Source of the DNA: Nitrospirota bacterium
GTDB lineage: Bacteria > Nitrospirota > Thermodesulfovibrionia > Thermodesulfovibrionales > Dissulfurispiraceae
Assembly: GCA_021792185.1 (NCBI GenBank)
Contig: JAJYVD010000015.1
Location: 1 to 51,622, forward strand
Direction of reading: 5' to 3'
DNA length: 51,622 nucleotides
Each line of letters starts with the position of its first letter. Position 1 is the stretch's first letter. Made by a program: the position numbers and the translations under genes. Shown piece by piece: positions 1-51,622 of the stretch. The notes beneath the pieces are model-generated. The model saw only the letters and a program-made list of their open reading frames with translations. It was not told the origin of the DNA and did no database searches.

Positions 1-277
1 ATAAAGTAAATGCTTCCTCAAACTTCTCAGGGTCTATAAGGGAAAATACCCTCCTGAAGGTATCATGCGATGGAATGCCGTTTGTAAGCGGCAAAAATTT
101 CCTGAACCAGTCTTTTTTTGCCTCCCCCAATTCCTCAACCGCTTCCCAGTCATCACATCCCGAAATTACAGCACACAATGCTATGCATAATATGTCAGAC
201 AGCGCATGTAGCTTGTTTTCTGTCTCTCTCCTCGGATCATGTACTTGGTCAAAATACGGCTTAGGATTCGGTAACAT
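1..277 (-). CDS. ISAs1-family transposase, N-terminal part (runs off the window)
   Basis: The minus-strand reading frame starts at ATG 277-275 and is open to the window edge, giving about 92 residues. It contains the N-terminal signature of ISAs1/H-repeat transposases: a segment HALSDILCIALCAVISGCD, then WEAVEELGEAKKDWF, FLPLTNGIPSHDTFRRVFS and LIDPEKFEEAF. This is the DDE_Tnp_1-associated domain that precedes the catalytic DDE domain. The catalytic part lies outside the window, so activity cannot be assessed. A plus-strand 91-codon frame over the same bases is a shadow of this gene. Confidence 0.85.
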   Translation of the reverse strand, partial: MLPNPKPYFDQVHDPRRETENKLHALSDILCIALCAVISGCDDWEAVEELGEAKKDWFRKFLPLTNGIPSHDTFRRVFSLIDPEKFEEAFTL

Positions 278-363
278 GGGCTCCTCCTTGTTTTTAATGC
301 CCATGTTATTGCAGATACTGTGCCTGCTTTATTGCCTCACCCCTATATAGTGCGTTTGCCCTG
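1..363 (-). mobile_element. ISAs1-family insertion sequence, one end only
   Basis: The window opens inside an insertion sequence. A minus-strand transposase start lies at 277. Beyond it, at about 341-363, is a likely terminal inverted repeat that reads CAGGGCAAACGCAC on the minus strand, which fits the CAGGG-type ends I associate with the ISAs1 family. The other end is outside the window, so target duplication and completeness cannot be judged. The boundary at 363 is inferred from the repeat-like end alone. Confidence 0.6.
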
Positions 364-401
364 TTCTAATAGCAACTCACTGTAAAACAAGATTTTTAAG
401 T

Positions 402-419
402 ATGACACGGTGTTGTCAT
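402..419. promoter_or_regulatory. Dyad upstream of the tandem AAA+ gene
   Basis: ATGACA at 402-407 and TGTCAT at 414-419 form a perfect 6-bp inverted repeat with a 6-base spacer, about 55 bases before the AAA+ start codon. It could be an operator for a dimeric regulator such as the WYL protein encoded nearby. I did not find the same dyad in front of the minus-strand operon, so that link is only a guess. Confidence 0.3.
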
Positions 420-473
420 TGAGTCTTGTTATACTTTTTAAAAGTCAAATGAGTAATATCCGGAGGTTCTGAA

Positions 474-2621
474 ATGGCGACCATGAGACGTAAGAGAATG
501 CTCAGAAAACACACCATGAATTTTTTTCATGAAGCTTTTATTGAAAGGAAGGCCCTCGAATACCTGAAAAACTTGCTCAACTCTCCTTTTTTAAGACGAA
601 ATGCCGTCGAATTACTGGATTTTGCATGCGATGTAATAGGACATGAGAATGTTATGCGATTTCTCAAAGAGCAGGACGCGCTTAAGTATAAAAAAATTAT
701 CGAGGAATCATCTCTACAAAAAAAAGATGAAGAACTTTCAAAAAGCGAAGCCATTGCCGTGATTAAAAAAATAATCCTTCCGCTGCTTTCAATAAAGCTT
801 CAAAAACTATCAGGATGGCGGCAGGGAATTTTTGAAAAGAGAATTTTGGGATTAAAAAATATTTTCAAGCTCAGCGATGCCGAAGTAGAAATAATAATAT
901 TTTTGTATCTGATTGGCATAGATCCGATTTTTTCTAATATAACCGGCACGATTGAGAACTTCCAGAATGTGTATGTAATTAGACAATACGGACATTATCT
1001 GCTGAAGAAGGAATACATTTCTAATGCGCTTAATAACGGCAAGCTGATTGATTCATGCATGATTGAAAGAGGGTTTTCAGATGATATCAGCCTGAGTTCT
1101 TGGATGGTCGACTATCTTCTCGCGATTAAAGGCAGCAGGGTGAGCACTGATTTTTTCACTACAAAAAATAATGTATCCCTGGCGCTCTCCGATTTCGACC
1201 TTGCAAATGAAGATATGCTTGTAATAGACACCCTGATGAAGAGCGATGCAGGACATAATATATTGTTTTACGGCAGTCCCGGAACCGGCAAAACTACGCT
1301 TGCAAAATGCATCGCTAAGTCATACGGTAAAGAATTGATATCGGTCCGCATTCCAGATGCCGGTAATATAGCTGACAGGAAGAGAAATATATATGCATCT
1401 GTCCACACAGTGGATAATGACCGGAATATTGTCTTGATAGACGAGGCTGATGAACTTTTGAATGATTCTGAAAATAAAAGCTGGGTCAATAATATTATGG
1501 ACACGCACAATACAAAAATAATCTGGATTACTAATGACTATGATGAAATACACCGGTCGGTTATGAGAAGGTTTTCTTTTTCCATGGAATTTAAGAATTT
1601 CGGGATAAAAGATCGTCTTAAGATATTGAGGCATGAACTCAAGACAAGGAAGCTTGCAGGCTATTTCACGGTGCAGGAACTTGAAGCGCTTTGTCGCAGT
1701 TTTGATGTGAATGCAGGAGGAATAATAAATGCTATAACCATTCTGAATATTAATAAAAAATTGGACAAAGAAAGCGCAATGCGGATTGTTAGGACCGTTC
1801 TCGGCAGTCACGAGAAAGTTACATCAACAAGCAGCAAATTTTCGCATTGCCGACGGAGCACCGATAAATATTCTTTAAATGGACTTAACTGCTCGGAAGA
1901 CCTTTCAAGGATCATTGAGGCCACTGGACGATATATTACGCTGAGCAATTCAGAACCTGATAAATATCGCATGTGCCTTTCATTTCTTCTCTACGGACAG
2001 CCAGGCACCGGCAAATCGGAATTTGCATATTATCTCGGCAATTTATTTCATAAAGAAGTCTTGTTAAAGAGGGCAAGCGAAATTCAGAATTTATATGTAG
2101 GTGTAACCGAAAAGAACATTGCAAGAGCCTTCGACGAGGCGCAGAGAAACGGCAGCATTCTTTTTTTCGACGAGGCTGACAGTTTCCTATTCCCAAGAAA
2201 AGACGCAATGCGTTCGTGGGAGAAGAGTTTTACAAATGAGATTTTGACTCAACTCGAAAGTTTCTATGGGATAGTAATATTTGCAACGAATGACATAAAC
2301 GGCCTCGACCATGCCGCCATGAGGAGATTCAGATTTAAAATAGAATTTAAGCCTCTTACTGCCGCAGGCAACGTGCATTTTTATAATAAGATTCTAAAAC
2401 CGCTCGTGCCTGGAGATATGCTGGTTTCAAAATCCGATGAGGCCGGATTGAGAGCGTTGCAAAACCTTACGCCCGGAGACTTCGCTGTTGTGAGAGATAG
2501 GTTTCTGTTGAGCGAAAGCTCTCAGGTTACGCATTCCGCTCTGATTACGGCGCTCCATGAGGAAACAAAATACAAACTCAAAAAAGCCGATATAGGGTTC
2601 AGGCAGTGCTATGATGGATAA
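474..2621 (+). CDS. Tandem AAA+ ATPase (two AAA modules, novel N-terminal domain)
   Basis: This 715-aa protein has two AAA+ modules of the CDC48/ClpX-like kind. Module 1 has Walker A GSPGTGKT (267-274), Walker B IVLIDEAD (319-326), a sensor-1 region WITND (351-355) and an RRF arginine motif near 365. Module 2 has Walker A GQPGTGKS (508-515), Walker B ILFFDEAD (562-569), FATND (603-607) and MRRFRF (616-621). The first ~240 residues are helical and match nothing I recognise, so they probably bind a partner or substrate. There is no membrane segment. The start has a good ribosome site, CGGAGG, about 7 bases before ATG. It converges end to end with the WYL gene (one base between stops). Both modules look competent for ATP hydrolysis, so the likely role is remodelling of a protein or complex; the substrate is unknown. 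The neighbouring nuclease-like and FtsZ-like genes suggest one accessory system. Confidence 0.85.
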   Translation: MATMRRKRMLRKHTMNFFHEAFIERKALEYLKNLLNSPFLRRNAVELLDFACDVIGHENVMRFLKEQDALKYKKIIEESSLQKKDEELSKSEAIAVIKKIILPLLSIKLQKLSGWRQGIFEKRILGLKNIFKLSDAEVEIIIFLYLIGIDPIFSNITGTIENFQNVYVIRQYGHYLLKKEYISNALNNGKLIDSCMIERGFSDDISLSSWMVDYLLAIKGSRVSTDFFTTKNNVSLALSDFDLANEDMLVIDTLMKSDAGHNILFYGSPGTGKTTLAKCIAKSYGKELISVRIPDAGNIADRKRNIYASVHTVDNDRNIVLIDEADELLNDSENKSWVNNIMDTHNTKIIWITNDYDEIHRSVMRRFSFSMEFKNFGIKDRLKILRHELKTRKLAGYFTVQELEALCRSFDVNAGGIINAITILNINKKLDKESAMRIVRTVLGSHEKVTSTSSKFSHCRRSTDKYSLNGLNCSEDLSRIIEATGRYITLSNSEPDKYRMCLSFLLYGQPGTGKSEFAYYLGNLFHKEVLLKRASEIQNLYVGVTEKNIARAFDEAQRNGSILFFDEADSFLFPRKDAMRSWEKSFTNEILTQLESFYGIVIFATNDINGLDHAAMRRFRFKIEFKPLTAAGNVHFYNKILKPLVPGDMLVSKSDEAGLRALQNLTPGDFAVVRDRFLLSESSQVTHSALITALHEETKYKLKKADIGFRQCYDG

Positions 2622-2622
2622 T

Positions 2623-3612
2623 TTAAGCGGATTGTAATTTATGCAACATCATTTCGGCTTCTTTTTTCATTTGCTCTCTGAACCACTCCGGCTTAATTAT
2701 TTCGGCATTGGGCATCCATGAGTATATCCAGTGTTTTATTTCGGCAGTGCCTGCAACCGTGAATGTAAGCTCAACCTCTCCAGTTGGGAGCAGCCGCCTT
2801 TTTTCTGTTGGATGCCATTTGTTCCTTCGAGTTATTTGTTCGGCCACGTTTGATGAGAACCTGACGGTTACCTCCACATCATCCGAATCATAAACTCCCC
2901 AGCTATGCGACAAATGGCCGCTCATATCGAAACTATCGTCAAGCCTGAAATAACGCTGCGTTTTTTTCATATCGAGAATCCTGTCAACGGCGAAATGTAA
3001 AACTTCATTGCGTAAATGACAATATCCGACGAGTATCCATGCGCCCTCATAAAATACCAACCCATATGGGTCTACCATCCTCTGCTTGATTTCCCCGCTG
3101 TGTATGGTATGGTACCGCATGTCTATCGAGAGTTTTTCGTTTATACATGCACTAATAGTCTTAAGGTGTTCCTGTGTTTTTTCATTTTCTACGGCTTCAG
3201 GTATTTTTATTATTATCGGCATTGTTTTCTTTGCATCAGCATTTTTTGCAATATCGGTAAGCCTTTTTATGAACTCTTGGAAGCTGTTTCTGAATCCGCT
3301 GCCGAGATGAGCTGCCGCGTCTCCCAGGGTAAACAGGAGGATAAGCTCGTCTTCTGAAAGCAAAAGCTTCCTTATGCGCTCCGTATGGGTAAATTTATAG
3401 CCGTGCCTCTCCTTATCGAATTCGACAGGGTCTATCATGCTGATAATTTCAAGGTATCTGTATATGCTTCTTTCGGAAACTTCGCATTTTTCGGCTAAAA
3501 ATTTTACGGAAGGGTATCTGTTTTGAGAAATGAGGGTATATATATCGAGGATATTTATAACTTTTTCTTTAATGCCTGCCGGTCTTGTAAGCTTTTTCGG
3601 TTTCCTGTCCAT
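2623..3612 (-). CDS. WYL-domain transcriptional regulator
   Basis: This 329-aa DeoR/YafY-type regulator has an N-terminal winged helix-turn-helix (about 15-75, with SVKFLAEKCEVSERSIYRYL), a WYL domain (about 155-230, with the WILVGYC core and the preceding DPYGLVFYEG) and a C-terminal WCX extension (about 240-315). WYL domains sense ligands, often nucleic acids or nucleotides, and such regulators frequently control phage-defence loci and DNA-damage responses. The gene begins 6 bases after the FtsZ-like gene ends, so the two are almost certainly co-transcribed, and it ends against the convergent AAA+ gene. It may autoregulate the minus-strand operon. Family assignment is firm; its targets are inference. 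Confidence 0.9.
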   Translation of the reverse strand: MDRKPKKLTRPAGIKEKVINILDIYTLISQNRYPSVKFLAEKCEVSERSIYRYLEIISMIDPVEFDKERHGYKFTHTERIRKLLLSEDELILLFTLGDAAAHLGSGFRNSFQEFIKRLTDIAKNADAKKTMPIIIKIPEAVENEKTQEHLKTISACINEKLSIDMRYHTIHSGEIKQRMVDPYGLVFYEGAWILVGYCHLRNEVLHFAVDRILDMKKTQRYFRLDDSFDMSGHLSHSWGVYDSDDVEVTVRFSSNVAEQITRRNKWHPTEKRRLLPTGEVELTFTVAGTAEIKHWIYSWMPNAEIIKPEWFREQMKKEAEMMLHKLQSA

Positions 3613-3618
3613 AGGCGG

Positions 3619-4635
3619 TTATTTATATTGCAAACGATTTGGAGTCCATTTGGATACGCCTGCAAGCGATAGAGCTTCGACTTTCTCATCAAAGCCGGTC
3701 GCTATAATTGTTACCGTTATATTGTCTTTCATGCTCGGATTTATAACTATTCCCAAAATTATATTGGCATTATCATCCGCCAAATCATTAACTACAGACG
3801 CGGCGTCCTGAACAGCATGGAGAGGCATATCCGCACCGCCTGTTATGTTTAGAAGAATTCCCCTTGCTCCCTCGATTGATGAGTCTTCGAGTAAAGGATT
3901 GGCTATTGCCTGCTTTACAGCCGCAATCGCGCCGCCCTCTTCGGCCTTGCCGTATCCGATGCCCATAACCGATCTTCCTGCCTTTTCCATTATTGCTTTG
4001 ATGTCGGCAAAGTCGTGGTTTATATGTCCACGAATCAGCAGCAGGTCGGTTATGCTCTGTATTGCCTGTCTTAAGATGTCATTCGCGATATCAAAGGATT
4101 TGATTAGAGATGTGCCTTTGGGAACCGACAAATGGATTTTATCGTTAGGTATAACAATATAGGCATCGACATTTTTTTTCAGTTCTTTTATGCCCGCTTC
4201 CGCGTTTAATGCCCTTGTTCTTCCTTCATAATAAAAAGGCTTTGTAACTACCGCTATGGTAAGTATTCCCATCTCTTTTGCAATGCCCGCGACAACCGGG
4301 GCTGCGCCTGCGCCTGTGCCGCCGCCCATTCCCGCTGTTATAAAAACCATATCAGCATTTTTAAGGCATTCTCTGATGAAATCGCTGCCTTCAATTGCAG
4401 CCTGTTGTCCTATAACAGGTTTTGCGCCCGCGCCTAATCCTCTTGTGAGGGTTGTACCTATTTGTACTTTTGTAGTAGCCGCTGAGTTTTCGAGTTTCCG
4501 AATATTCGTGTCTATAGCTATGAAATCGATGCCGGAGAGACCAGCGGCTATCATAGAATTAACAGCGTTTTCTCCGCCTCCGCCAATCACCTTAATCTTT
4601 ACATCTATGCTTTCGGATTCAGCTAATTCGAACAT
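3619..4635 (-). CDS. FtsZ-family GTPase lacking the C-terminal tail
   Basis: This 338-aa tubulin-superfamily protein has the FtsZ nucleotide motifs GGGGENAVNSM (18-28) and GMGGGTGAGAAPVVAG (102-117). It also keeps the catalytic T7 loop NHDFADI (206-212), with both acidic residues needed to hydrolyse the neighbouring subunit's GTP. Polymerisation and GTP turnover are therefore plausible. The frame extends upstream to a TTG at 4650, but ATG at 4635 gives a more FtsZ-like N terminus; neither has a clear ribosome site. The protein stops just after the globular C-terminal domain (LAGVSKWTPNRLQYK). The long linker and terminal peptide that bind FtsA/ZipA-type partners are missing. It is not near mra/mur/fts genes; its neighbours are a PD-(D/E)XK-like gene and a WYL regulator. 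It is probably an accessory FtsZ paralogue with a job other than routine division. Confidence 0.88.
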   Translation of the reverse strand: MFELAESESIDVKIKVIGGGGENAVNSMIAAGLSGIDFIAIDTNIRKLENSAATTKVQIGTTLTRGLGAGAKPVIGQQAAIEGSDFIRECLKNADMVFITAGMGGGTGAGAAPVVAGIAKEMGILTIAVVTKPFYYEGRTRALNAEAGIKELKKNVDAYIVIPNDKIHLSVPKGTSLIKSFDIANDILRQAIQSITDLLLIRGHINHDFADIKAIMEKAGRSVMGIGYGKAEEGGAIAAVKQAIANPLLEDSSIEGARGILLNITGGADMPLHAVQDAASVVNDLADDNANIILGIVINPSMKDNITVTIIATGFDEKVEALSLAGVSKWTPNRLQYK

Positions 4636-4686
4636 TCTGTAGTTTAGCAAAAAGTCATAACAATTTATAGCGGAGATGGAGTTAAG

Positions 4687-5340
4687 TCATTTGCAAATAA
4701 TTTTAAGGGAGTTTTTGTTATTATATTTAACTTTCCAACTGCCGAACTGGTAAATTTCAGATTCTTTTGCATTATAGTTCACTAAAATGCTGCGTACATT
4801 ATTTTTAGTTTCTTCAGCCTTTTTCAGTAGTTCCTGTCCCTTTTTTCCCCATATATTTTGACTACACTCTCGTATAAATAAAATGAAATAGCGCAGTTGT
4901 GCCGCCGTATCTTTATTGAGATTTATTAAATCTTTTTCCGCAGATGTTAGAGTTTGAGGTCTTCCTTTTTTACTCCACTTGAACTCAAAGGCAGCTTCAA
5001 GGGGAGGGTATTCTATACTGTTAAGCTTAACCCTACCCTTTTTGTTGACATTGGTGATTTCTTCAAAAGAATATTTATTTACGAATCTGGGATCCATGAT
5101 TACCATGTCATAATGACCTTTTTCGTCTGAAAAACGATTGTACTCACTGTGAACTAAGCTAACTTCTATTTTGTCTTGTCTCTCATGGTGTTTTTGCAGT
5201 GCAGGCGTTTTAAGTATAAGCAATTGACGGAAATGGGCTACCGCATCTGCCTCTGTGAAAAATGCAAAAGGGCTTTTTATAAAATAATCGACTAAGCACA
5301 CTAAAGCTTCTTCAATCTTTTTAGCAGATAGCGGATTCAT
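4687..5340 (-). CDS. Uncharacterised protein, possible PD-(D/E)XK nuclease fold
   Basis: This 217-aa soluble protein belongs to no family I can name. The segment HYDMVIMDPRF (77-86), followed by EAAFEFKWSKKGR (115-127), resembles a PD-(D/E)XK nuclease core: Asp78, then Glu119-x-Lys121, in a predicted strand-strand arrangement. A charged helical stretch with HSEYNRF (64-70) precedes it and could supply an extra acidic residue. No signal peptide or membrane segment is seen. A clear AAGGAG ribosome site lies 7 bases before ATG. It is the first gene of the minus-strand set and ends 51 bases before the FtsZ-like ATG, so it probably shares an operon with that gene and the WYL regulator. The fold call is an eye-level inference; a DNA-binding or structural role is equally open. 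Confidence 0.55.
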   Translation of the reverse strand: MNPLSAKKIEEALVCLVDYFIKSPFAFFTEADAVAHFRQLLILKTPALQKHHERQDKIEVSLVHSEYNRFSDEKGHYDMVIMDPRFVNKYSFEEITNVNKKGRVKLNSIEYPPLEAAFEFKWSKKGRPQTLTSAEKDLINLNKDTAAQLRYFILFIRECSQNIWGKKGQELLKKAEETKNNVRSILVNYNAKESEIYQFGSWKVKYNNKNSLKIICK

Positions 5341-5466
5341 AAAGTATCTCCTTAAATGGTATTATCCCTTAATTTTATTAAAGTTATTAAAACAGAAAGG
5401 ACGCTCTTGCCGATATATTAAACTGAACTTTCTTTTTTTTCAAGAGTTTTTAAGTTATGCAAATAA

Positions 5467-5494
5467 CCGATGGGACGGCAAGCCGTCCCATCGG
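5467..5494 (-). terminator. Strong hairpin, rho-independent terminator
   Basis: CCGATGGGACGGC at 5467-5479 pairs perfectly with 5482-5494, giving a 13-bp GC-rich stem. On the plus strand it is followed by TTTTGTTTTTATT; on the minus strand by the weaker TTATTT. It lies 23 bases after the end of the minus-strand lipoprotein gene, which is its most likely client, although the better T-tract faces the other way. It may insulate in both directions. Confidence 0.75.
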
Positions 5495-5517
5495 TTTTGT
5501 TTTTATTCCCTTCCCTC

Positions 5518-5937
5518 TTAACCTATCCTGATAATTATCCATCCTGTTTTTCTCTTTTCCAACCTCAGAGCGACGTTAGATTTAAGAGTAGTGCTATAAG
5601 CAGCCGTTGCGTAGCGCGAATCGTTCTTATCAATCTCAACACTCAGCGAGCTAATCCCCTTTTCATAGTCGCCTTTTGAAATCTTGCATACCTCTTTAAT
5701 GATTTCATCTATAACAGCCTTTTTCAGTTCATTGTCGATAACCTCCCCTGTTTCTTGACCCATCTGTTTGAGGATGTCGTCAAAATCCACAAACTTCCTT
5801 ATGCCGTCGTAATCCTTTTCGTATGAAGCTTTAAGAAAATTCTTGACGGCATTCTGCGCCTCGGATTTCTGATTGGCGCAGCCATAAAGGATAAAACCTA
5901 CAAGCAACATCAAAACTAAAACAAACCGTACTTTCAT
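5518..5937 (-). CDS. Small lipoprotein, NTF2-like fold suspected
   Basis: This 139-aa exported lipoprotein has a short basic N terminus, a hydrophobic core (VLVLMLLVGFIL) and a lipobox LYGC with Cys20 as the lipidation site. The mature part (AQNAVKNFLKASYEKDYDGIRKFVDF, then an alternating strand region ending TGWIIIRIG) resembles DUF4878-like NTF2-fold lipoproteins, in which a single helix is followed by a curved sheet. The function of that family is unknown. An AGGAGAAAGG-type ribosome site precedes the start. The gene lies 22 bases after the WG-repeat gene, on the same strand, and before the hairpin at 5467-5494, so the two probably form one transcript. Confidence 0.75.
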   Translation of the reverse strand: MKVRFVLVLMLLVGFILYGCANQKSEAQNAVKNFLKASYEKDYDGIRKFVDFDDILKQMGQETGEVIDNELKKAVIDEIIKEVCKISKGDYEKGISSLSVEIDKNDSRYATAAYSTTLKSNVALRLEKRKTGWIIIRIG

Positions 5938-5959
5938 ACCTTTCTCCTCTTATTTGAAT

Positions 5960-6913
5960 TTAAGCTTTATAAACTCTTGCAAGACCTTCTGAAAACTTAT
6001 CTACATAGCCATACCCCCTTGGTTGTATAATTATTTTGCCGCTCTTATCTATTAATCCGAATTTGCCGTTAATCTCAACGGTTGCTAATCCTTCTGAAAA
6101 ACAATATGCAGAATCAAATTGCGGCATAATTGTTATTCTGCCGATTCTATCTATATATCCCCATTTCCCATAAATCATTACTGCCGCTAAATTCTCGGAA
6201 TATAGGTCTACAGCTTCAAAGACGGTATCTATTACGATTTTACCGGTCTTATCAATGAATCCCCAGGCCGTGCCATTGTGTACAGCCGCCACCCCCTCGT
6301 AAAACCTCTCACCATCAGAATACTGAGCATCAGACATCTTAGCACCGCTTTTATCGATGTAGCTTATTTTGCCGCTGCATTCAACTGCAGCTATTCCCTC
6401 CGCAAACCAGGCCATCATACCGAATTTAGGAGGAATTATAATTTCCCCTGCTTTGTCAATAAAGCCCCATTTGCCGCCAATTTGTACGCTCGCAAGCTCT
6501 TCAGAGAAAGTAACCGCGTCATCAAACTGTGCTTCTATAACTAAGTCCCCCTTCTTGTTTATAAAACCAATTTTGCCGTTTAAATATATGCTTGCTAATC
6601 CTTCTGAAAAACAATTGCCATAAAAAAATCCGGAAGAGGCTTTGATGATAAACCTTCCCTGCTTATCGATAAATCCGCCAATATCCCCAACAGTAACATG
6701 CGCTAATCCTTCCGAGAAATCATCTGCATAATCAAATTGCGGTTCGATTACAAAGCAGGCGGATTTATCTATAAATCCCCATTTCCCGTGCATGCAAACC
6801 CTTGCCAATCCTTCAAGGAAGGGACCAGCCGATTCGTATTTTATAGGAATAATCACTTTCCCTGACCTGTCTATATAGCCGCTATAGCCGCTGATTGAGT
6901 TTGTAGTAAGCAT
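5960..6913 (-). CDS. WG-repeat protein
   Basis: This is a protein of about 317 aa built almost entirely from WG repeats: nine or so units of roughly 30 residues with the pattern WGFIDKxGxxVIxPxFDxAxxFSEGLAxV. Such repeats form beta-rich scaffolds and occur in many bacteria without an agreed function. The reading frame is open up to 6973, but ATG at 6913 is the better start: it has a GGAGGG ribosome site 8 bases upstream, whereas the start at 6973 has none. The protein lacks a signal peptide with either start and is probably cytoplasmic. It is followed 22 bases later by the small lipoprotein gene. Confidence 0.88.
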   Translation of the reverse strand: MLTTNSISGYSGYIDRSGKVIIPIKYESAGPFLEGLARVCMHGKWGFIDKSACFVIEPQFDYADDFSEGLAHVTVGDIGGFIDKQGRFIIKASSGFFYGNCFSEGLASIYLNGKIGFINKKGDLVIEAQFDDAVTFSEELASVQIGGKWGFIDKAGEIIIPPKFGMMAWFAEGIAAVECSGKISYIDKSGAKMSDAQYSDGERFYEGVAAVHNGTAWGFIDKTGKIVIDTVFEAVDLYSENLAAVMIYGKWGYIDRIGRITIMPQFDSAYCFSEGLATVEINGKFGLIDKSGKIIIQPRGYGYVDKFSEGLARVYKA

Positions 6914-7040
6914 TATGCTGACCCTCCATGTTTTATTAGATACAATCTTAATATATGTTGCTGACAGCGCCATGTCAGCATTGAAAGTATTTCTTAATTG
7001 GTTAGTAAAAGTGATTTTTTTATTCAGGAACGATTTGTTT

Positions 7041-7229
7041 TTAGGCTGTTTTAGTGCCGGTTTTCTTTTTCTCGAATTTTAAACACTCTATGCCCGAGGA
7101 TTGATGGACGACCATCGAAGGCATGTTCTTTGTCTTGAATTTCATGGCCTTACAGCTATACGGAAAGTCTTTCTCCCATGTAATGTAAAAATACCTGCAT
7201 TTAAAGCAATCGATTTTCGAAATTTTCAT
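7041..7229 (-). CDS. Small conserved four-cysteine protein
   Basis: This 62-aa protein has Cys8-x2-Cys11, Cys26 and Cys49 in the pattern CFKCRYFYITWEKDFPYSC...GIECLKFE. It matches a small family common in Gram-negative bacteria that is often labelled uracil-DNA glycosylase in databases, although it is far too short for that enzyme and has none of its motifs. The four cysteines suggest a zinc or Fe-S knuckle. A conserved KxxxMPSxVV-type stretch (32-41) fits the family. Its role is unknown. It is a single gene downstream of the structured element at 7251-7438. Confidence 0.7.
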   Translation of the reverse strand: MKISKIDCFKCRYFYITWEKDFPYSCKAMKFKTKNMPSMVVHQSSGIECLKFEKKKTGTKTA

Positions 7230-7250
7230 TCTCGTTAATATCCTATTTTA

Positions 7251-7438
7251 CCGATGGAAGGCAAAGCATTTCCGCTTCATTCTCGAATGGCATCCCGCCA
7301 TTCTCCGAAGCTACGACAGCCCGCTTAGACATCCGTGTCACGCTTGGGCTGTCGAAGTCGCTCCAATACCTTACCTTCCATCGGCCGAATATATGAAGGC
7401 ATGGGCGGATAAAAGGCTTTACCATCGCCACATTCGGC
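7251..7438. other. Structured element with nested stems (candidate ncRNA or mobile palindromic repeat)
   Basis: This fills most of a 328-base stretch (7230-7557) without a convincing gene. An outer 11-bp perfect stem pairs CCGATGGAAGG (7251-7261) with CCTTCCATCGG (7374-7384). Inside it are two hairpins: GAATGGC (7285-7291) with GCCATTC (7297-7303), and CGACAGCCC (7314-7322) with GGGCTGTCG (7346-7354), the latter capped by GACA/TGTC. A further stem, GCCGAAT (7384-7390) with ATTCGGC (7432-7438), follows directly. An 80-codon minus-strand frame covers the area but has no family resemblance and is constrained by the palindromes. It could be a structured RNA processed from the upstream signalling operon, a REP/MITE-like element, or both. 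Confidence 0.5.
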
Positions 7439-7557
7439 AAGCAATTAACTCTCAAATAAAGCAATAAATTTTTGAAGATGAACATACTATTATAGGCTAT
7501 TTATAAATAACGCGATTTGTAAAGACTTTTAGCTGCTTATGCCTTCGTTAATCGATG

Positions 7558-8952
7558 TCAATCCCCCGTGCCCTTTGTAATATTATATTTCTTCAAAAGG
7601 GCGTGGAAATTCGTCCTCTGCATCCCGACCTCCGCAGCAGCCTTCGTAATATTCCACTCGTTGCGCTTTAGCGCCGCTGTCAGAAAATTCTTTTCTATTT
7701 CCTCTATGGATTTGTTTCTTAGATCCTTTTTTTTCTTTTTCAGTTCTTCGATCGTCGCCGGGATATCCACCTCCTCTTCCAGAGGCGTTATTATATGCTC
7801 CGGCTTCAGCGTCCTGCCTTCGCAGACTATGACCGCCCGGTGAATCACATTCTCAAGCTCTCTCACATTGCCGGGCCAGTCGTGGGCTATCACCTGGCGC
7901 ATAGCCTCTGCCGAGATATGCGGGACATCCCTGCCTGTTTCCTTGCCGTATTTGTGAAGGAAATGATAAGCAAGCGCTGGGATGTCTTCTTTTCTGTCCC
8001 TGAGAGGAGGTACGGTGATGGGGAAGACGTTCAACCTGTAAAAAAAATCCTCCCTGAATGCGCCTTTTTTTACCATCTCGGACAAATCCCTGTTTGTTGC
8101 CGCAATAAACCGGATGTCGATTTTAACCGTTTTTCTGCTGCCTACAGGCCTGAATTCCTTCTCCTGCAATACCCTCAGGAGCTTTGCCTGCATGGGCAGT
8201 GGAAGGTTGCTTATTTCGTCGAGAAAAACAGTTCCTCCGTTGGCTGTTTCGAGCATGCCCTTTTCGGTTGAAACCGCGCCGGTGAACGCGCCTTTTGCAT
8301 GGCCGAAGAGTTCGGATTCCATAAGATTTTCGGGTATTGTGCCGCAGTCGACCACTATAAAAGGCTGTTCCCTCCGGGCGCTGTTGTAATGTATGCCCCG
8401 TGCCACAAGTTCCTTTCCGGTGCCGCTTTCGCCTGTTATCAGCACAGTGCTTCCCGTTGACGCAACCGTTGCCATAAGCTTGAATACCTTCTGCATTTCC
8501 TTTGAGGCGCCTATGATATTATCGAGGCTGTAAAGGGCGTGTATCTCCTGTTTGAGCCTTATGTTTTCCGTTAAAAGCCTTTTCTTCTCAAGACATCTCC
8601 CGACCGCATTCACCAGCGCATCCGGGGTAAAGGGCTTCTCTATATAGTCGTACGCGCCGTATTTCAGGGCGTCTACCGCTGTCTTGACCGTGCCGTAGCC
8701 TGTAATGATTATCACCTCTGTTTCAGGCCACTCCTCTTTTATCTTTTTTAGCAGATCGATCCCGGTTACATCCGGCATGACAAGGTCCGTGAGCACGAGA
8801 TCAAATGTTTTATTATTGAGCTTTTTTAACGCATCGCCCGCGTTTTTAGCGGTTTCGAGGGTGTAGCCTTCGGGAGAAAGGATTCTTACGCAGCTCTTCC
8901 TTACAATATCTTCATCGTCAACTATAAGTATTGCGGGATTGATCGAAGTCAT
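7558..8952 (-). CDS. Sigma-54-dependent NtrC-family response regulator
   Basis: This 464-aa regulator has three domains. The receiver (about 6-120) has phospho-acceptor Asp56 in DLVLTDLVMP. The sigma-54 AAA+ domain (about 145-375) has Walker A GESGTGKE (174-181), the GAFTGA loop (221-226) that contacts sigma-54, and Walker B TVFLDE (241-246). A Fis-type helix-turn-helix (about 418-460) ends the protein (NITKAAAEVGMQRTNFHALLKKYNI). It should activate sigma-54 promoters when phosphorylated, presumably by the histidine kinase at 11410-12540. It is the last gene of the minus-strand signalling operon, 2 bases after the CheY-like gene. Targets are not visible here. Confidence 0.95.
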   Translation of the reverse strand: MTSINPAILIVDDEDIVRKSCVRILSPEGYTLETAKNAGDALKKLNNKTFDLVLTDLVMPDVTGIDLLKKIKEEWPETEVIIITGYGTVKTAVDALKYGAYDYIEKPFTPDALVNAVGRCLEKKRLLTENIRLKQEIHALYSLDNIIGASKEMQKVFKLMATVASTGSTVLITGESGTGKELVARGIHYNSARREQPFIVVDCGTIPENLMESELFGHAKGAFTGAVSTEKGMLETANGGTVFLDEISNLPLPMQAKLLRVLQEKEFRPVGSRKTVKIDIRFIAATNRDLSEMVKKGAFREDFFYRLNVFPITVPPLRDRKEDIPALAYHFLHKYGKETGRDVPHISAEAMRQVIAHDWPGNVRELENVIHRAVIVCEGRTLKPEHIITPLEEEVDIPATIEELKKKKKDLRNKSIEEIEKNFLTAALKRNEWNITKAAAEVGMQRTNFHALLKKYNITKGTGD

Positions 8953-8954
8953 CG

Positions 8955-9326
8955 CTATATTCCTATGCCGAGCACCTCATTGATCCTCGCGATTAATGTA
9001 TCCGGCGTAAAGGGTTTTTCGAGATAATGGGCCGCGCCTGAAGACAGCGCCTCGACAATGTGCTCTACGGTATCATAACCCGTCATTATCATAACCTTCT
9101 GTTCCGGTCGTTGTCCCCTGATATTCACAAGCATCTCTATGCCGTTCATGCCGGGCATCTTAAGGTCTACGAGCACAAGGTCGTATGCGCTCTTTTCAAA
9201 AAGCTCGACGCCCTCTTTGCCCGAAGAAGCGGTATCAACATCGTATCCCTCGGGAACAAGAGTCCTTTCGCAGCTTATCCTTACGATCTCTTCGTCATCA
9301 ATTACGAGTATCTTTGCCTTAGACAT
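8955..9326 (-). CDS. Single-domain CheY-like response regulator
   Basis: This 123-aa receiver domain has no output domain. The acidic pocket DDE (10-12), phospho-acceptor Asp54 in DLVLVDLKMPGMNG, the conserved Thr in MIMTGYD and Lys in YLEKPFTPD are all present, so it should be phosphorylated. It closely resembles the receiver of the NtrC-like protein encoded next, which points to a tandem duplication. It may act as a phosphate sink or intermediate, or bind a partner protein. It is co-transcribed with the HATPase gene upstream (17 bases) and the NtrC-like gene downstream. Confidence 0.92.
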   Translation of the reverse strand: MSKAKILVIDDEEIVRISCERTLVPEGYDVDTASSGKEGVELFEKSAYDLVLVDLKMPGMNGIEMLVNIRGQRPEQKVMIMTGYDTVEHIVEALSSGAAHYLEKPFTPDTLIARINEVLGIGI

Positions 9327-9343
9327 TAATTTCTCCCCCTGTT

Positions 9344-9889
9344 TTAAAGCTCTCCTTTCAAGGCGCTGTTTATATCTTCTTTTATTAATTTTAAAACATC
9401 CGGCAGATTAATCGGAACGTCCTGAAGTTCTTTTTTAAGTTCCACAGTATTAAGCTTATATGAGAGGCCGTTTCTCTCGTAAGAAAGTAAAAAATCCATA
9501 TCCGGATGCCCCCCTATCAAAACCGCCATTGTAGCGCCTATGTCGCCGAGAGGCTTTCTGTCTATATGGCTGTTTTGAAACACAGCAGTGATAACGGTTC
9601 CTCTGTCCTGATGCGATTCTATCCGGAATGCGCCGTTGCATTCCTCGGCAGCCTGCGCGAGGAGAGGGATGCCGAGACCGAACTTCTTCTTCCTCACGGT
9701 TTTTGTGCTGAAAAAAGGGTCTTTAACCATTTTAAGCGTCTCTGCATCGATTCCCTTTCCGTTATCGGTTATTATCAGCGTAAACCTGTCATCAGCTTCA
9801 TTGACTACAACTTTTATCTCTACTTTTGTGGCGTCCGCATCTATGGAATTCTCCGCAATGTCAAGCATGTGTAATGACAGGTCTTCCAT
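9344..9889 (-). CDS. GHKL ATPase-domain protein of the hydrogenase-type signalling cluster
   Basis: This 181-aa protein begins with a HATPase_c fold: N-box LHMLDIAENSIDADAT (6-21), G1 box IITDNGKGID and G2-like FGLGIPLLAQAAEECNG. There is no dimerisation or His-phosphorylation segment, so it is a stand-alone ATP-binding protein; a C-terminal extension (about 120-181) is unassigned. Homologues usually sit in the same order beside PHP, DRTGG and RsbW-like genes near [FeFe]-hydrogenases. Its ATG overlaps the PHP stop codon in a TAATG junction, which implies translational coupling. Confidence 0.85.
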   Translation of the reverse strand: MEDLSLHMLDIAENSIDADATKVEIKVVVNEADDRFTLIITDNGKGIDAETLKMVKDPFFSTKTVRKKKFGLGIPLLAQAAEECNGAFRIESHQDRGTVITAVFQNSHIDRKPLGDIGATMAVLIGGHPDMDFLLSYERNGLSYKLNTVELKKELQDVPINLPDVLKLIKEDINSALKGEL

Positions 9890-9915
9890 TACCCCATTAC
9901 CCCATTACTCAATTC
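9889..9915. repeat. CCCATTA-type micro-repeat at the PHP/HATPase junction
   Basis: A 7-8 base unit (CCCATTAC) is repeated about three times across the end of the PHP gene. It encodes the last residues NGVMG and supplies the stop codon and part of the next gene's start. It is one of several short repeat families in this window that sit at gene boundaries. Confidence 0.55.
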
Positions 9916-10641
9916 AATTCTTCTTTGCCCTTCGCCGTTAAACGCCCGCGCTATTTCATCAAAAGAAGCCTCCTCCAAAAAAAAAGAGGTCGTCCTCCTG
10001 CCTATGTCGTCAAGATGGTGGGCGTCCGACGATGTTATCAACGGAATGTGCCGGTAGCCGGAGAATATGGATTCAGCCTGTCTTATCTCCGTATTATACG
10101 AGATCTCGAGGGCGTCGAATCTCACGCCGTCAGGAATAAAGCCCAACTGCGATAATACGCTGAATGACCCCCTGTCTATATGGCTCGCCACCGCAAGCCC
10201 TCCCAATGAACGGATAATGTTCACAGTATCCTTAACGAAAAGATTCGTGGCGCCGATAAGGAGCCGGTCGTTGAATTCAAGTATCTCGTCATCCTCGTTC
10301 ACTTTTAATTGATATCCGAACGCCTTTGCGTCATTGACGCCTGACAGGCTACCGTAAATTATCTCCTGCAGTTTGATTATATTTTCCATCGAACCGAAAA
10401 GGGCGAGGATATGGGCTTCTTCGTAAGATGTAACCTCCATCGAGGGCAGCACTGTAATCCCCCGCTCCCGCCCTATTTTTACGGCAATCCCGGTATTTTC
10501 AGCCGAATTATGGTCGGTTATGGCTATTATATCAAGTCCTCTGTCAACTGCCGCGTTTATTATCCTGCGGGGGGTCATATCCAGTTCGGCGCACGGCGAC
10601 AGGCAGGTGTGGATATGCAGATCCGCGACGAATTTTTTCAT
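9889..10641 (-). CDS. PHP-domain phosphoesterase
   Basis: This 250-aa PHP-domain protein has metal-binding motifs HIHTCLSPC (9-17), ITDHN (40-44), a glutamate in PSMEVTSYEEAHILALF, HIDRGSF and the C-terminal SSDAHHLDD. PHP proteins hydrolyse phosphoesters with a trinuclear metal site; the substrate of this branch is not known to me. It sits between DRTGG and HATPase genes, overlapping both by 1-4 bases, as in clusters associated with [FeFe]-hydrogenase regulation. The final residues come from a simple repeat (9889-9915) and are probably dispensable. No signal peptide is seen, so it is cytoplasmic. Confidence 0.9.
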   Translation of the reverse strand: MKKFVADLHIHTCLSPCAELDMTPRRIINAAVDRGLDIIAITDHNSAENTGIAVKIGRERGITVLPSMEVTSYEEAHILALFGSMENIIKLQEIIYGSLSGVNDAKAFGYQLKVNEDDEILEFNDRLLIGATNLFVKDTVNIIRSLGGLAVASHIDRGSFSVLSQLGFIPDGVRFDALEISYNTEIRQAESIFSGYRHIPLITSSDAHHLDDIGRRTTSFFLEEASFDEIARAFNGEGQRRIELSNGVMG

Positions 10642-10970
10642 TTAATCATGTTATATAGCAATCCTGCGGTATCAAATGTGGTCATTACAGTGGTAAGAAT
10701 GGTTACATTTTCGGATTCGGCTTTTCTTACCGTGTCGGGCTCCGGAGACCTTCCGTTAGTTATGATTATGCCGGAAAGCCCTTTTATAACGGCAACCGCT
10801 ACTATATTAGGATGGGTTTGAAGGGTTATCCAGAGATCGCCGTCCCCGGCGTTTGCCATTACATCGGAAAGAAGGTCGCTGATATAGCAGCCCTTCACCT
10901 CGGTGTGCAGGTCGCCGCCTACCCGGATATCGAGACCGAGCCTTCCGGCAATATCGCTAACTTTCAACAT
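10638..10970 (-). CDS. DRTGG-domain protein
   Basis: This 110-aa protein consists of a DRTGG domain: GGDLHTEVKGCYISDLLSDVMANAGDGDLWITLQ near the start, then VAVIKGLSGIIITNGR (63-78) and a C-terminal segment with TFDTAGLLY. DRTGG domains resemble CBS pairs and occur in regulators of phosphotransacetylase and in hydrogenase-linked signalling proteins, where they probably bind a nucleotide or another small ligand. It overlaps the PHP gene by 4 bases and the upstream RsbW-like gene by 7, so it is translated from a polycistronic message with both. Confidence 0.88.
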   Translation of the reverse strand: MLKVSDIAGRLGLDIRVGGDLHTEVKGCYISDLLSDVMANAGDGDLWITLQTHPNIVAVAVIKGLSGIIITNGRSPEPDTVRKAESENVTILTTVMTTFDTAGLLYNMIK

Positions 10971-11413
10971 GTCTTTTCCTTTCTTATGTATAAAATTATT
11001 TCGAGAGTCGTCCCTTCTCCGACAACCGAATCTATCTTGAGGTTGTCGGAGTTCCTCTTTATGTTAGGGAGCCCCATCCCCGCGCCCCATCCCATCTCCC
11101 TTACCCAGTCGGGTGCAGTCGAATATCCTTCCTGCATTGCTCGTTCTATGCTCTCTATTCCCGGTCCCATGTCGGTAAGGATTATTTTTACCTCTTCGTT
11201 ATTGACCGTGTAATGCATTGTTCCCGCCACCGCATGTATTATGACATTCATCTCGGCCTCGAACGCGGCAATGGACGCCCTTCTTATCACGTCCTGAGAA
11301 ACTCCGAGTTTTGCAAGCATCGATTTCAGATCACCGGATGCTCTACCCGCATTGGTGAAATCTCCTCCCATCAGTTGAAAACATCCCTCTATGCAATCCG
11401 CGATATGCATCAA
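10964..11413 (-). CDS. RsbW/SpoIIAB-like GHKL ATPase (anti-sigma-type kinase fold)
   Basis: This 149-aa HATPase_c protein has an N-box AAFEAEMNVIIHA (49-61), G1 box LTDMGPGIE and G2 box GWGAGMGLPNIKRNSD. The compact size and the N-box followed by the short IIHA turn resemble the anti-sigma/serine-kinase branch (RsbW, SpoIIAB) rather than histidine kinases. No sigma factor or anti-anti-sigma partner lies nearby. In related clusters it accompanies a DRTGG protein and a histidine kinase, so it may phosphorylate or sequester a cluster protein. It overlaps the kinase gene upstream by 4 bases. Confidence 0.85.
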   Translation of the reverse strand: MMHIADCIEGCFQLMGGDFTNAGRASGDLKSMLAKLGVSQDVIRRASIAAFEAEMNVIIHAVAGTMHYTVNNEEVKIILTDMGPGIESIERAMQEGYSTAPDWVREMGWGAGMGLPNIKRNSDNLKIDSVVGEGTTLEIILYIRKEKTC

Positions 11414-12540
11414 TCATTGCCCCCTTTGGTTGCCGGCAGTCTTATAATAAAGTTTGCCCCTCCCCCTATACCGCTTTTTAAGAATATCTGGCCGCCGTGT
11501 TTTTTTATAATCCCGTAACTCACGGAAAGGCCGAGTCCCGTGCCTTTACCCGCAGGCTTAGTTGTGAAAAAGGGTTCGAATATCCTGCCCGTTATATCTT
11601 CAGGAATTCCCGGACCGGTATCGGCGAATTCGAGTTCTATGAATTTATTACCGTCCTCTTCGGTTGGACGCGATGCTATTTTGACCGTGCCGTTTTCTTC
11701 CATGGCATCGGCGGAGTTTATCAGGAGGTTCAAAAATACCTGCTGGATCTGGTTTGGGTCCGCCGTCACTTCAGGGACGGATTTATCCAGATCCACGTCA
11801 AAGGCGATATTATGAAACTTGGCCTGATTCCTGACCATCGACAACGTGTTCTCTATCAGGAGGTTGATATTTACCCTTGCCTTCTCCGACGCTGTTTTTC
11901 TCGAAAAGCCGAGCAGCCCCCTGACGATCCTCGAACACCTTTCGGCCTGATCTATTATAACCTTAAGGTCTTCTATATCCTGCGTGTTTTCCTTGGGCAT
12001 GCGCTTGATCATCAGATATGCGAATGTTACGATTCCCGTGAGCGGGCTGTTCAGTTCATGGGCTACGCCCGCAGCCATCCTTCCGAGCGACGCCAGCTTT
12101 TCGGCATTTATAAGCTGCTCCTGAGCCCTTACTATTTCCGCGGTTTTTTTCTGGACCTCGTCTTCGAGGCTTTTGGTCCAGTTCTCCATTTTTTCCTTAT
12201 ATTCCTTAAGCTCCTCCGCCATGGAATTGAATGAACCCGCCAACAATCCGATTTCGTCTTTTGAGGCGATGTGTATCCTTTGCTCCATGTCGCCCATCGA
12301 TAGTTTGTTCATTCCCTCGGTCAGCATTGAAAGGGGCCTTGTAACTATATAGTAAAGGATAAGGCACAATATCACCGAGATCACCGCCACAAAGAACCCC
12401 CCGTAGAAAAGTACCGTCCAGATATCTACTTCGGGATTCTGCGTGATGAATACATAAGCAAAAAAGAAGCCCGCAATAAGCATCATGCTGCCTATTGTCA
12501 GAATCAGCTTGCCTGTAATGGAGTTCAGCTTTTTCCGCAT
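11410..12540 (-). CDS. Membrane sensor histidine kinase (HAMP, HisKA, HATPase)
   Basis: This 376-aa kinase has two membrane segments close together (about 11-32 and 44-66) with only a short loop between them, so sensing is probably intramembrane or through HAMP partners. HAMP spans about 66-118, followed by a coiled coil (118-148). HisKA has the phospho-accepting His161 in GVAHELNSPLTG. HATPase_c has an N-box DPNQIQQVFLNLLINSAD, G1 DTGPGIPEDI and G2 GKGTGLGLSVSYGI. It is the first gene of the minus-strand signalling operon and the likely phosphodonor for the NtrC-like and CheY-like regulators at its end. The intergenic region to the divergent pal gene holds an inverted repeat (12583-12624). 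Confidence 0.95.
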   Translation of the reverse strand: MRKKLNSITGKLILTIGSMMLIAGFFFAYVFITQNPEVDIWTVLFYGGFFVAVISVILCLILYYIVTRPLSMLTEGMNKLSMGDMEQRIHIASKDEIGLLAGSFNSMAEELKEYKEKMENWTKSLEDEVQKKTAEIVRAQEQLINAEKLASLGRMAAGVAHELNSPLTGIVTFAYLMIKRMPKENTQDIEDLKVIIDQAERCSRIVRGLLGFSRKTASEKARVNINLLIENTLSMVRNQAKFHNIAFDVDLDKSVPEVTADPNQIQQVFLNLLINSADAMEENGTVKIASRPTEEDGNKFIELEFADTGPGIPEDITGRIFEPFFTTKPAGKGTGLGLSVSYGIIKKHGGQIFLKSGIGGGANFIIRLPATKGGND

Positions 12541-12582
12541 TCTTGTTAATAATAACCTACGGGGAATATTGAGTCAATCGGC

Positions 12583-12624
12583 CTGTAAAGTTGCATAGAA
12601 ATGCAAGAGTTTGATAAATTACAG
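12583..12624. promoter_or_regulatory. Nested inverted repeats between the kinase and pal genes
   Basis: TTGCAT (12591-12596) and ATGCAA (12601-12606) form a 16-bp palindrome with a 4-base centre. Around it, CTGTAA (12583-12588) pairs with TTACAG (12619-12624). It lies in the only spacer (12541-12652) between the divergent histidine kinase and pal, so it may be an operator or overlap either promoter. No clean -35/-10 pair can be assigned. Confidence 0.4.
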
Positions 12625-12652
12625 AAGAGACCAAAGCCGGGGGAGGTAAAAC

Positions 12653-13246
12653 ATGAGGCGTTTATTTATTGCAGTCTTAATCATTATGGGAATTGTATCG
12701 ATTGCCGGATGTTCGACAAAAAGGATATTGCCGCCTGATCAGCCCGCAGCAGAGCAGGGACAGGCCGAAGAAAAGGCTGGCGACAAAAAGGCAGGAGCCG
12801 ATGCAGGAGTCTCAAAAAAACCTCCTAAGGAATCGATAACCGAAAAGCAGCTATCGAAAGCGCAGCCTTCGGATAGCGAGATGTCCATAAAAGAACTGCA
12901 GACAAAAATCAAGGATATTCATTTCGACTACGACAAATACGACATCCGAGATGACGCAAAGCCCGTAATGAAAGAGGTTGCGGACGCGCTTTCAAAAAAC
13001 AGGAAAATAAAGGTCATAATTGAAGGTCACTGCGACGAGAGAGGAACCAATGAATATAACCTCGGGCTTGGAGACAGGAGGGCAAGCTCAACAAAAGAAT
13101 ATCTTGTCTCTCTCGGCATCCCTACAGGCAAGATAGAAACGATCAGTTATGGAGAGGAAAAACCCTTATGTGCCGTGCAGACCGAAGATTGCTGGAACAA
13201 AAACAGGAGGGGTCACTTCGTTCTGGTCGAGGAGAATAGGAAATGA
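12653..13246 (+). CDS. pal: Peptidoglycan-associated lipoprotein (OmpA/Pal family)
   Basis: This 197-aa lipoprotein has a signal peptide with lipobox IAGC (Cys20) and a Pro/Ala/Lys-rich linker (about 25-75). The C-terminal OmpA-like peptidoglycan-binding domain (about 85-195) carries FDYDKYDIRDDAKPVM, the diaminopimelate-contacting region IEGHCDERGTNEYNLGLGDRRA, and GEEKPLC. Pal anchors the outer membrane to peptidoglycan and works with the Tol proteins during constriction. A strong GGGGGAGG ribosome site precedes ATG. The cpoB start overlaps its stop, matching the usual pal-cpoB order, but tolQRAB are not in the window. Confidence 0.93.
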   Translation: MRRLFIAVLIIMGIVSIAGCSTKRILPPDQPAAEQGQAEEKAGDKKAGADAGVSKKPPKESITEKQLSKAQPSDSEMSIKELQTKIKDIHFDYDKYDIRDDAKPVMKEVADALSKNRKIKVIIEGHCDERGTNEYNLGLGDRRASSTKEYLVSLGIPTGKIETISYGEEKPLCAVQTEDCWNKNRRGHFVLVEENRK

Positions 13247-14211
13247 AGAAGTCAGAGCGGAAGAACGGAAGAAACAAAGTCGTTGCTGCTCTGCTGCTCT
13301 ACTGCTTTACTGCTCTGTTTCTTACCGGTTGTGTAACTACCGAAGATATGGATCAAGTGAAAGGCAATGTTTTTCGTCTTCAGATGGAATCCGCAACTCA
13401 GAAGAAAGACATTTCCGAGATTAAAGGGAGCCTTTCCGATATATCTAAAGATATAACCTCGTTAAAAGAATATTCGCTCAGCGCCATGAAGGAGAGCCAG
13501 TCTTCCCTCGTAACGCAGACATCGGATATTTCAAAGGAAGTGCAGGCGCTGAAGGGCCGCTTCGATGAGAATAAGTATTTCATGGACAAGACTATAAAAG
13601 ACCTCCTCTCGGAGAGGGAACTCCAGCAGGCAAGGATAGCGAAACTCGAAAATGAACTCAAGGAAGTAAAAACAAAAATCAGCGACTCTCTTGAAAAGAA
13701 GGAGACGGCGGATTCTCGGGATAATTCAAAAGAGGCGAGCGCAACAACGGCAGAAACAAAGGAAGCAAAAACTGCCGATATCAACGATCCCCTGAAGCTC
13801 TACGACGATGCGCACATAGATTTCAAAGAGAAAAAGTACGCGGAGGCCCGCCGGAAGTTCGATAAATTCATTAAGGATTTTCCAAAACACGAACTTTTGC
13901 CTAACGCGTATTTTTGGGCAGGGGAATCCGATTATGCCGATAAAAAGTATGAGGACGCCATCCTCTCATACGAGTCGTTCCTGAAAAAATACCCCAAGCA
14001 CGAAAAGGCAAAGGGTGCGATGCTGAAGCAGGCGTTCTCTTTTATTGATATCGGCGACAAAAAGACAGGGAAGGTGCTGCTGGAGAAGGTGATAGAGAAA
14101 TACCCGAATTCGCGCGAAGCCGAACTTGCGGAAAAGAAGATCGGAGAGATGCTCTCTAAAAATAACGCGGGCGGCAGCGCGTCTAAGACAGCAAAGAAAA
14201 AGAAGAAATGA
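13243..14211 (+). CDS. cpoB: Cell division coordinator CpoB/YbgF-like lipoprotein
   Basis: This 322-aa protein has a signal peptide ending in lipobox LTGC (Cys30) rather than the plain periplasmic signal of the E. coli protein. A coiled-coil region (about 45-155) is followed by a low-complexity linker (155-180) and TPR repeats (about 185-305: DPLKLYDDAHIDFKEKKYAEA, then AYFWAGESDYADKKYEDAI, and SREAELAEKKIGEML). CpoB links peptidoglycan synthesis to outer-membrane constriction through Tol-Pal. The ATG overlaps the pal stop. The first ~28 codons are largely made of an interspersed repeat (13252-13320) whose CTGCT units encode the hydrophobic signal core. The tail is lysine-rich. Confidence 0.9.
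   Translation: MKKSERKNGRNKVVAALLLYCFTALFLTGCVTTEDMDQVKGNVFRLQMESATQKKDISEIKGSLSDISKDITSLKEYSLSAMKESQSSLVTQTSDISKEVQALKGRFDENKYFMDKTIKDLLSERELQQARIAKLENELKEVKTKISDSLEKKETADSRDNSKEASATTAETKEAKTADINDPLKLYDDAHIDFKEKKYAEARRKFDKFIKDFPKHELLPNAYFWAGESDYADKKYEDAILSYESFLKKYPKHEKAKGAMLKQAFSFIDIGDKKTGKVLLEKVIEKYPNSREAELAEKKIGEMLSKNNAGGSASKTAKKKKK
13252..13320. repeat. GCGGAAG/CTGCT-type interspersed repeat (copy 1, inside cpoB)
   Basis: A purine-rich arm (AGAGCGGAAGAACGGAAG) is followed by a run of CTGCT units. It is the same family as the copies in folC, truB and downstream of vapC. It is in frame and forms the signal peptide of CpoB. Confidence 0.65.
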
Positions 14212-15194
14212 GCCTCATAAAAGATAAATACGAGCGCGTTATCGATTACATGCGCATATCCATAACCGACAGGTGCAACCTCCGCTGCGTATATTGCATG
14301 CCAGCGGACGGCATAAAGCCGGTTGATTTCAGAAATATCCTGTCCTACGAAGAAATAGTAAGAATCGTAAAAACAGGCGTAAAGCTCGGAGTAAGAAAGG
14401 TGCGCATTACAGGAGGCGAGCCGCTTATAAGAAAAAACCTCCCGTATCTTATTAAGGAAATAAATAACATTGACGGCATCGAGGATATAAGCATAACTAC
14501 AAACGGGCTTCTGCTGAAACAATATGTGCGGCAGCTTGTGGACGCGGGGCTTAAGAGGGTGAATATAAGCCTCGATTCCCTCCGTCCGGAGCGATATTCC
14601 GAAATAACGAGAGGCGGCGACATTAAAAAGGTGTTCGAGGGGATTCAGGAGGCGGAAGCCGTCGGGTTGACGCCGATAAAAATAAATATGGTTCCCATAA
14701 GGGGCTTTAACGACGACGAGATAGAGGAATTCGCGAAGATAACGATGAAAACAGCTTACCATATACGTTTCATAGAATTTATGCCTATAGGGTCGCGGGA
14801 GATATGGAGCCGCGAAAAATATATCTCATCCGAAGAACTCCGGCAGAGGGTTTCTGAAGTTGCTCCCCTTATGCCTTTAAAAATAAGGCGTTCAGGGCCT
14901 GCCCGTTATTACGGGTTTGAAAACGCGCCGGGATGCATCGGATTTATCAGCCCTATAACCCATCATTTCTGCAATACATGCAACAGGCTCAGGCTTACAT
15001 CCGACGGCAAGCTCCGCCCGTGTCTTTTTTCCGAAACCGAGATTGATCTAAAATCCGCGCTGAGAAACGGGGCATCCGATGAAGAGGTTGAGCGTCTTTT
15101 GAGGCTTGCCGTAGAGATAAAGCCTGAAGGCCATTCCATAAACCATGAAAAGTCTTTTGATCACCTGAAACCCATGTCAAAAATAGGGGGATGA
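14208..15194 (+). CDS. moaA: GTP 3',8-cyclase MoaA (molybdenum cofactor synthesis)
   Basis: This 328-aa radical-SAM enzyme converts GTP to 3',8-cyclo-dihydro-GTP, the first step of molybdopterin synthesis. The N-terminal cluster is Cys23-x3-Cys27-x2-Cys30 (DRCNLRCVYC), with GGEPL for SAM binding and the (alpha/beta)6 core. The C-terminal cluster is CNTCNRLRLTSDGKLRPC. The protein ends in GG, the dipeptide that enters the active site in this family. Its start overlaps the cpoB stop by 4 bases. No other moa genes are in the window, so it is an isolated member riding on the pal-cpoB transcript. Confidence 0.96.
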   Translation: MSLIKDKYERVIDYMRISITDRCNLRCVYCMPADGIKPVDFRNILSYEEIVRIVKTGVKLGVRKVRITGGEPLIRKNLPYLIKEINNIDGIEDISITTNGLLLKQYVRQLVDAGLKRVNISLDSLRPERYSEITRGGDIKKVFEGIQEAEAVGLTPIKINMVPIRGFNDDEIEEFAKITMKTAYHIRFIEFMPIGSREIWSREKYISSEELRQRVSEVAPLMPLKIRRSGPARYYGFENAPGCIGFISPITHHFCNTCNRLRLTSDGKLRPCLFSETEIDLKSALRNGASDEEVERLLRLAVEIKPEGHSINHEKSFDHLKPMSKIGG

Positions 15195-15197
15195 CCT

Positions 15198-15233
15198 GAA
15201 AATTTCAAATCTCAAATTTGAAATTTCAAATTC
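15198..15233. repeat. AAATTTC heptad repeat (copy 1), fills the moaA/GT2 spacer
   Basis: Four to five imperfect units of the 7-base motif AAATTTC/GAAATTT span essentially the whole gap between the moaA stop (15194) and the next ATG (15234). No ribosome site remains visible. Confidence 0.75.
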
Positions 15234-16007
15234 ATGATACCTGTCTCTGTCGTCATAATCACAAAGGATGAAGAAATAAACATAGGCGACGCCCTTGAAA
15301 GCGTAAAGGACTTCGAAGATGTTGTTGTGGTCGATTCCTTCAGCAAAGACAGGACAATAGAGATAAGCAGGCAATATACGAGCAGGGTATTTCAGCACGA
15401 GTGGCAGGGTTATGCGGCGCAGAAACAAGAGGCGGTAGATTATGCGCAAAGGCAATGGGTTTTGATACTCGACGCGGATGAGAGAGTCAGTCCCGAGCTG
15501 AAAAAAGAGATTTTAGAAAAAATTACTCTAAACTCTGAACTCTTAACTCAGAACTCATGTCGCGGTTTTTATATCCCAAGGAGAAATTTCTTTTTGGGCA
15601 GATGGATAAAGCACAGCGGATGGTGGCCTGATTATACTCTGAGGCTTTTCAAAAAGGATGTATCGCATTTGGAGCCGAGAGCGGTACACGAAAAAGTGGT
15701 CGTCAACGGCTCTACAGATTATCTGAAATGCCCGCTGGAGCATTACACCTATAGAACAATTTCTGATTATATTAAAAAGATGGAAAATTACTCGACCCTT
15801 GCGGCAGAGGAAATACTCCTTAAAAATCCCGCTCAATCCCCGGTCTCGTTACTTGCTAAAATGGCGTTAGGCCCGGTCTTCACGTTTTTTAAAATGTTTT
15901 TCATAAAACAGGGATTCAGGGACGGAATTCACGGTTTTATGCTGGCCGCGCTTTATGGATTCTACACATTCCTAAAGTATGCAAAGGCGTGGGAGAAAAA
16001 GGGTTGA
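15234..16007 (+). CDS. GT2-family glycosyltransferase (WaaE/KdtX-like)
   Basis: This 257-aa cytoplasmic inverting glycosyltransferase opens with PVSVVIITKDEEINIGDALES, typical of the GT-A fold. Its acidic motifs are VVVDSFSKD (36-44) and LDADERV (78-84). The C-terminal half, with WWPDYTLRLFKK, AVHEKVVVNG and the amphipathic PVFTFFKMFFIKQGFRDG, resembles lipid A/inner-core glucosyltransferases of the WaaE group that act at the membrane. The start codon is directly preceded by an AAATTTC repeat instead of a ribosome site. An in-frame AACTC-type micro-repeat encodes LNSELLTQNS at about 98-109. It opens the glycan cluster. Confidence 0.85.
   Translation: MIPVSVVIITKDEEINIGDALESVKDFEDVVVVDSFSKDRTIEISRQYTSRVFQHEWQGYAAQKQEAVDYAQRQWVLILDADERVSPELKKEILEKITLNSELLTQNSCRGFYIPRRNFFLGRWIKHSGWWPDYTLRLFKKDVSHLEPRAVHEKVVVNGSTDYLKCPLEHYTYRTISDYIKKMENYSTLAAEEILLKNPAQSPVSLLAKMALGPVFTFFKMFFIKQGFRDGIHGFMLAALYGFYTFLKYAKAWEKKG
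15525..15558. repeat. AACTC micro-repeat (copy 1, in GT2)
   Basis: Repeated units of the type AACTCTGAACTC/TTAACTCAGAACTC are read in frame as LNSELLTQNS, inserted between two conserved blocks of the glycosyltransferase. Related copies lie in the following GT4 gene and in folC. Confidence 0.6.
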
Positions 16008-17128
16008 GGCTTGCTTTCATAAAAAAGAAGTTCTCTATTCACGGCGGCGCGGAAAGGTATCTCCAGACCCTGATACGACAATTCAAGGAGGCCGGGCATG
16101 AAATACACATATTCGCCGATACATGGACTGAAGAAGGCGGAATAATTTTTCATAAGGTGAACATACTGCCTTTAAGTTCTTTCCTGAGCAATCTAACGTT
16201 TAATATCAATGCAAACTCTGAACTCCAAGCTCTTAACTCCAGACTCAAATTCGATTGCGTTATAAGTTTCGAGCGGACTACATGTCAGGACATTTACAGG
16301 GCAGGGGAGGGGTGCCATGCTGAATGGCTCGATATAAGGGCGAAAACAGCGCCTTTTTATAAGAGGCTCTCTTTCAAGATAAATCCGCTCCATATTTCGC
16401 TCCTGAATCTGGAAAAAAAACTTTTTCATACCACAAAACTCATAATCGCAAACTCGAAAATGGTAAAGGAGCAGATTGTAAGGCACTATAAGGTTCCGGA
16501 AGAGAGGATAAGTATAATTTACAACGGGGTTGATCTGATGCGGTTTACTCCTGAAAATAAAGATAAATGGCGTAAAGATATAAGGAGCAGTCTCAACGTA
16601 TCCGAAGATATTCGAATATTATTGTTTGTAGGCTCAGGATTCGAAAGAAAAGGGTTGAAAACGTTTATAGATGCCGTATCCCTGATAAAAAGCAATGACA
16701 TAAGGGCATTGGTTATCGGCAAAGGCGATATAAAAAAATATAAAGCTGCTGCCTTCCGGCACGGCATTTCGGATAAGATTATTTTTTTAGGGGCTCAAGC
16801 GGACATAGAAAAATTCTATGCGGCGGCCGATCTTTTCGTGCTGCCGACGCTTTACGACCCCTTCAGCAATGCTACGCTGGAGGCTATGGCGTCAGGAATG
16901 CCTGCCATAACCACAAAGAACAATGGAGCGGCCGAACTCATAGAGGATGGACGTGAGGGCTTTGTTACAACCGATTTGTTTAATGCGCAGGAATTAGCCG
17001 ATAAGGTAAATCTTTCATTGAATAACCTCAAAGCAATGGGTGAAAATGCGCGTAAAAAGGCGGAGGCGTTTCCGGTTGGAAGGGCTGTAAAAGAGTTTAT
17101 AGAGGTAATAAGCCAGGTTAAAAAATGA
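16004..17128 (+). CDS. GT4-family glycosyltransferase
   Basis: This is a GT-B retaining glycosyltransferase of about 374 aa. The N-terminal Rossmann domain opens MRLAFIKKKFSIHGGAERYL with the glycine loop that binds the acceptor. The C-terminal GT4 domain has ISIIYNGVDLMRF, LLFVGSGFERKG, a donor-binding region LYDPFSNATLEAMASGMP and the ENGAAELI-type EX7E end. The frame is open from GTG 15989, but TTG at 16004 overlaps the previous stop and has GGGAG 8 bases upstream, so I prefer it. An AACTC-type repeat encodes NSELQALNSRL at about 70-80. It probably adds a hexose or heptose to the LPS core or O-chain. Confidence 0.87.
   Translation: MRLAFIKKKFSIHGGAERYLQTLIRQFKEAGHEIHIFADTWTEEGGIIFHKVNILPLSSFLSNLTFNINANSELQALNSRLKFDCVISFERTTCQDIYRAGEGCHAEWLDIRAKTAPFYKRLSFKINPLHISLLNLEKKLFHTTKLIIANSKMVKEQIVRHYKVPEERISIIYNGVDLMRFTPENKDKWRKDIRSSLNVSEDIRILLFVGSGFERKGLKTFIDAVSLIKSNDIRALVIGKGDIKKYKAAAFRHGISDKIIFLGAQADIEKFYAAADLFVLPTLYDPFSNATLEAMASGMPAITTKNNGAAELIEDGREGFVTTDLFNAQELADKVNLSLNNLKAMGENARKKAEAFPVGRAVKEFIEVISQVKK
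16211..16250. repeat. AACTC micro-repeat (copy 2, in GT4)
   Basis: AACTCTGAACTCC, CTCTTAACTCC and AGACTCAAATTC units lie in frame, read as NSELQALNSRL, between two structural elements of the N-terminal domain. It is the same family as 15525-15558. Confidence 0.6.
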
Positions 17129-18270
17129 ATTTTGTAAATATAAAAAAAATACTTGTCATAAAGCTGAGGTATATCGGCGATGTCCTTCTTGCAGTCCCCG
17201 TATTCAGGGCATTGAAAGAAACATTTCCGGACGCACACATATCGGCGCTTGTAAATTCAGGAACGGAAGATGCATTGCGCGGCAACCCGATGATAGACGA
17301 GATAATAAGCTTTGACAGGAACATAAAAAATCTTCCATTGCTAAAGCGATATTTCAGCGAAATAGGCTTTCTGGGACATTTCATAACAAAAGGTTTTAAT
17401 ATGGCTGTTGACCTGACAGGGGGAGACAGGGCAGCGGTCATATCCATTGCGTCCGGAGCAAAATACAGGCTTGGCTGGAAATCTAAAAAGGGCTTTATAG
17501 GGAAAAGATATGCCTATACCCATCTGTCGGAGCCGGACGGAAATAGACATACGGTATTGCAGAACATGGAGGTAATAAGCAGGTTCGGGATAGATACAAA
17601 AGACCTTTCAATCGATTTTCATATCCCGGAAGAGGACAGGGTGTTTATCGGAAACATCCTCAAAGGCCGTAACATAAAAGATGGCGATACCGTCGTTCAT
17701 GTGCATCCAACCTCGCGATGGCTCTTTAAGTGCTGGGAAGACGAGTATATGGCAGAAATTATAACATGGCTTTTGGGACAGGGCATAAAGGTAATAGTCA
17801 CATCATCGCCTGATAAAAAAGAAATGGAAAAGGCAAAGAGGATTTTATCTTTAGTCGGGGACAGTCCCGATTCACGGTTAATAGACCTTTGCGGAAAGAC
17901 CACGATAAAACAGCTCGGCGCTGTATCCGGGGCCTCAGACCTTTTCTTCGGCGTAGACTCGGCGCCGATGCATATTGCAGCCGCTGTCAGCACCCCTGTT
18001 ATTGCCCTATTCGGACCGAGCGGCACCTTCAATTGGGGGCCGTGGGATAATAAAATTTCAAATTTCAAATTTCAAATTTCAAATTCTATGAATCCCTATC
18101 AAAAAAGAAACGGCATTCAGGCATTCGGGATGCATACTGTAATGCAGAGAGACTGGGAGTGCATACCGTGTGGAAAGGACGGGTGCAAAGGCACTAAAAT
18201 AAGCAGATGTCTTACCGATATAAGCCCGGAAGAGGTAAAGAATATCATAGTTGAAAAATTAAAGATATGA
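17125..18270 (+). CDS. GT9-family heptosyltransferase-like glycosyltransferase
   Basis: This 381-aa GT-B enzyme of the ADP-heptose:LPS heptosyltransferase family opens with KKILVIKLRYIGDVLLAVPVFRAL. It has the GGDRAAVIS/RLGWKS acceptor region and the C-terminal donor site FFGVDSAPMHIAAAVSTPVIALFGPSG (family signature DSxxxHIAAA). The tail CIPCGKDGCKGTKISRCL has cysteines typical of this branch. An AAATTTC heptad repeat is inserted in frame at about residue 309-321 (KISNFKFQISNS), in the loop after GPWDN where the family normally varies. It overlaps neighbours by 4 bases on both sides. It likely transfers heptose to the inner core. Confidence 0.9.
   Translation: MNFVNIKKILVIKLRYIGDVLLAVPVFRALKETFPDAHISALVNSGTEDALRGNPMIDEIISFDRNIKNLPLLKRYFSEIGFLGHFITKGFNMAVDLTGGDRAAVISIASGAKYRLGWKSKKGFIGKRYAYTHLSEPDGNRHTVLQNMEVISRFGIDTKDLSIDFHIPEEDRVFIGNILKGRNIKDGDTVVHVHPTSRWLFKCWEDEYMAEIITWLLGQGIKVIVTSSPDKKEMEKAKRILSLVGDSPDSRLIDLCGKTTIKQLGAVSGASDLFFGVDSAPMHIAAAVSTPVIALFGPSGTFNWGPWDNKISNFKFQISNSMNPYQKRNGIQAFGMHTVMQRDWECIPCGKDGCKGTKISRCLTDISPEEVKNIIVEKLKI
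18052..18086. repeat. AAATTTC heptad repeat (copy 2, in frame in GT9)
   Basis: Five near-perfect tandem 7-mers (AAATTTC) lie inside the GT9 coding sequence. Thirty-five bases of 7-mers keep the frame because units and flanks together add a multiple of three. It encodes KISNFKFQISNS. Confidence 0.8.
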
Positions 18271-18947
18271 AACCCGTTCATGAAAAAATATATGAACTTC
18301 TGAAAAATAGCGATAATGGGCATGTGCTTGACGCGGCCTGCGGCAAGGGCGCTATAGGCAGCGCCCTTGAAAACAGGGGATTTAAGGTTTTTTATGCCGA
18401 CAGATATGACCGTCCCGAAGATGCAAAACTGTTCGTAAATACGGATTTAAACCGGTTTCTGCCTTTTAAGGGAAAAAGCTTCGGGACCGTCGTATGCAGC
18501 GAGTCTCTGCAGTATATCGAAAATCATAACCAGATCATAAGAGAATTCGGCAGGGTACTGAAGGAAGGCGGCAGGCTTATTGTCAGTTTTCCGAACATAC
18601 TTTCGGTATCGTCTCGTTTATTTTTCCTGCGAAGGGGCTATTTCCCGCACTTCAAGCCGTATAAGGCGGGAGACAGCTATAAACGGTGGAATTTTATCGC
18701 CTATAACCCTGTTTCTTTTGTCGAAGTCTTTCAGATAATGAAAAGAAACGGCTTTGAGGTGAGGACTGTTACAGGCTCCGGCATGAAAACAAAAGGCATA
18801 TGGCTTTATGCCGTTTTAAAAGCGCTTTACAGTATCGGATTGTTATTCGAAAAGGATAAGGAAAGGGCGGAGATGATTAAGAAATTATCATCCCGCGAGC
18901 TTTTGTTGGGCGACCACGTCATTGTGTGCGGCGTAAAGGCCGGGTGA
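18267..18947 (+). CDS. Class I SAM-dependent methyltransferase
   Basis: This 226-aa methyltransferase has motif I VLDAACGKGAIGSALE (19-34), motif II-like FYADRYD, and the motif IV/V region FGTVVCSESLQYIENHNQIIREFGRVLKEGGRLIVSFPN. The latter half, with RLFFLRRGYFPHFKPYK, is shared with the methyltransferase at 29228, so the two are paralogues. It lies within the glycan cluster, overlapping the GT9 stop by 4 bases, and may methylate a sugar or lipid-linked intermediate. No membrane segment is seen. The substrate is unknown. Confidence 0.85.
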   Translation: MKPVHEKIYELLKNSDNGHVLDAACGKGAIGSALENRGFKVFYADRYDRPEDAKLFVNTDLNRFLPFKGKSFGTVVCSESLQYIENHNQIIREFGRVLKEGGRLIVSFPNILSVSSRLFFLRRGYFPHFKPYKAGDSYKRWNFIAYNPVSFVEVFQIMKRNGFEVRTVTGSGMKTKGIWLYAVLKALYSIGLLFEKDKERAEMIKKLSSRELLLGDHVIVCGVKAG

Positions 18948-18950
18948 GAT

Positions 18951-20048
18951 ATGCCGTTTACTATACTCCATACCGAATCTTCAACAGGCTGGGGAGGCCA
19001 GGAGAACCGGACGCTCAACGAATCCATCGGACTTAAGCGGCTCGGCGCACATGTGATAATTTTGTGCCAGCCCGGCAGCATGCTCGAAAAAAAGGCGTCG
19101 GCAGAAGGTATAGAGGTAAAAACATGCGTTATGAAGAAAAGCTACGATATCCGTGCTGTAAAATATATTCTCGATGTTATCCGGAATGAAAAGGTCGATA
19201 TAATAAACACCCACAGCGGAAGAGACGGTCTTCTTGGAGGAATAGCCGGAAGACTTTCGAGAAGAAAGCCCGTAATAGTCAGAACGCGGCATCTTGCGCT
19301 GCCTATAACATCGAAATTTTCATACAAAATATTGCCTCACCGCATTATTACCGTAAGCGAATATGTAAGGAATTATTTGATACGGCAAGGAATCTCTCCC
19401 GAAAAGGTTATCGCAGTTCCCACAGGCGTAGACATAAAGAAATTCGACCCGGAAAAGATAAACGGCAATTTAAAAAAAGAACTCGGATTGAAGTCTGATG
19501 CTCCGCTCATCGGGACTGTCGCCATATTGAGACTCAAGAAGGGACATCATATCCTTCTCGATGCGATCCCGGCGGTTCTCGAGAAAATCCCGGATGCCTC
19601 GTTTGTGTTTGCAGGGGACGGGCCTCAGAAACAGAACATCCTGAATAAAATACAAAACATGCGATTAACCGGCAGCGTATTTTTGCTCGGACTCAGAAAA
19701 GACATTCCTGAAATTTTGAAATCAATAGACATCTTTGTCCTGCCCACGCTTCAGGAAGCCCTCGGGACATCTTTTGTGGAGGCAATGGCAATGGGCAAGC
19801 CGGTCATAGGAACGGATGTCGGAGGCGTGAGCGAGGTCATAAAAAATGGCGTAAACGGCTATCTTGTGGAGCCGGATAATCCCCTTGCATTAGCGAATGC
19901 AATCATCGGAGCGCTTCAGGATAATGAGAAATTGAACATCATGGGGATCGAAGGTAGAAAAATAGTCGAACAGAATTATACCGTGAAAAAAATGTGTGAA
20001 AAAATGCATGGAATCTATACATCTTTATTGAAGGATAAAAATTCATGA
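18951..20048 (+). CDS. GT4-family glycosyltransferase
   Basis: This 365-aa retaining GT-B enzyme has an N-terminal glycine-rich loop (TESSTGWGGQENRTLNES), central ITVSEYVRNYLIRQGI and VPTGVDIKKFDPEK. The C-terminal nucleotide-sugar site is GDGPQKQNIL, LPTLQEALGTSFVEAMAMGKPVI and GTDVGGVSEVIKNG, with EX7E glutamates in place. It resembles lipopolysaccharide and exopolysaccharide transferases of the WaaG/RfaB type. It starts 3 bases after the methyltransferase stop and overlaps the deacetylase gene by 4, consistent with one long transcript. Confidence 0.9.
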   Translation: MPFTILHTESSTGWGGQENRTLNESIGLKRLGAHVIILCQPGSMLEKKASAEGIEVKTCVMKKSYDIRAVKYILDVIRNEKVDIINTHSGRDGLLGGIAGRLSRRKPVIVRTRHLALPITSKFSYKILPHRIITVSEYVRNYLIRQGISPEKVIAVPTGVDIKKFDPEKINGNLKKELGLKSDAPLIGTVAILRLKKGHHILLDAIPAVLEKIPDASFVFAGDGPQKQNILNKIQNMRLTGSVFLLGLRKDIPEILKSIDIFVLPTLQEALGTSFVEAMAMGKPVIGTDVGGVSEVIKNGVNGYLVEPDNPLALANAIIGALQDNEKLNIMGIEGRKIVEQNYTVKKMCEKMHGIYTSLLKDKNS

Positions 20049-20836
20049 GACCCGTTCCTGTTCTAATGTATCACCATATTAATCCTCATAAAGGAGATAT
20101 GGTCACCGTAACTCCTGAAGTCTTTGAAGGGCAGATGGCATATCTTCATAATGCCGGATACAGGACATTGAGAATTGACGAGCTTGTTTCTTATATAAAA
20201 GGAGAATTGAGTCTGAATCAGAAGGCGGCAGTCATAACCTTTGACGACGGCTGGCTCGACAATTATATTTATGCCTTCCCGGCGCTGAAAAAATACAGCA
20301 TCAATGCAGCCATATTCATAATTACGGATAGAATAGAAAGGGCATCACTGCATAATGAGAGAAATAACCCTTCCTCTGTGCCGACCCATAAAGAATCAAA
20401 GCTGCTCATAGAAAAAAAAGAAGATTACAGGGTTGCGCTCAACTGGGGACACATCAAAGAAATGTCTGACAGCGGGCTTGTGGAATTCTACTCTCATACA
20501 AAAAGTCATATGAAATGCAATGACTTGCCTGAAGATGAGCTTTTGGAAGAAATCGGAAAATCGAAAAAGATTATTGAAGAAAAAATGGGTAGGCCGTGCC
20601 CGTATCTCTGCTGGCCGTATGGAAAATATAACGATACTGCTTTAAGGATTGCGGTAAATACGGGTTATGAGGCAATATTCATTACCGGGCATGGAGTTGT
20701 TGAAAAAGGGTCGGATCCGCTCGCAATCAAGAGGATAGTTGTTAAAGACAGCGTTGCGTGGTTCAAAAATAAAATGGTAATATATATAAATCCAGTCCTT
20801 TCAAGGCTGTATCTTATGTTCCGGAAAAAGTTTTGA
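20045..20836 (+). CDS. Polysaccharide deacetylase (NodB domain, CE4)
   Basis: This 263-aa carbohydrate esterase 4 protein opens PVLMYHHINPH. It has the metal-binding Asp-Asp motif ITFDDGWLDN (64-73), the H-x3-H motif SHTKSHMK, and the catalytic-arm region CWPYGKYND. NodB-type enzymes remove N-acetyl groups from amino sugars. A central insert (about 100-135, ERNNPSSVPTHKESKLL) is longer than usual. No signal peptide is visible, so it would act in the cytoplasm on lipid-linked or nucleotide-linked precursors, unless it is exported differently. Its position between two glycosyltransferases supports modification of a growing glycan. Confidence 0.9.
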   Translation: MRPVPVLMYHHINPHKGDMVTVTPEVFEGQMAYLHNAGYRTLRIDELVSYIKGELSLNQKAAVITFDDGWLDNYIYAFPALKKYSINAAIFIITDRIERASLHNERNNPSSVPTHKESKLLIEKKEDYRVALNWGHIKEMSDSGLVEFYSHTKSHMKCNDLPEDELLEEIGKSKKIIEEKMGRPCPYLCWPYGKYNDTALRIAVNTGYEAIFITGHGVVEKGSDPLAIKRIVVKDSVAWFKNKMVIYINPVLSRLYLMFRKKF

Positions 20837-21999
20837 TGAATATTCCGTTTGCCGACCGCTTACTATATCGTTACATCCTAAGTCGATATCATCGGGGAAA
20901 TAAAGTTGCATCTCTTGATTCGCTGCAACTGCATAACGTGAATCGTGTCCTGCTCGTCTTGACAACAGGGATTGGAGATGCTGTCCTTTCCACGCCTATC
21001 TTTCCTGCCGTGCGCCGTGCATTGCCTGCTTCAGATATCCGCCTGTTATGCCGAGAGGGCTGGCAGGAGTTATTCTCGGAGAATACTAATATAAATGGTA
21101 TCTTTCCTTATTACGGTAAATACAGAAGGGTTTTTAAAACAATTAATGTCTTACGCAATTTTGAGCCTCAACTGACGCTCATACTGCACGGAAATGATCC
21201 GGATATAATTCCGCTGGTTTATTTATCAGGAAGCCGTTACATAATACGCATCCCATGGAAGCACACCCGTTTTAGTTTTCTGCTCTCCAACTCGGAACGT
21301 CAGCAGGATGCCGAAACTGTTGACGGCGCGCATTATATCGAAAATCGCCTCCGTATTCTCGAAACAATAGGAATTGCGGCGGTGGAGCATACTCCCTATC
21401 TCATAATATCAAATGAGAAACGTTGCATTATAAAGGAAAAGTTGCATAACATTTTCGGCCATGCTTCGAAATACTGGATATTTCATATTCCGGCAGCCAA
21501 TCCTTTCAAAGTTTGGTCTTTGGAAAATGCCGGAAGGCTCATCGAAAATACCCTGAGTATACTTCCGGAGCACAATATCATTCTTACCGGCAGCGCAATG
21601 GATAAAAAAATATTGGATCGACTTATTCAGGGACTCCCGCCTGGCCTACCGGTAAAGAGGGTGTTCAATATGGCAGGAAATCTGTCTCTTTCTGAAACAG
21701 CAGCCTGCATATCCGGCGCCGACTTTTTAATAGGCCCGGACACAGGGATATTATATATAGCCGCTGCCATTGAGGTGCCGGTAATCGGGCTTTATGCCCC
21801 CACTTCTGCAAATATAGTAGGCCCTCGTTCCCGAAGGGCACGCCACTATATTATCCAAAAATCACCCACATGCGCTCCGTGCGTGTGGAAACGGTGCAAA
21901 TATAATCCAAGTTTGTGCATGGCTCAGATCACGGTGGATGAAGTTATACAGGGCATATTGTCCGTTATGCAAAAAAACAACGAGGCGGCTATTTCATGA
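20836..21999 (+). CDS. GT9-family heptosyltransferase-like glycosyltransferase
   Basis: This GT-B enzyme of about 387 aa has VNRVLLVLTTGIGDAVLSTPIFPAV (acceptor loop), the linker WIFHIPAANPFKVWSLENAGRLI, and the donor site LIGPDTGILYIAAAIEVPVIGLYAPTS, in which Thr replaces the common Ser of the DSxxxH motif and the His is Tyr. The C-terminal cysteines CAPCVWKRCKYNPSLCM match the GT9 tail. The ATG at 20836 overlaps the previous stop in a TGATG junction; the frame also offers a TTG one codon earlier. The altered donor motif suggests a substrate other than ADP-heptose. Confidence 0.88.
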   Translation: MNIPFADRLLYRYILSRYHRGNKVASLDSLQLHNVNRVLLVLTTGIGDAVLSTPIFPAVRRALPASDIRLLCREGWQELFSENTNINGIFPYYGKYRRVFKTINVLRNFEPQLTLILHGNDPDIIPLVYLSGSRYIIRIPWKHTRFSFLLSNSERQQDAETVDGAHYIENRLRILETIGIAAVEHTPYLIISNEKRCIIKEKLHNIFGHASKYWIFHIPAANPFKVWSLENAGRLIENTLSILPEHNIILTGSAMDKKILDRLIQGLPPGLPVKRVFNMAGNLSLSETAACISGADFLIGPDTGILYIAAAIEVPVIGLYAPTSANIVGPRSRRARHYIIQKSPTCAPCVWKRCKYNPSLCMAQITVDEVIQGILSVMQKNNEAAIS

Positions 22000-23186
22000 A
22001 AAAGATAACTGTCGCCCATCTCCTTCCCAACTACAACCCATTCCCGCCTTTATATCCGGCAGGTACCGAATTGCGCGTGGAGCAGATATCTGTTCGCCAG
22101 CAGCGTTACAGGCCGGTGGTAATCTGCGGGGCATTCGGAGATCAGCCTTTAACTGAAGATAGAGACGGCATGAGGATTCGCCGTATAAGGATAGGAAAAA
22201 TTTACAGGAGGCTTTTTCAGAAAATAACACGCCTCGATCCGATGCCTTACACCGCTCGAATGTGGGACATAATAAGCGAAGAAAATGCCGCATTATTGCA
22301 TCTTCACAATGAGCCGAAATTGCTTTCGGGTTTGGCGCGCCGCATCGAGCGGCAACCGATGCCGGTTATAGTTCATATAGCCAATGAAAAGCCCGTTATT
22401 CCGGATAACACCCCTCTTGTCACACGATGGGTGGCGTGCAGCCGCTTTATGGCGGAATGGCTGAAAAACAGCTACGCCATACCGGAAGCGGATATACGCG
22501 TAATTTATACCGGAGTCGATACGTTAGATCGTAAGCCTTTATGGGAGATGGAGCCGGCTTATCGAAGGAAGTTAAGGCAGGATTTTGGAGTCGAGGACGA
22601 CAACGCGGTAGTGATGCTTTTTGCAGGCAGGATAGTGCGTGAAAAGGGAGTGGCGGAATTGCTTGACACATTTCGTATTGTGAGATCCCGCTCAAAAATT
22701 CCCATTTATCTTCTTGTAGCCGGAAACGTAAGGGAAACGAATGATCCTAAGAACGAAAAGACTATTTACGGCAGGGCTATGGTAAAACGCATGGAACAGG
22801 AAGAGGGGGTCAGATGGATTGGAAGTCTGCCCCCTCAGGATGTGCATAACTTTCTGCTTGCCGGAGATATTTTTATTCTCCCTTCGATATGGAACGATCC
22901 CTTCCCTACGGTAATGCTTGAAGCGGCTGCGGCGGGATTGCCCATTCTCGGCAGCGCTAAAGGCGGTATTATAGAATTTTTGAAGGGATGTCCTGGAGAG
23001 CCTTTAATCAAAGAGCCGGAAAAACCTGAAACATGGAGCGGTCATATAGAAAAACTGATCTGCGATCCGAATCTCAGGCAACAGGCGGGGCACTGGCTTC
23101 GGCGTAGAGTAGAAGAATCCTTTGATTGGTCACGGGTGACCGATGAGTGCGAATATCTTTACGATGAAATTATGGGAGCGTCGTGA
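21996..23186 (+). CDS. GT4-family glycosyltransferase
   Basis: This 396-aa retaining GT-B enzyme opens KKITVAHLLPNYNPFPPLYPAGTELRV, which supplies the acceptor-domain loop. The C-terminal GT1/GT4 domain has IRVIYTGVDTLDR, VMLFAGRIVREKGVAELL, the donor motif LPSIWNDPFPTVMLEAAAAGLPILGSAKGGIIEF and a closing helix. It overlaps the GT9 and the next GT4 gene by 4 bases each. The acceptor and donor sugars cannot be told from the sequence; context implies an outer-core or O-antigen sugar. Confidence 0.9.
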   Translation: MKKITVAHLLPNYNPFPPLYPAGTELRVEQISVRQQRYRPVVICGAFGDQPLTEDRDGMRIRRIRIGKIYRRLFQKITRLDPMPYTARMWDIISEENAALLHLHNEPKLLSGLARRIERQPMPVIVHIANEKPVIPDNTPLVTRWVACSRFMAEWLKNSYAIPEADIRVIYTGVDTLDRKPLWEMEPAYRRKLRQDFGVEDDNAVVMLFAGRIVREKGVAELLDTFRIVRSRSKIPIYLLVAGNVRETNDPKNEKTIYGRAMVKRMEQEEGVRWIGSLPPQDVHNFLLAGDIFILPSIWNDPFPTVMLEAAAAGLPILGSAKGGIIEFLKGCPGEPLIKEPEKPETWSGHIEKLICDPNLRQQAGHWLRRRVEESFDWSRVTDECEYLYDEIMGAS

Positions 23187-24286
23187 AAATCTGTTTTTAT
23201 AATGTAACCGCCGCCTATAAATCCGGCGGTTTGGAAACATCCTGCTGGGAGGCTGGCCGCTCGCTGTCAAAGCGGGGGCATGAAGTAAGTATAGTAGCGG
23301 GCAGTGGGGGCAATCATAGATACACCGATGTAAAGCTGATACAGTTCCCTTTTAAGGAGCGTTCTATATTTCCTAAATTCGGCACCCGTTTTCAGAAGCT
23401 TATGGAACGTTTGTCATTCGGTTATCGCGCATGGCGTCACATGGCAGGCAGCAATTATGACATTGTGATTATCAATAAACCTTTTGATTTTCCGGTGCTC
23501 TGGTGGGCAAAAAAAAGAAGGCTCCGTGCAAAGGTATTATTTCGTTCCGGCGGCACTGACTTCTTTTTAGGAGATAAACTTTTTGCAGGCGCAATAGACT
23601 TTTGGGCGTCTTCCAGCGTGTATAACGCCATGCAAGTCGAAAGACGATACGGGCATCCGGTAACGGTAATACATAACGGCGTAGATATTGAGAGGTTTAT
23701 ACCTGCCGATAAAAATACTGAAATCAGGGCGCATTGGGGTATTCCGTCCGGCAATCCTGTTATAATGAGTGTCGGCAGATTGGTCGGCTGGAAAGGATTG
23801 CATACGATCGTGGGTTTGCTTCCTGAAGTCGGCGATGCGCATTATGTTATCGTTGGAGAGGGGCCGGAGCGGGAATCCCTATATAAACTCGCCCTCCATC
23901 TCAATGTTTCCGGCAGGATGCATTTTTTAGGAGCGGTGGCTCACTCAGACCTGCCGCGCATTATAAGTCAGGCAGACATCTTTGTTCAGCCTTCCATAGG
24001 CGAGGAGGCTTTTGGTATCAGCATTGTGGAGGCTATGTCATGCGGTGTGCCTGTGCTTGCATCACGGAATGGAGGGATGCCGGAAATCGTTATTGACGGT
24101 AAAACCGGACTGCTTCTTCCTGCGGGCGATAAGGCGGCATGGAAAGAAGCCATCAATACTTTATTGAAACAGCCGGATCTCTTGCATGAAATGGGCATAA
24201 ACGCGCGTATCCGGGCGGAAGATCATTTCTCATGGAGCGCAAACGCCCTGAAACTGGAGAATTTATTTATGGGAGGGAGCCTCTGA
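23183..24286 (+). CDS. GT4-family glycosyltransferase
   Basis: This 367-aa GT-B enzyme starts at GTG, which overlaps the upstream stop. It opens MKICFYNVTAAYKSGGLETSCWEAGRSL. Central VTVIHNGVDIERFIP and PVIMSVGRLVGWKGLHTI are followed by IVGEGPERESL and the donor site VQPSIGEEAFGISIVEAMSCGVPVLASRNGGMPEIV with both EX7E glutamates. The stop TGA is shared with the asnB start in a TGATG junction. It is closely related in plan to the preceding GT4, perhaps an old duplication. Confidence 0.9.
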   Translation: MKICFYNVTAAYKSGGLETSCWEAGRSLSKRGHEVSIVAGSGGNHRYTDVKLIQFPFKERSIFPKFGTRFQKLMERLSFGYRAWRHMAGSNYDIVIINKPFDFPVLWWAKKRRLRAKVLFRSGGTDFFLGDKLFAGAIDFWASSSVYNAMQVERRYGHPVTVIHNGVDIERFIPADKNTEIRAHWGIPSGNPVIMSVGRLVGWKGLHTIVGLLPEVGDAHYVIVGEGPERESLYKLALHLNVSGRMHFLGAVAHSDLPRIISQADIFVQPSIGEEAFGISIVEAMSCGVPVLASRNGGMPEIVIDGKTGLLLPAGDKAAWKEAINTLLKQPDLLHEMGINARIRAEDHFSWSANALKLENLFMGGSL

Positions 24287-26184
24287 TGTGCGGCATAGCC
24301 GGATACATGGTCGGAAAGGGATCCGAAGATAAGATGCTTCTCGATGAGGCGTTGCGCCGGCTGCGCCATCGAGGGCCTGACGAAAAGGGCGTATGGAAAA
24401 ATAAAGGTGTAGGTCTTGGCCATGCCCGTCTCAGCATTATCGACCTCTCCAGCGGGCAGCAGCCTATGAAGAGCCCTGACGGCCGACATGTAATAATATT
24501 CAACGGCGAAATCTATAATTTTCTCGAGATAAAAGACAGGCTGATAAAAGAGGGGGAGGTCTTCTCTACCACCTCCGATACCGAAGTATTGCTTCGCCTT
24601 TTCGTGCGAGAAGGTTTCGAGCGATGTCTTGCCCAATTGCGCGGCATGTTCTCGTTCGCCGTATGGGATACAAGGGAACAGGTCTTGTTCCTTGCGCGCG
24701 ACCGCTTAGGCGTAAAACCGCTCGTATATGCGGAAATACCGCAGGGGTTCATCTTTGCATCCGAGACAGGCGCGCTCTTCTCCCTTTATCCCGACCTTCC
24801 GCGCAATCCGGATTATGCGGCTATAGACCACTATCTCACGTTTCAGTATATCCCATCTCCCCTTTCCGGCTTCACCTCCGTCCGTAAGCTGCAGCCGGCT
24901 CATGCAATGATAATAAGAAACGGACGTATTGAGCGGTTATGGCGTTATTGGGATATCGATCATAATAAGAAAAGCAGACTTTCCTTCGGCGAGGCATGCG
25001 AGGCATTGCGGGAAAAGTTCCTTGAGGCCACGCGCATACGCCTTATCAGCGATGTACCGCTCGGCGCATTTCTTTCCGGAGGGATAGATTCCAGCATCAC
25101 GGTTGCTGCAATGGCGCATCTGGGCGTAAATCCTTTAAAGACATTCGCCATCGGATTTGAGGATGACCAATTCAATGAGCTGCCCTATGCCGGAGCTATC
25201 GCACGCCATTTTGGGACCGACCACCATGAGATGATAGTACGGCCAGATGCGGTTTCAATACTGCCAAAACTGGTAGAGCATTTCGGAGAACCGCTTGCCG
25301 ATAATTCCGCCATACCTACTTTTTATGTTTCACAATTCGCGCGCACACAGGTCACAGTAGCCCTTACAGGGGACGGCGGCGACGAGGTGTTCGCAGGATA
25401 TAAGCGGTTTTACCATGCTCACCTCATTGACAAGCTCGAAAGATTACGGCTTCTTTCACTATGGCGTGAAATAAGGAGAGTAACCGCTAACATAGAGAAT
25501 ATCTTCCATCCGGAGAAAGGCCGTTCATCCTTTCCGGCAGGCCGTGCGGATGAAATGCTGACTATGAAGGGTATCGACCGTTATAAGCATCTGTTGGCGT
25601 TTTACACGGACACCGCGAAGGCGCAACTGCTCACCCCTGAGTTTCAGGCTCTTATCGGCAGATCGATCACCTCTGATTACCTCAGCGGACAATTCGAAAG
25701 GGCACGGCACTCCAAAGGCGTAAATCGTTACCTGTATTTAGATATGACCACATACCTTCCTGAAGACATTCTCTTTAAGGTCGATATCTGCAGCATGCTT
25801 AATTCACTTGAATGCCGCTCGCCGTTTCTGGATCACGTGCTTATAGAGTTTGTCGCTTCTCTTCCGGGTAATTACAAGCTCAAACCGCCGAAGGGGCATA
25901 AGCATTTACTTAAGGAAGCATTCAAGGATTGGTTGCCGGAGGGCTTTATGCGGCGAAATAAGATGGGTTTTTCTGCGCCTATGCCTGCATGGATAAAAAA
26001 GGATCTGTCATCCCTCTTACGCCGAAGGCTTCTGGAAGAAGGCAGCCTTGACAAGTGGATACGCCGGGATGTGGTTGAAAAATATTTGGACGATCATCTT
26101 GCCGGACGCGCATCCCATAGCAAACAATTGTGGCCGCTGCTCGTTCTGGCAGAATGGGTAAAACAGTATAAGGTAGTGCTATGA
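24286..26184 (+). CDS. asnB: Asparagine synthase-type glutamine amidotransferase (AsnB family)
   Basis: This protein of about 632 aa has an N-terminal class II glutaminase domain that begins at the catalytic Cys2 (MCGIAGYM), with RHRGPDEKG and GEIYNF. The synthetase domain has the ATP-pyrophosphatase loop LSGGIDSS (about 263-270), LTGDGGDEVFAGYKRF and the YLPEDILFKVDICSM segment. The frame is open 54 bases upstream, but ATG 24286 places the nucleophilic Cys at position 2 as required. Members in glycan clusters amidate uronic acids rather than aspartate, so the role here may be sugar carboxamide formation. It overlaps the flanking genes, indicating co-transcription. Confidence 0.93.
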   Translation: MCGIAGYMVGKGSEDKMLLDEALRRLRHRGPDEKGVWKNKGVGLGHARLSIIDLSSGQQPMKSPDGRHVIIFNGEIYNFLEIKDRLIKEGEVFSTTSDTEVLLRLFVREGFERCLAQLRGMFSFAVWDTREQVLFLARDRLGVKPLVYAEIPQGFIFASETGALFSLYPDLPRNPDYAAIDHYLTFQYIPSPLSGFTSVRKLQPAHAMIIRNGRIERLWRYWDIDHNKKSRLSFGEACEALREKFLEATRIRLISDVPLGAFLSGGIDSSITVAAMAHLGVNPLKTFAIGFEDDQFNELPYAGAIARHFGTDHHEMIVRPDAVSILPKLVEHFGEPLADNSAIPTFYVSQFARTQVTVALTGDGGDEVFAGYKRFYHAHLIDKLERLRLLSLWREIRRVTANIENIFHPEKGRSSFPAGRADEMLTMKGIDRYKHLLAFYTDTAKAQLLTPEFQALIGRSITSDYLSGQFERARHSKGVNRYLYLDMTTYLPEDILFKVDICSMLNSLECRSPFLDHVLIEFVASLPGNYKLKPPKGHKHLLKEAFKDWLPEGFMRRNKMGFSAPMPAWIKKDLSSLLRRRLLEEGSLDKWIRRDVVEKYLDDHLAGRASHSKQLWPLLVLAEWVKQYKVVL

Positions 26185-27419
26185 AAATACTATACCTGCA
26201 TCCTCATGCATGGACAGGGGAATATCCCATTTTAAAAAAATTGCGCGCCATGGGCCATGACATCTGCGTGCTCGAAGAAGATAAAAACAAAAAAAGCCGA
26301 ACATATCGCATTGCAAATTATTTTGACGAGCCCTCCGACGGCATTCCGACTTTCTGGTACAATCCCAAGAAGGGATGGGAAAAAATAATAACATGGCCAG
26401 TGGATCGTTTTTTTAAACATGCCTTTAACGGGCGTAATCTCGGTCACCGCATGTGGGTTATCCGGAAAGCGGTATGTTACTTTAAACCAGATGCAATAAT
26501 AAGTTCTGAAGGATTCGCTTACGCTATACCTGCATCTTTCCTTAAACGAATGGGATTGCTAAAAGTAGTCTCGATGGTCAGCTATATAGGAGGAGATATC
26601 CTTGACTGTCCGGAGGCTGCTGTTGGGAAGCGCCGCACTCCGTTAGTGTCTTGGCTCATCCGTCAGCCGATACAATCATCTGAGATACTAAGGGCCGTCT
26701 CCCCTATGGTTAAACAAGAACTGCTTAGTTTTAATGCCGATGCTAACAAGATTCATATCTGTCCCTCTCATCTCGCTATTGACGTTGAAACGCTTAAAAA
26801 TATTTTTTTTAGCAAAAAAAATATACGTTCAGCTATCAGACATCGCTATAAAATTCCTGAAGACTTCCCACTCATAGTCACATTAAGCAGCAATGAAAAA
26901 GGCAAGGGGCTTCATATTCTTGCGGAGGCTTGGCCGCTTGTGCTACAAAAAATTCCTGACTGCCGGTGGCTGTTATGCGGCCCCGCAACTCCGTGGATTG
27001 AACAAACTGCATTGCCAGTACTATATAGCCATCCTATAGAAAATACTGTGATTAGGACAGGCAGGCTCTCCGGAATCGAAGTGCTTCAGAGCCTTATTGC
27101 AGCAGATGTTAATGTTAATCCAAGTTTGTGCGAAAGCCTTAACATGGTCGTTGTAGAAGCGGCTGCCGTAGGGGTTCCGACCATTACCAGCGACGGCGCT
27201 GGAATCGCATCATGGGTAGAAGAATTCGAGGCAGGCAAGGTTGTGCCTGCCGGCAATGTCGCTGCGCTGGCAGATGCCATAATTGATTTTTTCCAAAATC
27301 CGCAGACCGGAATAACATGGGGCAAACATTGCGCCGCATTGTCCGAAAATTTTATAATGGATCGTATTGCAGAAAATCTTGTTGCGCTTTTAGACCGTCA
27401 CTGCCGCAATAATTCATAA
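26181..27419 (+). CDS. GT4-family glycosyltransferase
   Basis: This 412-aa GT-B enzyme opens MKILYLHPHAWTGEYPILKKL. The C-terminal domain has LIVTLSSNEKGKGLHILAEAWP, WLLCGPATPW and the donor site VNPSLCESLNMVVVEAAAVGVPTITSDGAGIASWV. Base composition is somewhat more A/T-rich than in the preceding genes. The start overlaps the asnB stop by 4 bases. The long N-terminal half (about 200 residues) is poorly conserved and would carry the acceptor site. Substrate unknown. Confidence 0.88.
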   Translation: MKILYLHPHAWTGEYPILKKLRAMGHDICVLEEDKNKKSRTYRIANYFDEPSDGIPTFWYNPKKGWEKIITWPVDRFFKHAFNGRNLGHRMWVIRKAVCYFKPDAIISSEGFAYAIPASFLKRMGLLKVVSMVSYIGGDILDCPEAAVGKRRTPLVSWLIRQPIQSSEILRAVSPMVKQELLSFNADANKIHICPSHLAIDVETLKNIFFSKKNIRSAIRHRYKIPEDFPLIVTLSSNEKGKGLHILAEAWPLVLQKIPDCRWLLCGPATPWIEQTALPVLYSHPIENTVIRTGRLSGIEVLQSLIAADVNVNPSLCESLNMVVVEAAAVGVPTITSDGAGIASWVEEFEAGKVVPAGNVAALADAIIDFFQNPQTGITWGKHCAALSENFIMDRIAENLVALLDRHCRNNS

Positions 27420-27445
27420 AAAGGGTTTTTATAAGGGGAGTCGCT

Positions 27446-29188
27446 TTGTCGATTATACTCGGTATGCAATCAGGTCATGAATCGTCGGTAGTACTGTTCA
27501 CTCGCGGAGAACTTTTTGCAGCTATCTCCGAAGAGCGGTTAACACGTATTAAAAACGACGGCGGGAGAATTCCGGACAATTCCATTGACAAGGTTTTGGA
27601 GATGGCCGGAATATCGAGGACAGACGTGCAGCGCATGGCGCTGCAGTATACTTTTTTCCCCGAGGAATATTTCGTGCGGGAAAACCTGTTTAAAGAAACA
27701 GAACGCAAACTGTCCAGGCTCCGCAAAAAGCTGAGGGGTAAAGAGCGTTCGCTTATGCATGCGGGTAATCTTCTTGAACGCCTGACAACGCGCGGGAAAC
27801 GTTTTGATGCCCATTTTTTAAAGCGTAAGATGCTTATTGGCGAAAAGTTCAGTCATCATGCAGATGTTGTATTTTATGACCACCATGATGCGCATGCATT
27901 GCCTGCGGCATATTATTCCGGATTTGACCGTGCAGCGGTTTTCACTATGGATGGAAATGGAGATTTTCATGTGCACCATACTTCTCATATTTACGAAAAC
28001 GGCAGGCTTCGCCGTCTTTACACCTCAAACAAACGGGGAACTTCAGCCGGCCTGTTTTACAGCCATATTACCAAGCTTTTAGGCTTCGCGCCGCTAAGAC
28101 ATGAAGGCAAGGTCGTCGGGCTGGCCGCCTATGGCGACCCGTCTGTTCTTTACGAAACCTTTTTGAGGGCACTGCGGCTATCTCCTGACTGCCGGACATT
28201 CGATTCCGACTTCGCAGGGCTTCCGGATGCCGAAACAGGGCGTTATCATTTTCTGAAAGAGGCAGCATACGGACACAGCCGGGAAGACATTTCTGCCGCT
28301 GCCCAGAAGGTTCTTGAGGATGCCGTGCTGGCTCTAATTCAAGTCTTTTTAGCCGAAAGCGGCATGAAAAAAATCGCTTTAAACGGCGGAGTATTTGCCA
28401 ATGTGAAACTTAATCAGCGCATTGCAGCGCTACCTGAAGTCGAAAATGTATTCATTTTTCCGCCTATGAGCGATACGGGAAACAGTATTGGAGCTGTGCT
28501 GCTGGATTTGATGAACCATGAACCGCAGGTGTTCGATGGCATGAGGCAGCCCCTCAGGTCCGTCTACTGGGGACCGGAGTACAGCGATGAGGAAATCGAA
28601 ACAGAACTCGTTAAATCCGGCTTGTCTTTCAGCCGAAAAAACGATGATGACTTACTCAATACTGCGGCCTGTGCTATACATTCCGGACGAGTGGTAGGCT
28701 GGTTTCAGGGCAGGATGGAATTCGGCCCCCGGGCATTAGGCAACCGGAGCATACTGGCACAGCCGACCGATGCAACTATCAATGATTGGCTCAATAAAAG
28801 GTTGGATCGCTCGGAATTTATGCCATTTGCTCCCAGCGTAATCGAAGACCATGCTGACGAAATTTTCGCCGGAGTGGAAAAGGCCCGTCACGCATCCGAG
28901 TTTATGACAATTACTTTCGATGTCAAGGCTGACTGGCGCAACCGCATACCTGCAGTGGTGCATGTGGACGGAACGGCGCGTCCCCAAATCGTAAGCAGGG
29001 AAACCAATCCGCTCTATTATAGACTAATCGAAAAATACCATGAAATGAGCGGAATACCGTTAGTCTTAAATACCAGTTTTAATGTGCACGAGGAACCGAT
29101 CGTCTGCGCACCGGAGGAGGCAATCAAGGCATTCGTTGAAAAACGGATCGAGTGTCTGGCGATAGGACACTTTTGGCTTGAGCATTGA
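27446..29188 (+). CDS. Carbamoyltransferase (NodU/CmcH family)
   Basis: This 580-aa O-carbamoyltransferase has an N-terminal Kae1/YrdC-like ATPase half with SIILGMQSGHESSVVLF, the metal/ATP histidines in FYDHHDAHALPAAYYSGF and MDGNGDFHVHH, and LNGGVFANVKLNQRI. The C-terminal carbamoyl-transfer half has GWFQGRMEFGPRALGNRSILAQP, EFMPFAPSV and PLVLNTSFNVHEEPIV. It uses carbamoyl phosphate and ATP to carbamoylate a hydroxyl, here probably on a cell-surface sugar. The start is TTG 27446 with an AAGGGGAG ribosome site ending 5 bases before it. It lies between a GT4 and a methyltransferase. Confidence 0.93.
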   Translation: MSIILGMQSGHESSVVLFTRGELFAAISEERLTRIKNDGGRIPDNSIDKVLEMAGISRTDVQRMALQYTFFPEEYFVRENLFKETERKLSRLRKKLRGKERSLMHAGNLLERLTTRGKRFDAHFLKRKMLIGEKFSHHADVVFYDHHDAHALPAAYYSGFDRAAVFTMDGNGDFHVHHTSHIYENGRLRRLYTSNKRGTSAGLFYSHITKLLGFAPLRHEGKVVGLAAYGDPSVLYETFLRALRLSPDCRTFDSDFAGLPDAETGRYHFLKEAAYGHSREDISAAAQKVLEDAVLALIQVFLAESGMKKIALNGGVFANVKLNQRIAALPEVENVFIFPPMSDTGNSIGAVLLDLMNHEPQVFDGMRQPLRSVYWGPEYSDEEIETELVKSGLSFSRKNDDDLLNTAACAIHSGRVVGWFQGRMEFGPRALGNRSILAQPTDATINDWLNKRLDRSEFMPFAPSVIEDHADEIFAGVEKARHASEFMTITFDVKADWRNRIPAVVHVDGTARPQIVSRETNPLYYRLIEKYHEMSGIPLVLNTSFNVHEEPIVCAPEEAIKAFVEKRIECLAIGHFWLEH

Positions 29189-29227
29189 ATTGTAGGAAGC
29201 CGGTTTTATGTCCGGAGAGAGGTAAAA

Positions 29228-29947
29228 ATGAAAGCATACGTGCCTGATGAAAATCTATACCCTGCAATATTAGAACTATTCGGACAACCACCGAATGGGA
29301 AAATATTGGATGCACCTTCAGGACAGGGAGCCTTTGCGCTGGAGCTTGTTAAAAGAGGGTATAATAATATATATTGCTCCGATATAAATAGCGACGATTT
29401 TAGACTTGACGCTGTAAAGTTCGTCCAACATGATGCACAAAATCCTTTACCCTTTCCTGATAATTATTTTGATTATATTTTCAGCGTTGAAGGGTTAGAG
29501 CATTTTGAAGCACCGTTTTTTTTTGTTAAGGAACTTTGCAGAGTATTAAAAACAAGCGGCCGAGTATATATTACAACCCCTAATACCTTTTCTGTGGATG
29601 CACGAATTAAATATCTATTATCCGGTTATTTCCCCCGTTTCAAAGCATTGATGTACAATCCATATAAAGTTATGGAGCAATCTGTCGATCAAGCTCACAT
29701 AAGCCCTATATATTTTTGGCAACTTAATTTTTTTCTTTCACAAGCAGGAGTTAAAATTACGAGGATATCTACAAATAATCTTTTATATAAACCTCAGTGG
29801 TACAAGAGGATAATAGAGAATCTAATTGCCAGTCTTATCCGTAATAACATAAAAAAACGTAATTTCCCTGATAAGGGAGCTTCCTCAGGAGCGGTGTTAT
29901 TCGGTGATTGTCTTATCGTAGAAGGAATAAAACAGGGATATATTTAA
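29228..29947 (+). CDS. Class I SAM-dependent methyltransferase
   Basis: This 239-aa methyltransferase has motif I ILDAPSGQGAFALELVKRGY (24-43), DINSDDF, QHDAQNPLPFPDNYFDYIFSVEGLEHF and LCRVLKTSGRVYITTPN. The following YLLSGYFPRFKALMYNPYK repeats the RRGYFPHFKPYK region of the methyltransferase at 18267, so they are paralogues, perhaps with related sugar substrates. The gene is clearly richer in A/T than the carbamoyltransferase before it, which may mean separate acquisition. A GGAGAGAGG ribosome site precedes ATG. Confidence 0.85.
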   Translation: MKAYVPDENLYPAILELFGQPPNGKILDAPSGQGAFALELVKRGYNNIYCSDINSDDFRLDAVKFVQHDAQNPLPFPDNYFDYIFSVEGLEHFEAPFFFVKELCRVLKTSGRVYITTPNTFSVDARIKYLLSGYFPRFKALMYNPYKVMEQSVDQAHISPIYFWQLNFFLSQAGVKITRISTNNLLYKPQWYKRIIENLIASLIRNNIKKRNFPDKGASSGAVLFGDCLIVEGIKQGYI

Positions 29948-29950
29948 GAT

Positions 29951-31090
29951 ATGCATATACTTTATGCCTTTCCGGAGCCGTTTCCCATCAACAGGGCACG
30001 TGGTGTGCAGGTTGCACATTCTGTGTGCGCCCTTGCGTCTCAGGGTGTTGCATTATATTTTGCGTATGTCCCGGCAGAAGCCGGTGATCCCTTTTCGTCA
30101 TACGGCATTAAAAAGCCCGGGACAGTAACACTGGTGCCGTTATCCAGAGGGTTTGGCTGGCCGCTTCACAAACTGCCGTTGCATTCAAATAAATTGTTTT
30201 TCTGCCGTCTGAGGAAATGGCTTAACCACGCTTATAAAAAGAGCCTTCTGCCCGACTGTATTATGGTCCGCCATATCAAACTTGCCTCCTTTTTATTGCA
30301 GAATTTTCCTGACATCCCTCTTTTATACGAAGCGCACGAGGTATTTGCAGAGGTGGCGCCGGAAAATAAACGAGCTAAGATATACGAGATTGAGCGCATG
30401 GTTTTGGAGAGAGCCGCCATTGTTACCGCTAATTCGTCAGGAACCGCGAAAAAAATCATGGAGAGATATCGCATCGATCGCGATATCTTCATTTTGCCGA
30501 ACGGCGTTGCGATGCCGGAGAGTCTGCCGGAAAAACCATGGACGGAATCACGCCTCCATGTGATTTACACGGGGAGTCTCTTTGAATGGAAAGGGGTGCA
30601 GTATCTTGTAGAGGCTGCAAGGTGGCTGCCGGGTTTTAGGATCACTATAATCGGCGGAGAACCACATCAAATCGAAAAACTCTGCAAATATGTTACTTCC
30701 GATGGCGCAGAAATAGTTTTCCGTGGTCATCTCCCTCATAAACAAACGATTGAACTTGTAAGCGGTTCATGCATTGCAGTGTTGCCTAACAGGAATGACG
30801 AAAACAGCGCCTTCACTTCTCCATTGAAGCTATTCGAATATATGGCATCGGGGTGTGCCGTTGTTGCCAGCGATATCCAATCCATACGCGAGATTGTGGA
30901 AGATAACGAGGCGATATGGTTTGAGCCGGCTAATCCGAAAGCGCTTGCTGCTGCAATAAAGAAGTTGGCCTCTGCGCCTCAGACTGCAAAACATATGGGA
31001 GAAAAATTGAGACGCAAGGCATATGATTATACATGGGAAGCTCGGGCTAAAAAGCAAATCAATATTATCAGAGAAGCCAATGTTTCATAA
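29951..31090 (+). CDS. GT4-family glycosyltransferase
   Basis: This 379-aa GT-B enzyme opens MHILYAFPEPFPINRARGVQVAHSVCAL. Its middle has YEAHEVFAEVAPENKRAKIYEIERMVLERA, then FILPNGVAMPE and LHVIYTGSLFEWKGVQYLVEAA. The donor site is LFEYMASGCAVVASDIQSIREIVEDNE, a variant in which the first EX7E glutamate sits in the FEYMAS block, as in many GT4 sugar transferases of O-antigen loci. It starts 3 bases after the methyltransferase stop and overlaps the ligase gene by 11 bases. Confidence 0.9.
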   Translation: MHILYAFPEPFPINRARGVQVAHSVCALASQGVALYFAYVPAEAGDPFSSYGIKKPGTVTLVPLSRGFGWPLHKLPLHSNKLFFCRLRKWLNHAYKKSLLPDCIMVRHIKLASFLLQNFPDIPLLYEAHEVFAEVAPENKRAKIYEIERMVLERAAIVTANSSGTAKKIMERYRIDRDIFILPNGVAMPESLPEKPWTESRLHVIYTGSLFEWKGVQYLVEAARWLPGFRITIIGGEPHQIEKLCKYVTSDGAEIVFRGHLPHKQTIELVSGSCIAVLPNRNDENSAFTSPLKLFEYMASGCAVVASDIQSIREIVEDNEAIWFEPANPKALAAAIKKLASAPQTAKHMGEKLRRKAYDYTWEARAKKQINIIREANVS

Positions 31091-32363
31091 ATTGTTAAAT
31101 AAATACGCATGGGATGCTCCGCAAAGCATTAAAAGGGATATCAATTATGTTATTTTTTTATTGTTTGCGGGTTATTTATGGATATTGCCGATTGCCCATA
31201 CAACAACGATACGGGAATCGCTTTTCTTCTCCCTGCTTTTTACCACCCTCTGGGCTGCATGGCGCAAGGGTCTTAAATTGACGCTGCCTCTGCTTACAGC
31301 ATGGCTTATTTACGGCGCAGTTGCCGGTGTCTCTTTATTTTATGCGCTCGATCCGGTATATTCATTGAAAGAAATTAAAAACGAAATCTTTTACAGCATG
31401 CTTGTCATGCTCATCGCTGCCTCATGGGTCAGAAATGAAAAGGCATTATCAAAAGTAATAGGGCTTTTGATAGCAGGAAACGTCTTTCTTGTCTGCATAG
31501 GGATAATTCAAGTAATTCACCTTCAACTTAGTTCTCCAGAAAAAATTGTAACAGCCCCTCTCGGCATAGGGGTCGGCAAGTTCAGCACTTATATAATTCT
31601 TGTGATACCGGTTATTATCGCTCAGGCAGTCCTGAGTCTTAAGCGTAATTCTTTTGCAGCCTTTTCCATGTTCCTGCTTCTTTGTGCCAATCTTATTTCT
31701 TTATACTTCACAATAAACCGAGCGGCCTGGCAGTCTCTCGTGATAGAATTCGTACTGATTTTCTTTTTACTATGGTATTGTCGTGTTTTACTATTCAGCC
31801 CCAAAATCCTTATCGGCATAGGTGTTATTCTATCTCTGTTAGCCATATTTTTTAGTTTCTCATCTGTAATACAGAGAAGCGCTCATATAAAAAATCCAAA
31901 CATTTCTATAAGCGGGAAAGTGTATCAGTCTTTATCGGACGACCCCCGTTTAGATTATTGGGGTGCGGCCATTAAAAACATAGCGGAGCGTCCCCTGTCG
32001 GGAGGCGGTTTCGGAAGAGAAACATTTAAAATGCTGAACGAAGTTTTCTATAAAACAAAATCGCACGGGTGGCATGCGCATAATATGTTCCTTAATAAAG
32101 GCGTGCAAATGGGCATCCCGGGAATTGTAGCTTTCTGTGTGCTCTTAGGAGCGGCATTACGCAAGATGTGGTTGATCATGAAAAACGGTTCTGCAAACGG
32201 CGCATCTGTAATATATGCCGTTGCCGGCATTGCGATGATCGCAGGCATGATTATTAAAAACCTCACGGATGATTTCTTCATCCGCGATCTGGGCTGGCTG
32301 TTCTGGCTTGTAACTGCAGCCATTATCGGCGCGTTCAGGAGAGGCGAACAATCAAGGCAGTAA
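31080..32363 (+). CDS. O-antigen ligase/polymerase (Wzy/WaaL family) membrane protein
   Basis: This integral membrane protein of about 427 aa has ten or more hydrophobic segments, starting at YVIFLLFAGYLWILPIA, and a large extracytoplasmic loop (about 270-330) containing DDPRLDYWGAAIKNIAERPLSGGGFG and SHGWHAHNMFLNKGVQMG. The Arg, the HNMFL-type His and the GxGFG stretch are hallmarks of the Wzy_C/WaaL fold. It would polymerise O-units or attach them to lipid A-core. The frame is open to 31023, but ATG 31080 gives the usual short cytoplasmic N terminus and has AGAGAAG upstream. No flippase gene is seen in the cluster. Confidence 0.88.
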   Translation: MFHKLLNKYAWDAPQSIKRDINYVIFLLFAGYLWILPIAHTTTIRESLFFSLLFTTLWAAWRKGLKLTLPLLTAWLIYGAVAGVSLFYALDPVYSLKEIKNEIFYSMLVMLIAASWVRNEKALSKVIGLLIAGNVFLVCIGIIQVIHLQLSSPEKIVTAPLGIGVGKFSTYIILVIPVIIAQAVLSLKRNSFAAFSMFLLLCANLISLYFTINRAAWQSLVIEFVLIFFLLWYCRVLLFSPKILIGIGVILSLLAIFFSFSSVIQRSAHIKNPNISISGKVYQSLSDDPRLDYWGAAIKNIAERPLSGGGFGRETFKMLNEVFYKTKSHGWHAHNMFLNKGVQMGIPGIVAFCVLLGAALRKMWLIMKNGSANGASVIYAVAGIAMIAGMIIKNLTDDFFIRDLGWLFWLVTAAIIGAFRRGEQSRQ

Positions 32364-32376
32364 CAGGGAAAATTCT

Positions 32377-32961
32377 ATGAAGCCTATGATGAGAAACCAT
32401 CAGATAATAGCGATAGAGCGTTTGCTGCTTGACCTGAAAAAAATGCGGCTAAATATACTCGAATGGGGCAGCGGAGGCAGCACCGTTTATTTTACCGATT
32501 TCCTCGACCGGAATAGGATTGATTATATATGGACGAGCATAGAGCATAATTATGAATGGTATACTAAAGTGTTCCATTCGCTGAAGGATAAAAAAAATGT
32601 TTCTGTTTATTTCTTTGACCTGAAGGATAAGGAATACGAATATATAAACTTTCCTTTGCAACTCGGCAATAAATTCGACTTTATTTTAGTAGACGGGAGA
32701 AAAAGAAAGGAATGCCTGATTAAAGCAAAAGAGCTTCTCGATAGCGACGGCATTGTTATGCTTCATGACGCACAGCGATCCCGCTATCACAGCGCTTTCA
32801 AATACTATCCAGATCCGAGGTTTATCGATCGCGAGCTGTGGCGGGGAACCCTCAAAAATATTTCAATTCACGCACGGATCGGCAATAAATTAAATTATTT
32901 CTATTTTCGTTTTGTAAATCTAATAAACAAAATGATGGATTATGCTTTTGCCAAAAAATAA
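32377..32961 (+). CDS. Class I methyltransferase-like protein
   Basis: This 194-aa protein has a Rossmann-type SAM loop ILEWGSGGSTVYFTDFL (22-38), WTSIEHNYEWYTKV (the acidic residue that would bind the ribose), FDFILVDGRKRKECLIKAKELLDSDGIVMLHDAQRS and a short C-terminal helix. It resembles small methyltransferases found in capsule and O-antigen loci. It has a possible AACAGGG ribosome site and is A/T-rich like the methyltransferase at 29228. Substrate unknown. Confidence 0.72.
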   Translation: MKPMMRNHQIIAIERLLLDLKKMRLNILEWGSGGSTVYFTDFLDRNRIDYIWTSIEHNYEWYTKVFHSLKDKKNVSVYFFDLKDKEYEYINFPLQLGNKFDFILVDGRKRKECLIKAKELLDSDGIVMLHDAQRSRYHSAFKYYPDPRFIDRELWRGTLKNISIHARIGNKLNYFYFRFVNLINKMMDYAFAKK

Positions 32962-32973
32962 TACAAAAGGCGC

Positions 32974-33999
32974 ATGCGGTTAATGAAAAAAATCCTTTTC
33001 ATCCGGCGTGACAATATAGGAGACCTTATCTGCACCACGCCGTCAATACATGCGGTGAGGGAACGATATCCCGATGCCAAGATCGGCATACTGGTGAACA
33101 CTTATAATGCTGACGCGGTAAGAAACAATCCGGATATAGACGAGATATATGTATACGAAAAGGCAAAGCATGTCCCCGATAAAAATAAGCTTTCCGTATG
33201 GTGGAGCAATTCTAAAGTCCTTTTAAAGATAAGAAAAGAGCGATACGATGTTGCGATCGGCTGCGGCTCATACTCTCCAAGGCTCGCAAGATATACCTAT
33301 ATGACAGGCGCGGCGGTAAGAATAGGCTATTTGCCGAAAAATGCCGACAAGTCCAAATCCTACAATATGCCCATATCAGACCCGGAAAAAACATTGCATG
33401 AAGTTGAAAGGACTTTTCATTTATTATCGCCGCTCGGTATAAATGGTATGCCGCGAGAAACGAGGATTTTTCCGGAAGATGATCTGAAACAGAAGGCCGA
33501 GAGTTTTCTGATGGCCGCGGATATTAAGGGGAATAACCCGGTCATCGCATTTCATATAAGCAGCAGGCGTCCTGAAAGCAGATGGCCTGCGGACAAGTTC
33601 ACGGAATTAGGAAACCTTATTGCCGAAAAACACCAGGCAAACATATTACTTTTATGGTCTCCGGGAAGCGAGAAAAATCCTTATCATCCAGGGGATGATG
33701 AAAAGGCTGAACGCATTATAAATTCGATGAAATCGAAGCCTATCGCTTGCAAGACCATTCAACTTAGAGAGCTTATTGCCATGCTGAGTATTGCGGATGT
33801 TGTTGTCTGCTGCGACGGAGGCGCTATGCATATCGCGGCGGCTTTGGGAAAACCTGTCGTTACTATCTGGGGATCTACGAATCCTGACAGATGGAGGCCG
33901 TGGGAGGCAAGGCATATCATTCTTCAAGATGAAAGCAGGAAGACTGAAAATGTAAGCGCTCAAGCCGCGTTAGACGCAGTGGAAAAACTTTTGGCCTAA
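32974..33999 (+). CDS. GT9-family heptosyltransferase-like glycosyltransferase
   Basis: This 341-aa GT9 enzyme has [38 protein letters not shown], then [29 protein letters not shown] and the donor site [34 protein letters not shown]. The [10 protein letters not shown] motif fits the family's DSxxxHxA signature. A start at 32974 or the next ATG at 32983 is possible; AAAAGG is 3 and 12 bases away respectively, so neither is clearly favoured. It closes the glycan cluster and is the third GT9 here. Confidence 0.9.
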
Positions 34000-34015
34000 A
34001 TGTTACCTTATTTTC

Positions 34016-34393
34016 ATGCGTTACGCCATGAAATACGGTACCAAGGCGATAAAAAAAGTAAAGCTCGAAATATGGGACAATCCCAATCCGGAGAGGGATT
34101 ATGAGATTAATATTTCCTTTCCCGAATTCACCTGCCTATGTCCGAGGTCGGGCTATCCCGATTTCGCGACGATAAAAATCAATTATGTCCCCGACAAAAA
34201 GATCGTGGAATTGAAATCATTAAAACTTTATCTCAATTCATTCAGGGATATCCATATCTCGCACGAGGAAATAACGAATAAAATATATTCGGAGTTGGAG
34301 AGAAAACTCAAACCGAGATTTATTGAAGTAATAGGAGATTTCAATCCGAGGGGAAATGTTAAGACGATTATACGGGCGTCGTCGAAAGGGTAG
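34016..34393 (+). CDS. queF: NADPH-dependent preQ0 reductase QueF
   Basis: This 125-aa type I QueF reduces 7-cyano-7-deazaguanine to preQ1 in queuosine synthesis. The nucleophilic Cys42 lies in [13 protein letters not shown] with the general acid Asp49. The QueF signature, normally ESKSLKLY, reads [14 protein letters not shown] (65-78); HISHEE and [11 protein letters not shown] follow. Length matches the unimodular form. No clear ribosome site is present; an ATG four codons in (34028) is an alternative. Its 3' end overlaps the convergent trpF by 26 bases. No other queuosine genes are in the window. Confidence 0.93.
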
Positions 34394-35003
34394 CAAGAGT
34401 CTTCCTGGCTTTTTCTATAAATGCCTTCATCTTCTTTAAATCTTTTTTGCCTTTTTGTTCCTCTATGCCGCTGCTTACATCTACGGCATAAGGCCTGACA
34501 TACATCACGGCTTTTTCTATATTGTCCGGATTAAGTCCGCCTGAAAGCACAATGCGCCCAAACCTTTTTGCTTCCACGGCTATGTCCCAGTTGAATATCT
34601 GGCCGGTGCCTCCATAGGATTCAGGCGAATATGTGTCGAGGAGGAATGCAGAACATCTGTAGCTTTCAAGGGGCTTTAAATCCGTAAGGTTCTTCACCCT
34701 GAATGCCTTTATGACCCTATGACAGATATTGCACGCATCAGGTTTTTCATCGCCGTGAAGCTGAAGGATATCTATACTGGCAATGTCCATAATTTCATTA
34801 ATCCTTGCGGCTTCCTCATTCACAAATACCCCGACGGTCGTAACGAACGGAGGGATGCGGGAAATTATCTCTCTTGCCTTATCCGGCGTTATATACCTGG
34901 GGCTTTTTTCAAAGAATACAAAACCGAGGGCGTCCGCGCCGTAATCCACTGCAGACAGCGCGTCTTCCATATTCGTTATGCCGCATATCTTGACCCTGAT
35001 CAT
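34368..35003 (-). CDS. trpF: Phosphoribosylanthranilate isomerase
   Basis: This 211-aa TIM-barrel enzyme of tryptophan synthesis isomerises phosphoribosylanthranilate. It has the catalytic Cys7 in [31 protein letters not shown], the catalytic Asp in [20 protein letters not shown], and the phosphate loop [10 protein letters not shown] followed by [10 protein letters not shown]. It is transcribed away from trpB although both act in the same pathway. Its -10-like TGATATAAT lies only 7 bases before ATG, so the message may be leaderless. Its 3' end overlaps queF on the other strand by 26 bases. Confidence 0.95.
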
Positions 35004-35010
35004 ATAAAGA

Positions 35011-35019
35011 ATTATATCA
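35011..35019 (-). promoter_or_regulatory. Extended -10 promoter element for trpF
   Basis: The minus strand reads TGATATAAT, a perfect extended -10. The trpF ATG begins 7 bases downstream, where transcription should start. No good -35 is seen, as is common with extended -10 promoters. Confidence 0.5.
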
Positions 35020-35048
35020 CAGACAATCGCTGTTTTTACCTGATGTTA

Positions 35049-35057
35049 TGATATAAT
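35049..35057 (+). promoter_or_regulatory. Extended -10 promoter element for the trpB operon
   Basis: TGATATAAT is a perfect extended -10 in the trpF/trpB spacer, identical to the one facing trpF. It should start the trpB-trpA-accD-folC-lptD-truB transcript about 7 bases further on, giving a leader of some 30 bases. No attenuator or trp leader peptide fits in that space. Confidence 0.55.
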
Positions 35058-35079
35058 ACCGAATTCAGAAATATTATCC

Positions 35080-35084
35080 GGAGG
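35080..35084 (+). promoter_or_regulatory. Ribosome binding site that questions the trpB start
   Basis: GGAGG at 35080-35084 is a full Shine-Dalgarno core. It is 6 bases before ATT (35091) and 9 before ATC (35094), but 18 before the first conventional codon, TTG (35103). Spacing favours an unusual ATT or ATC start. Confidence 0.55.
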
Positions 35085-35102
35085 ATTACCATTATCAAAA
35101 AA

Positions 35103-36284
35103 TTGCCTGATAAAAAAGGGTATTTCGGACAATACGGCGGACGGTTCGTCCCCGAAACCCTGATCCCCGCCCTTCAGGAACTTGAAGCCGCATACGAAGG
35201 GGCAAAAAAGGATAAGTCCTTCCAAGAGGAATTGAAGCATCTGCAGGCGACATACATTGGGAGGCCTACCCCTCTTTATTTCGCAAAGAGGCTTACAAAA
35301 CACCTTGGAGGGGCAAAGATATACCTCAAGCGCGAAGACCTTGCCCATACCGGTGCGCATAAGATAAACAATGCGCTGGGACAGGCGCTCCTTGCTAAAA
35401 AGATGGGCAAAAAAAGACTGATCGCAGAGACAGGCGCGGGACAGCACGGAGTGGCGACGGCAACGGGGGCAGCCCTTGTCGGTCTTGAATGCGAGATATA
35501 CATGGGATCCGAAGACACGAAGAGGCAGGCATTGAATGTGTTCAGGATGAAGCTGTTGGGAGCCGATGTCAATGAGGTAAATATAGGCTCAAGGACATTA
35601 AAGGATGCTATAAACGAGGCCCTGAGGGATTGGACAACCAATGTAAGGACTACCCATTATGTGATGGGAACGGTATTCGGCCCCCACCCCTTTCCTATGC
35701 TGGTGAGGGATTTCCAGTCCGTAATAGGCAGGGAAGCAAAAAAACAAGTAATCAAGACTGAGGGGCGATTGCCTGATTATCTCATAGCATGCGTGGGCGG
35801 CGGGAGCAACGCAATGGGCTTGTTTTATGAGTTCCTCGACGACGATGTGAAAATGATAGGGGTCGAGGCCGGAGGCAAAGGGATAGAGTCCGGAGAACAT
35901 GCGGCGCGCTTTGCAGGAGGCTCTATAGGCGTTTTTCAGGGTTGCAAAAGCTACCTGCTTCAGGACGAAGACGGAAACGTCCTCGGCACCCATTCGGTAT
36001 CTGCCGGGCTCGATTACGCATCCATAGGCCCGGAGCATCCGTATTTGCGAGACGCCAAAAGAATTCATTATACCTATGCGACAGACACGGAGGCATTAGA
36101 GGCATTCGAGCTTTTGTCGAAAACAGAGGGAATAATTCCCGCCCTCGAATCGGCCCATGCCGTAGCAGAGGCCGTTAAGCTCGCGTCGAAACTCTCTAAA
36201 AATAAGATTATTGTCATTAACCTTTCCGGACGCGGCGACAAGGACGTCCAGCATGTAGCAAGGATAAAGGATATAACGGTATAG
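35103..36284 (+). CDS. trpB: Tryptophan synthase beta chain
   Basis: This PLP enzyme joins indole and serine to make tryptophan and has about 393 aa from TTG. It has [15 protein letters not shown] near the start, the PLP-binding Lys in [10 protein letters not shown] (Lys87 in this numbering), [13 protein letters not shown], the phosphate-binding loop [10 protein letters not shown] and C-terminal SGRGDKD. The first conventional start is TTG 35103, but the only ribosome site lies 18 bases before it and fits ATT 35091 or ATC 35094 in the same frame (adding KK and up to two more residues). It heads a long co-directional set with trpA 14 bases downstream. Confidence 0.95.
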
Positions 36285-36298
36285 GAGAAGCCGTCAGA

Positions 36299-37084
36299 GT
36301 GAATGGAATGAACAGGATAGATAATACATTCAAAAGACTTAAGGCCGAAAACAAAAAGGCATTCATACCGTATATCATGGCAGGGGATCCGGACCTCGAA
36401 AAGACTAAAGAACACATTATGACGCTGGAGGAGTGCGGGGCTGATATTATAGAACTCGGCGTGCCTTTTTCAGATCCGCTTGCGGACGGTCCCACGATAC
36501 AAAGGGCGGCGGAAAGGGCATTGAAGGCAGGCGTTACATTAAAAAAGATAATCCCCTTTGTTAAGAGGATAAGGAGTCATACGCAGGCGCCTATTGTTTT
36601 GATGACTTATTATAATTCCGTGTTCAAATATGGAGAAGCGTCCTTCATCAAAGATGCCGTTGATGCAGGTATTGACGGGGCAATAATTCCGGACCTGCCT
36701 CCGGAGGAGGCGGAAAGTTTTATTGAATTGTCGCGGGCTGCTGATTTCAGCACGGTATTTTTAGTCGCGCCGACATCGACAAAAGAGAGGATAAAAAAGG
36801 TCGTAGACGCATGCAGCGGCTTCCTATATTATGTGTCGATAACAGGAATTACGGGCGCAAGGCTATCCCTGGATGAAAGATTTAAAAGGCATATCTCCCT
36901 GGTAAAAAAGTCGGCGGATATGCCGGTGGCCGTCGGCTTCGGCGTATCAACGCCTGAAGACGCCGGAATGATTACTCGGCTTGCAGACGGAGTTATCGTC
37001 GGGAGCGCGATAGTCAAGAAATTTTACGAGCATCCGGCGGGCGCAAAGGAATTTATAAGAAAATTACGGGAGGCAATAAGATAA
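36299..37084 (+). CDS. trpA: Tryptophan synthase alpha chain
   Basis: This 261-aa TIM-barrel partner of TrpB cleaves indole-3-glycerol phosphate. It has IPYIMAGDP, catalytic Glu52 and Asp63 in IIELGVPFSDPLADGPTIQRA, MTYYNSVFKYG, DGAIIPDLPPEEAE, YYVSITGITG, and the phosphate-binding GFGVSTPEDA plus VIVGSAIVK. It starts at GTG 36299 with AGGAG about 11 bases upstream; ATG three codons later is a weaker option. It is followed, after an AAATTTC repeat that fills the spacer, by accD. Confidence 0.96.
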   Translation: MNGMNRIDNTFKRLKAENKKAFIPYIMAGDPDLEKTKEHIMTLEECGADIIELGVPFSDPLADGPTIQRAAERALKAGVTLKKIIPFVKRIRSHTQAPIVLMTYYNSVFKYGEASFIKDAVDAGIDGAIIPDLPPEEAESFIELSRAADFSTVFLVAPTSTKERIKKVVDACSGFLYYVSITGITGARLSLDERFKRHISLVKKSADMPVAVGFGVSTPEDAGMITRLADGVIVGSAIVKKFYEHPAGAKEFIRKLREAIR

Positions 37085-37116
37085 TTTGAAATTTCAAATT
37101 TCAAATTTCAAAATTT
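37084..37116. repeat. AAATTTC heptad repeat (copy 3), fills the trpA/accD spacer
   Basis: About four units of AAATTTC/GAAATTT run from the trpA stop to the base before the accD ATG. As at 15198-15233, the repeat occupies the whole region where a ribosome site should lie. Confidence 0.78.
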
Positions 37117-37968
37117 ATGGCATGGTTTAAAAAGACAAGGGAAGTAAAAACAGAGAAAAGGGTAAAGATCCCCGAAGGGTTGTGGGTAAAATGCGACAAC
37201 TGCAAGGAGATCATTTACAAAAAAGAGATAGAAAAAAACCTCCAGGTATGCCCGAAGTGTAATTATCACTTCAGGATCAGCGCTGCGGAGCGCATCAACT
37301 TCATAGCTGATGAGGATAGTTTTATGGAGACCGCCGCGGAGCTTTCCACAACCGATCCCCTGAACTTCGAAGACACTATGCCGTACAGTGAAAGGCTTAA
37401 AGAGAATAAAAAGAGAACGGGGATCTCGGAGGCCGCAATATACGGAGACGCGACAATAAATGAGCGGCCTGTTGTACTTGCGATAATGGATTTTTCATTC
37501 ATGGGCGGCAGCATGGGCTCAGCGGTGGGAGAGAAAATAACGTGCGCGGCCGAGAGGGCATTGGAGGACAAAACTCCGTTAATAATAGTTTCGTCATCAG
37601 GCGGAGCGCGTATGCAGGAGGGGATGTTTTCGCTCATGCAGATGGCAAAGGCTTCTTCAGCCATAGCAAAATTGAAAGAGGCGGGCATTCTGTATATCGC
37701 GGTGCTTGCTGACCCCACATTCGGGGGAGTTACGGCAAGCTTTGCCATGCTCGGCGACATAATCATAGCGGAGCCTAAAAGCCTCATAGGTTTCGCGGGG
37801 CCGAGGGTTATCGAGCAGACCATAAAACAACAACTGCCTGAAAATTTTCAGCGGGCTGAGTTCCTTTTAGATCACGGGATGATAGACATTGTTGTCGAAA
37901 GGAAGGAATTGAAAAATACCGTTTATAAACTGATCCAGCATTTTATGCCGTTATCACAGGAGTCATGA
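37117..37968 (+). CDS. accD: Acetyl-CoA carboxylase carboxyltransferase beta subunit
   Basis: This 283-aa subunit transfers the carboxyl from biotin to acetyl-CoA in fatty-acid synthesis. The N-terminal zinc ribbon has Cys26-x2-Cys29 and Cys45-x2-Cys48 (CDNC...CPKC). The crotonase-type core has FMGGSMGSAVGEKI, SSSGGARMQEG and ADPTFGGVTASFAMLGDI, which form the CoA and biotin sites. The accA partner is not in the window. No ribosome site is visible since the upstream spacer is an AAATTTC repeat; translation may depend on coupling to trpA. The order trpB-trpA-accD-folC is common in bacteria. Confidence 0.96.
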   Translation: MAWFKKTREVKTEKRVKIPEGLWVKCDNCKEIIYKKEIEKNLQVCPKCNYHFRISAAERINFIADEDSFMETAAELSTTDPLNFEDTMPYSERLKENKKRTGISEAAIYGDATINERPVVLAIMDFSFMGGSMGSAVGEKITCAAERALEDKTPLIIVSSSGGARMQEGMFSLMQMAKASSAIAKLKEAGILYIAVLADPTFGGVTASFAMLGDIIIAEPKSLIGFAGPRVIEQTIKQQLPENFQRAEFLLDHGMIDIVVERKELKNTVYKLIQHFMPLSQES

Positions 37969-39404
37969 GCTATACCGACGCGATAGATTATCTCTACGGC
38001 CTTCAGAAATACGGGATCAAACTCGGCCTCGATAAGACGCGTACGATCCTCTCGCGCTTAGGAAATCCCCATAAGGACTTTTCATCCATACATATCGCGG
38101 GTACAAACGGAAAAGGCTCGGTCTCCGCTATGACCGCGTCCATTCTTACGTCTCACTGTTTTAAGGTCGGCCTCTTCACATCTCCGCATCTCGTCAGCTT
38201 TACCGAAAGGATAAGGATAAACAATGAGCAGATATTGGAATCCGAAGTGGTCAGGCTTACCGATGAGATAAGGGAAAAGTTGGAAGGCAGCGATATAATT
38301 CCTACATTTTTTGAATTCGTAACCGCGATGGCATTCTTATATTTTTCAAGGAACGGCATCGATTGGGCCGTCATAGAGACAGGCATGGGAGGCAGGCTTG
38401 ATGCGACCAATGTTATAACGCCCGAAGTCTCGGTCATTGCGCGGATAAGTTACGACCATAAAGACTTCCTTGGCGAAACGCTGAAGGATATCGCAAAAGA
38501 AAAGGCGGGCATTATAAAAAAGGGAATTCCTGTGGTATCGGCTTTTCAGCAGAAAGAGGCGGAAGATGTATTGGAGACAACGGCAAAAGACCAATCGGCT
38601 CCGTTCTTTGTATACGGAAAGGATTTTAAGGGTGTTTTAATATCATCCGATTTGGATGGTATTATTTTCGACTATATCGATTCCGAACCACAAACCCCGA
38701 ACTCCGAACTGACAAACTTATTTGTTCCCCTGGCCGGGGAGCACCAGCTTTTTAATGCGTGCATAGCAATAAAGGCGGCAACCCTCGCAATCCAGAAAGC
38801 AGCAGAGCAACAGAGCAGCAGAGCAGTAGAAAAAAACTTCCATAGTGTAACTTCTGTGCTTTCACGCTTCCGCGCTTCTGCTCTAAAAGACGGTCTTGCC
38901 GGCACAGAGTGGCGTGGAAGGCTGGAGATAGTGAACGACGACCCGATGATCATGATCGATGGAGCGCATAATCCGGATGCCGCGGCAGCGCTTTCCGATT
39001 TCATAAAGAAACATCTGAGTGATTATAAGATTATACTCATAATGGGCGTAATGTCGGATAAAGATATAACAGGCATTCTTTCCCCTCTCTTGCCGCTCGC
39101 TTCCGGGATAATATTTACCGCCCCCAACTACGGAAGAGCGGCATCCCCTCAGGAGCTTGCGGAACGTGCTTCAAAGATGGGATATGATTCGGCAATCGCA
39201 GATTCTGTGAAAGAGGCTATTGAGACGGCAATAAATAGAGCGGAAGAGCAGAAGAGCGGAAGATCAGAAGGAAAAACTTCCGAGCTTCCGAGCTTCCGAG
39301 CTTCCATGCTTATTCTCATCACCGGTTCTTTTTATACGATAGGCGAAGCTATGGAAATGCTTGGAGAAAAGCCTATCCTCGCCGGCTTGAGGGAAACGGT
39401 ATGA
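37965..39404 (+). CDS. folC: Folylpolyglutamate synthase/dihydrofolate synthase
   Basis: This 479-aa Mur-ligase-like enzyme adds glutamate to dihydropteroate or folate. It has the P-loop GTNGKGS (46-52), TSPHLVSFTERIRIN, ETGMGGRLDATNVI and SYDHKDFLGETL (metal and ATP sites), GEHQLFNA, WRGRLEIV and MIDGAHNPDAA in the C-terminal domain. It is longer than usual because three short repeats sit in frame: an AACTC type (38682-38716, EPQTPNSELTN) and two GCGGAAG types (38798-38884 and 39237-39310). All lie in loops between conserved blocks. It overlaps accD and lptD by 4 bases. Confidence 0.94.
   Translation: MSYTDAIDYLYGLQKYGIKLGLDKTRTILSRLGNPHKDFSSIHIAGTNGKGSVSAMTASILTSHCFKVGLFTSPHLVSFTERIRINNEQILESEVVRLTDEIREKLEGSDIIPTFFEFVTAMAFLYFSRNGIDWAVIETGMGGRLDATNVITPEVSVIARISYDHKDFLGETLKDIAKEKAGIIKKGIPVVSAFQQKEAEDVLETTAKDQSAPFFVYGKDFKGVLISSDLDGIIFDYIDSEPQTPNSELTNLFVPLAGEHQLFNACIAIKAATLAIQKAAEQQSSRAVEKNFHSVTSVLSRFRASALKDGLAGTEWRGRLEIVNDDPMIMIDGAHNPDAAAALSDFIKKHLSDYKIILIMGVMSDKDITGILSPLLPLASGIIFTAPNYGRAASPQELAERASKMGYDSAIADSVKEAIETAINRAEEQKSGRSEGKTSELPSFRASMLILITGSFYTIGEAMEMLGEKPILAGLRETV
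38682..38716. repeat. AACTC micro-repeat (copy 3, in folC)
   Basis: The units CCGAACCACAAACCCCGAACTCCGAAC are read as EPQTPNSEL. It lies between the FolC N-terminal domain and the conserved GEHQ motif, in the same family as the copies in the GT2 and GT4 genes. Confidence 0.55.
38798..38884. repeat. GCGGAAG/AGCAG-type repeat (copy 2, in folC)
   Basis: A 5' arm of AGCAG units (AGCAGCAGAGCAACAGAG) and a 3' arm rich in CTTCCGCGCTTCTGCTCT can pair as a hairpin. It is in frame, encoding low-complexity EQQSSRAVEK and SRFRASALK between conserved FolC blocks. Confidence 0.65.
39237..39310. repeat. GCGGAAG/CTTCCG repeat (copy 3, in folC)
   Basis: GAGCGGAAGAGCAGAAG units are followed by three tandem CGAGCTTC units, giving a long imperfect hairpin in DNA or RNA. 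It is read in frame as RAEEQKSGRSEGKTSELPSF, just before the C-terminal strand of FolC. Confidence 0.72.
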
Positions 39405-41575
39405 GGCAGGCAAAAGGCTATAGGCGATGGGCAATAGGTAATATTTTTAATTCTTCTTCCTATCGACTCTTGCCTCTTGCCTATAGCCTTATATTGTCTA
39501 TTGCCTATTGCCTATTGCCCGATCTGAGTTGGGCTACCACGATCACCGCAGACCATATGGAACATTTGCAGGAAGAAGATAAGTATGTGGCAATAGGCAA
39601 TGTTCGTATAGAAAAAGACGGAGTTATTATAAACGCCGACAGGGCTGTTCTTTATAAAAAGACCTCGGATACGGAATTGTCGGGGAATGTGCAGTACGAA
39701 GATGATGATACATTCATAAATACCGAGAGGGCTGACTTAAACCTCGATTCCAAGACAGGCAAGCTTTACAATGCCCTCATCTTTTTCAAAAAAGGCAACT
39801 ACTGGCTTAACGGCGAAAACATGCGGAAGATAAAGGAAGATCATTATTACGCGACTGTCGCCACATTTACCACATGCGATTCGGATGAATCTTCAAAACC
39901 GGATTGGTGTTTTAAGGGATCGGACGTGGATATCGTTGTGGGTAAAAAGTTTACCGCGCGTGATGTCACGTATCAGGTTAAAGGCACGCCTATTTTGTAT
40001 TCTCCATACGCATGGGCGCCTGTAAAAACAGAGCGTGAAACAGGATTTTTATTCCCGTTGATAGGCAACAGCTCCCAAAAGGGTTTTCAGTTTAGCCCTA
40101 CGTTTTTCTGGGCGATAGACGACAATAAAGACGCGACCTTTTATCTCGATTATTATTCCAAGCGCGGCGTTGGAAAGGGTTTGGAATATAGATACCTTGA
40201 TTTCTATGGCAGCGGGCGATGGTATATATATCATTTAAGAGACACAAAGCTGAAAAAAGATACAGCACTGAAAAAAGATGTAAAAATAAAAAAAGATTTT
40301 TATGAATTTAGGGGTTCGCATGAGCACCAGTTCGGCGACATAAGGGGATTTGTGGACATAAATTATGTCAACTATGAAGAATTTTACCGCGAAGATTTTA
40401 TTTCAAAAGAAGATGTAAATAAAAGGGCTTCGAGAATTCAAAGGTTCTTGCAGTCTACAGGAGAAATCTCCGCGCCTCTTCCTGACGCGCGTCTCTATCT
40501 CTTGGGCCAGCAGTGGATAGATCTTAAAGAAGGACATACTGCCGTGCCCAAAAAATTGCCGGAATTCGGCTATGTGGTCAATCCTACAAACATAGGTCCG
40601 CTTATGTTCACCATGAACTCGAGTATAGCCAATTTTTACCGGCAAAGGGATCCGAGAGGGCAGCGTCTGGACATCAACCCGACCGTCTCGTATTCCTTCG
40701 GCGAGACAGTGCCTATATTTCAATCTCTTTCTTTAAGGGAAACTGCTTATAACCTCGAAAACGCGCCGTCTTACAAGTCATCTCCGCATAGGGAGACCTT
40801 CGAATACAGGGCAAATGCGATGACAAGGTTCATGAAAAGGTATGAATCCTTCAGTCACATTATAGAGCCTTCCCTGTATTACAGTTTTATACCTCAAACT
40901 TTACCTAAAACTTATTTGCTGCCTACTTTTGATTCCACAGAACTATTCAATAAAACATCTGTAGCAGGTTTTTCTTTGTACAGTAGCATTTTGTTTAAAA
41001 ACTTTTCGTTGGCAGCCGGTTTCTCTCAGTCGTTTAATTTTAATGCCGGGGACAGGCCGGTTTCGCCTACTACTTTAAACGCGTCCCTGAGCGGTTCTTT
41101 TGACACGGCATACAACCCTAAAACAGGAAGAACAGAACCGGTTAATCCTTTTAGTTTGAATTTTGATACATCATACAACTCAAATACGGGACGGGCAGAT
41201 ACGGTTAACTCCTCGCTCAGTTTTAGAGTAATGGATAAAACATCCATATCATTCGGCGAAAGATATTCCAATGCGGATGAGAAATATTACTTCACGTTTG
41301 GAATTGGATCCGAGCTAAGTAAAAAAGTATCTATAAGCGTAAATACATCGTATGACTCGCGGGATGGCATGAGGTTTTTCAATCTCAGCACTATTTATTC
41401 GGAGCAATGCTGGGCCATTAATTTATTGTTAGACCGAAAACCAAGCGGCTACAAGCAACCGGAGGAATATAGTTTTATGATTTTTGTTGAACTGAAAGGA
41501 ATCGGACAGACCATCAAGCTTTATCAATTTGACACTGCAAGCCTTTCGACCAGAAAAGACCAAGATAATCCCTGA
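39401..41575 (+). CDS. lptD: LPS-assembly outer-membrane protein LptD
   Basis: This 724-aa protein inserts LPS into the outer leaflet together with LptE. After a signal peptide ending near LSWA (about 46) comes an OstA/LptA-like jellyroll (about 47-160: TITADHMEHLQEEDKYVAIGNVRIEKDGV). The beta-barrel has many aromatic alternating strands and ends with SFMIFVELKGIGQTIKLYQFD. Cysteines in FTTCDSDESSKPDWCFKG and EQCWAIN could form the inter-domain disulfides. The first ~44 codons come largely from a repeat (39408-39521), including the hydrophobic signal core. Two tandem duplications occur inside: KLKKDTALKKD near 283 and FDTxYNxxTGR near 570-600. Confidence 0.92.
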   Translation: MRQAKGYRRWAIGNIFNSSSYRLLPLAYSLILSIAYCLLPDLSWATTITADHMEHLQEEDKYVAIGNVRIEKDGVIINADRAVLYKKTSDTELSGNVQYEDDDTFINTERADLNLDSKTGKLYNALIFFKKGNYWLNGENMRKIKEDHYYATVATFTTCDSDESSKPDWCFKGSDVDIVVGKKFTARDVTYQVKGTPILYSPYAWAPVKTERETGFLFPLIGNSSQKGFQFSPTFFWAIDDNKDATFYLDYYSKRGVGKGLEYRYLDFYGSGRWYIYHLRDTKLKKDTALKKDVKIKKDFYEFRGSHEHQFGDIRGFVDINYVNYEEFYREDFISKEDVNKRASRIQRFLQSTGEISAPLPDARLYLLGQQWIDLKEGHTAVPKKLPEFGYVVNPTNIGPLMFTMNSSIANFYRQRDPRGQRLDINPTVSYSFGETVPIFQSLSLRETAYNLENAPSYKSSPHRETFEYRANAMTRFMKRYESFSHIIEPSLYYSFIPQTLPKTYLLPTFDSTELFNKTSVAGFSLYSSILFKNFSLAAGFSQSFNFNAGDRPVSPTTLNASLSGSFDTAYNPKTGRTEPVNPFSLNFDTSYNSNTGRADTVNSSLSFRVMDKTSISFGERYSNADEKYYFTFGIGSELSKKVSISVNTSYDSRDGMRFFNLSTIYSEQCWAINLLLDRKPSGYKQPEEYSFMIFVELKGIGQTIKLYQFDTASLSTRKDQDNP
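39408..39521. repeat. GCAATAGG/CCTATTGC repeat (forms the LptD signal peptide)
   Basis: A 5' arm with GGCTATAGGCGATGGGCAATAGG and a 3' arm with TTGCCTCTTGCCTATAGCC and tandem TATTGCC units are complementary and can form a long hairpin. The 3' arm encodes LPLAYSLILSIAYCLLP, the hydrophobic core of the signal. Confidence 0.7.
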
Positions 41576-42510
41576 TGAACATAGTCATAAGCCTTAACAA
41601 GGATTACGGTATTACCTCTCACGATGCCGTTACCGCCGTAAAAAACCTGCTTAAAGTGAGAAAGGCAGGCCATGCCGGAACCCTCGATCCCATCGCTACC
41701 GGTTTGCTTTTAGTATGCACCAATGAGGCGACAAAGATTTCACCATTTCTTTCCGGCCTCGACAAAGAATACATCGTGACGATGAAACTCGGAGAAAGCA
41801 CGGATACGTACGATTCGGAGGGTAAGGTGACCAAAAAATTTGAAATTTCAAATTTGAAATTCAAAATAGAAGACGTTAAAAAGATAATTCAAAGATTTAC
41901 CGGCGAAATCGAACAGATACCGCCGATGTATTCGGCAATAAAGGTTTCCGGCAAACCTCTTTACAAATTAGCAAGGGCGGGCGTGGAGGTAGAGAGAAAG
42001 CCCAGAAAGGTAACGATCAACGATATAGAAATAGCCGCATTCGAGCCGCCGTTTCTGACAATAAAGGTTTCGTGCTCAAAAGGGACATATATGCGCTCGC
42101 TGTGCAACGATATCGGAGAGGTGCTCGGCGCAGGCGCGCATATGACAGGGCTTATAAGAACGAGGATAGGAAATTTTACTATCGAAAATTCGGCAAAAAT
42201 AAACGAACTTCCCGGCAAAGCCTCGGCCATGTTCTCCATGGACGACGCGTTGAATCATCTGCCGGAAATAAAATTAGAGGGTGATGACCTAAAAAGGGCT
42301 AAGAATGGGAATCCTGTGAAAATAGAGCAGAAGAGCGGAAGTGCGGAAGAGCAGAAGTGCGGAAGAGCAGAAGCTAAAGACTTCCAGACTTCCGAGCTTC
42401 CTGACTTACGAACTTGTTTTATCAGACTCAAAGATCCTGACGGAAGGCTTTTGGGAATTGGAAAAGTTGCAAGGGATTTGATTAAGATAGAACGGCTTAT
42501 AAAGATTTAA
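41575..42510 (+). CDS. truB: tRNA pseudouridine-55 synthase TruB
   Basis: This 311-aa enzyme makes pseudouridine 55 in the T-loop of tRNAs. It has the catalytic Asp38 in GHAGTLDPIATGLL, EYIVTMKLGESTDTYDSEG, QIPPMYSAIKVSGKPLYKLAR and CSKGTYMRSL. Its C-terminal PUA-like domain ends with GRLLGIGKVARDLIKIERLI. Two repeats are in frame: an AAATTTC type at 41836-41867 (KKFEISNLKFKIED), in the loop before the VKKIIQRFTGEI helix, and a GCGGAAG type at 42323-42416, inside the C-terminal domain. Start ATG overlaps the lptD stop. Confidence 0.95.
   Translation: MNIVISLNKDYGITSHDAVTAVKNLLKVRKAGHAGTLDPIATGLLLVCTNEATKISPFLSGLDKEYIVTMKLGESTDTYDSEGKVTKKFEISNLKFKIEDVKKIIQRFTGEIEQIPPMYSAIKVSGKPLYKLARAGVEVERKPRKVTINDIEIAAFEPPFLTIKVSCSKGTYMRSLCNDIGEVLGAGAHMTGLIRTRIGNFTIENSAKINELPGKASAMFSMDDALNHLPEIKLEGDDLKRAKNGNPVKIEQKSGSAEEQKCGRAEAKDFQTSELPDLRTCFIRLKDPDGRLLGIGKVARDLIKIERLIKI
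41836..41867. repeat. AAATTTC heptad repeat (copy 4, in frame in truB)
   Basis: Four alternating GAAATTT/CAAATTT units are read as KFEISNLKFKI. They sit in a surface loop of TruB; the same peptide type appears in the GT9 gene (NFKFQISN). Confidence 0.78.
42323..42416. repeat. GCGGAAG/CTTCCG repeat (copy 4, in truB)
   Basis: Three units of GAGCAGAAGWGCGGAAG are followed by GACTTCCAGACTTCCGAG. It encodes EQKSGSAEEQKCGRAEAK and DFQTSELPDL within the PUA-like domain, keeping frame. Confidence 0.72.
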
Positions 42511-42521
42511 CAGGAGGCATT

Positions 42522-43817
42522 ATGATACCGAGATATACGAGGCCGGAGATGGGAAGGCTCTGGGAGCCTCAAAACAGATTCCATAAGTGGCTCGATGTTG
42601 AGATAGCCGTATGCGAGGCATGGGCTGAAATGGGAGAAATCCCTCGGGATGCCCTTAAGGTGATAAAGGAAAAAGCAAAGTTCGACATTGAGAGAATAGA
42701 CGAGATCGAAAAGACGGTGAAACATGACGTAATAGCATTTCTCACTTCCGTGGCCGAGTTTGTAGGCCCTGAATCGCGGTTTATACATAAAGGGCTTACA
42801 TCATCCGATGTTGTAGATACAGCCCTCTCCTTGCTGATGAGAGAAGCGGCCGGAATCATCATAAATGATATCAAAGAACTCATGAACGTCCTGAAAAAAC
42901 AGGCATTCAAATACAAGGATACGCCGTGCATCGGCAGGAGCCACGGTGTTCACGCCGAGCCCATGACCTTCGGGTTAAAGTTCGCTTTATGGTACGAGGA
43001 TGCAAAGAGAAACCTCAGAAGGATGGAAACCGCAATGGAGGCGATAAGCGTAGGCAAACTCTCAGGCGCGGTAGGCACGTTTTCCAACATCCCGATCGAA
43101 CTCGAAGATAAGGTATGCGCTAAACTGGGACTGTCAGCCGAACCGGTTGCGACACAGGTCGTTCAGAGGGACAGGCACGCGGAATACATGACCGCCCTCG
43201 CCTTAATAGCGGCATGCGTAGAAAAAATATCAGTCGAGATAAGGCATCTTCAGAGGACCGAAGTTCTCGAGGCCGAAGAGCCTTTCAGCGCCGGGCAGAA
43301 AGGTTCATCAGCAATGCCGCATAAGAGGAATCCCGTAGGATCCGAAAACCTTTCAGGCCTCGCGCGGGTTGTGCGCTCCAATGCGTTGGCTGCCCTCGAA
43401 AACATCGCCCTATGGCACGAGCGTGACATCTCTCATTCGTCGGTGGAAAGGGTGATAATCCCCGACAGCGCCATACTTGTCGATTATATGCTGAACAGGC
43501 TTGCTGGAATACTCAAAGACATGCACGTGTATCCCGAAAGAATGGCGGCTAATATGGATAAAAGCCACGGCCTCTATAATTCTCAGAGGGTCATGCTCGC
43601 GCTCACGGAAAAAGGAATAAGCCGCGAAGACGCATACGCGCTTGTGCAAAAAAACGCCATGGAGAGCTGGAGGGAAGGCGAGAGTTTCAAGAAGCTCCTC
43701 CAAAAAGACGCCGGCATAACAAAACATCTGTCACATCAGGAAATCGAGGAAATCTTCGACCTTAAGTATTACCTGAGAAACGTGGATTATATATTCGGGA
43801 GGGTATTCGGAGGATAA
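42522..43817 (+). CDS. purB: Adenylosuccinate lyase
   Basis: This 431-aa fumarase-superfamily lyase acts twice in purine synthesis (SAICAR and adenylosuccinate cleavage). It has RYTRPEMGRLWEPQNRF at the start, VKHDVIAFLTSVAE, the catalytic regions TSSDVVDTALSL and RSHGVHAEPMTFG, and the signature loop KGSSAMPHKRNPVGSENLSG. Length is normal. An AGGAGG ribosome site lies 6 bases before ATG, the strongest in this operon, so it may be translated independently of truB (11 bases upstream). Confidence 0.97.
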   Translation: MIPRYTRPEMGRLWEPQNRFHKWLDVEIAVCEAWAEMGEIPRDALKVIKEKAKFDIERIDEIEKTVKHDVIAFLTSVAEFVGPESRFIHKGLTSSDVVDTALSLLMREAAGIIINDIKELMNVLKKQAFKYKDTPCIGRSHGVHAEPMTFGLKFALWYEDAKRNLRRMETAMEAISVGKLSGAVGTFSNIPIELEDKVCAKLGLSAEPVATQVVQRDRHAEYMTALALIAACVEKISVEIRHLQRTEVLEAEEPFSAGQKGSSAMPHKRNPVGSENLSGLARVVRSNALAALENIALWHERDISHSSVERVIIPDSAILVDYMLNRLAGILKDMHVYPERMAANMDKSHGLYNSQRVMLALTEKGISREDAYALVQKNAMESWREGESFKKLLQKDAGITKHLSHQEIEEIFDLKYYLRNVDYIFGRVFGG

Positions 43818-43866
43818 TGCCGCCTTTACTTTTTAACTCTTTTTTCTGTATTCTTAAAATCTCGAT

Positions 43867-44520
43867 ATGATAGACCTTCACACCCACAGCATATTCAGCG
43901 ATGGAGAACTTATCCCGGCAGAGCTTGTGAGAAGGGCCTTTGCCCTGGGATATAAAGCTATAGCCATAACCGACCACATGGATCAGTCCAACATCGATTT
44001 CATCATCCCCAGAATCGTAAAGGTAGTTGACGCATTGAAGAATTATGTGCCATTGGAAATAATTCCCGGCGCTGAAATAACACATGTGCCCCCTTTGCTG
44101 ATCCCGGATGTGGTCAAAGAGGCGCGAAAACTCGGCGCGCGCATTGTAGTAGTTCACGGAGAGACAATCGTAGAGCCGGTTATGGAAGGCACCAACAGGG
44201 CAGCCATCGAGTCCGGCGCCGACATCCTCGCCCATCCGGGGCTGATATCCGATGACGACCTTTTGTTTGCAAAAGAAAAGGGCATCACCCTTGAGATAAC
44301 TGCGCGAAAGGGCCACAGCCTTTCAAACGGTTATGTGGCCAAGAAGGCGTTGGAAATCGGCGTGCCTTTAACCGTAAACACAGACGCGCACGCCCCGTCT
44401 GATCTTATAACAAAAGATTTCGCGGCTCGGATACTTTTGTCGGCCGGTATCGCGGACAACAGGATAAACGCCGTATTTCAGCATTCAGCAAAGCTCGTAG
44501 AAAAAGCACTCCGGAGGTAA
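43867..44520 (+). CDS. PHP-domain metal-dependent phosphoesterase (histidinol phosphatase-like)
   Basis: This 217-aa PHP protein has IDLHTHSIFSDGELIPAELV (2-21), AIAITDHMDQSN, PGAEITHVPP, VVHGETIVEPV, LAHPGLIS and NTDAHAPSDLI, so all metal-binding positions of the three-metal site are kept. It is shorter than the PHP protein at 9889 and closer to small histidinol-phosphatase or YcdX-type members. It stands 49 bases after purB and 3 bases before the TPR gene. The actual phosphoester substrate is unknown. Confidence 0.88.
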   Translation: MIDLHTHSIFSDGELIPAELVRRAFALGYKAIAITDHMDQSNIDFIIPRIVKVVDALKNYVPLEIIPGAEITHVPPLLIPDVVKEARKLGARIVVVHGETIVEPVMEGTNRAAIESGADILAHPGLISDDDLLFAKEKGITLEITARKGHSLSNGYVAKKALEIGVPLTVNTDAHAPSDLITKDFAARILLSAGIADNRINAVFQHSAKLVEKALRR

Positions 44521-44523
44521 CAG

Positions 44524-45207
44524 ATGCCGAAGATAATAAAAAGGCGCTCGGAAAAAAAGATCCGCACAGAAGAGGATATAAGGGAGACTGTTGTAGACAT
44601 AAGGAAGCGGCTGAAAGAACGCCAGCGCGCGCTGGTTTATGCAGCGGTTATTTTTCTAGTCGTGACCCTCTCGGTTTCGGGATTATTCATTTATAAAAAA
44701 GCGTCTATGAGCAGGGCGATGGAGCTTGAACTCGAGGGCTACAGGCTGTTTTACGGAGACTATCAGGCACAGGCTTTTTCTCCCTCCGAAAGATACAAAA
44801 AGGCGCTCGAAAAATTCAATGAATCATATAAAGCCAAAAAACGGCCTAACGTGCTTTTATACATCGCGAACTCACATTACGAATTGGGCGGCTACGACGA
44901 GGCTATAAAGACCCTCAAAGAGCTCACAAATCAGTTTCCCGATTCGGGTATTGCTTCCATAGCGTATTACAAAACGGCAACGGCATATGTAAAAAAAGGC
45001 GATACGGACAATGCGCTTAATGCCCTAAAACAGATCGTTAGTGTTAAGGACAGCGCGCTTCAGGACATGGCGCTTCTGGAAACCGGCAAGATATTGGAGT
45101 TATCAGGCAAAACAGAGGATGCCAGGAACAAATACAAAGAGCTTATAAATAAATTCCCTAAATCGGCATTGATAAACGAAGCAAAAGCGAGGATGGGAGA
45201 AAAATAA
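44524..45207 (+). CDS. Membrane-anchored TPR protein (YfgM-like)
   Basis: This 227-aa protein has a basic cytoplasmic N terminus (1-38), a single membrane helix (about 39-58: LVYAAVIFLVVTLSVSGLFIY) and a periplasmic TPR domain. The repeats include SERYKKALEKFNESYKAKK, LLYIANSHYELGGYDEAIKTL, IAYYKTATAYVKKGDTDNAL and ALLETGKILELSGKTEDARN. The layout matches YfgM/CpoB-like tetratricopeptide proteins that assist periplasmic chaperones. It follows the PHP gene by 3 bases and converges on the lytic transglycosylase gene, with only 8 bases between stops. Confidence 0.85.
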   Translation: MPKIIKRRSEKKIRTEEDIRETVVDIRKRLKERQRALVYAAVIFLVVTLSVSGLFIYKKASMSRAMELELEGYRLFYGDYQAQAFSPSERYKKALEKFNESYKAKKRPNVLLYIANSHYELGGYDEAIKTLKELTNQFPDSGIASIAYYKTATAYVKKGDTDNALNALKQIVSVKDSALQDMALLETGKILELSGKTEDARNKYKELINKFPKSALINEAKARMGEK

Positions 45208-45215
45208 AGAATAGC

Positions 45216-46670
45216 TTAAGCCTTTTTGGCCTTGTCTTTCTTTGATTTGACGATTCTTTTGGATGCCTTTTTAGATGCTTTTTTGTCCGACTTTTTAGCC
45301 GCTGCCCTTTTCTTGTATGAAGCTTTTCTTGCAGTCATTTTATCGTCCATATCATCGTGATACTTGCCTTTAGGCGGTATCTTTATCTTTTCGCCCGATT
45401 CCAGGCTTTCGATGCCCGAGAGAGAGTTCATGGCTATGATTGCGGCTGCTGGAACTCCTGCCTTGCTCGCTATTTTCTTGATGGTATCGCCCTTTTTTAC
45501 GGTGTAAATATCTACGCTGAACCGTTCTTCCACAGGAATGCTTTCGAGATTCGCAAGAAAGGAGTCGGTGGTTCCGGCAGGTATCCTGATCGCGTAGTTC
45601 GGAACATTCGGCGGGGTGCTCCAGCGCCTCAGTTCCGGATTCAGGCTCCTTATCTCTTCAACGGTGCTTTCCGCGCACTTTGCTATAACCTCGATATCCG
45701 CAGGGGAAGAGAGAGTTACTTCATCGTATTCGAGCGGCTCGTGATATACCAGATTGTAAAACCCGTATTCTTCAGGAGTATTCGCTATCATTGTGGCTGC
45801 GATATATCGCGGCACATACTCTTTTGTCTCGGCCCTTATCTGCTTGGTGTGAAGCAGCGCCCAGTAATCTTCCGCCCCGGTCTTTTTTATGGCCCGCATT
45901 ATCTTGCCTTCGCCTGCATTGTACGCCGCAAGCGCGAGCTTCCATGAACCGAACATGCCGTACAGATCCTTCAAATAATCCGCTGCAGCACCGGTCGATT
46001 TAATCGGGTCTTTTCTCTCATCTCTCCACCAATCTATTACAAGGCCGTATCTCTTTGCGGTAGCGGCTATAAACTGCCAGGGTCCGACCGCCCGCGCCCT
46101 CGAATATGCGTTAAGGTTAAATCCGCTCTCCACTATCGGAAGGAACACCAGTTCCTCGGGCATCTTCTTCTCTTTCAGCACATCCTTCATTATTTCTATA
46201 TACTTTGCCGACCTTTCAAGCCATATCGAAAACCTTTCCCTTATCCTGTCCTTGAAAAGGCTTATATTCTTATCTATGGCCTTTACGGCCGTCTCGTTGG
46301 ATTTGTAAGATATGCCGAGTGGTGAGGGTATATTTTTATCCTGATTGCTTTCCGGCTGGTTCGCGGCGCCCTGTGCATCTCCGGCATCCGTTTTTTCGGC
46401 TTTATCGATGACCGGTTGTCCGGACGCGGCATCCGGTGTTTCCGGGGTCTTTGATGCCGAAGCAAGCTTGTCCTGCGGCAAATCCGCCATGCTGATTACA
46501 GGGTTTTCCTGCTTCTGAAGCCTTAGTTCCTGATTGGCAACAGACGCATCGCTGACCTCTTTGTTTACATCGGCGTGCGCTGGAATCTGCGCGGCAGCAA
46601 ATAATAGGAAGAAAACGATAAGCGAGAACATAAAATGCCGACCGCTTGCATGTAGCTTTAGGCTTTTCAT
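45216..46670 (-). CDS. MltD-like membrane-bound lytic murein transglycosylase with LysM
   Basis: This 484-aa exported enzyme has a signal peptide (to about AHA33) and a disordered Pro/Ala/Lys linker (34-125). The SLT domain has catalytic Glu181 in LPIVESGFNLNAYSRARAVGPWQF and GSWKLALAAYNAGEG. One LysM motif (389-432) binds peptidoglycan, and the tail from about 443 is lysine-rich. It cleaves glycan strands to 1,6-anhydro ends. The usual MltD has two or more LysM units and a lipobox; here one LysM is seen and no lipobox, so it is soluble periplasmic or tethered by its signal. An alternative start at Met14 would shorten the n-region. Confidence 0.92.
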   Translation of the reverse strand: MKSLKLHASGRHFMFSLIVFFLLFAAAQIPAHADVNKEVSDASVANQELRLQKQENPVISMADLPQDKLASASKTPETPDAASGQPVIDKAEKTDAGDAQGAANQPESNQDKNIPSPLGISYKSNETAVKAIDKNISLFKDRIRERFSIWLERSAKYIEIMKDVLKEKKMPEELVFLPIVESGFNLNAYSRARAVGPWQFIAATAKRYGLVIDWWRDERKDPIKSTGAAADYLKDLYGMFGSWKLALAAYNAGEGKIMRAIKKTGAEDYWALLHTKQIRAETKEYVPRYIAATMIANTPEEYGFYNLVYHEPLEYDEVTLSSPADIEVIAKCAESTVEEIRSLNPELRRWSTPPNVPNYAIRIPAGTTDSFLANLESIPVEERFSVDIYTVKKGDTIKKIASKAGVPAAAIIAMNSLSGIESLESGEKIKIPPKGKYHDDMDDKMTARKASYKKRAAAKKSDKKASKKASKRIVKSKKDKAKKA

Positions 46671-46748
46671 ACAGGTATAGTTGTAACCTTATACAGCCTA
46701 AAAAGTCAAGGTTTTTATCTGATTTTTACCAGCCTTCGGCAATGATGA

Positions 46749-47300
46749 TTATGGTTTTCTTAGTTGAATGATAGACTCAAGTTTGGGAAGCAGAAAATGT
46801 TTTTCCGCCAATTTAGCAACTTTGTGCATATCTGCCTTCTTTGCAAGCCCTTTAATGTCAATAATGTCCTGACCGCTTAACGGCAGGAGTTTCAGCAATA
46901 TAAGATATTCAGGGGTAGCGACTTTAATGTTTTTCCCAAAAACAGCGGCAACAACTCCGTTTTTTATCGCTTCCGTTGCCAAATCAAATCCTCCGGTGCC
47001 TATAATATCCACCTGAATATGCCCGGACATAAAAGAGAATTTTTCCTGTATAGTCATTCGCGGGGTTGCTTTATGAACTGATACTTTTTTTTGTAATCTG
47101 GTTTGAATAAGAGAAATCAGGTCGTCCCAGTTTATCTTTTTTGAAATTATGACCACCAGATCAACATCCCGTGTGGTGCGCGGCCTGACCCATGCCGAAA
47201 GCGCAAGCCCTCCTATAAGCGCGTAGTCTTCGATAATGCCTTCATCTTTCAGTTCATCGAAAAAGGAGATGGTTTTTATAAAGGCTTCGATGATAGACAT
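46749..47300 (-). CDS. Nucleotidyltransferase-fold protein (AbiEii/DUF6036-like)
   Basis: This 183-aa protein has a polymerase-beta nucleotidyltransferase core: GG30-31, then Asp45 and Asp47 in YALIGGLALSAWVRPRTTRDVDLVV, and a third acidic strand HIQVDIIGTGG. The C-terminal part (ATPEYLILLKLLPLSGQDIIDIKGL) matches the AbiEii-type toxin and related DUF6036 proteins, which transfer nucleotides to tRNA or other targets. Its ATG overlaps the stop of a 37-aa gene in a TAATG junction, so the two are translationally coupled and probably form a toxin-antitoxin-like pair. Confidence 0.82.
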   Translation of the reverse strand: MSIIEAFIKTISFFDELKDEGIIEDYALIGGLALSAWVRPRTTRDVDLVVIISKKINWDDLISLIQTRLQKKVSVHKATPRMTIQEKFSFMSGHIQVDIIGTGGFDLATEAIKNGVVAAVFGKNIKVATPEYLILLKLLPLSGQDIIDIKGLAKKADMHKVAKLAEKHFLLPKLESIIQLRKP

Positions 47301-47413
47301 TACTTTTTCTTTATTGCTTTATGGACTGACTTTTTGAGGATAATGGAAAGTTCGAGCAGTTCAAGGGCGATTTCTATGTTTTTGCCGTTCGGCTTTAAGG
47401 TCTTCTTTTTCAT
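47300..47413 (-). CDS. 37-aa helical partner of the nucleotidyltransferase
   Basis: This tiny gene reads MKKKTLKPNGKNIEIALE, then LLELSIILKKSVHKAIKKK. It is basic at both ends with an amphipathic helix between. Its TAA stop overlaps the nucleotidyltransferase ATG. A TATAAT box lies 6 bases before its ATG on the minus strand, so the transcript could be nearly leaderless. By position it is the candidate antitoxin or regulatory subunit; no family is recognised. Confidence 0.6.
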   Translation of the reverse strand: MKKKTLKPNGKNIEIALELLELSIILKKSVHKAIKKK

Positions 47414-47584
47414 GATTGAATTATACACCTAAAGCCAGTTACAGATAAACCGCCTTGCCGGCTTCTTGAGCGGCGAGTCGTCTTTCATCAGGAATTCGGT
47501 CCGGGAGGATGAGCCGGTTTACAAGTATGCCGGACTTTGACAATATTTTTCATGTATAGATTATGGTAAAATTAGTTCTATCGA

Positions 47585-47806
47585 GTGATTTTTATATGGA
47601 GAATATTGTTGTTAAAATTTAATATTCAAAAAACTATCAACTACTGGTTAAACGGAGCGGAATATGATATCGGGGTTGCCGATGCCATGTTTGAAAAACT
47701 CAAATACCCGTATGCTCTATTCATGGGGCATCTGGCGCTTGAAAAACTCCTTAAAGCGATTGTTGTAAAAGAAACAGTCAGCCATGCTCCATATACGCAT
47801 GGTTGA
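47585..47806 (+). pseudogene. HEPN-domain gene, 3' half deleted
   Basis: The frame encodes about 65-73 residues of a HEPN protein: NYWLNGAEYDIGVADAMFEKLKYPYALFMGHLALEKLLKAIVV and ETVSHAPYTHG, then a stop. Intact members run to about 120-130 aa and continue after HAPYTHNL with further helices that carry the RX4-6H RNase motif. Here HAPYTH runs directly into the start region of the adjoining nucleotidyltransferase, so a deletion has fused the two and removed the catalytic half. The start is uncertain; TTG or ATG codons at 47585-47612 are possible. Confidence 0.72.
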
Positions 47807-48128
47807 AAAAGAAGTTATAAAAAAGGCGCAGCAGTTTGTAATAGAACTCAGGAAGCATAAAATCAGGGTTTCCAAGGCGATCCTTTACGGTTCAAGAACC
47901 TCAGGGAAGGCTCATGAGTTCAGCGACATAGATATAGCGATAGTTTCTCCTGATTTCGGCAAGGACAGATATAAAGAGGGTACAAAGCTTTTTGAAATAG
48001 CGTATAAAATAGATCCGCTTATAGAGCCTGTTCCAATCTCAAGCGAATCTTACAAGAATGACACTTGGCTGCCTCTTATTTATGAAATACGAAAAAACGG
48101 CGTCCGCGTAAAAACATCGTCAAAATAA
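47799..48128 (+). CDS. MNT-type minimal nucleotidyltransferase (MntA-like antitoxin)
   Basis: This 109-aa nucleotidyltransferase has the signature GSRTSGKAHEFSDIDIAIVS: Gly31-Ser32 and Asp43-x-Asp45 bind the metal and NTP. MNT proteins paired with HEPN toxins act as antitoxins, in known cases by adenylylating the HEPN RNase. I place the start at ATG 47799, which gives the usual N terminus; the frame extends to 47784 inside the broken HEPN gene. With its toxin truncated, it is an orphan antitoxin, possibly retained by chance or acting on another HEPN protein. Confidence 0.82.
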   Translation: MVEKEVIKKAQQFVIELRKHKIRVSKAILYGSRTSGKAHEFSDIDIAIVSPDFGKDRYKEGTKLFEIAYKIDPLIEPVPISSESYKNDTWLPLIYEIRKNGVRVKTSSK

Positions 48129-48155
48129 TACTGCCTTATCGGTCCCTATAGATTT

Positions 48156-48965
48156 TCACGGCTTATAAAATACAAAAATATGCTCGTGCATGATGAGGAG
48201 AAAGTTATACTCCTTGGACTTCTTTACCCAAAAGCCTGTCGCCTTGCAGTTGTGCTGGACTTTAATGATGTCTTCCTTCAGGACAAAACCGGCCTTTAAA
48301 AAGCGCTCCATGACTTTATATGCAAGAGGGATATAAAATTTCTTACGCCTTGTGTCACCTATAAGTATCGCGCAATATTTGTCGGGTTTTAAAACCCTGA
48401 AACATTCCCGTGCCACGAGTTCTATTTCATCGCAGAAATCATCTATCGAATGAATATTAGAGAGGTCTGCTTTAATGGTGCCGTCAGAATAGTTGATGAT
48501 GTCGGCATAGGGTGGATGCGTAAGAACGAAATCAATCGAATCGGTTTTTACGGTCTTGAGCTTTCGCGCGTCTCCAAGGCAGAGATGTTGAGGCTGAGCG
48601 TAGAGATAATCAAAGTTTAGCCTTTCTTTCGTAATCCTGATCGTCGCAGGATTTATATCTATGCCAATCCCTTTTCTGCCTGTCAGCTTGCATTCTATCA
48701 ACGTTGTGCCGCCGCCTATCATCGGGTCAAGTATAGTGTCTCCTTCATCCGAATATCTCAGGATGAGGTTTCTCACGACCTGCGGCGACCAGTTGCCCCT
48801 GTAGTCGGATCTGTGGGTTGCCCAGTTGCCTCTTTTCGGAAAAGACCAAACTGTGGCGCATTCGAGGTCAAAGTTTTCGGGTTGAAGCCTCTTTAAACCC
48901 ACCGCCGCCTGCTTGATAACTCTTTTCAGGCTCTCAAGACGATCCTCGATCGTATGGGATACCAA
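48156..48965 (-). CDS. Site-specific DNA methyltransferase (N4/N6 type)
   Basis: This protein of about 269 aa has the SAM/FxGxG-like block TILDPMIGGGTTLIECKLTGRKGIGIDINP (about 78-106), preceded by a GNWSPQVVRNLI segment. The catalytic motif is VLTHPPYADIINY (147-159), in which His replaces the usual Asp/Asn/Ser before PPY. A target-recognition region of moderate length follows (CFRVLKPDKYCAILIGDTRR). The order SAM motif before PPY suggests a beta/gamma-like arrangement. The start appears to be TTG 48965 without a ribosome site, so the true start is uncertain. It is divergent from the DpnI-like gene. Its modified sequence is unknown. Confidence 0.85.
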   Translation of the reverse strand: MVSHTIEDRLESLKRVIKQAAVGLKRLQPENFDLECATVWSFPKRGNWATHRSDYRGNWSPQVVRNLILRYSDEGDTILDPMIGGGTTLIECKLTGRKGIGIDINPATIRITKERLNFDYLYAQPQHLCLGDARKLKTVKTDSIDFVLTHPPYADIINYSDGTIKADLSNIHSIDDFCDEIELVARECFRVLKPDKYCAILIGDTRRKKFYIPLAYKVMERFLKAGFVLKEDIIKVQHNCKATGFWVKKSKEYNFLLIMHEHIFVFYKP

Positions 48966-49108
48966 AGACGTTGATTGGTAATTATGGAGGACCGCGCGAG
49001 AGCCTTATTTTGATCGATCTTTGATCGAATCGGCATGTAATGTCAAGAGACTATGTGTAAGAATCAAAAAAAGTGTAAAATAGCTGAAAGTAATTCTTGG
49101 GAGTCGGA

Positions 49109-49876
49109 ATGAAATTATGCTTTGATGTAGAAAAAGCGCAAGGATATAAGAGTCCTTCGCAGATAGCAAGAGTTCTCACTGAGGACTGGGCTGCAAAAAA
49201 TTTGTTTTGCGTTTCCTGTAATCGAAATAAATTGCAGGTTGCGCGCGACAACACAAAGGTTATAGACTTTGTCTGTGATAACTGCGCTGAAACCTATCAA
49301 TTGAAAAGCCGAAACCAACCGTTAGGCAATAAAGTTACCGATGCAGCCTATGAACCGATGATTGACTCTATCAAGAAGAATAAAGCGCCCAATCTTTATC
49401 TTTTGCATTATAATCCCGCTAATTATTGCGCTGAAAACCTATTAATTGTTCCAAAATTTTTCCTGACATTATCCTGTATCGAGCAACGCAAACCGCTTTC
49501 TGACAGTGCCAGGCGAGCAGGATGGGTAGGCTGCAATATTGTGTTAAAAGAAATTCCTATAGATGGGAAGATTTCGATTATCTACGGAAGAAAAACAGTC
49601 AACCCCGAATTTGTAAGGGAAAGCTACAATAGGTTCCGTTTTTTATCGGAAAAGAAATATGATGTTAGAGGATGGACTGCAGATGTATTAAAGATTGTAC
49701 GAGAACTCGGCAAGACTGAGTTTGCTCTGGATGAAGTGTATGCCTATGACGAGCAACTTCAAAAACTCCATCCCGAAAACAAGCATATCCGCCCCAAAAT
49801 CCGCCAGCAGTTGCAAATTCTGCGCGACAAAGGAGTTCTAAAATTCATAGGGCAAGGGAAGTATCAATTCAAATAA
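49109..49876 (+). CDS. DpnI-like methyl-directed restriction endonuclease
   Basis: This protein of 255 aa is almost the length of Streptococcus DpnI and alignable throughout. The N terminus has TEDWAAKNLFCVSCNRNK, a zinc ribbon with Cys34, Cys37, Cys56 and Cys59, then the PD-(D/E)XK core with Asp53 and Lys66. The middle acidic residue, Glu64 in DpnI, is Gln64 here (TYQLKS). KPLSDSARRAGWVGCNI and the C-terminal winged helix (HIRPKIRQQLQILRDKG, then FIGQGKYQFK) match DpnI closely. DpnI cuts Gm6ATC. The start is ATG 49109 with GGGAG 5 bases upstream. Its 3' end is repeated at 50444-50534 and 51254-51480. Confidence 0.93.
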   Translation: MKLCFDVEKAQGYKSPSQIARVLTEDWAAKNLFCVSCNRNKLQVARDNTKVIDFVCDNCAETYQLKSRNQPLGNKVTDAAYEPMIDSIKKNKAPNLYLLHYNPANYCAENLLIVPKFFLTLSCIEQRKPLSDSARRAGWVGCNIVLKEIPIDGKISIIYGRKTVNPEFVRESYNRFRFLSEKKYDVRGWTADVLKIVRELGKTEFALDEVYAYDEQLQKLHPENKHIRPKIRQQLQILRDKGVLKFIGQGKYQFK

Positions 49877-49903
49877 ATAGGGGAGATGCGGTTTCAGACA
49901 GCG
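49785..49903 (+). repeat. dpnI 3'-end repeat, copy 1 (in the gene)
   Basis: This is the last ~90 bases of the dpnI-like gene plus the flank ATAGGGGAGATGCGG. It is the probable source of the two partial copies downstream. Confidence 0.85.
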
Positions 49904-49927
49904 GGGAAGGTCAAAACCATAGATAGT

Positions 49928-50137
49928 CTATGCAAACATTAATCTGCCCTTGGGTTGCGGAATGGGGCGGCCCAGTTCTTTTGCCGTGTCTATCCATTCG
50001 CGAATGACAACCTCAACATTAGCCAATGCTTCCTGATATGTTGCGCCGTCCGCTGCGCATCCAGGCAGTTCCGGAACCTCGGCAATATATGCCTCATCTT
50101 CGTCACTCCAGTAAATGATTACTTCATATTTATTCAT
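49928..50137 (-). CDS. hicB: HicB-family antitoxin
   Basis: This 69-aa HicB-like antitoxin has the partly degenerated RNase H-type fold YEVIIYWSDEDEAYIAEVPELPGCAADGATYQEALANVEVVIREWI. It should neutralise HicA and may autorepress, although it lacks the C-terminal DNA-binding extension of longer HicB proteins. It overlaps the upstream HicA gene by 8 bases, the typical hicA-hicB order on one transcript. The operon sits between copies 1 and 2 of the dpnI 3' repeat and runs against the dpnI gene. Confidence 0.93.
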   Translation of the reverse strand: MNKYEVIIYWSDEDEAYIAEVPELPGCAADGATYQEALANVEVVIREWIDTAKELGRPIPQPKGRLMFA

Positions 50138-50390
50138 CGGCCATTTCTCCTAATCTGTATTTTACTATTATACTACGAACCTGTTTTACTTGGTAAGGTT
50201 TGGCTTTAGTGCCTCTTGGCTGCAGATTCAGTATTTCTTCAATATTATCCTTTGTGAATATATGATGACTGCCGCGAATCCGCATTTCAAAGCCGATATT
50301 TTGCAAGAGATTGCATAGACCCTCAAACGGAATATTGGCATCTGAAGTCCCTTTTAAAATCTGGCTTAAAATCTTTTCTTGTTTACCCAT
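50130..50390 (-). CDS. hicA: HicA-family mRNA interferase toxin
   Basis: This 86-aa protein has the double-stranded RNA-binding-like HicA fold, with catalytic histidine in RIRGSHHIF (38-45), FEGLCNLLQNIGFEM before it and VKQVRSII after it. HicA cleaves mRNA and tmRNA when free of HicB. It is longer than the usual ~60 aa by an N-terminal extension (about 1-22) and a short tail. A GGAG ribosome site lies 5 bases before ATG. It is translated first, then HicB, with an 8-base overlap. Confidence 0.92.
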   Translation of the reverse strand: MGKQEKILSQILKGTSDANIPFEGLCNLLQNIGFEMRIRGSHHIFTKDNIEEILNLQPRGTKAKPYQVKQVRSIIVKYRLGEMADE

Positions 50391-50443
50391 AGATGCTCCA
50401 GAATTATATTAATGAATTATACAACAAAAAATGGACTTTTCCG

Positions 50444-50534
50444 CATCCGCCCCAAAATCCGTCAGCAGTTGCAGATTCTGCGAGACAAGGGCATTCTGCA
50501 ATTCATAGGACAAGGCAAGTATCAATTCAAATAA
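50444..50534 (+). repeat. dpnI 3'-end repeat, copy 2
   Basis: Ninety-one bases match the 3' end of the dpnI-like gene with about ten mismatches by eye and still read in frame (RPKIRQQLQILRDKGILQ, then IGQGKYQFK, stop). After 25 unrelated bases, GGGGAGATGCGG (50560-50571) matches the flank of copy 1. It fills most of the 256-base gap between hicA and vapB. Confidence 0.85.
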
Positions 50535-50646
50535 CCTCCGCCCTCGGAGTTTAAGGAGAGGGGAGATGCGGTGTAAAATAATCTCAATTTACTGCGGAGT
50601 TTTGATATACTAAAGATAACATTCGGTTTCAGGAGGTGAAAACAGC

Positions 50647-50844
50647 ATGTCTAAGGCAACCACAGTAAGGATTGAAAGTCTTGAGGTCAAAAAAAGCGAC
50701 ATCGAGAGGGTGAAGAAAATCTTTTCCGTAAAGGATAATGCCGAAGCTGTAAGAAAGGCGTTGGATATGGCATCAGGTAAGATTGAGCTTGAGAGCATTT
50801 TCCGGAAGCATAAAGGCATAAAAATTAAAAAGGTCTATGCTTAA
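50647..50844 (+). CDS. vapB: Antitoxin of the VapBC pair (short ribbon-helix-helix-like)
   Basis: This 65-aa protein opens MSKATTVRIESLEVKKSDIERVKKIF and continues with a helix (NAEAVRKALDMASGKI) that resembles ribbon-helix-helix antitoxins. The basic C terminus (RKHKGIKIKKVYA) would wrap the toxin. An AGGAGGTG ribosome site lies 8 bases before ATG. Its stop overlaps the VapC start by 8 bases. It should bind VapC and repress its own promoter. The specific family is uncertain, but its position and length fit an antitoxin well. Confidence 0.78.
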   Translation: MSKATTVRIESLEVKKSDIERVKKIFSVKDNAEAVRKALDMASGKIELESIFRKHKGIKIKKVYA

Positions 50845-51253
50845 AAAGCTGATAGACACCAATATTTTCATCGATAGATTTTCAAACCCCGACCTGTATA
50901 AAGAAATTTTCTTGTCCGAGGGATTGGTTTACATATCCTCCATCGTGCTGATGGAAATCAGAGCAGGCGTCCACACAAAAGAAGCGATTCATGCCTATAA
51001 TGAACTCTCTAATTTTTTCAGGCGGGTAAACAGGATTGTTATGCCTTCTATAAGGGATTTTGAAAAGGCAGGGGAGATTATTGCCGGTCTTCAGAGCATC
51101 AAAGGATATGACATCAAAAAATCTGCATCTATAACAAATGATTGCCTTCTCGCCGCGTCTGCCAGAAGCATGGGCGCTGTAGTGTATACGCAGAATAAGA
51201 AAGATTTTAAGGCGATAAAAGATATTTTTGATTTTGAAGTCTCTTTTGTTTAA
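50837..51253 (+). CDS. vapC: VapC-type PIN-domain toxin
   Basis: This 138-aa PIN-domain RNase has the acidic residues in place: Asp7 in KLIDTNIFI, Glu40 in VLMEIRAG, Asp103 in ITNDCLLAASARSMG, and Asp124 in the VYTQNKKDF block. VapC toxins cleave tRNA or rRNA at single sites. It overlaps the antitoxin gene by 8 bases. The cassette is bounded by copies 2 and 3 of the dpnI 3' repeat. No truncation is apparent, so the toxin is probably active when released. Confidence 0.92.
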   Translation: MLKKLIDTNIFIDRFSNPDLYKEIFLSEGLVYISSIVLMEIRAGVHTKEAIHAYNELSNFFRRVNRIVMPSIRDFEKAGEIIAGLQSIKGYDIKKSASITNDCLLAASARSMGAVVYTQNKKDFKAIKDIFDFEVSFV

Positions 51254-51480
51254 CCTCCGCCCCAAAATCCGCCAACTACTATGAGAGCGGAAGTCGGGAG
51301 GTGATGAAGTGCGGAAGAACAGAAATTAAAGAGAAAGGTAGAGGATCCATCTATAGACTCTTGTACTTCCGGTCTTCCGCGCTTAGAACTAACGGCCTCC
51401 GCGCGACAAAGGCATTCTAAAATTCATAGGGCAAGGGAAGTATCAATTCAAATAAATAGGGGAGATGCGGATTCAGGCAG
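51254..51480 (+). repeat. dpnI 3'-end repeat, copy 3, split by another repeat
   Basis: CCTCCGCCCCAAAATCCGCC (51254-51273) matches the start of the repeat; 51400-51480 matches its second half and flank nearly exactly (ATAGGGGAGATGCGG, then a sequence close to the copy 1 flank). Between them lies a GCGGAAG-type element (51281-51388). The 369-base stretch after vapC (51254-51622) has no gene, only these repeats and the terminal hairpins. Confidence 0.8.
51281..51388. repeat. GCGGAAG/CTTCCG repeat (copy 5), inserted in the dpnI repeat
   Basis: The 5' arm has AGAGCGGAAGTCGGGAGG and GTGCGGAAGAACAGAAA; the 3' arm has TACTTCCGGTCTTCCGCGC. Here the element clearly interrupts an otherwise continuous dpnI-3' copy, showing it as an insertion. 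Confidence 0.72.
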
Positions 51481-51520
51481 GATACGGCAGGCGTCAAATT
51501 TTATCAAAACTGCCAGAAAA

Positions 51521-51622
51521 CCCCGAGCTTTTAAGCTCGGGGATGAATGGCTACCCGTAGCGAAGCCAGTGAAACTGGCGGAGTGGAGGTATCTTTTGGC
51601 ATAATCTGGCCATGGCCAGATA
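51521..51622. mobile_element. Tandem hairpins resembling an IS200/IS605 element end
   Basis: CCCCGAGCTT (51521-51530) pairs with AAGCTCGGGG (51533-51542) around a two-base loop. A weaker GCTA/TAGC hairpin follows, then GCCAGT (51565-51570) with ACTGGC (51574-51579). The sequence ends in a perfect 18-bp palindrome ATCTGGCCATGGCCAGAT (51604-51621). The CCCCGAGC hairpin followed by GGATGAATGGC resembles the ends (and omega-RNA region) of IS605-type TnpB elements. No tnpB is seen, as the window stops here. Confidence 0.4.

Follow-up and report, generated by a model that had tools for sequence, protein, structure and literature searches.

An ancient mobile structured repeat of the Thermodesulfovibrionales with CsrA-type hairpin loops in most csrA-bearing lineages

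Introduction

The intergenic element at positions 7244-7390 (minus strand) of the window, by which we mean the whole 51,622-nucleotide stretch of DNA analysed here, belongs to an ancient mobile structured repeat in which CsrA-type hairpins occur in most of the csrA-bearing lineages. The element forms a dispersed family across an order of Nitrospirota, the Thermodesulfovibrionales. It is repeated, its fold is conserved and strand specific, its hairpins carry GGA loops which are absent from most csrA-less lineages, and its copies have moved in both orientations. The host of the window copy is a groundwater bacterium with a genome of 2.65 Mb. The interpretation that we favour, with moderate confidence and judging from sequence comparisons, is that the window holds one copy of a mobile, dispersed family of structured RNA modules that bind CsrA.

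Structure of the Window Copy

Direct reading of the sequence reveals a perfect outer stem of 11 bp (CCGATGGAAGG at 7251-7261 and CCTTCCATCGG at 7374-7384), a 7-bp hairpin (7285-7291/7297-7303), a 9-bp hairpin (7314-7322/7346-7354) and, beyond the outer stem, a further 7-bp stem (7384-7390/7432-7438). The initial annotation had described these as an order of nested, perfect stems unlikely to arise by chance, and this description was borne out: all of the stems are present, and the fold of 7231-7458 exceeds chance on both strands, the minus strand more so. RNAfold yielded -72.5 kcal/mol for the plus strand (z -4.3; 1 of 200 shuffles as low) and -92.8 kcal/mol for the minus strand (z -5.4; 0 of 200 as low). 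The proposed four-stem plan stands for the outer stem and the two hairpins and fails for the fourth stem, which other copies lack and inside which lies a piece of another dispersed repeat; it was therefore rejected as part of the element.

The functional strand of the window element is the minus strand, on which the outer stem reaches 20 pairs (7365-7384 with 7251-7270), all three non-Watson-Crick pairs being G-U. From 5' to 3' this strand carries the stem arm 7384-7365, a junction, hairpin H1 with loop ACGGAU, the motif CUUCGGAG, hairpin H2 with loop GGGAU, the motif GAGAAUGA and the stem arm 7270-7251. The GGA loops did not figure in the earlier description of the hairpins. The features are as follows, with covariance model R1 described in the next section.

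7244-7390, minus: whole element, window copy (R1, 147 positions, 163.9 bits; this copy was in the R1 training set)
7365-7384, minus: basal stem, RNA 5' arm, 20 nt, pairing with 7251-7270 by 17 Watson-Crick and 3 G-U pairs (covariation, helix 1)
7251-7270, minus: basal stem, RNA 3' arm, pairing with 7365-7384; the arm sequences vary among copies, complementarity being kept
7314-7354, minus: hairpin H1, 9-bp stem and inner helix with CsrA-type hexaloop ACGGAU (sequence, fold, covariation in helices 2-4, loop count)
7331-7336, minus: H1 terminal loop ACGGAU (sequence, loop class count)
7303-7310, minus: junction motif CUUCGGAG preceding H2, retained, as CCUCGGAG, in csrA-less lineages as well
7285-7303, minus: hairpin H2, 7-bp stem with loop GGGAU (sequence, fold, covariation in helix 7, loop count)
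7292-7296, minus: H2 terminal loop GGGAU, containing GGA (sequence, loop count)
7277-7284, minus: junction motif GAGAAUGA following H2, almost invariant across all lineages
7384-7438, no strand assigned: fourth stem region, outside the element, on a fragment of a second dispersed repeat (GGCATGGGCNGATAAAAGNCTTTAC)
7558-8952, minus: upstream neighbour, sigma-54-activating response regulator gene; the element lies in sense, 168 bases past the gene end
7041-7229, minus: downstream neighbour, a 62-aa ORF without family match

The window copy is an ordinary family member of subfamily A (defined below), lying in sense behind the sigma-54-type response regulator gene. Neither a promoter nor a terminator was found at the copy, the promoter scan having covered sigma-70-like sites. 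An independent model built from GGA-free copies, R2 (see below), recovered the window copy too (48.7 bits, E 2.6e-9).

The second dispersed repeat, a fragment of which lies at 7384-7438, was also seen at L012, L020, L056, L208, L243 and L255, and occupies seven distinct places among the loci examined; its core is GGCATGGGCNGATAAAAGNCTTTACCTCGCCAC, and in several copies it begins a short frame (MEAWADKRLYLATLL...). Elsewhere, the window encodes a protein built of seven WG_beta_rep repeats (5960-6973, minus), and carries arrays of AAATTTCAAATTTGAAATTT-like palindromic repeats at four places (15194-15237, 18047-18090, 37076-37119 and 41830-41873) and arrays with a period of eight bases (AGAGCGGA / CTTCCGAG) that lie near one another and run in opposite senses (38788-38844, 39229-39322, 42316-42426 and 51284-51332).

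Copy Number, Distribution and Subfamilies

A DNA search with a 221-base query gave 40 scored matches among 104 candidates in the own genome, and matches in 15 of 60 relatives. For alignment A1, a loose pattern yielded 70 matches, some of them false and inside genes; 19 were left out by inspection (9 false or doubtful and 10 on named contigs) and three copies were added by coordinates, giving 54 copies on which the covariance model R1 was trained. The later copy counts rest on R1, which detected 98 copies in the 2.65-Mb own genome, the window copy included, as well as many in relatives, so that the further copies which the annotation had suggested looking for do exist. The element occurs in 20 of the 31 genomes of the own family. 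Across the order, where the filters were tighter and no more than 17 places were scored in any one genome, 88 of 176 genomes carry it.

No match to the element was found in Rfam, either at the gathering score or up to E 5, or with models of tRNA and tmRNA. The phage and plasmid collections contained no DNA similar to the element, and carriage by a phage or plasmid was rejected on this ground. A literature search, with subscription journals mostly outside its coverage, produced no description of such a repeat.

Three subfamilies were distinguished in the own genome. Subfamily A carries GGA in both loops. Subfamily B has an H1 loop GUGAU, without GGA, and an H2 of the form ACANGGAUGU. For subfamily C (L168, L170, L173, L174, L177, L205 and L207-L212) H1 is replaced by a single 60-nt hairpin of the GGTTAAGG type that is near-identical in about 13 copies and occurs on very different basal stems, as if a module had been copied from locus to locus. 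The GGA loop of H1 is lost in both B and C.

Covariation and Strand Specificity

The element is structured and one strand is the relevant one. In A1, 91.0% of cells are paired versus 79.5% in shuffles, and covariation reaches 0.346 versus 0.131. The compensatory changes that the annotation had proposed as a check are abundant, with 30 of 46 pairs showing double changes and 280 double-change cells against 81 in shuffled alignments. Thus neither of the two outcomes that the annotation had named as refuting its reading, a lack of further copies and a lack of compensatory substitutions, was observed. None of 500 shuffles reached the observed values for pairing, double changes or covariation, and in slid controls pairing dropped to 37-50%.

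Wobbles in the basal stem were counted in 96 of the 98 own copies (the partial copy L213 and L154 were not counted), with a scoring that treats G-U and A-C equally. There were 153 G-U versus 46 A-C, or 109 versus 43 when the first three pairs are left out, the latter corresponding to a binomial p of 8.5e-8 if copies are independent. This preference for G-U, on the strand of the element that is minus in the window copy, indicates that one strand is the folded one; it also disfavours template repair of palindromes and fits an RNA or single-strand DNA substrate.

Orthologous copies provide moderate support, and they were set aside as proof of compensation; the argument is carried by the covariation among paralogues in A1. 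Twelve orthologous stem pairs showed 129 unchanged, 10 compensatory, 12 one-sided, 10 broken and 7 unpaired positions. Pairing of arms with their own partners (369/420) barely exceeded that of hybrid arms (351/420), totals that include three mis-anchored pairs (L165, L102 and L109).

GGA Loops

Loops were counted after folding 196 copies, comprising all 98 from the own genome, 39 from the sister-species genomes G001 and G002 and 59 others. GGA is present in the H2 loop of 182 and in the H1-half loop of 136, and on the opposite strand GGA loops occur in 0 of the 196. At least one GGA loop is carried by 93 of the 98 own copies, by all 39 copies taken from G001 and G002, by 31 of 32 from other family genomes and by 23 of the 27 examined in G012, which has 28 copies. 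Two or more are present in 55 of the 98 own copies and 33 of the 39 from G001 and G002, and the spacing between GGA loops is 28-66 nt with a median of 39 (133 copies).

The main H1 form is ANGGAU, with AUGGAU in 71 copies, ACGGAU in 23, AGGGAU in 7 and AAGGAU in 6. The high-affinity Csr/Rsm site of Duss et al. 2014 (PMC4005645) is a hexaloop, ANGGAX, that sits directly on a stem. Read as sequence, the H1 loop ANGGAU on its stem is this published high-affinity CsrA/RsmE consensus. In most csrA-bearing lineages the hairpin loops show GGA as ANGGAX or NGGAU, the stem below being closed by C-G. In degree of conservation, GGA is equalled by junction motifs that have no relation to CsrA.

Association of the Loops with csrA

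The own genome carries a canonical csrA (L267 3932-4156, minus; TIGR00202, above cut-off) followed by fliW, and csrA (PF02599) was sought in 60 relatives. A GGA loop was found in 21 of 29 copies from eight csrA-bearing genomes versus 1 of 30 from six without detected csrA (p 1.5e-8), in a sample consisting of the listed R1 matches and, within the own family, some of the best copies. The csrA-bearing genomes contributed 6/6 (G003), 2/2 (G006), 1/1 each (G017, G018 and G038), 1/4 (G041), 4/4 (G046) and 5/10 (G048, where GGA forms a bare triloop), and the six element-bearing genomes without detected csrA are G031, G043, G054, G040, G052 and G053. Outside the own family (f1) the ratio is 11/19 versus 1/30 (p 2.5e-5) and, counted by genome, GGA loops occur in 4/4 csrA-bearing versus 1/6 csrA-less genomes (p 0.048). 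R1 was trained on GGA copies and it favours such copies in every genome alike. Few lineages are involved, three csrA-less families versus five with csrA, and common ancestry can therefore explain part of the link.

The copies from csrA-less genomes retain the framework. In an analysis of 24 of the 30 the basal stem covaries strongly, with 114 double-change cells versus 30 and 0 of 500 shuffles reaching the observed value, and the H2 loops share no common sequence. Model R2, built from 24 of the 30, recovers the copies of the own genome down to E 5e-16 and gave no new copies in 335 kb of own sequence. By this test the GGA-free copies are true homologues of the element, and the occurrence of a GGA-free framework in csrA-less lineages implies that its spread and upkeep are independent of CsrA. 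In family f7, GGA occurs in both loops of 11 of 11 copies from six genomes, on wholly different hairpin stems, and csrA is present in three of three f7 genomes examined, all of them other than the six that gave loop data. GGA loops also occur in G153 (family f13) and G118 (f11), which belong to families whose examined genomes lack them.

Within the own family csrA is present in 18 of 20 element-bearing versus 3 of 11 element-free genomes (p 0.0007). Outside it, presence of the element is independent of csrA (4 of 11 csrA-bearing versus 6 of 18 csrA-less genomes; p 1), as would suit a framework whose spread needs no CsrA, but the association at the family level may then reflect ancestry. In G012 no csrA was found even at E<=10, nor was one found in G013. 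Copies without a GGA loop make up 4 of 27 in G012 versus 6 of 169 elsewhere in the family (p 0.03); a recent loss of csrA, or an incomplete bin, is possible for G012.

One copy (L267 3272-3418, minus) is co-oriented with csrA-fliW, following this pair and preceding the next gene; the flanking genes are presumably flgL before csrA and a greA-like gene after the copy. This arrangement is not conserved around 22 further csrA genes (18 loci of 1.6-4.2 kb and 4 loci of 2-3.2 kb), among which the sole match was in G017, about 3 kb from csrA. A conserved feedback site beside csrA was accordingly discarded.

Mobility and Exchange of Cores

The copies sit intergenically. At 70 sites where both neighbouring genes are co-directional, as judged by a simple gene caller, 32 copies are sense and 38 antisense. 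At the L088 site the whole insert, including both stem arms, is missing in G001 and G002, leaving a clean empty site, without a clear target-site duplication in this comparison; no parent element was found. Since the arms are absent from the empty sites, the stem belongs to the element, and an origin of the variable stems by insertion into pre-existing palindromes was rejected for L088. The "empty" sites for L159 in G001 and L081 in G002 are deletion remnants that retain the stem arms, so that not every gap is an insertion.

Comparison of the own copies with the 39 from G001 and G002 showed, with flanks matching on both sides, 14 own sites shared with like orientation and 7 with opposite orientation (L152/L256, L161/L242, L006/L257, L139/L246, L165/L264, L098/L235 and L146/L248). 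For the latter, inversion between the stem arms and repeated insertion are alternatives. The random orientation and the inverted orthologous copies make strict cis control of neighbouring genes unlikely. Some orthologous sites carry cores of differing subfamilies (L174, L165 and L161, and L163 by one flank), which indicates that cores have been exchanged between loci, probably through gene conversion.

Alternative Explanations

The occurrence in both orientations and the empty sites at some loci in relatives make the element MITE-like as well. Of the two possibilities raised by the annotation, a structured RNA and a palindromic mobile element, both appear right: a strand-specific, RNA-like structure is joined to the dispersal, empty sites and dual orientation of a mobile palindrome. 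An alternative that we regard as unlikely is that the element is a plain MITE or REP-like palindrome, with stems serving a transposase or arising by the processing of single-strand DNA hairpins and with GGA acting in DNA recognition rather than in RNA. Recognition of one strand would likewise yield a G-T/A-C asymmetry; the intergenic dispersal in both orientations and the clean empty site of L088 in G001 and G002 are as expected, with remnants and inversions elsewhere. REPs carry a conserved 5' GTAG/GGAG tetranucleotide beside the hairpin, and GGAG precedes H2 in most copies, a motif that also fits the junction. The own genome encodes four Y1_Tnp genes. However, none of them is flanked by copies on both sides (the nearest copy is at about 1.6 kb), and Y1_Tnp does not track the element, being present in 14 of 20 element-bearing versus 6 of 11 element-free family genomes (p 0.45) and absent from G002 with its 34 copies. 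For lack of such co-occurrence RAYT/Y1_Tnp was rejected as the mover of the element. Moreover, a plain palindrome gives no reason for csrA-less lineages to keep the framework and yet lack GGA loops.

Rather improbable, in our judgement, is a structured RNA with some other partner, in which the basal stem would be an RNase III or mRNA-stability signal, the loops would bind another protein or each other, and the csrA link would be due to ancestry. The basal stem does covary strongly in csrA-bearing and csrA-less lineages alike, the junction motifs GAGAAUGA and CUCGGAG are kept everywhere, and G012 retains its loops without detected csrA. Against this, the loops closely match the measured Csr/Rsm consensus, including its free N and X positions, GGA recurs on the unrelated hairpin stems of f7, and random orientation to genes ill suits a cis-acting mRNA-stability signal.

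Finally, it is very improbable that the repeats have no selected function, being palindromes that arose by chance, whose pairing is maintained by quasi-palindrome template switching and whose cores are made alike by gene conversion. Cores have been swapped between loci, those of subfamily C lying on stems of both the A and the B type, and orthologous sites differ in core type. However, template switching predicts perfect pairs without the observed one-strand preference for G-U over A-C, and it would lead one to expect neither the GGA loops nor the lack of them in lineages without csrA.

Proposed Mode of Action

In the CsrA-binding RNA module that we favour, a basal stem of variable sequence bears the conserved junction and the two hairpins, whose loops present GGA in the CsrA/RsmE-bound form in most csrA-bearing lineages. 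With a median spacing of 39 nt, both GGA loops could be held by a single CsrA dimer. Sense transcription may occur by read-through from the upstream gene, in the window the regulator gene at 7558-8952, and the transcribed copy would then bind CsrA. Jointly, some 100 copies would act as a distributed, CsrB-like decoy, and each copy might also bring CsrA to the transcript that bears it. Transcription of the element, its binding of CsrA and its decoy or tethering role are predicted from sequence patterns. Several findings speak against this reading. G012 keeps GGA loops although no csrA was found in it, whereas most copies in G041 and half of those in G048 lack such loops in the presence of csrA. 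Orientation to genes is random, and no promoter was recognised at the window copy. Subfamilies B and C have lost GGA from H1, the copy beside csrA-fliW is not conserved, the element outside the own family occurs independently of csrA, and unrelated junction motifs are no less conserved than GGA.

A broader proposal, which we put forward tentatively and hold to be possible rather than probable, is that an ancient mobile framework gained GGA hairpins where CsrA was present, keeps or loses them with csrA, and serves as a genome-wide CsrA decoy, the CsrA capacity of the cell then being set by the number of scattered chromosomal repeats and not by a dedicated sRNA gene. Such a mobile decoy is suggested by the CsrA-type loops together with the fact that relatives without detected csrA mostly carry the element without those loops. 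If correct, this would give a post-transcriptional network another kind of architecture, with CsrA sites supplied about 100 times per genome, and would link a mobile element to a global regulator. The order itself is a natural experiment, in which one framework can be compared between csrA-bearing and csrA-less genomes, in forms that have GGA loops and forms that lack them.

Comparison with Known Systems

REP/BIME sequences with RAYT transposases, MITEs and ERIC share with the element the form of short dispersed intergenic palindromes in both orientations with empty sites. Unlike them, the element has a covarying basal stem that differs between copies and strand-specific wobbles, its GGA loops are linked to csrA, and it shows no link to Y1_Tnp.

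The known CsrA decoy RNAs are products of dedicated genes, found mainly in Gammaproteobacteria, and CsrB has more GGA sites per RNA than the copies of the element. According to a 2014 study (PMC4333381), the decoys CsrB/CsrC and RsmX/Y/Z come from a single gene or a few genes, every one of which carries many GGA loops; the study calls its own two predictions potentially the first CsrA decoys outside the Gammaproteobacteria, and proposes TwoAYGGAY as a CsrA-binding RNA by the motif logic applied here. TwoAYGGAY RNA (RF01731) resembles the element in its two hairpins, whose loops are of the AYGGAY kind, and differs in that the element gives no match to this Rfam model up to E 5. Its hosts, as listed in a portion of PMC2864571, are the human gut, gamma-Proteobacteria and Clostridiales, unlike those of the element, and in the available portions of PMC4333381 and PMC2864571 it is not portrayed as a dispersed repeat, which the element is. 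From CsrB/CsrC and RsmX/Y/Z the element differs in its one or two GGA loops per copy, its approximately 100 dispersed copies and its lack of a visible promoter and of an Rfam match, and it resembles them in carrying GGA hairpin loops on one RNA strand, in the high-affinity ANGGAX form, in a genome that encodes csrA.
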